21,837 nt of DNA from a virus. The DNA is taken from the IMG/VR virus record IMGVR_UViG_3300046694_000476, positions 1 through 21,837 of that record; one strand, written 5' to 3'. Below the pieces are notes generated by a model. It was not told the origin of the DNA. It saw only the letters and a list, made by a program, of their open reading frames with translations, and ran no database searches. Below are positions 1 through 21,837 of this stretch, piece by piece. Position 1 is the stretch's first letter. Each line of letters begins with the position of its first letter. The translations under genes were made by a program, and so were the position numbers.

Positions 1-71
1 TGTTCATTGATGGCGGCGGTCAGCGAGGAGACCGAAAACGCATCGTCGTTAAAGATTTCAATGTCAGCCAT
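1..71 (-). CDS. Major capsid protein, gpE family (partial, N-terminus only)
   Basis: Only the first 23 or so codons are present; the gene runs off the left edge. The peptide starts MADIEIFNDDAFSVSSLTAA, which resembles the N-terminus of lambda gpE-type major capsid proteins, the shell subunit of the phage head. A GGAGA ribosome-binding site precedes the ATG at 71. The gene follows the decoration protein, as in lambda-like head operons, and that position supports the call. A terminator-like hairpin separates it from the decoration gene. Identification rests on a short peptide plus gene order. Confidence 0.75.
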   Translation of the reverse strand, partial: MADIEIFNDDAFSVSSLTAAINE

Positions 72-90
72 GAAGCAATCTCCAGAATGC

Positions 91-112
91 AAAAACCCGC
101 ACTCGGCGGGTT
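91..112 (-). terminator. Hairpin terminator or attenuator between decoration and capsid genes
   Basis: On the minus strand, AACCCGC, a 5-base loop and GCGGGTT are followed by further Ts. It sits between two head genes, so it may attenuate transcription or be overridden by the Q-type antiterminator, or it may stabilise the 3' end of the upstream message. It looks like a standard intrinsic terminator; its function inside the operon is inferred. Confidence 0.55.
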
Positions 113-132
113 GGGTAATCAGGTTGATCGTC

Positions 133-477
133 TTAGCGAACGATCAAAAAGTGAGTGGCCAACGCCTTTTCAGCAGCAGGATCCAGACCCGTGAGATGGG
201 CTTCGCTGACTTCAGCCAGCCGCACCACTGCCCGTCCGCGTCGGACCACATCCGACTCGCCCAACGGGCCGTAGAGAATGGCGATCGCGTTTTCGCTGCC
301 GTCTTCGGCGGTCGGGTTGTAGGGGGCGAACTCACCGGTCAAGCTGACCAGGCCGAGGACCTGCCCCGGTTCCAATGCAGGTCCGGCGGCGACATTGATG
401 GCTTCGCGGGAAATGGTGCCCGCCGCTTCGGACAGGAGAAATTCGCCTGCATGCATCGGCTCTCGTTGGATATTCAT
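133..477 (-). CDS. Head decoration protein (lambda gpD-like)
   Basis: A 114-residue protein of the HDPD family (lambda gpD). These trimers bind the outside of the expanded capsid and stabilise it against internal DNA pressure. Visible support is the small size, the N-terminal extended segment followed by GEFLLSEAAGTISRE and the ALEPGQVLG segment typical of the family, and the position between the head protease and the major capsid gene. The ATG at 477 has AGGAG seven bases upstream and overlaps the protease stop codon as ATGA, indicating translational coupling. Length is close to the 110-residue family norm. No anomalies are seen. Confidence 0.88.
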   Translation of the reverse strand: MNIQREPMHAGEFLLSEAAGTISREAINVAAGPALEPGQVLGLVSLTGEFAPYNPTAEDGSENAIAILYGPLGESDVVRRGRAVVRLAEVSEAHLTGLDPAAEKALATHFLIVR

Positions 478-1628
478 CGTCTTGCTCCTGTTGCGGGTCG
501 GGATTGACCGGACTGCGCGGCTTGGCGCGCGGACCAGATGGAAGGTTGATCCAGTTGTTTGGCCTGCACCTTAGGTGCGGGGTCATTGTCCAGCGGCAAG
601 CTGTTGTCAATTTCGAAGCCCTTGCCGCTGCTGACGATCTTGTCGAACAGACGCGCTCGGACCGCTGCGATGTCCAGGCCCGCCGCGACATACTCGACAC
701 TGAACTCGGGTAAGCGCGCGGCCACACAAAGGTCGTTCACGGCCTTGGCCCGCGTCAGGCCAGCCTGGACGATTTCTTCGCTTTCAAGCCGGGTGGAGCT
801 GAGCAGCGGCTCGACCAGGTTACTGATGCCCGACTCAGCGCATCGCTGCGTGATCATCAGGGCCAGCTTGGCCGGGTCGATCACGGGCGGAGTCAGTGGC
901 GGCTCGTCCGGTTCCAACTCGGGATCCGGTTCGGGTGGCTCGTCGAGCTGAGCCAATAGTTCGGCCGGTGCGTGTTGGTAACGCTGCAACACGGCCCCCT
1001 GGCCGAGGCAAGCCTTGACCGTGACACCGTCACCGACTTCATCGGCTAGCCCCAGGGCCACCGCCTCATTGGCGGTGAGCCAAGTCTCGTTTGCGACCAG
1101 ACGCCGCAACTCCTCTTCATCAATGTCCGGCGCCTTGGCCTTATAGGCCGCAATGATGGCCTCCATCGTCTGATCGAGGACGTCGGCCACCTTGCGGAAG
1201 TCTTCGGCATCCCCGGCCGCGTAGGTCCACGGGTTGTGGATCATCAGCATGGCGTTGGACGCGATCACGACGCGGTGTGCGCCGCATACCGCCACGCTGG
1301 CCGCACTGGCCGCCAACGCGTCGATGCGACCGGTACAGCGCTCGCCCAAACGTGACAGCGCGTTGTGCATCGCCAGCCCGTCGAACAGGTCGCCACCGAT
1401 GCTGTTGAACGCAGCGATCACCGGCGAAACGCCGTCGTCCATGGCGCGCAAATCCTGCACAAACTGATTGGCGGTAATGCCCCAGGCACCGATCTCGCCA
1501 TAGACGAAGACCTCGATCACCCGCTCGGCAGACTCGCCGCTGGCCTGCAGCGCGTACCAGGTCTTGTCCTGCACCTGCACGCGTTTGCCCGCCCGGTTAT
1601 AAACGCGTGGCCGCGCCTTCTTGCTCAT
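474..1628 (-). CDS. ClpP-type head maturation protease with C-terminal scaffold-like region
   Basis: A 384-residue prohead protease of the ClpP-related serine protease group, which cleaves scaffold and capsid precursors during head assembly. The catalytic core is about residues 30-205: AFNSIGGD, the nucleophile region ALAASAASVAV (AASAAS serine), and the histidine in AMLMIHNP. A proline- and acid-rich linker (about residues 228-252) leads to a separate C-terminal region of about 130 residues that could act as internal scaffold, as the gpC/Nu3 arrangement does in lambda. The ATG at 1628 has AAGGAG upstream and overlaps the portal stop (ATGA). Protease identity is strong; the scaffold role of the tail is inference. 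Confidence 0.9.
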   Translation of the reverse strand: MSKKARPRVYNRAGKRVQVQDKTWYALQASGESAERVIEVFVYGEIGAWGITANQFVQDLRAMDDGVSPVIAAFNSIGGDLFDGLAMHNALSRLGERCTGRIDALAASAASVAVCGAHRVVIASNAMLMIHNPWTYAAGDAEDFRKVADVLDQTMEAIIAAYKAKAPDIDEEELRRLVANETWLTANEAVALGLADEVGDGVTVKACLGQGAVLQRYQHAPAELLAQLDEPPEPDPELEPDEPPLTPPVIDPAKLALMITQRCAESGISNLVEPLLSSTRLESEEIVQAGLTRAKAVNDLCVAARLPEFSVEYVAAGLDIAAVRARLFDKIVSSGKGFEIDNSLPLDNDPAPKVQAKQLDQPSIWSARQAAQSGQSRPATGARR

Positions 1629-3103
1629 GGTTGCTCCTTGTCGTCGACGGGGACGAACGCTTCAAGAGTGGTGTAATTGAGGCCAAGGGTTGTGGCCCGG
1701 GCCAGATCGGCGGCGTTTTCAGTGTCGACCGTTTCAGCGTCATAACCGGTGCGCAGGACCATCTCACTGCGCGAGGCGAAGCCGGCCTGGACTTCCATCC
1801 GCCGTGCCTGCACGTCCTGCACCGGCTGGATGTAGGCCCAGCCTTGCGGTACCCAACGGGTGCGCAGGTACTCACGGCGTCGCTGGGCGTAGTCGTCCAG
1901 CTGGAGGACACCTGACAGTACGGCCATGTCCATCCAGGCCGCCCGGACTGGGCGACAGAGCTGGTGCACGTACACGCTGAATTGCAGTTGCTCCAGACGA
2001 CGGCGGAATTCGTTGAGTACCACCCGCAGCGCCCGGTCGTTGACCTCGCGCATGTCGCCGGTGAGGATTTCGTACGGCGTCCCGGTCCCCGCTGCAGCTG
2101 CCATCAGCTGCTGCCGCATGAAGTCGGGATAGTTGTTGCCGGCGTCCGGTGGCTTGGAGAACTCGACCTCTTCACCCGGCCCCAGCTCCTGCATCGTGCC
2201 GGGCTCCAGCGCAACCATCGGCGTGAAGCCGTCGCGATCCAGGCTCAGCGGCTGGCCGGTGACCGGATCCCTTGGCACGGGGCCGGATTCCGGCGCTGGC
2301 CGGCTGATAAAGCCGGCAAACAGATTGGCCACCTCCTGCCGAAACAGCACTGCGTCGTCGTAGTTGTCGAGACTACGCAGGCGCTTCAACACCGGCGACA
2401 AGCGCGGCACGCCGCGCAACTGGCCCGGCTCGACCGGCTCGAAGATGTGCAGCACCTGGGTCGCCGGTACCCGCACCAGCTGGTTGTAACCCGCATTCAG
2501 CGACGAGGCATCGCGTGGATGCGCCAGGTACATCCAGTACGCCACGCGCTTGCCGCCGGGCGTGAACTCGATGCCGGCCCGAATGAAGTTGCCATCGCGG
2601 GTGGTCTCGAACTTATCGTGCGGCACAAACTCCGGAGCCAGGATCTGCAGCTGCAGCGGCACCGCGAGGCCTTCGTCCAGGCCACGCGGACGCAACCGCA
2701 CAAAACATTCGCCCGAGGTTTCCACCGTGCGGGCCACCAGCGCCTGCTGGCCGTTGAAGTCGGTGCGCTCGTCGGCATCCGATTCATCAACCCAGTCGTC
2801 CCAAAGCTCCTGCAGCAATTTGCGCAGGGCTTCGTTGTCGGTTTTTGGTCGCGGCGTGATGCCGGTACCGATCAGATTACTGACGCGTTTGTCGATCACG
2901 TTGTAGGCATACGGGTCATTGCGAACCGCTGCCCGCGACCGTGAGCGCAGATTGCGCAGCGCCGGGGTATTGATGCTGTTGATCCCGTTGTCCGGCGCAT
3001 CCCAGCCAGTGGATCGACGGCCCTCTCCGGCGCCTTCGTAACTGGCCTTGATGTTCGACGGCAACACGAATCCGTTACGGGTGAGCGTCGGATAGCGGGC
3101 CAT
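1625..3103 (-). CDS. Portal protein, lambda gpB family
   Basis: A 492-residue portal protein, the dodecameric ring at one capsid vertex through which DNA is pumped and the head-tail connector is built. Lambda-family features include the early SRAAVRNDPYAYNVIDKRVSNLIG segment, the ETSGECFVRLR segment and the FISRP region; the length is close to the family's roughly 500 residues. The start is placed at the ATG at 3103 because GGAGG and AAGGA lie just upstream and it overlaps the gpW-like stop codon (TAATG). An in-frame TTG at 3127 is less likely. The stop overlaps the protease start. Operon position between joining protein and protease matches lambda (W-B-C). Confidence 0.92.
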   Translation of the reverse strand: MARYPTLTRNGFVLPSNIKASYEGAGEGRRSTGWDAPDNGINSINTPALRNLRSRSRAAVRNDPYAYNVIDKRVSNLIGTGITPRPKTDNEALRKLLQELWDDWVDESDADERTDFNGQQALVARTVETSGECFVRLRPRGLDEGLAVPLQLQILAPEFVPHDKFETTRDGNFIRAGIEFTPGGKRVAYWMYLAHPRDASSLNAGYNQLVRVPATQVLHIFEPVEPGQLRGVPRLSPVLKRLRSLDNYDDAVLFRQEVANLFAGFISRPAPESGPVPRDPVTGQPLSLDRDGFTPMVALEPGTMQELGPGEEVEFSKPPDAGNNYPDFMRQQLMAAAAGTGTPYEILTGDMREVNDRALRVVLNEFRRRLEQLQFSVYVHQLCRPVRAAWMDMAVLSGVLQLDDYAQRRREYLRTRWVPQGWAYIQPVQDVQARRMEVQAGFASRSEMVLRTGYDAETVDTENAADLARATTLGLNYTTLEAFVPVDDKEQP

Positions 3104-3309
3104 TAAAGTCCTTTGCCTCCGTGGCAAAGCCGAACAACGCGGGAGCGCGGTCCGGCCGAGTTCACCAGTGAGGTGCGGATCTCGTCGCGAGCTTTGAGCA
3201 GCTCGTCAATGGATCGATACTCCACGGTGCGATCACCATAGCGCACGGTTTTCTCACCGCGTGCGATAGCCCCCTCAACCGCGTCGAGGTGCTTCTGGGT
3301 AAATGACAT
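3103..3309 (-). CDS. gpW-like head-tail joining protein
   Basis: A 68-residue protein with the gpW pattern: a leading helix (TQKHLDAVEGAIARGEKTV), a short beta hairpin (RYGDRTVEYRS) and a second helix (IDELLKARDEIRTSLV), then a basic tail. In lambda, gpW joins the filled head to the tail-completion protein. It lies between large terminase and portal, exactly where W lies in lambda. The ATG at 3309 is one base after the terminase stop, and its own stop shares one base with the portal start. Fold and position agree; exact function is by homology. Confidence 0.8.
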   Translation of the reverse strand: MSFTQKHLDAVEGAIARGEKTVRYGDRTVEYRSIDELLKARDEIRTSLVNSAGPRSRVVRLCHGGKGL

Positions 3310-3310
3310 G

Positions 3311-5317
3311 TCAGCGTCTCTTCAGGTAACCGCTGCTGGAGCTGCGGCGTTGAGGTGGTGGTGAGGGTCGTGCAGGTACGACTTGGGCAGTCGGTTGTGC
3401 AGCTGGCCGAGCGACAGCAACCGGGGCAGCTTGCTCTGGGACGCGTTCGCCCTGAACAGGCTGAACGCCCGGCGCTTCATCGAACAAACCCGACTGCGCC
3501 AGGGATTGCCGCACGCGTTCCCAGTCATTCTCCTGGTACCGATTGATGCCCAGGTATTGCGCCATCGCCAAGCAGTACACCATCAGGTCGAGGGCTTCGT
3601 TGCGCTCGGCTTTGCCCTTGATCCATTCGATACGCTTGTGGCCCCGGATGTAGCGGGCCACCTTGCGCTCAGCGACGCATTGGGCAAAGAATTCGTCCGG
3701 TAGGTCGTTGGCAAAGTGCAGCGATCCCGGTCCGTCCGGGAACGAATAGCGGTTGTAGATCCAGTCTTTGGCGGTGTCGGTACCAACAAACCAGAGCTCG
3801 GCACCGTTGCGCTCGGTCTGCCCTTTCCAGGTCACGTCGACCATGGACGGGCGTTGAGCAATGACCGGTCTACCGGGCTTACTCGCACCCTTGATAGCGA
3901 AGATGTTGCGCCAGCGACGAACACGGCAGAACTGATAAACCTCGTCGGTGTGGTGACCGCCGGAGTCGACACCGGTGGCAAGGATCGCCAAGCCCACGCC
4001 GCACGGATGCCGATACCTCGCCTTGAGTTTCTCGTCCAGAACGGCCCATGTGCGTTCGTCAGCCGGATCACCCCAGATGACCTGGTGATCAACAACCCAG
4101 CGCTCCATGCCGACACCAAAGCCCATCACCATCAGCTCAAGGCGATTGGCCTGGACATCAACGGCGCCGGTCAGCATCAGCGCGCCGGCTGGCATCGTGC
4201 CGAGGGTGTAGGTTTCCAACCGCGCCCGGGCGATCAGCACCTCGGCCTTGGTTTGCTCTTGCGCACTGTCCCAGACCTTAGCCAATCGGGTGTTGTAAAA
4301 CACCTGCATAGGCTCGAGGTCGCCTTTGTTTTTGGCAACCTTAGCCTTCTCAAACTGCATGGCCAAAGTTCGCCAATCCATCCAGCCAGGCGGTGAATAG
4401 AGAGCGTTGAGGTGGAACCCAACTGTCTCTCCATCACCCTCAGCGTGCGCACGCCATTCGCCTTTGGCGAGCATGTCACCCTTGTGGTGTTCCTCGATCA
4501 GCACGTCGCATTCAGATCCTGCACACTCGTAATGCACCGTGCTGAAGTCGTTGCTGTAGTGCAGACGCTCCCACTCCAGCACCTGCATATGACCGCAGTC
4601 TGGGCAGGGTACATAATAGTGACGCTGGTCGCTGCCCTCGAACAGATCCGCGATGCGCGAAGCACCTTTGATCGTGGGCGAACTGGAGAAGTAGAACTTG
4701 GCATTGCGACCGAACGTACTGGCTCGTGTCTCCGCCAGTTCGATGGGATCCCCCTCCTCACCAATGTCGACTTCCCAACGATCAATTTCATCACCGTAAA
4801 TGTAACGGGCGGATAACTCCGACAAGTTGGCTGCGGAGCCAGCAGTGGTCACATATAGGGAACCGCCTTCGAACTCCTTGGTATCCATGGTGTTCACGGC
4901 GTCGCGCCCGGTCGCAATTCGCTCACGTAAAACGGGTGTGGCTTTGATGGTCTTGCCAATCCTCGATGACACCCGCTTGGCCAGCCCTAGGCTTGGTAGC
5001 AAGGTCAGGATATTTGATGGTGCCATGTGAATCAGCCCGCCGATCCAGTTCAGTGCAATCTGCGTCTTCATTAATTGGGAGGCCACCATAGTGACCACTC
5101 GCTTGCTGCGGTGCGCGGGTGACAGGCAACGCATGGGCTCGCGTGCATATGGCGTGCGGGATGTGCGGTAACGGCCGGGTTCAGCAGCACCTGTATCGCG
5201 CGGAATGCGCATGTACTCGTCCGCCCACTGATCGACCCACAGCTCCGGCTCTGGACGCAAACCACGGAAGTACGCCACACGGTAAACCTCGGCACCGTCT
5301 GCAAGTTTGGTGTCCAT
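3311..5317 (-). CDS. Terminase large subunit, GpA family
   Basis: A 668-residue packaging motor and nuclease that cuts concatemeric DNA at cos and drives it into the prohead. The ATPase domain shows a Walker-A-like SQLMKTQ (residues 80-86, lysine 84; a GpA-type variant rather than GxxxxGKS) and a Walker B IYGDEID (about residues 173-179). A zinc-ribbon-like segment has CPDC at 238-241 and cysteines at 265 and 270. The nuclease domain shows VDVQANRLEL, GVDSGGHHTDEVY and NEALDLMVY, supplying the acidic residues. The C-terminus is proline- and glutamine-rich, as in portal-docking tails. The start ATG at 5317 is four bases after the small-terminase stop. Confidence 0.95.
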   Translation of the reverse strand: MDTKLADGAEVYRVAYFRGLRPEPELWVDQWADEYMRIPRDTGAAEPGRYRTSRTPYAREPMRCLSPAHRSKRVVTMVASQLMKTQIALNWIGGLIHMAPSNILTLLPSLGLAKRVSSRIGKTIKATPVLRERIATGRDAVNTMDTKEFEGGSLYVTTAGSAANLSELSARYIYGDEIDRWEVDIGEEGDPIELAETRASTFGRNAKFYFSSSPTIKGASRIADLFEGSDQRHYYVPCPDCGHMQVLEWERLHYSNDFSTVHYECAGSECDVLIEEHHKGDMLAKGEWRAHAEGDGETVGFHLNALYSPPGWMDWRTLAMQFEKAKVAKNKGDLEPMQVFYNTRLAKVWDSAQEQTKAEVLIARARLETYTLGTMPAGALMLTGAVDVQANRLELMVMGFGVGMERWVVDHQVIWGDPADERTWAVLDEKLKARYRHPCGVGLAILATGVDSGGHHTDEVYQFCRVRRWRNIFAIKGASKPGRPVIAQRPSMVDVTWKGQTERNGAELWFVGTDTAKDWIYNRYSFPDGPGSLHFANDLPDEFFAQCVAERKVARYIRGHKRIEWIKGKAERNEALDLMVYCLAMAQYLGINRYQENDWERVRQSLAQSGLFDEAPGVQPVQGERVPEQAAPVAVARPAAQPTAQVVPARPSPPPQRRSSSSGYLKRR

Positions 5318-5321
5318 AGGT

Positions 5322-5885
5322 TCAGTTTCCGAGGGTTAAGGCGTGATTGAAGTCTTCGATGGCGAGGCGCTCGGCCTCCTCAAGGGCTTGGCGGATCTCG
5401 CTAAGCAGATGCTTTTCAATGTCCCAGGTGCTGGTCATTGCCGACAACACAGGGGCGAGTTTGGGTGGCAGGCTTAATAGCAAATCCCGCGTCATTCGCC
5501 CTGACGCGAACGCAGCTTCATCGACGACCTCCCGATCCACCAATTCGCCGGTGACCTTTTGGAGATCCGTTTCTGCCCGCACAGCTTGTGCAATAGCCAA
5601 CCTGGTTTTAGCTTTATGATAGTCCGGCGCAGCCTGAGGGATCACGCTGGGGACTGCGGGAGCGGTCTCAAACTGCTCGACCGATGTATTGATGGCCGGT
5701 GCGATTCGTGTGCCCGCGTTGCTACGTGCTGGATCGCCAGTCATCTCTAAATACTGATCGGTGGCTTCGACATCCACCTTGCCATCCGGGGTTAAAATCA
5801 ACCGGCCTTGCTTGGCCAGTTTCCCGACGTACTGGCGAGACCAGCCCTTACTGGCCGCGTATTCCGTCCGGCTCAAAACGGTCAT
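5322..5885 (-). CDS. Terminase small subunit, Nu1-like
   Basis: A 187-residue DNA-recognition subunit of the terminase, expected to bind cosB next to its own gene. The N-terminal 45 residues form a MerR/Nu1-type winged helix (SRTEYAASKGWSRQYVGKLA, then GRLILTPDGKVDVEATDQYL). A linker (about residues 50-85) leads to a helical region (YHKAKTRLAIAQAVRAETDL) and a C-terminal coiled segment that would contact the large subunit. The ATG at 5885 has GGAGG seven bases upstream. That leader also contains the GTCAACC repeats described separately. Gene order and domain plan match lambda Nu1; the call is firm at family level. Confidence 0.88.
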   Translation of the reverse strand: MTVLSRTEYAASKGWSRQYVGKLAKQGRLILTPDGKVDVEATDQYLEMTGDPARSNAGTRIAPAINTSVEQFETAPAVPSVIPQAAPDYHKAKTRLAIAQAVRAETDLQKVTGELVDREVVDEAAFASGRMTRDLLLSLPPKLAPVLSAMTSTWDIEKHLLSEIRQALEEAERLAIEDFNHALTLGN

Positions 5886-5896
5886 GTAAACCTCCT

Positions 5897-5937
5897 GTCA
5901 ACCTGTAGCCGTCAACCACTGTCAACCTCTGTCAACC
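5897..5937. repeat. Four GTCAACC repeats: candidate terminase-binding (cosB-like) site
   Basis: GTCAACC occurs at 5897-5903, 5911-5917, 5921-5927 and 5931-5937, three of them at a 10-base period. The array lies directly in front of the small-terminase gene, in the place occupied by the gpNu1-binding R sites of lambda cosB. On the other side (5961-5990) is a GC-rich stretch with the palindrome CCCGCGGG, a possible cos cleavage region. The repeats are visible; the cos role is inference from position. Confidence 0.5.
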
Positions 5938-6023
5938 AACGTGGAAAAACTGGCCAGTCACAAGATCCCGCGGGTTTCCGACCCCGTACCCGTCGAATAA
6001 CCCCAGGGTCCCCGGCGATTTCA

Positions 6024-6371
6024 TCACTGCTCGCCACCGCTCGGAGGCGCCTCGCAGATCCCAGCCCGTTTCGCCAACCACCGAGCGTACAACCCGCTGG
6101 CCACATCGGCGCCGAGACAAGCCACCACACTACCAATTGCAGCAGCGGTCATCAGACTGCAACCTAAAGCGGTGGCGAGCAAAACTGTTGCCAAGCCAAA
6201 CACCGCCGAAGCACCGAAGCGCAATAGCACCCGTTTGATCAACACCGGCACCGCCATCCCTGCCGCATCAGCGCGCCACATCTCCCCTGTTAAACCAGCG
6301 AGCGCCACCAGAATCAGTAGCCAGGTTGGAAGATTGGCCAGCGACTGCTGCATCTCCTGTTCAGTCGACAT
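6024..6371 (-). CDS. Phage holin (three membrane segments)
   Basis: A 115-residue integral membrane protein with three hydrophobic segments: about residues 14-32 (LPTWLLILVALAGLTG), 50-68 (FGASAVFGLATVLLATALG) and 71-92 (SLMTAAAIGSVVACLGADVA). A charged, soluble C-terminus follows. This plan fits holins of the phage_holin_3/LydA type, which open the inner membrane to release endolysin. The start is the ATG at 6371, preceded by AGGAGG at good spacing; an in-frame TTG 18 bases upstream is unlikely. It is the first gene after the Q antiterminator and its terminators. No endolysin is visible nearby, so that gene must lie left of the window. Confidence 0.8.
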   Translation of the reverse strand: MSTEQEMQQSLANLPTWLLILVALAGLTGEMWRADAAGMAVPVLIKRVLLRFGASAVFGLATVLLATALGCSLMTAAAIGSVVACLGADVASGLYARWLAKRAGICEAPPSGGEQ

Positions 6372-6454
6372 TCGTTGCCTCCTCGGCAATGGAAGAAATA
6401 AACCTATGTCTCGGGCGTAACTGGCGGCCCAAGCCAGGGCCGGCAGTAAGAATG

Positions 6455-6477
6455 AAAAACCCCGCCGAAGCGGGGTT
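6455..6477 (-). terminator. Strong intrinsic terminator upstream of the late genes (tR'-like)
   Basis: On the minus strand AACCCCGC, loop TTCG and GCGGGGTT are followed by three further Ts. It lies between Q and the holin, where a Q-type antiterminator would be needed for read-through. Structure is clear; the regulatory role is inferred from gene order. Confidence 0.8.
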
Positions 6478-6577
6478 AGGTGACCGGCTCAGGGAAGGCC
6501 GGGTGAAGCTGCACAGCACGTGCGAGGTCAGCGCCAAGGCGCAAATTCCATATCGTGGGGACTTTTTACCCGTCTCC

Positions 6578-6607
6578 GGAAAAACCGAAAAGGGGTTATT
6601 TTCGGTT
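6578..6607 (-). terminator. AT-rich hairpin with T-run after the Q gene
   Basis: A perfect 9-base inverted repeat, AACCGAAAA at 6583-6591 and TTTTCGGTT at 6599-6607, with a 7-base loop. On the minus strand it is followed by TTT, giving a terminator-like end to the Q message. The stem is weak (three GC pairs), so it could instead be a protein-binding dyad. Confidence 0.45.
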
Positions 6608-6676
6608 GTTCAACTCGACGCAACTTTGACGCTACTTTGACTCAGGTTTGAGGCAAACCACCCCGACGAATGGCAA

Positions 6677-7165
6677 TCAGCAAACCTGCGTGCGTTTGCT
6701 CATTGATGCCCGCGTGTAGTTGGTTTCCACCGTACCACTGCGGCGTTCGCGTCCACGTGTTGTTGCGCTGCGTACGGTCAGTATCAACAACACCTGCTGG
6801 TGCAAACGATGCACCCAGTTCCGGTAGGTCCGGTCAGCATCCTCGGCCAGCTGCAACAACCGAAGCTGCTCACGGACAGTCATTGGAGGCTGGGCCAAGT
6901 ATCGATTGCGAGCTAATAGAGCCAGTTGGGCGCCCTTCTTCGATTGCCGTTCGAGCTCCGCAACAGCAGCGGCAACCTCGGTGCTGGCATGGTCCATACC
7001 ACCACCGGCCGACATCATCAGATCTCGCGACCCAGGAGTTCCACGGGGAGCGCAACCGCCATACTGCATGATCGTCGCCATCGGACTGCCCAAACCACCA
7101 CCGTCGCCAACCTGGCCGTGCTGAGCGCCCCAATGCTGCATCAACGCTTCAACTTCCTCGATCAT
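6677..7165 (-). CDS. Q-type late antiterminator
   Basis: A 162-residue protein resembling the phage antiterminator Q group common in Pseudomonas phages. The recognisable parts are the N-terminal EEVEALMQHWGAQH helix, GLGSPMATIMQYGG, and a C-terminal segment (TVREQLRLLQLAEDADRTYRNWVHRLHQQV) that reads as a DNA-binding helix-turn-helix. Q proteins load onto RNA polymerase near the late promoter and let it read through the terminator ahead of the lysis and head genes. The start is the ATG at 7165 with GGGGAG upstream. It is followed directly by repeats, hairpins and the holin, as expected. Family match is from memory. Confidence 0.75.
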   Translation of the reverse strand: MIEEVEALMQHWGAQHGQVGDGGGLGSPMATIMQYGGCAPRGTPGSRDLMMSAGGGMDHASTEVAAAVAELERQSKKGAQLALLARNRYLAQPPMTVREQLRLLQLAEDADRTYRNWVHRLHQQVLLILTVRSATTRGRERRSGTVETNYTRASMSKRTQVC

Positions 7166-7497
7166 CGCCCCACTCCCCTGAAAATCGAACCCGACACAAA
7201 AAACACGCCACCCAACACAAACCCAACACAACTAAAACCCTTATAAATCAATAGCTTTAATTGAACTGTGTTTAGTGTGTTGGGTTTGTTGGGTATTTCC
7301 GTCCTCGCATAAAAAAAATAATCATCCATCAGAAACCGAACAAACAGCGTCACGCATGCGTGCACGCGTAGCGAAACCCAACACACCCAACACAAAGCCC
7401 GCAAACTGCCGAAATAGAAGGCTCCAATCTGTGTGGGGTATCCGAAATCAACCCAACACACACTCGACACACCCGACACACTTTTAGCTGTAGTCAT
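7162..7497 (-). other. Open frame of unusual composition across the iteron region
   Basis: An uninterrupted 111-codon frame starts with the ATG at 7497, which overlaps the primase stop as ATGA, and ends with a TGA that overlaps the Q ATG in the same way. Those junctions are what a real, coupled gene would show. The product is odd: rich in Cys, Trp, Val and Phe, with runs such as CWVCWV that are simply translations of the TGTGTTGGG repeat. No family is recognised. It may be a real small protein, or only a by-product of the repeats and of a stop-poor strand. No good ribosome-binding site precedes it. Confidence 0.3.
7190..7480. repeat. Iteron array CCCAACACA: candidate phage replication origin
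   Basis: The 9-mer CCCAACACA (or CCCGACACA/CTCGACACA) occurs in the same orientation at 7190, 7211, 7222, 7377, 7386, 7452, 7463 and 7472. It occurs once inverted at 7276-7284, with a further degenerate inverted copy at 7285-7293. Adjacent spacings are 9 or 11 bases. Between the clusters lies AT-rich DNA (7231-7275 and 7308-7324, with a run of eight A) and a perfect 12-base palindrome CACGCATGCGTG at 7351-7362. The array directly follows the primase-helicase gene. Repeats plus an AT-rich unwinding region next to the replication gene are the usual look of an iteron origin. Confidence 0.55.
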
Positions 7498-10190
7498 GCA
7501 GCAGCCGCCTTGATGTGGTCCCAACTGTCCACATGCCAGCCCGCCAGCTTCGCCTTGGCCCGCCAGTGTTCCACTTGCTTGCCCAGCTCGGCCGCCTTCA
7601 GTGATGGGGGCGGGGAAGCGTCCGGATCGACGGGAAAGAAGAACGCACCAAAGCGCCGGTTGTTGCCATCGGTCCAGGGAATGGCGCGCGTTTTATCGAC
7701 CTCAGAACTGATGAACAGCGAGAACTTCGTCTGACTCATCACATGCTCTTTGTTGCGCTGGCACCATTCGAGGAACAGCGAATAAAGGTCGGTTGACAGA
7801 CACGGCCCCCAAAGCCCCTGACCCAACTCGCTGTACTTCCACAAATGCAGGAACGTCTGCCATCCAGCCCGACTCAAGGCCACCAGGCGCTCACGTGCGT
7901 CCGTCGATGGCGGTCGCGTTCGCTGGTTGAAGTCGCCCAGATCAACTGACAACAACCATCCGTACAGCGCCGCAACGCCACCCTGTTCCAGCTCCCGCCC
8001 GATTGCCTTTTGCCGCTCGACCGGCAAGGTTTCCATAGGCCACATCACCAGCATCCGCCGGTCACTGTCGCTGATCGGCCACGGCAAAATTTCGTTGCTC
8101 AGGAACACCGCGTTCATATGGTTAGCTTCCTCCCAACCGTTGATGAACTTCGATTCCATCCGCACTGTCTTGCCGGTGATCAGGTGCTTGATCTTGCCCA
8201 CCTGGTTGTATCGCTGATCGCGACTCACGACCTCTTCAAACACCGACCACAATTTGCGGCTTTGCCAGGCGTTGAAGCTGCTCTCCAGCTGCGTCTGACC
8301 GACCGTGGCTGCGTACTGGCCGTACAACATGCCCAGTGCATCCGCGAACAGCAGGCTTTTGCCTGAGCCCTCCATGATCGAATGCATCAGCACGGCGGTG
8401 TCCATCTTGGCGCCCAGGTGCTGCAACGGGTACGCCAGCCAGCGGGTCAGCCATTGGTGCGCCGCTTCATCGTGGTTGCACAAAAAAGAAATCAGCCAAC
8501 GCAGATTGGCGCAGGCCTCGTCATCCCTGACCGGCTCGAGCGGTAGGCCATCAAAGGTATTGATGTACACCGCAGTGTCCTTGCTCATGGTCGGATCAAA
8601 CACGATATGTTCGACATCCACGGTGCGCCGCTCACTGCTGTTCAGCCACAGCGGATAAGTGTCGCCCAGCGCCATCTTCACCGCGCCCTCGGCAATACGC
8701 CGCTTCTTTTCCCGATCCCAGACGTCCTTGGTGCCGTCGATGTACACATATCGGTCAGTCGGTGGCATGCCGAACGCACCGCCCTTCTTGCCCGCCATGC
8801 GCCGTGTTTGCTCGATGTCGCGGACGTGATCATCCGCAATCAACCGTTTGCCCATGTCATCCAGCCACGCCTTCGCAAGCGGCTTACCCACCCGCGCTTC
8901 AAATGCGGCCTTCTTCATCACCCGCGACTGATCGCAGTCCCACACTTGCGTGGTGCCCTCGACCAGCGCAAAACGACGCAATAACTGGTCAAGCGTCAGC
9001 GACTCCCCCGCGCCCCCGTCAGGAGCTGGAGCGGCCTCGCTGGTGTCGTCGTTCGCACAGCTCGGCTCGCTCATATCATCGGATGGGGTCGGGGGAAGAT
9101 CCCGCGGATCAGGCCGTGATAAACGCTGCATACCCAACATACGCGCAGCATCCTTGACCGCCTTCGACTGATCGCCGCCGTGCTCGAGTAAACAAAACAC
9201 CTCAAAGGCGTCATTCTGATGGCCGTTCGCGAGCGGATCGGCGCCGTGGTGGGAATAGACCTTGCCCTCAGCGATTGTCACACCCGGCAGGCCGGTGCTG
9301 CTCTGCGGGTAAAGCCATTTGCTACCCCGCTTGATATAACCGTGAGCACGCAGCAGTTCCTCTATGTCGTGGCAGCGGTTGAACTCATCGATCACCGACG
9401 GCTGCTTACCCGCAGCTGGTGCTAAACGCTTATTGACCTTCGCCGGCGGCGTAGTTGCCTTGATCGCCCACGGGCACGCTGCCTCTGCATCACGCTTGAA
9501 GATGTCCCAGTTTTGCCAGATAGCCAGCAGGTCGACAGTCAGCGTCGGCAAACCGTCCGCGGCGCTGGGCGGCGTCCGCCAGGTGTATGGCATGCCGGTA
9601 CCCGGATGAATCGAAGGCGGGAACACGTCCTGTACCAGGCCAGCACGCAGTTCGAACACCGTGAAGCGCTTGTACTCTTCGGCCTCCCTGCGCGCCGCAG
9701 CTTCCCCGACGCGATCGTCCTGCTCTTTCGCAGCCTTGGCTTTGTCCATCAGGCCTTTGTGAATCGAACCGTCAGGGTCTTTTTCATTCGGCCATGAGAG
9801 AGAATGCCGGGTCAGCTCAATGCCTTCCGGCAGTTTGAACAGCACCCGGAAGCGCGCAGGGTTACCCACAATGGTCGGGTACACCAACGCCATGGCATCC
9901 AGATCGACACCCAGCAGCTCATACAGCACATGGCGCGTCCACTGAACGTCGTCGACGTCCAGCGAACAGACACGGCTCGGCCCAAGTACGACGCCGAGAT
10001 TGTGATTAGGGTTTCGTTGCCAGAATGATTCAGCAGTGGCGGCATCGGTAAAGTAGCCGCCCGGTTTGTTCCACCCCAAGCCCTTTGGGGCTTTTTCACC
10101 TGGCTCGATTGATACCAGGGCGAGATCGAAAGTGTTGATGTAACGTTTTGCCCATGTGGCGATGGCTATTCCTTTGGCCGTTTCAGTCAT
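7494..10190 (-). CDS. Primase-helicase (prim-pol N-terminus, SF3-like ATPase C-terminus)
   Basis: An 898-residue replication protein. The N-terminal about 230 residues look like a bifunctional primase/polymerase (AEP) domain: GWNKPGGYFTD, NHNLGVVLGPS and the acidic CSLDVDD (D78, D80), with a later arginine-rich segment. After a low-complexity linker (about residues 375-405, rich in Pro, Asp, Ser) comes a helicase domain of the DUF5906/D5-like type with Walker A MEGSGKS (G608-S612), Walker B KLWSVFEEVV (E652-E653) and a VFLSNEILPWPISDSDRRM sensor-like segment. The ATG at 10190 overlaps the preceding stop (ATGA). It should prime and unwind at the adjacent iteron array, in the manner of P4 alpha-type proteins; that link is inference. 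Confidence 0.85.
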   Translation of the reverse strand: MTETAKGIAIATWAKRYINTFDLALVSIEPGEKAPKGLGWNKPGGYFTDAATAESFWQRNPNHNLGVVLGPSRVCSLDVDDVQWTRHVLYELLGVDLDAMALVYPTIVGNPARFRVLFKLPEGIELTRHSLSWPNEKDPDGSIHKGLMDKAKAAKEQDDRVGEAAARREAEEYKRFTVFELRAGLVQDVFPPSIHPGTGMPYTWRTPPSAADGLPTLTVDLLAIWQNWDIFKRDAEAACPWAIKATTPPAKVNKRLAPAAGKQPSVIDEFNRCHDIEELLRAHGYIKRGSKWLYPQSSTGLPGVTIAEGKVYSHHGADPLANGHQNDAFEVFCLLEHGGDQSKAVKDAARMLGMQRLSRPDPRDLPPTPSDDMSEPSCANDDTSEAAPAPDGGAGESLTLDQLLRRFALVEGTTQVWDCDQSRVMKKAAFEARVGKPLAKAWLDDMGKRLIADDHVRDIEQTRRMAGKKGGAFGMPPTDRYVYIDGTKDVWDREKKRRIAEGAVKMALGDTYPLWLNSSERRTVDVEHIVFDPTMSKDTAVYINTFDGLPLEPVRDDEACANLRWLISFLCNHDEAAHQWLTRWLAYPLQHLGAKMDTAVLMHSIMEGSGKSLLFADALGMLYGQYAATVGQTQLESSFNAWQSRKLWSVFEEVVSRDQRYNQVGKIKHLITGKTVRMESKFINGWEEANHMNAVFLSNEILPWPISDSDRRMLVMWPMETLPVERQKAIGRELEQGGVAALYGWLLSVDLGDFNQRTRPPSTDARERLVALSRAGWQTFLHLWKYSELGQGLWGPCLSTDLYSLFLEWCQRNKEHVMSQTKFSLFISSEVDKTRAIPWTDGNNRRFGAFFFPVDPDASPPPSLKAAELGKQVEHWRAKAKLAGWHVDSWDHIKAAAA

Positions 10191-10393
10191 CGCCGAGCCT
10201 CCCGCAACCCCTGACAGTCAACACAGGTTTGGCAACCCTCAATCGACTGTTGTCGGCGTAATGGGATAGGTTCGTCGCAATCCGCGCAGAACTGCGCGCT
10301 CACGCGGTTCGAAGGCACACGGCGACTGCGCTGAAGAGCAACGTCGAGCAGGTATTGCGCTTGGTCATTGGCGCGATCGATTTCGTCAGCCAT
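10187..10393 (-). CDS. TraR/DksA-type C4 zinc-finger protein
   Basis: A 68-residue protein with an N-terminal helix (DEIDRANDQAQYLLDVALQRSR) and a C-terminal C4 zinc finger, CADC then CVDC about 19 residues later. This is the plan of phage and plasmid TraR, which binds RNA polymerase in the secondary channel and mimics DksA plus ppGpp. The start is the ATG at 10393: GGAGG lies nine bases upstream, and it overlaps the end of the CII-like gene by eight bases. Its stop overlaps the primase start. It sits in the early leftward operon, so it would act on host transcription soon after induction. Confidence 0.85.
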   Translation of the reverse strand: MADEIDRANDQAQYLLDVALQRSRRVPSNRVSAQFCADCDEPIPLRRQQSIEGCQTCVDCQGLREARR

Positions 10394-10874
10394 GGTTGCG
10401 ATCCTCCATCGCCTGACGGGCACCCGCCATGATGCCGAGGATTTCGCGAATCACGTCCATGCCGCGCTGCTCCAAGTCCACGACCTCGCGGAGCTCCCAG
10501 ACGTTGTCGGCAGCACCGTCATGCATCGCGGCGACAAACTCACCGGTCTCACCGAGCAATTTGCCAACGGCTTTCAAAGCATCCCGAGTTGCCGGTACCG
10601 GTACCGGGCGATACCACACCGCACCCGCTGGACGCATCAGCGCGTCAAGCAAACGTGAATCGCCCGTCAGCCGGATCACTTCCTCAAGCTCATCAGGGTT
10701 CAGCCAGCGGCGCTCTTCATCTAGTTTGAGTTTCTTCTGGAGGGTGTCGTTGTCCAACACCATGTCAAAGGCAAGGGCGGTAATTCCGCCCTTGTAGTCA
10801 CGACCAGCACGGTAAATCGCCTGGCGCAAAGGAAGGACCGGACCCGCGTCCGGCAAAAGATCTGTTCGACTCAT
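10386..10874 (-). CDS. Phage regulatory protein CII (Cp76 family)
   Basis: A 162-residue regulator similar to the CII/Cp76 family of temperate phages. Visible landmarks are LRQAIYRAGRDYKGGITALA, the DNTLQKKL-like VLDNDTLQKKLKLDEERRWLNPDELEEV helix-turn-helix region and a long C-terminal helix ending before EDRNHG. It is expected to help choose between lysogeny and lysis. The start is taken as the ATG at 10874. That ATG is one base downstream of a perfect 8-base inverted repeat whose loop contains the AGGGGA ribosome-binding site, suggesting operator or translational control. Longer upstream frames lack support. Position second after the Cro-like gene agrees with the role. Confidence 0.82.
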   Translation of the reverse strand: MSRTDLLPDAGPVLPLRQAIYRAGRDYKGGITALAFDMVLDNDTLQKKLKLDEERRWLNPDELEEVIRLTGDSRLLDALMRPAGAVWYRPVPVPATRDALKAVGKLLGETGEFVAAMHDGAADNVWELREVVDLEQRGMDVIREILGIMAGARQAMEDRNHG

Positions 10875-10875
10875 A

Positions 10876-10898
10876 ACCGTAAATCCCCTGTTTACGGT
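10876..10898 (-). promoter_or_regulatory. Dyad with the CII ribosome-binding site in its loop
   Basis: ACCGTAAA (10876-10883) and TTTACGGT (10891-10898) form a perfect inverted repeat with a 7-base centre. In the leftward message the loop holds AGGGGA, and the CII-gene ATG begins one base after the stem. It could be a repressor operator in DNA or an RNA hairpin that controls translation of the regulator. Confidence 0.5.
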
Positions 10899-10970
10899 GT
10901 AGCCATAAGATGGGGGATTCCCTATCCTACAACCACGACCGATGTGCATGTGCTGTGTGTCGTCGTCGCT

Positions 10971-11004
10971 GGGTTGGGGGATCTTTGGTGAGAGGCCCCA
11001 ACCC
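10971..11004 (-). ncRNA. Conserved-loop hairpin, copy 1 (leader of the CII gene)
   Basis: In the leftward transcript a perfect 9-base stem (GGGTTGGGG with CCCCAACCC) closes a 16-base loop CCTCTCACCAAAGATC. The same loop, on a stem of unrelated sequence, recurs at 15168-15205, and the core 12-mer is at 12203 and 14311. It lies between the Cro-like and CII-like genes, where lambda has nutR/tR1. Structure and repetition are visible; function is unknown. Confidence 0.55.
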
Positions 11005-11012
11005 GGCACTTT

Positions 11013-11240
11013 TTAAGCAGCTTTGGAACCTCGAAGGTAAGCCCAGTCAATGTCTGCACGGAGCTGCTCGCAAGTGACTGAACCTGCCGACTCTCGCTCG
11101 ATACCGACCGCCAAAGCAGCGCCGGCCCGACGGTTGCCATAAGCGACCTGCTTCAACTGGCCAGCTGACGTGCCGCAACGGCCCGCGAATGCATCCAACG
11201 CGGCTTTATCAAGACTCTTCAAATACTCGTGCAAGGTCAT
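11013..11240 (-). CDS. YdaS/Cro-like regulator
   Basis: A 75-residue helix-turn-helix protein of the YdaS type: MTLHEYLKSLDKAALDAFA, then the recognition region RCGTSAGQLKQVAYGNRRAG, then IERESAGSVTCEQLRADIDW. It is the first gene of the leftward lytic operon and divergent from the CI repressor, which is the Cro position. The ATG at 11240 has an ideal AAGGAGG site six bases upstream; longer frames upstream would run through the operators. It most likely represses CI transcription and autoregulates. YdaS is sometimes called an antitoxin or toxin, but the context here favours a Cro role. Confidence 0.8.
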   Translation of the reverse strand: MTLHEYLKSLDKAALDAFAGRCGTSAGQLKQVAYGNRRAGAALAVGIERESAGSVTCEQLRADIDWAYLRGSKAA

Positions 11241-11262
11241 ATGCACCTCCTTCTGAATGCCG

Positions 11263-11291
11263 AGATTAGCAATTGCTAATGCTTTCAGCAA
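11263..11291 (-). promoter_or_regulatory. Leftward early promoter with CI/Cro operator
   Basis: On the minus strand, -35 TTGCTG (11291-11286), a 17-base spacer and -10 TAATCT (11268-11263). The palindrome TTAGCAATTGCTAA (11266-11279) covers spacer and -10, so bound repressor would block the polymerase. The downstream AAGGAGG and Cro-like ATG follow at once. The design matches the rightward promoter at 12160-12188. Confidence 0.72.
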
Positions 11292-11292
11292 T

Positions 11293-11317
11293 AGCAAACC
11301 GTAATTTACTGTTTGCT
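11293..11317. promoter_or_regulatory. Second operator-like dyad in front of the repressor
   Basis: AGCAAAC at 11293-11299 and GTTTGCT at 11311-11317 flank an inner GTAA/TTAC, giving a 25-base dyad with one mismatched pair. Its half-sites resemble the TTAGCAA half of the other operators. It lies between the leftward promoter and the repressor start, a good place for autoregulation. Confidence 0.6.
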
Positions 11318-11339
11318 AACGGAAAGCGATGATTGGGGA

Positions 11340-12086
11340 ATGGATATAAAGAAGATGCGAGTTCAGGTGCTGCGTGACTTGATGGGCGAAAAAACCCAGA
11401 AAGAGTTCGCCGACCAATACAACCTAGACGCCTCATACCTGTCGCAATTGCTCAATGGGCATAGATCGCTTGGCGAGAAAGCGGCTGCGAATCTTGAAGC
11501 GAAAATTGGTCTTTCCGAGGGCACATTAACAACGCCGTCCGGCTCGATGCGCCCCCCCACATCCAGAGCGCCGCAAGCGCCAGAGAATGAAACCGTCCCA
11601 AGCAATGCCGAGTATCTCGGCCCCATTGATGTTTGGGACGACGATACCCCCTTGGATGACGACGAGGTTTACGTGCCGTTTCTTAAGGAAGTTGAACTAT
11701 CCGCGGGGAGCGGCCGAACCGCAGTACATCAGTCGCACAAGCAAAAACTTCGCTTCGGAAAAATGACCCTAAGGCGGCAAAACGTCCAGGCAAATGAAGC
11801 GGTCTGCGTAACTGTTAACGGCAACAGCATGGAACCCGTTCTTCCTCACGGAAGCACCGTAGGAGTTGACCAGGGCTGCACAACCATCACCGATGGAAAA
11901 ATGTACGCGCTGAATCACGGAGGCCAGTTGCGAGTGAAGACACTGTACCGGCTACCTGGTGGAGGCATCAGGATGCGTAGCTATAACCGGGAAGAGCATC
12001 CAGATGAAGAGTACAGTGCGACCGAACTGCTCAAAAACGAAATCATCGTGATCGGCAAAGTCTTCTGGTATTCCGTACTGCTGTAA
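11340..12086 (+). CDS. CI-type repressor with LexA-like (S24) self-cleavage domain
   Basis: A 248-residue lysogeny repressor. The N-terminal 60 residues form an XRE/lambda-type DNA-binding domain (EKTQKEFADQYNLDASYLSQLLNGHRSLGEKAA). A Pro/acid-rich linker leads to an S24 peptidase domain with serine S163 in NGNSMEP and lysine K200 in LRVKTLY. An Ala-Gly pair (A122-G123 in ELSAGSG) aligns with the LexA cleavage bond, so it should be inactivated by RecA after DNA damage. The start codon is uncertain: the ATG at 11340 is preceded only by a close TGGGGA; an ATG at 11355 is possible. Operators lie on both sides, and a terminator follows at 12104. Confidence 0.92.
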   Translation: MDIKKMRVQVLRDLMGEKTQKEFADQYNLDASYLSQLLNGHRSLGEKAAANLEAKIGLSEGTLTTPSGSMRPPTSRAPQAPENETVPSNAEYLGPIDVWDDDTPLDDDEVYVPFLKEVELSAGSGRTAVHQSHKQKLRFGKMTLRRQNVQANEAVCVTVNGNSMEPVLPHGSTVGVDQGCTTITDGKMYALNHGGQLRVKTLYRLPGGGIRMRSYNREEHPDEEYSATELLKNEIIVIGKVFWYSVLL

Positions 12087-12103
12087 CCGATCACATCTCA
12101 AAG

Positions 12104-12127
12104 AACCCGCCATGTGCGGGTTTTTTT
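12104..12127 (+). terminator. Terminator of the repressor gene
   Basis: AACCCGC, a 5-base loop and GCGGGTT run into a stretch of nine Ts in total. It lies 18 bases after the repressor stop and isolates the repressor from the rightward promoter. Confidence 0.9.
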
Positions 12128-12146
12128 GCACATCGCAAAAACTAAA

Positions 12147-12160
12147 TTAGCATCTGCTAT
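12147..12160. promoter_or_regulatory. Upstream operator of the rightward promoter
   Basis: TTAGCATCTGCTAT has the same TTAGC-N4-GCTAW layout as the operators at 11266 and 12172. It abuts the -35 box of the rightward promoter, so two repressor dimers could bind side by side. Confidence 0.6.
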
Positions 12161-12188
12161 TGCATGTTGATTTAGCTATTGCTAATTT
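12160..12188 (+). promoter_or_regulatory. Rightward early promoter with CI operator
   Basis: -35 TTGCAT (12160-12165), 17-base spacer, -10 TAATTT (12183-12188). The operator TTAGCTATTGCTAA at 12172-12185 overlaps spacer and -10 in the same way as in the leftward promoter. It drives the accessory/integration operon beginning at 12226. Confidence 0.72.
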
Positions 12189-12192
12189 TGCA

Positions 12193-12223
12193 CTCGTATC
12201 TACCTCTCACCAAAGAGTACGAG
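12193..12223 (+). ncRNA. Conserved-loop element, copy 2 (leader of the rightward operon)
   Basis: CCTCTCACCAAAG at 12203-12215 is enclosed by CTCGTA (12193-12198) and TACGAG (12218-12223), a 6-base stem. It lies just after the rightward promoter and directly ahead of the first ATG. The shared core is exact; this stem is weaker, and the loop longer, than in copies 1 and 4. Confidence 0.4.
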
Positions 12224-12225
12224 CC

Positions 12226-12417
12226 ATGCAAACCCCACAGCACAGCAACACCCGTTGCCCCGTTTATCTACACCCGACAGCAGCGACCAACCGCGCAGCC
12301 GTAATCGCCATTCAGCAAACGACTGGCCTGCTCGTCATCACCAATGTACGCAGCAAGGCCGCAGCACAGCTCATCGCTAGCGCCGACACGTCCCCATGGG
12401 GAGGTGACGCAGCATGA
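12226..12417 (+). CDS. Small protein of unknown function, first gene of the rightward operon
   Basis: A 63-residue protein not recognised as any family. It has a polar N-terminus (MQTPQHSNTRCPVYLHPTA) and a helix-like region (TNRAAVIAIQQTTGLLVITNVRSKAAAQLIAS). The ATG at 12226 is chosen because the promoter -10 box and the leader element lie upstream, so longer frames are not possible. The ribosome-binding site is weak. Its stop overlaps the kinase start as ATGA, which supports real translation. Its first ten bases, ATGCAAACCC, are the same as those of the 42-residue ORF at 15227. Confidence 0.6.
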   Translation: MQTPQHSNTRCPVYLHPTAATNRAAVIAIQQTTGLLVITNVRSKAAAQLIASADTSPWGGDAA

Positions 12418-12986
12418 AGCAACTATTGATCGGGCTTGCCGGCCGCGCACGCACCGGAAAAACCACTGCCGCCAATCACCTGGCCAACGCTCACGGCTTC
12501 CAGACCTACGCATTCGCAGACCCACTCCGCGAAGGTTTGATGAACATCTTCAACCTGAGTCCGTGCGACTTTGACGACGATCGTAAAGAGCAGCCCATCG
12601 GCTGGCTCGGTCGCTCCGCTCGCGAGCTGATGCAGTCCATGGGCACCGAATGGGGCCGCAACATGGTCCACCCAGAGCTATGGCTGCTACTGGCCGAACA
12701 GAACCTCGAATTCCTAGGCCAAGCGCACGACACCGCGACCGGCTTCGTCATCAGTGATCTGCGTTTTGAGAACGAAGCCGACTTTGTCCGCAAGCGTGGC
12801 GGCATCGTGATCCACGTCCTTCGACCTGAAGCGACAGAGGTCAATCCGCACGTCAGCGAAACGGGCATCGGCATTCAGGACAACGACCTGGTGCTGCACA
12901 ACGAAGGCGCGCTCGACGACCTTTTCGGACAGCTCGACGAGTTCTTCGGCGCTCTGACGGCCCGCCCTGACAACGCCGCAGCCTGA
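12414..12986 (+). CDS. Deoxynucleoside monophosphate kinase
   Basis: A 190-residue dNMP kinase, similar to the phage family typified by T4 gp1, which phosphorylates dNMPs to dNDPs and can process modified nucleotides. The P-loop is GRARTGKTT (G10-T18). YAFADPLREGL is the following nucleotide-binding segment; GRSARELMQSMGTEWGRN and FVISDLRFENEADFVRKRGG are characteristic, the latter with DxRF-type acidic residues. The start overlaps the previous stop (ATGA). In context it would enlarge or adjust the dNTP pool for phage replication. Length is slightly under the T4 enzyme but normal for temperate phages. Confidence 0.88.
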   Translation: MKQLLIGLAGRARTGKTTAANHLANAHGFQTYAFADPLREGLMNIFNLSPCDFDDDRKEQPIGWLGRSARELMQSMGTEWGRNMVHPELWLLLAEQNLEFLGQAHDTATGFVISDLRFENEADFVRKRGGIVIHVLRPEATEVNPHVSETGIGIQDNDLVLHNEGALDDLFGQLDEFFGALTARPDNAAA

Positions 12987-12996
12987 GGACCGTGCC

Positions 12997-13272
12997 ATGA
13001 ATCGCACTCTGGACGAAACGGCAGCCGTACTCGGCCTCAAGCCCCGCGCCTTCCGCACCAGGTTGCGGGAGCTGGGAATCCTCACCAACAACGGCGAGCT
13101 CGCCAGCAAACACCGCGATCGCGGTTACCTGTTCTCCGACCCACGCAGTACCTGGGTCCCTGCCATCAAGCAGCACCGCCACTACGCGGTGGTGATGGTG
13201 AAAGAAGCAGGCGTTGAGTGGGTCGCCAAGAAACTGAACATCACCATTACGCACAAGGACGCCGCAGCATGA
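12997..13272 (+). CDS. Solo antirepressor C-terminal (ANT/KilAC-like) domain protein
   Basis: A 91-residue protein that is almost entirely an ANT domain: LDETAAVLGLKPRAFRTRLRELGIL (winged-helix part), then GYLFSDPR, then AVVMVKEAGVEWVAKKLNI. In phage antirepressors this domain sits behind a Rha, BRO or AntA domain; here it stands alone. It may bind DNA or the repressor. GAGGA eight bases before the ATG overlaps the kinase stop region, and the stop overlaps the next start (ATGA). The fold call is good; whether it is truly an antirepressor is inference. Confidence 0.75.
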   Translation: MNRTLDETAAVLGLKPRAFRTRLRELGILTNNGELASKHRDRGYLFSDPRSTWVPAIKQHRHYAVVMVKEAGVEWVAKKLNITITHKDAAA

Positions 13273-13643
13273 GCCAGAACGCCATTACCCAAGCCATCGG
13301 CGCACTGAAGCTGGTTCCGATGTTTCTCAACCATCCGACCGTCATCAGCCGCGCCACACTAATAGGCGCGTCAGCCGAAGCGGTACAGCTTTTGGAGTCG
13401 CTGCCACCGGTCAGCGCTGAGCTGGCTGAGGTATTTCGCTGTGTCGACGCAGTCATTGGCGAGGGGCAAATCGCTTACGTCACGCCGACTAAATCGCCGG
13501 AGTACCCCTACGGCGCCGTCGTCGCCGACCAACGCGGCAACATCTGCGCGGCAGCAATGGGCAAAAGCAAAGAAGGCCTCGCCGAACTGATTCGCCTGAA
13601 GTTGCTGCCCCCATCGGAGGGGTTCGGGGAGGACGCGGCATGA
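13269..13643 (+). CDS. Hypothetical protein in the rightward operon
   Basis: A 124-residue protein without a family I can name. It has a helical first half (ITQAIGALKLVPMFLNHPTVISRATLIGASAEAVQLLESL) and an alpha/beta-looking second half (AYVTPTKSPEYPYGAVVADQRGNICAAAMG). It has no membrane segment, signal peptide or obvious catalytic motif. ATGA overlaps on both sides place it firmly in the operon between the ANT-domain and PrtN-like genes. Being so tightly coupled it is almost certainly expressed; its function is unknown. Confidence 0.65.
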   Translation: MSQNAITQAIGALKLVPMFLNHPTVISRATLIGASAEAVQLLESLPPVSAELAEVFRCVDAVIGEGQIAYVTPTKSPEYPYGAVVADQRGNICAAAMGKSKEGLAELIRLKLLPPSEGFGEDAA

Positions 13644-13882
13644 GCAACACCCTCGACCAACTTCGGCGTCAGTTCGCAACACCGTGCCCGACGCTGGCAG
13701 CCGTTCGCGAGCACTACTTCTCGCACATCCGCACCGATCGCTATCTGCTGGCCGAGATCAAAGCCGGCCGTATTGCGCTGGTTGTGAATCGGCTACACGG
13801 GTCCGCTCGCGCGCAGCGGGTGGTGTACCTGCACGACCTGGCTGACTTTCTCGACGCGCAAGCAGCGACGCAAGCAGCCTGA
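13640..13882 (+). CDS. Pyocin activator PrtN-like protein
   Basis: An 80-residue protein of the PrtN family. Landmarks: TLDQLRRQFATPCPTLAAVREHYFSHI, then LLAEIKAGRIALVVNRLHGS, then VVYLHDLADFLDAQ. This matches the layout of P. aeruginosa PrtN, which activates pyocin genes by binding P-boxes and is held in check by PrtR. Here it sits in an early phage operon, so it could activate phage genes or resident pyocins when the prophage is induced. The start overlaps the previous stop (ATGA). Family is clear; targets are unknown. Confidence 0.82.
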   Translation: MSNTLDQLRRQFATPCPTLAAVREHYFSHIRTDRYLLAEIKAGRIALVVNRLHGSARAQRVVYLHDLADFLDAQAATQAA

Positions 13883-13940
13883 TTCACGGTGGTCCCTGCC
13901 GTCCAGGGGCAAACAACTCGTACTCAAGAAGGCACAGCAC

Positions 13941-14282
13941 ATGAAAGCCACGGACACGAACGACTTTTTTAACTCGCTCAATGCAGGCGTCTTCGCCCAG
14001 CAAATCGGCCAAGCCCTTTCAAACGTCGCCGCAGGAGTCATCGACTATGGCAAAGCGGGCGAAGTGAAAATCACGCTGAAGATGAAGCAAATAGGCCAGA
14101 GCAACCAGGTCGCAATCAGCCATACCCTGGACTTCGCCCAGCCCACCAAACGCGGCAAGTTGCGTGAAGACTCAACTCTGGACACTCCGCTGTACCTCAC
14201 TCCTCAAGGACTGACCCTATTCCAGAACGACCCGACTTCGCAGCTCTTCAAGAGCGAAGACACCCCAGTAGTCCCTCGCTAA
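13941..14282 (+). CDS. Hypothetical phage protein upstream of the DUF2303 gene
   Basis: A 113-residue protein, mostly polar, with an N-terminal helix (DFFNSLNAGVFAQQIGQALSNVAAGVIDYG), beta-like strands (GEVKITLKMKQIGQSNQVAISHTLDF) and a basic PTKRGKLR segment. It has no signal peptide or membrane segment. It is paired with the DUF2303 gene 52 bases downstream, a pairing I recall from other phage early regions. The leader before its ATG, CACAGCACATG, is the same as that before the ORF at 15227. Function unknown; a nucleic-acid-related role is only a guess. Confidence 0.65.
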   Translation: MKATDTNDFFNSLNAGVFAQQIGQALSNVAAGVIDYGKAGEVKITLKMKQIGQSNQVAISHTLDFAQPTKRGKLREDSTLDTPLYLTPQGLTLFQNDPTSQLFKSEDTPVVPR

Positions 14283-14310
14283 AAGCATCACCAAGTCACA
14301 GCACCAAAGT

Positions 14311-14327
14311 CCTCTCACCAAAAAGGA
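14311..14327 (+). ncRNA. Conserved element, copy 3 (leader of the DUF2303 gene)
   Basis: CCTCTCACCAAA at 14311-14322 runs into the AAGGA ribosome-binding site of the DUF2303 gene. TCCT at its start can pair with AGGA at 14324-14327, which would hide that site. No long stem is present, so the structure is the least certain of the four copies. Confidence 0.35.
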
Positions 14328-14334
14328 AGCATCA

Positions 14335-15144
14335 ATGCCACTCGCTAAAGACACACTCGAACTGATCGTCGCCCAAGCACACGCCGCCAGCGCCCTTCCC
14401 GCAACGCTCATTCCTGTTACCGCGCTGCCGGACAATGTTCAAATCCATAACCTTGAAAAGTACCAGGCGCTGCGCTCCCGTTTCCGCGGTGCGCTGCACA
14501 CCAGTAGCTTGCGCGACTTTGCTGAGTACACGATCTCGCGCACCGGCCCTACCGCCAGAGGTTTCGTCGATCAGGACGACATGAGCTGCAAGGTCTTTTT
14601 CAACCTCGGCGACGACACTGCACCGGGCCATGCGGATGACGTGGCAACACTGAAGCTCAAGCCGACCGCAGCCTACAAAGCACTCCAGCAAATCGCCGGC
14701 AAGAAACTCAGCCAGCGCGAGCTGGCCGAGTGGATCGAAGACTGGCACCTCAGCCTTGTGGCAAGTAAGGAGGGCGGCGGCACGATGCCCATCAGTGCAG
14801 CCATCGCCGGTGTACGCAACATCACCATCGAAGCCCGCAGCTCGGCCACCAACAGCGAACACAACTTCGGAGCCTCCCGCAGCGCAATGGATAGCATCGA
14901 AGCCGCCAGCGCCGAGAGCCGTATCGACGCGCTGTTCTTTGAACTGGTCCCGTACGAAGGTCTCGGTCCCCGCGTGTTCAACCTGAAGCTCAGCATCATG
15001 ACCGGCGATGACAAACCAACCCTCAAACTCCGCTGGGCAGGCGAAGAACAGCAGGTAGAAGAAATCGCCCAGGAGTTCAAAACGACACTCGGCAAAGAAG
15101 TTGGCGGCGCCGCCACGCTGACCCTGGGCACCTTCAGCGCGTAA
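14335..15144 (+). CDS. DUF2303 (YfdQ-like) protein
   Basis: A 269-residue protein of the DUF2303/YfdQ family, common in temperate phage early operons and of unknown function. Recognisable parts: LRSRFRGALHTSSLRDFAEY, the FNLGDDTAPGHADDVATLKL segment, KLSQRELAEWIEDW and the C-terminal VFNLKLSIMTGDDKPTLKLRW. The ATG at 14335 has AGGA seven bases upstream and the conserved element just before it. No enzyme motif is visible. The family is often found near recombination or exclusion genes, but nothing here fixes a role. Confidence 0.85.
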   Translation: MPLAKDTLELIVAQAHAASALPATLIPVTALPDNVQIHNLEKYQALRSRFRGALHTSSLRDFAEYTISRTGPTARGFVDQDDMSCKVFFNLGDDTAPGHADDVATLKLKPTAAYKALQQIAGKKLSQRELAEWIEDWHLSLVASKEGGGTMPISAAIAGVRNITIEARSSATNSEHNFGASRSAMDSIEAASAESRIDALFFELVPYEGLGPRVFNLKLSIMTGDDKPTLKLRWAGEEQQVEEIAQEFKTTLGKEVGGAATLTLGTFSA

Positions 15145-15167
15145 CCAGTCAACCCATGTAGCAACAT

Positions 15168-15205
15168 CCCGCAGCCGGCCTCTCACCAAGCATCCCGGCG
15201 GCGGG
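15168..15205 (+). ncRNA. Conserved-loop hairpin, copy 4 (after DUF2303, leader of the 42-residue ORF)
   Basis: An 11-base stem with one mismatch (CCCGCAGCCGG with CCGGCGGCGGG) closes a 16-base loop CCTCTCACCAAGCATC. The loop is almost the same as that at 10980-10995, while the stem sequence is different. No T-run follows, so it is not a simple terminator. Confidence 0.55.
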
Positions 15206-15226
15206 CACTACTGAGGTACACAGCAC

Positions 15227-15355
15227 ATGCAAACCCAACACCTGTCCGCCCAAGAAGCGAACCTACAGCTCTTCAACCGCCTGATGGAACTGATGCAAGT
15301 TGATCACCGCCGGAAAGCCATCGGTAAATCCTCATCAATCAAGGAAGTATCTTGA
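15227..15355 (+). CDS. Small ORF of 42 codons ahead of the methyltransferase
   Basis: Begins ATGCAAACCC and reads MQTQHLSAQEANLQLFNRLM, then a basic stretch (DHRRKAIGKSS) to a TGA at 15353-15355. GAGG lies ten bases before the ATG. Its stop lies inside the TTGAATG that holds both candidate starts of the next overlapping pair, so it could be a coupled leader ORF. The peptide looks helical and plausible but no family is recognised. Confidence 0.5.
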   Translation: MQTQHLSAQEANLQLFNRLMELMQVDHRRKAIGKSSSIKEVS

Positions 15356-16194
15356 ATGAGCTGGCTCTTTTCGCGGGCTCTGGCGGAGGAATACTCGGCG
15401 GCCACCTGCTCGGATGGCGGACCGTGTGCGCCGTTGAGCGTGATGCCTACTCCGCACAAGTTCTGGCGCAACGACAAAACGATGGAGCACTCCCAACTTT
15501 CCCGATTTGGTCTGACGTGTGCAGTTTTGACGGCAGGCCGTGGCGCGGAATTGTTGACGTGGTTTCTGGAGGATTTCCATGCCAGGACATCTCTGTTGCC
15601 GGAAATGGTGCTGGCATCGACGGAGCGCGCTCCGGGCTCTGGCGTCAAATGGCGCGAATCATCAGCGAGGTACGACCTGACGAAGTCTACTTGGAAAACT
15701 CACCTCTGCTTGTGGGAAGAGGACTTGCACTGGTCCTCAGTGAGCTTGCCGAAATGGGGTATGACGCGCAGTGGTGCCTTGTTTCAGCATCCGACGTTGG
15801 AGCGCCCCATCAGCGCGATCGCGTCTGGCTTGTGGCCCACGCCAACGATGTCGGACGGTCCGGGAGGCCCGGGGAATCAGGGGAGGCAAGGCGGATTAAA
15901 CCTGAGAACCAAAGTGGCACGTTCTTGGCCGACGCCAGTCGCGAGCATGGCGAAAGGATCCTCACCGGCTGCACTGACACGCAAGTCAGGGGCAGACCGC
16001 TCGAACGATCGACTCGACCATGCGGTGATGGCTTCCGACGGTGGCCAACTGAACCCGGAATGGGTCGAGTGGCTAATGGGGTGGCCAATCGGGTGGACAG
16101 AATTAAAGCCCTTGGAAATGGGCAAGTTCCGCGAGTGGCAGCAACAGCATTCTGTGAGCTGTCCCGCACAGCCACTCAAGACCATCGGAGATAA
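15352..16194 (+). CDS. DNA cytosine-C5 methyltransferase (Dcm type)
   Basis: A 280-residue C5-cytosine methyltransferase. Motif I LFAGSGGGILGGHLLG (SAM binding, residues 6-21), motif IV GGFPCQDIS (nucleophile C77), motif VI ENSP (E115), motif VIII QRDRVW (154-159) and motif X DRIKALGNGQVPRVAATAF near the C-terminus are all present. The N-terminus fits only if translation starts at the TTG at 15352, which has AAGGAAG five to eight bases upstream. The target-recognition region between motifs VIII and X is short. The whole gene is overlapped in another frame by the ORF at 15356. It probably modifies phage DNA against host restriction. Confidence 0.88.
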   Translation: MNELALFAGSGGGILGGHLLGWRTVCAVERDAYSAQVLAQRQNDGALPTFPIWSDVCSFDGRPWRGIVDVVSGGFPCQDISVAGNGAGIDGARSGLWRQMARIISEVRPDEVYLENSPLLVGRGLALVLSELAEMGYDAQWCLVSASDVGAPHQRDRVWLVAHANDVGRSGRPGESGEARRIKPENQSGTFLADASREHGERILTGCTDTQVRGRPLERSTRPCGDGFRRWPTEPGMGRVANGVANRVDRIKALGNGQVPRVAATAFCELSRTATQDHRR

Positions 16195-16198
16195 CTGA
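15356..16198 (+). CDS. Second 280-residue ORF overlapping the entire methyltransferase gene
   Basis: Starts with ATG four bases after the methyltransferase TTG and stops four bases after it, in a different frame. AGGA lies ten bases upstream. The product looks protein-like: MSWLFSRALAEEYSAATCSD, LSRFGLTCAVLTAGRG, a repeated tryptophan motif (GLWPTPTMSDGPGG at 158-171 and SWPTPVASM at 190-198) and QLNPEWVEWLMGWPIGWT (231-248). I recall these motifs from a family of phage hypothetical proteins and from C-terminal parts of some phage methyltransferases. The stop overlaps the excisionase ATG (TGATG), so the reading frame is coupled to the next gene. Function unknown. Confidence 0.65.
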   Translation: MSWLFSRALAEEYSAATCSDGGPCAPLSVMPTPHKFWRNDKTMEHSQLSRFGLTCAVLTAGRGAELLTWFLEDFHARTSLLPEMVLASTERAPGSGVKWRESSARYDLTKSTWKTHLCLWEEDLHWSSVSLPKWGMTRSGALFQHPTLERPISAIASGLWPTPTMSDGPGGPGNQGRQGGLNLRTKVARSWPTPVASMAKGSSPAALTRKSGADRSNDRLDHAVMASDGGQLNPEWVEWLMGWPIGWTELKPLEMGKFREWQQQHSVSCPAQPLKTIGDN

Positions 16199-16395
16199 TG
16201 AGCCTTCCACGCTGGGTAATGATCAACCGCGCATCCGAACTCACCGGCTACAGCGAAGACGCCATTCGCCACAAGGTGAAGAACGGGACCTGGGCACAAG
16301 GTCGGATCTGGCGAAAAACGCCCGACGGCCGCATCGCAATTAACATGACGGAGTATGACAAGTGGGCCGAGAGCGCACCGCAGGAAGCGGCCTAG
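16198..16395 (+). CDS. Excisionase-like protein
   Basis: A 65-residue winged-helix protein: RWVMINRASELTGYSEDAIRHKVKNGTWAQG, then RIWRKTPDGRIAINMTEYDKW. It is a recognisable phage excisionase type, which bends the attachment DNA and directs integrase toward excision. The ATG has GGAG seven bases upstream and shares one base with the stop of the overlapping ORF. Integrase starts inside its 3' end, as in many xis-int pairs. It would be expressed from the rightward promoter after repressor loss. Confidence 0.82.
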   Translation: MSLPRWVMINRASELTGYSEDAIRHKVKNGTWAQGRIWRKTPDGRIAINMTEYDKWAESAPQEAA

Positions 16396-17630
16396 AAGCC
16401 GAACTGGCCAAACACAGAGGGCTGGAGATACACGGCGGCTACATACGCATCGTGTTCATGTGGCGTCGAGTTCGCTGCCGCGAATCCCTTGGCCTCCCTG
16501 TTACCAAAGCCAACATCAAACACGCCGCCCTACTCCGGGCGGCGATCACCCACGAAATCAAGACAGGCCGTTTTGATTACAGCCGGCACTTTCCCGACTC
16601 AAAGAACGCGACGAACTACAGCAACGTAAAGGACGAGCGTCTGGCCGCGCTGATGGCCCGGTACAAACCATTGAAGGCCGTCGACCTCACGCCGATGACC
16701 GAAGAGAAATACGGTTATGCGCTCGACATTTGTACCGAACTGCTTGGACCAGACCGTTTGGCTGGAATCCTGCTGCCCGAAGACATTCAACGACTACGGT
16801 CGCAACTGATTGCCGATCGGGCGCCATCAACCGCGAACCACTATCTGGCCACGTTCGCGGGATTTTTGACATGGTGCGAAAACAACAGCTACTGCCGCAA
16901 AGGTCTGGCCGCTGCCTGCATTCGATTCGCGATGACCGACCGCGAGCCAGACCCACTGACCAAGGGCGAATTCGAACAGTTACTCAGCAAGGGCTGCCTC
17001 CATGCGCAGGATTCAGCCGCGATCACCCTCGCGGTTTACACGGGCCTTCGACCAGGTGAGATGTGCGCACTCGCAGTCGAAGATATCGACCTGGCAACAG
17101 GACAGATCAACATAACCAGAGCAATCACCGCAGACGGCACATTCAAGGTGCCCAAGACTGGAAAGCCTCGGGCAGTACTTCTTATGCCGCCGGCTGTTGA
17201 GGCCTGCAAAATTCTGATGGGGCTGGTGGCCGACCACTCGCCACACAGGATCGACGTGTATATGAACCGCCACGAAAGCCGAATCGAAACAGTTACCCCG
17301 CTCCTATCCCCGACAACGCAAGCCCGGAAGAAAGTCATCAACCACTGGTTTATCCCCACATCGTGGAACACAAAGTGGTCAGCCATCCAAAAGCGTTCAG
17401 GGATCCGACCGCGCCGGCCCTACCAGACTCGCCACACTTACGCCTGCTGGTGCTTGGCTGCTCGCGGTAATCTCGCGTTCATTGCGAAGCAGATGGGCCA
17501 TAAGGATTTCACCATGCTGGTCGAAGTGTATGCAAAGTGGATGGACGATGAGTCGCCAAGCGAACTGGAACACATATGGAAAAATTTGAGGGGAGGCAGC
17601 AACAGGAGAGCGAATAATGAGGAAAAATGA
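16362..17630 (+). CDS. Tyrosine-recombinase integrase
   Basis: A 422-residue site-specific integrase. The N-terminal arm-binding domain (DUF3596-like, GLEIHGGYIRIVFMWRRVR) is followed by a SAM-like core-binding domain (about residues 110-190) and the catalytic domain: R230 in TGLRPGEM, K265 in KVPKTGKPR, R357 in YQTRHTY, H380 in MGHKD and nucleophile Y390 in EVYAKW. The position usually held by the first box-II histidine is Y354, a variation I recall in this subgroup. The start is taken as the GTG at 16362, which has GGAG eight bases upstream and lies inside the excisionase gene. It is the last gene of the rightward operon and marks the prophage end near mutS. Confidence 0.93.
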   Translation: MGRERTAGSGLEAELAKHRGLEIHGGYIRIVFMWRRVRCRESLGLPVTKANIKHAALLRAAITHEIKTGRFDYSRHFPDSKNATNYSNVKDERLAALMARYKPLKAVDLTPMTEEKYGYALDICTELLGPDRLAGILLPEDIQRLRSQLIADRAPSTANHYLATFAGFLTWCENNSYCRKGLAAACIRFAMTDREPDPLTKGEFEQLLSKGCLHAQDSAAITLAVYTGLRPGEMCALAVEDIDLATGQINITRAITADGTFKVPKTGKPRAVLLMPPAVEACKILMGLVADHSPHRIDVYMNRHESRIETVTPLLSPTTQARKKVINHWFIPTSWNTKWSAIQKRSGIRPRRPYQTRHTYACWCLAARGNLAFIAKQMGHKDFTMLVEVYAKWMDDESPSELEHIWKNLRGGSNRRANNEEK

Positions 17631-17643
17631 ACGATTTTATGGC

Positions 17644-17692
17644 CTCTACTAGGTAACCACCCCAGCTACGCTGGGGTGGTTACCTAGTAGAG
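17644..17692 (+). terminator. Perfect 23-base inverted repeat with 3-base loop after integrase
   Basis: The arms 17644-17666 and 17670-17692 are exactly complementary (inner part CCACCCCAGC/GCTGGGGTGG) with loop TAC. A short T-run (CTTTT) follows on the plus strand. It is probably the integrase-operon terminator, but the length and perfection are greater than a terminator needs; a recombination or protein-binding role is possible. Confidence 0.6.
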
Positions 17693-17813
17693 CTTTTAAA
17701 GCAAAGGGGCAGCTATCCCACTTATTAAGGCATACGTCAATATAATTTACAAGCATAAGAGTTACAGAAATGCAGCTTGGAAAATTTTAGGTCCCGGTGT
17801 GGTTTTGCAGGCG

Positions 17814-17847
17814 AAAAAAAGCCCGGCGTATAGCCGGGCTCTTTTTT
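17814..17847. terminator. Bidirectional terminator ending the ClpP-like cassette
   Basis: A-run, AGCCCGGC, a 5-base loop, GCCGGGCT and a run of six Ts. It can act on both strands: for rightward read-through from integrase and for the leftward two-gene cassette whose last stop is at 17857. Confidence 0.9.
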
Positions 17848-17856
17848 AATCGCGAA

Positions 17857-18033
17857 TCAGCACGTCATGACGGGTTTCTCGATACCCAGCTCAGCGCACG
17901 CTTGTTTCAGGCTTTGATCAGCCTCTTGGAAACGACGTATGCGGGCCAGTGTGTAGTCACGGCCACTGAGCCCATCTTTACGAGGGTTCGCGGCACGCTT
18001 TGTCTGATACTCGCTTGCGCTAAAGCTTTTCAT
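17857..18033 (-). CDS. 58-residue basic protein, second gene of the ClpP-like cassette
   Basis: The frame reads MKSFSASEYQTKRAANPRK, then a helix-like segment (DYTLARIRRFQEADQSLKQA) and ends EKPVMTC. It is basic at the N-terminus, with no membrane segment or signal. The ATG at 18033 has AAGGA upstream, located inside the 3' end of the ClpP-like gene, and the frames overlap by 14 bases, so the two are likely translated together. The terminator begins within ten bases of its stop. It is not recognised as any family. It could be a partner, adaptor or substrate of the protease-like protein, which is inference. Confidence 0.7.
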   Translation of the reverse strand: MKSFSASEYQTKRAANPRKDGLSGRDYTLARIRRFQEADQSLKQACAELGIEKPVMTC

Positions 18034-18703
18034 AACCTGATTCCTTTCCGTACAAGGGAATAAAGCAATCTTTATTGCTTTGATATGCTTCTAACATGTG
18101 CTGCAAAACGTGTTTGAAGGTGGTGTGCTCCGTTGAAAACGTAGCTGTGTGCACATCGCTCAGACCCAAATCATCAAGGTAACGATAGAACAGGTCGTCA
18201 AACATATCTACCTGGTCTCGAGCGCTGGCACGTATCGTTTTGTTTTTAAAATCATCAATAAAATGATAGTAGTCGCCATTTGGCCAGCGCGGTCGATGAT
18301 ACATCAGCACCGCAGGCTTCAAGGGATCAACAGATACGACACGCCCTTCACCAGGCTCATTAGTGGGATTGATTGGATCAAGTGCGAACCACAACCACAG
18401 CACTGCCGCGCAGCTCATTGCAAATCTGCCAACGGCAATTTCCACATCGGCATCGGTGCGACCCAAAGCCTCAATGAGATCCTCCAGTTGTCCTACATCG
18501 CCGCCTGGGTTTGCCCACAAATAAATGCGGATCTTCTTACCCAGTGGAGCACTCTGAAGAAACTGAACGAGCGGGCTCACCGACGCACTGTCGAAACAGC
18601 CGAGCTCCATAGTCTCCCTGTCATCATTTTCAACGACATGCAACTGTGACACTACCGGCTCTACAGCAGTTCCATCTTGCTCGGCGATTGCACCAACTTC
18701 CAT
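18020..18703 (-). CDS. Orphan ClpP-fold serine protease-like protein
   Basis: A 227-residue protein with the ClpP/crotonase-fold pattern: IRIYLWANPGGDVGQLEDLIEAL (oxyanion-side glycines, 65-69), a candidate nucleophile serine S97 in FAMSCAAVLW, and a histidine H136 in LMYHRPRW. The C-terminal 80 residues are helical and acidic. It is shorter in its core than the phage head protease at 474-1628 and not close to it. GAAG/AAGGG precedes the ATG at 18703. Base composition is more AT-rich than the neighbours, suggesting separate acquisition. It stands with the 58-residue gene as a unit between two terminators with its own promoter, so it is probably cargo expressed in the lysogen. Its target is unknown. 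Confidence 0.7.
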   Translation of the reverse strand: MEVGAIAEQDGTAVEPVVSQLHVVENDDRETMELGCFDSASVSPLVQFLQSAPLGKKIRIYLWANPGGDVGQLEDLIEALGRTDADVEIAVGRFAMSCAAVLWLWFALDPINPTNEPGEGRVVSVDPLKPAVLMYHRPRWPNGDYYHFIDDFKNKTIRASARDQVDMFDDLFYRYLDDLGLSDVHTATFSTEHTTFKHVLQHMLEAYQSNKDCFIPLYGKESGYEKL

Positions 18704-18740
18704 GAATGACCCTTATCTAACACGTTCTTATTTGCCAAAA

Positions 18741-18769
18741 ATAATACTTCAATAGTGGCTATTTGCCAT
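18741..18769 (-). promoter_or_regulatory. Promoter of the ClpP-like cassette
   Basis: On the minus strand, -35 ATGGCA (18769-18764), 17-base spacer and -10 TATTAT (18746-18741). TATTTGCCA occurs as a direct repeat at 18729-18737 and 18760-18768, 31 bases apart, bracketing the -10 box, and may be an operator. Box matches are moderate. Confidence 0.5.
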
Positions 18770-18780
18770 CTATTTGGTCG

Positions 18781-18806
18781 AAAAAAGCCCGGCTACAGCC
18801 GGGCTT
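18781..18806 (-). terminator. Terminator upstream of the ClpP-like cassette
   Basis: AAGCCCGGC and GCCGGGCTT around a 4-base loop; on the minus strand it runs into TTTTTT, so it stops leftward transcripts entering from the mutS side. Its stem and A-run nearly repeat those of the terminator at 17814-17847 at the other end of the cassette. Confidence 0.8.
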
Positions 18807-19163
18807 ATCGATCATTCCTGACAATTAATAGGAACGACGGGATGTGCGAATCTTCGGTCATGCGGCCTTTTGATGTCAAGAAATGGATTGTGACACGTCA
18901 CACTTTTCCTTAAGGTTTCATCCTGGAAACGGGTCAGATCCCAGCACTGAACAATACAGCGCCTCATTACCGCTGGGCATGCTCGCTCCACGCCCATGGT
19001 AATCTAAGGCTCAGCGAGCAAATTTTGAGTAGGGAAGCTCACCATTATAAGAGGTGAGTAGTGCGCGATTGAGCCATGCCCCCCGCGCTTCAAACTTACG
19101 CAATGCCGTGCGAAATGCCCCATTTTTGCCCCACACTTTCGAGAGAATCGCTCTAAGCCTCTG
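18807..19163. other. Intergenic region between the cargo cassette and mutS
   Basis: About 350 bases without a convincing gene. It holds two interleaved inverted repeats (ATTACC 18966/GGTAAT 18998 and TGCTCGCT 18980/AGCGAGCA 19013), a CTCACC/GGTGAG dyad at 19038-19058 around a TATAAG box, and the 7-mer TGCCCCA twice, 11 bases apart (19116, 19127). The prophage-chromosome junction may be here or nearer integrase; it cannot be placed without the other prophage end. Confidence 0.5.
19025..19051 (+). promoter_or_regulatory. Weak candidate promoter for mutS
   Basis: TTGAGT at 19025-19030 and TATAAG at 19046-19051 with a 15-base spacer, the latter inside a 6-base dyad. Spacing is short, so this is only a possibility; no better promoter was seen upstream of mutS. 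Confidence 0.25.
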
Positions 19164-21743
19164 ATGAATAAAGCAATTTCTGACCTATCCTCCCACACCC
19201 CGATGATGCAGCAGTACTGGCGCCTGAAAAACCAGCACCCGGACCAGCTGATGTTCTACCGCATGGGCGACTTCTACGAGATCTTCTATGAGGACGCGAA
19301 GAAGGCCGCCAAGTTGCTGGACATCACCCTGACTGCTCGCGGGCAATCGGCCGGGCAGGCGATTCCGATGTGCGGGATTCCTTACCACGCCGCCGAGGGT
19401 TACCTGGCGAAACTGGTGAAGCTTGGCGAATCGGTGGTGATCTGCGAGCAGGTCGGCGACCCGGCCACCAGCAAAGGGCCGGTGGAGCGGCAGGTCGTGC
19501 GCATCATCACGCCGGGGACGGTGAGTGACGAGGCGCTGCTCGACGAGCGTCGGGACAACCTGATCGCCGCCGTCCTGGGTGATGAACGCCTGTTCGGCCT
19601 GGCGGTGCTCGACATCACCAGCGGCAACTTCAGCGTGCTGGAAATCAAGGGTTGGGAAAACCTGCTGGCGGAACTGGAGCGGGTCAACCCGGTGGAGTTG
19701 CTGATCCCGGATGACTGGCCCAAGGACTTGCCGGCGGAAAAACGCCGTGGTGTGCGTCGCCGTGCGCCGTGGGATTTCGAGCGCGATTCGGCGCTCAAAA
19801 GCCTGTGCCAGCAATTCTCGACTCAGGATCTCAAAGGCTTTGGTTGCGAAAACCTGACCCTGGCGATCGGCGCTGCCGGTTGCCTGCTGGCCTATGCCAA
19901 GGAAACCCAGCGCACCGCCCTGCCCCACCTGCGCAGCCTGCGTCATGAACGCCTGGACGACACCGTGGTGCTCGATGGCGCCAGCCGTCGCAACCTGGAG
20001 CTCGACACCAACCTGGCCGGGGGCCGCGACAATACCCTGCAATCGGTGGTGGACCGTTGCCAGACCGCCATGGGCAGCCGCCTGCTGACCCGCTGGCTGA
20101 ATCGCCCGTTACGGGATTTGACCGTGCTGTTGGCGCGCCAGACCTCGATCACTTGCCTGCTCGACGGTTACCGCTTTGAAAGACTGCAGCCGCAGCTCAA
20201 GGAAATCGGCGACATTGAGCGGATTCTTGCGCGGATCGGCCTGCGCAATGCCCGCCCCCGCGACCTCGCCCGCTTGCGCGACGCCCTCGGCGCACTGCCG
20301 GAACTGCAAGTGGCAATGATGGAGCTCGAAGCCCCGCATCTCCAGCAACTCGCCACCATCACCAGCACCTACCCGGAACTGGCGGCACTGCTGGAAAAAG
20401 CCATCATCGACAACCCGCCCGCGGTCATTCGTGACGGCGGCGTGCTGAAAACCGGCTACGACAGCGAACTCGACGAACTGCAGTCGCTGAGCGAAAACGC
20501 CGGGCAATTCCTGATCGACCTCGAGGCACGGGAAAAGGCCCGCACCGGCCTGTCGCACCTGAAGGTCGGTTACAACCGCATCCACGGTTACTTCATCGAG
20601 CTGCCAAGCAAGCAGGCGGAATCGGCACCGGCCGACTATATTCGCCGCCAGACGCTCAAAGGCGCGGAACGCTTCATTACACCGGAACTCAAGGCGTTCG
20701 AAGACAAGGCACTATCAGCCAAGAGCCGTGCCTTGGCCCGCGAGAAGATGCTGTACGAAGCGCTGCTGGAAGATCTGATCAGCCAGCTGCCACCGCTGCA
20801 GGACACTGCCGGCGCCCTGGCCGAGCTGGATGTATTGAGCAACCTGGCCGAACGCGCGCTGAACCTTGATCTGAACTGCCCGCGCTTCGTCAGCGAGCCG
20901 TGCATGCGCATCACCCAGGGTCGTCACCCGGTGGTCGAACAAGTGCTGACCACGCCGTTCGTGGCCAACGACCTGAGCCTGGACGACAACACCCGCATGC
21001 TGGTGATCACCGGTCCGAACATGGGCGGTAAATCCACCTACATGCGTCAGACCGCCTTGATCGTGCTCCTGGCGCACATTGGCAGCTTCGTGCCGGCAGC
21101 CAGTTGCGAACTGTCGCTGGTCGACCGCATCTTCACCCGGATCGGCTCCAGCGATGACCTGGCCGGCGGGCGTTCGACCTTCATGGTGGAAATGAGCGAA
21201 ACCGCGAACATCCTGCACAACGCCACCGAGCGCAGCCTGGTGCTGATGGACGAAGTCGGGCGCGGCACCAGCACCTTCGACGGTCTGTCCCTGGCATGGG
21301 CGGCGGCCGAGCGCCTGGCGCATCTGCGCGCCTACACGCTATTCGCCACTCACTACTTTGAACTGACCGTCCTGCCGGAAGCCCAGCCGCTGGTGGCCAA
21401 CGTGCACCTCAATGCCACCGAGCACAACGAGCGCATCGTGTTCCTGCACCACGTATTGCCAGGGCCGGCCAGCCAGAGTTACGGCCTGGCCGTGGCACAA
21501 CTGGCAGGCGTACCGACCGAGGTCATTACCCGTGCGCGCGAGCATTTGAGCCGCCTGGAAGACACCGCCCTGCCCCATGAGTCGCCGGCACCTGCCAAGG
21601 GCAAACCGGCTGCTCCACAGCAAAGCGACATGTTTGCCAGCCTGCCGCACCCGGTGCTGGATGACCTGGCCAAGCTCGACCTGGACGACATGACACCACG
21701 TCGTGCTCTAGAAATGCTCTATACACTAAAGACACGGATCTAA
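19164..21743 (+). CDS. mutS: DNA mismatch repair protein MutS
   Basis: An 859-residue MutS that recognises mismatches and small loops and recruits MutL. The mismatch-binding FYE (F37, E39) lies in RMGDFYEIF. Connector, core and clamp domains follow, then the ATPase with Walker [10 protein letters not shown] (617-625), Walker [17 protein letters not shown] (D696, E697) and the THYFEL signature. The C-terminus ends in the helix-turn-helix dimerisation region ([16 protein letters not shown]). Length and sequence are normal for Pseudomonas. The ATG at 19164 is the conserved start, though the ribosome-binding site is weak. It is host DNA next to the prophage; the gene appears intact, so integration has not broken it, although its upstream control region may be altered. 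Confidence 0.98.
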
Positions 21744-21837
21744 CGCAGCGGCTTGCAAGCTGTTAGAATCTCGCGCGGTTTGGGATGCTGCTGGCTAATA
21801 GCCTGGCCAGCAGACTATCGCTCCCGAACCTGGCGAC
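21744..21837 (+). promoter_or_regulatory. Start of the intergenic region after mutS
   Basis: Holds the 10-base palindrome GCTTGCAAGC (21751-21760), a -10-like TAGAAT (21764-21769) without a clear -35, and an 8-base hairpin (CTGCTGGC/GCCAGCAG, 21788-21813). It looks like the promoter and leader of a following plus-strand gene (in Pseudomonas usually the ferredoxin gene fdxA, from memory), which lies outside the window. Confidence 0.35.

Follow-up and report, generated by a model that had tools for sequence, protein, structure and literature searches.

Does a reading frame that lies almost entirely within a phage cytosine methyltransferase gene encode a protein of its own, and what would such a protein contribute? 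The question arises in a 21,837-nucleotide stretch of viral DNA (the window; positions 1 to 21,837 of IMG/VR record IMGVR_UViG_3300046694_000476), in which two open frames of 280 residues, here called alpha and beta, overlap. A preliminary description of the window had placed them at TTG 15352 to TAA 16194 and at ATG 15356 to TGA 16198, and these coordinates were exact. The features of the locus are collected in Table 1. Taken by itself, the open +1 frame of the window is not significant: synonymous-codon permutation gave a mean of 2.0 stops, and zero stops in ~7% of the permutations. The case for beta therefore rests on relatives of the locus. Together with the sequence features described below, they make it highly probable that the overlapping frames encode a real C5 methyltransferase of two subunits and that this arrangement is widely conserved.

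Table 1. Positions of the features of the alpha/beta locus in the window
Feature	Positions	Strand	Basis
42-aa ORF in the beta frame, its TGA abutting the beta ATG	15227-15355	+	no Pfam match
AAGGAAG, Shine-Dalgarno-like	15341-15347	+	sequence; upstream of both starts
TTGAATG double start (TTG, alpha; ATG, beta)	15352-15358	+	NTGAATG conserved in most relatives
Alpha, predicted C5-methyltransferase large (catalytic) domain, motifs I-VIII and X, 280 aa	15352-16194	+	TTG to TAA; PF00145, phrog_363 and M.HhaI matches
Beta, predicted recognition region and motif IX, 280 aa	15356-16198	+	ATG to TGA, +1 frame; phrog_1008; conserved and selected
Alpha motif I, LFAGSGGG	15367-15390	+	translation, conservation
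Alpha motif IV, GGFPCQ, catalytic cysteine	15568-15585	+	invariant in A2
Alpha motif VI, ENSP	15694-15705	+	invariant in A2
Alpha motif VIII, QRDRV	15811-15825	+	R155 and R157 invariant
Beta [W/L]PTP region, residues 157-231, proposed target-recognition domain	15824-16048	+	hhalign to single-chain C-terminal part
Alpha residues 163-230, near-neutral, low-confidence linker	15838-16041	+	omega 0.57-0.82 (alpha), 0.06-0.09 (beta)
Beta motif IX, LNPEWVEWLMGWPIGWT	16049-16099	+	conserved; matches motif IX of single-chain relatives
Alpha motif X, LGNGQVP, residues 254-260	16111-16131	+	conserved

A viral search with beta as the query returned 80 loci (43-81% identity), all with alpha in the same register, and in 79 of them both frames ran through the overlap without an internal stop. 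Since a beta query could bias the set towards beta, alpha alone was used as the query of a second viral search. Here, 79 of 80 relatives had a +1 frame without a stop before the last ~20 codons. The window and these 80 relatives together contained 3 stops in the +1 frame versus ~308 expected (~3.8 per sequence), a comparison to which we attach no p-value because the relatives are not independent. The +2 frame of the same set contained on average 17 stops per sequence (range 11-27). The two viral sets have many contigs in common and, counting the window, amount to 114 distinct alpha sequences; about this number of distinct viral-contig sequences thus have alpha and beta together in the same +1 register. 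So do 80 loci found in bacterial genomes with a beta profile; these were 29-81% identical, came from several phyla, and in every one alpha overlapped beta in the -1 register. Premature stops in relatives, which the preliminary description had named as a sign against the second frame, were found in a single relative and leave the reading standing. That relative (L005, from the same contig as L099) has a stop at beta codon 119, after which the frame resumes, at ~65% identity. In more distant relatives, the beta start lies further downstream. In Klebsiella phage BUCT711 (L179, 1501-1731), just the first 77 residues of beta are matched, at 74% identity; this copy, beside a short annotated methyltransferase, is possibly truncated or recombined.

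Selection on each frame was estimated from 43 disjoint sequence pairs, with substitutions classed by their effect per frame and the count restricted to sites whose neighbours were unchanged. The resulting omegas in the overlap, which are simple counts (NN/NS) and not the output of a full likelihood model, were 0.22, 0.20 and 0.14 for beta over alpha residues 5-60, 61-110 and 111-160, 0.06 over residues 161-230 and 0.09 over residues 231-268, with every 95% interval below 0.4 in all regions. Alpha was strongly constrained up to residue 160 (0.03-0.07) and over residues 231-268 (0.09), and near neutral over residues 161-230 (0.57 [0.34-0.99]; 0.82 [0.47-1.77]). Beta is under purifying selection along its whole length, most strongly between motifs VIII and IX. 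In that stretch (residues 161-230), where alpha is near neutral, the coding duty shifts from alpha to beta; over the last part of the overlap, constraint acts on both. Synonymous-site freedom in the methyltransferase frame only, a pattern that would have spoken against beta, was not what we saw: replacement changes are suppressed in the beta frame too.

The case is weakest for the N-terminal half of beta. Over this half, fourfold sites of alpha gave 0.155 versus 0.264 in single-chain or staggered relatives at 90-98% identity, a modest reduction that was smaller at lower identity. Permutation of synonymous codons within pairs, a test that mixed regions of unlike variability, singled out residues 231-268 alone. 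The lack of a clear signal over the N-terminal half in this test, and the openness of the frame in the window alone (p ~0.07), would suit a second frame that arose from codon bias and the conserved motifs of alpha and is not translated. Such a by-product accounts neither for the 3 stops where ~308 were expected, nor for constraint on beta where alpha is near neutral, nor for the homology, described below, of beta to in-frame segments of other enzymes, and we regard it as extremely improbable. Beta is a real gene, conserved and selected, as the preliminary description had supposed and as the open frames and substitution patterns of the relatives attest. A simple sign of dual coding is also seen in the alpha genes of staggered actinophage loci (L279-L302), in which third-position GC falls from ~0.8 to ~0.6 on entering the overlap.

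What do the two chains resemble? Alpha matches PF00145 (E 5.5e-31), falls in phrog_363 and matches M.HhaI both by sequence and by fold. Motifs I, IV (PCQ), VI (EN) and VIII (QxRxR), which define a C5-cytosine methyltransferase when found in one chain, are all present in alpha, and so is motif X; the five motifs assigned to this frame at the outset were thus all recovered. Motif IX is absent from the alpha translation. The recognition domain and motif IX, which a monomeric enzyme carries on the same chain as motifs I-VIII, both appear to be in the +1 frame. In the AF2 model, alpha has a core like that of M.HhaI and M.HaeIII (Foldseek E ~1e-10); residues 176-257 have pLDDT < 50 and are followed by a helix over motif X. 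The DNA of alpha residues 163-230 also encodes most of the beta recognition region. Lacking motif IX and with a near-neutral recognition stretch, alpha alone is, as judged from its sequence, an incomplete methyltransferase.

Beta falls in phrog_1008 (E 2.8e-28) and matched neither a Pfam family nor a PDB chain in sequence and profile searches. Both WPTP boxes and QLNPEWVEWLMGWPIGWT, noted earlier as non-random, do lie in its translation. The relationships of beta became apparent from mycobacterial prophages prophiFSIL01-1 and McProf, in which a single chain in one frame carries motifs I-VIII, several LPTP boxes, LNPRFSEWMMGWP and GNGVVPQQA. Alpha aligned with the N-terminal part of these single-chain enzymes (E 2.9e-38), and a beta profile aligned with their C-terminal part (hhalign E 7.3e-12; 1.3e-20 with more diverse beta rows); phrog_1008, the beta family, matched the same part with E 7e-52. 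In the single-chain profile, the motif IX segment aligned to M.HhaI 272-307 (RKLHPRECARVMGYPDSY), below significance on its own. Homologues of beta are therefore not confined to the overlap, as they might have been for a spurious frame: homologous segments exist in single-chain and staggered enzymes. Beta thus appears to carry motif IX together with a target-recognition domain, its part in specificity being what we infer from this homology. The AF2 model of beta alone was poor (mean pLDDT 53), and a fold for beta is thereby unsupported. A poor model would be expected if beta folds on its partner, and is not evidence that it does.

Since alpha lacks motif IX, beta has both motif IX and [W/L]PTP boxes, and the homologues are single-chain or staggered enzymes, the locus is best read as a split, two-subunit enzyme. 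In C5 methyltransferases, the large domain comprises motifs I-VIII and X, and the small domain comprises the recognition region and motif IX (PMC3404938). The split in the window would follow this boundary, because alpha has motifs I-VIII and X and beta the recognition region and motif IX. We therefore think it very likely, from motif content and homology, that alpha and beta are the two polypeptides of a single C5-cytosine DNA methyltransferase, encoded in overlapping frames and split between the large and the small domain. For the second product, three roles had been suggested in advance: a modulator of the methyltransferase, a separate modification factor, or a replacement for its target-recognition part. 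The third is the one favoured, by motif IX and by homology at the recognition position. A separate factor (an inhibitor, an activator or a host-interacting protein) overlapping a complete methyltransferase would help to explain why the N-terminal half of beta, ~155 residues for which single-chain enzymes have no counterpart, is nevertheless selected (omega 0.14-0.22). However, alpha is incomplete, beta matches exactly the part that is missing, and an open +1 frame is seen only together with an alpha that lacks motif IX. A separate factor is thus quite unlikely.

The two starts lie four bases apart behind one Shine-Dalgarno-like word, AAGGAAG, which precedes both frames as the preliminary description had it. 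Among 176 distinct relatives, a purine-rich word of this kind lies 5' of the start pair in 149, and ATG, GTG or TTG followed by AATG occurs at the start pair in 150. The TGA within the double start is a stop in the beta frame immediately 5' of the beta ATG, and 162 of the 176 relatives have such a stop. An in-frame stop at this place fixes the longest possible beta start there. In 87 of these 162 relatives, the same stop also ends an upstream ORF of 20 aa or more; in the window, the 42-aa ORF that ends at the TGA possibly allows translational coupling to beta.

Programmed +1 frameshifting, by which the recognition part would be fused to alpha without any separately started beta, might also be considered, since the beta recognition region is encoded in +1 directly past motif VIII and in some relatives (L176, L332) indels appear to have exchanged the frames. 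Such a fusion needs neither a beta start nor an N-terminal half. Relatives nevertheless conserve the ATG within NTGAATG and keep the N-terminal frame open and selected; moreover, motif X, encoded past motif IX, is back in the alpha frame. Conservation of the beta start and N-terminal half and the return of motif X to the alpha frame favour separate initiation, and we give frameshifting little credence. In the two-subunit reading, the single Shine-Dalgarno sequence would load ribosomes that initiate either at TTG (alpha) or at ATG (beta). Alpha would serve as the large domain: it would bind AdoMet and contribute the catalytic cysteine of PCQ along with motifs I-VIII and X, and its residues 163-230 would mainly link to the motif X segment. 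The small domain would be beta, with the target-recognition region and motif IX, its N-terminal half being read +1 over motifs I-VIII. The two would presumably assemble, beta picking the sequence and alpha methylating it, and the enzyme may mark or protect phage DNA.

A search with the single-chain enzymes as query yielded 70 loci of several layouts: 11 were single-chain, with motif IX in alpha and no beta; 24 were staggered, with motifs IX and X in a +1 beta; 26 were nested like the window, with motif X in alpha and motif IX in a +1 beta; and 9 were unclassified. The +1 frame was closed in all four single-chain genes checked (8-11 stops). In the staggered actinophage pairs, alpha stops soon after motif VIII, and the +1 beta has LPTP, IX and X. 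The recognition domain of these pairs can therefore lie only in beta. One history that would join these layouts is that the phage branch consists of obligate heterodimers in overlapping frames, large and old, in which a single-chain ancestor lost its recognition part and motif IX to the +1 frame and alpha kept or regained motif X, the staggered pairs being intermediates. Because alpha would read the DNA between motifs VIII and IX only as a linker, this DNA would be free to change the specificity of beta. We judge the chances of this history to be evenly balanced. A midpoint-rooted tree of the alpha core, from which a crude motif filter had dropped 35 of the 77 chosen rows, did not separate a single-chain-first from a split-first order. 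In Mycobacterium phage AlpineSix (L176, 1086-1682), the annotated ORF opens in a frame like that of beta and then follows the alpha frame, much as if an indel had swapped the two. In L332 (from 1501), the alpha and beta frames are swapped mid-gene, which reflects a broken gene or a sequencing error; L333 (from 1501) had the same match figures in the search.

Full-length dual coding had been called rare at the outset, but this layout occurs commonly within one branch of phage C5 methyltransferases, and M.EcoHK31I is a characterised precedent. The small subunit of M.EcoHK31I is reportedly encoded in another frame inside the gene for the large subunit. M.EcoHK31I (YGGCCR) has motifs I-VIII and X and a predicted recognition domain in its large subunit, and motif IX only in the small one (PMC3404938). 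Compared by this described motif distribution, the window is alike in having IX only on the small subunit and I-VIII and X on the large. It differs in that the corresponding region of alpha is near neutral and beta appears to carry the recognition domain, and in that its frames, which lie in a prophage, overlap almost end to end, with starts and stops each 4 bases apart. M.AquI (CYCGRG) consists of an alpha chain with motifs I-VIII and a beta chain with IX-X (PMC3404938). As in the window, I-VIII and IX are on different chains; in contrast to the window, where X is in alpha, IX and X are both on the small subunit. That arrangement is found in the 24 staggered relatives, and TelAviv gp6/gp5, Lilbooboo gp32/gp33 and Upyo gp54/gp53 share it, with X also in beta. 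A further difference from M.AquI is the nearly complete overlap in the window family. The single-chain enzymes of prophiFSIL01-1 and McProf (gp6) have the same I-VIII core, LPTP boxes and motif IX (LNPxFxEWMMGWP) as the window, but with everything in one frame and the +1 frame closed. The ShiLan domain of a phage methylase (PMC11855218) is similar in being an out-of-frame protein concealed within the methylase gene, but it is an inserted homing HNH endonuclease and unrelated to beta. A text search among openly licensed papers found no description of the present phage layout. Relative to the precedents, the novelty lies in how widespread the layout is, in an overlap of nearly full length and in the evidence for a recognition domain on beta.

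Both phrog_363 and phrog_1008 are labelled 'DNA methyltransferase', and the labels are silent on two subunits in overlapping frames. Both frames are annotated in phage K1ind2 (ORF28/29) and in Paenibacillus phage Shelly ('g55 internal gene'); elsewhere, either alpha only or beta only is annotated. Many phage 'DNA cytosine methyltransferase' annotations would accordingly describe half enzymes that are probably inactive alone and whose target is unreadable from the annotated chain. The family offers a widespread and testable case of same-strand dual coding, in which constraint passes between frames along the gene and single-chain and staggered relatives are at hand for comparison. Many natural split C5 methyltransferases would also be of interest as a format for targeted methylation (PMC3404938, PMC3439449). 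In phage phPA-G (L087, 2001-2729), GenBank annotates beta alone, as a hypothetical protein, and alpha is unannotated.

Coupling of the second frame to an excisionase gene had been proposed as well. The next ATG (16198) does overlap the beta TGA; it opens a 65-aa ORF that has no Pfam match and is only a putative excisionase gene. This ORF (16198-16392) lies between beta and the integrase gene, a position that fits an excisionase role. A deoxynucleotide monophosphate kinase gene (PF21448; 12414-12983) belongs to the same early region as the methyltransferase. Past the integrase gene, a mutS-like gene, named from its sequence, occupies 19164-21743, which suggests that the prophage sits beside the mutS gene of its host.
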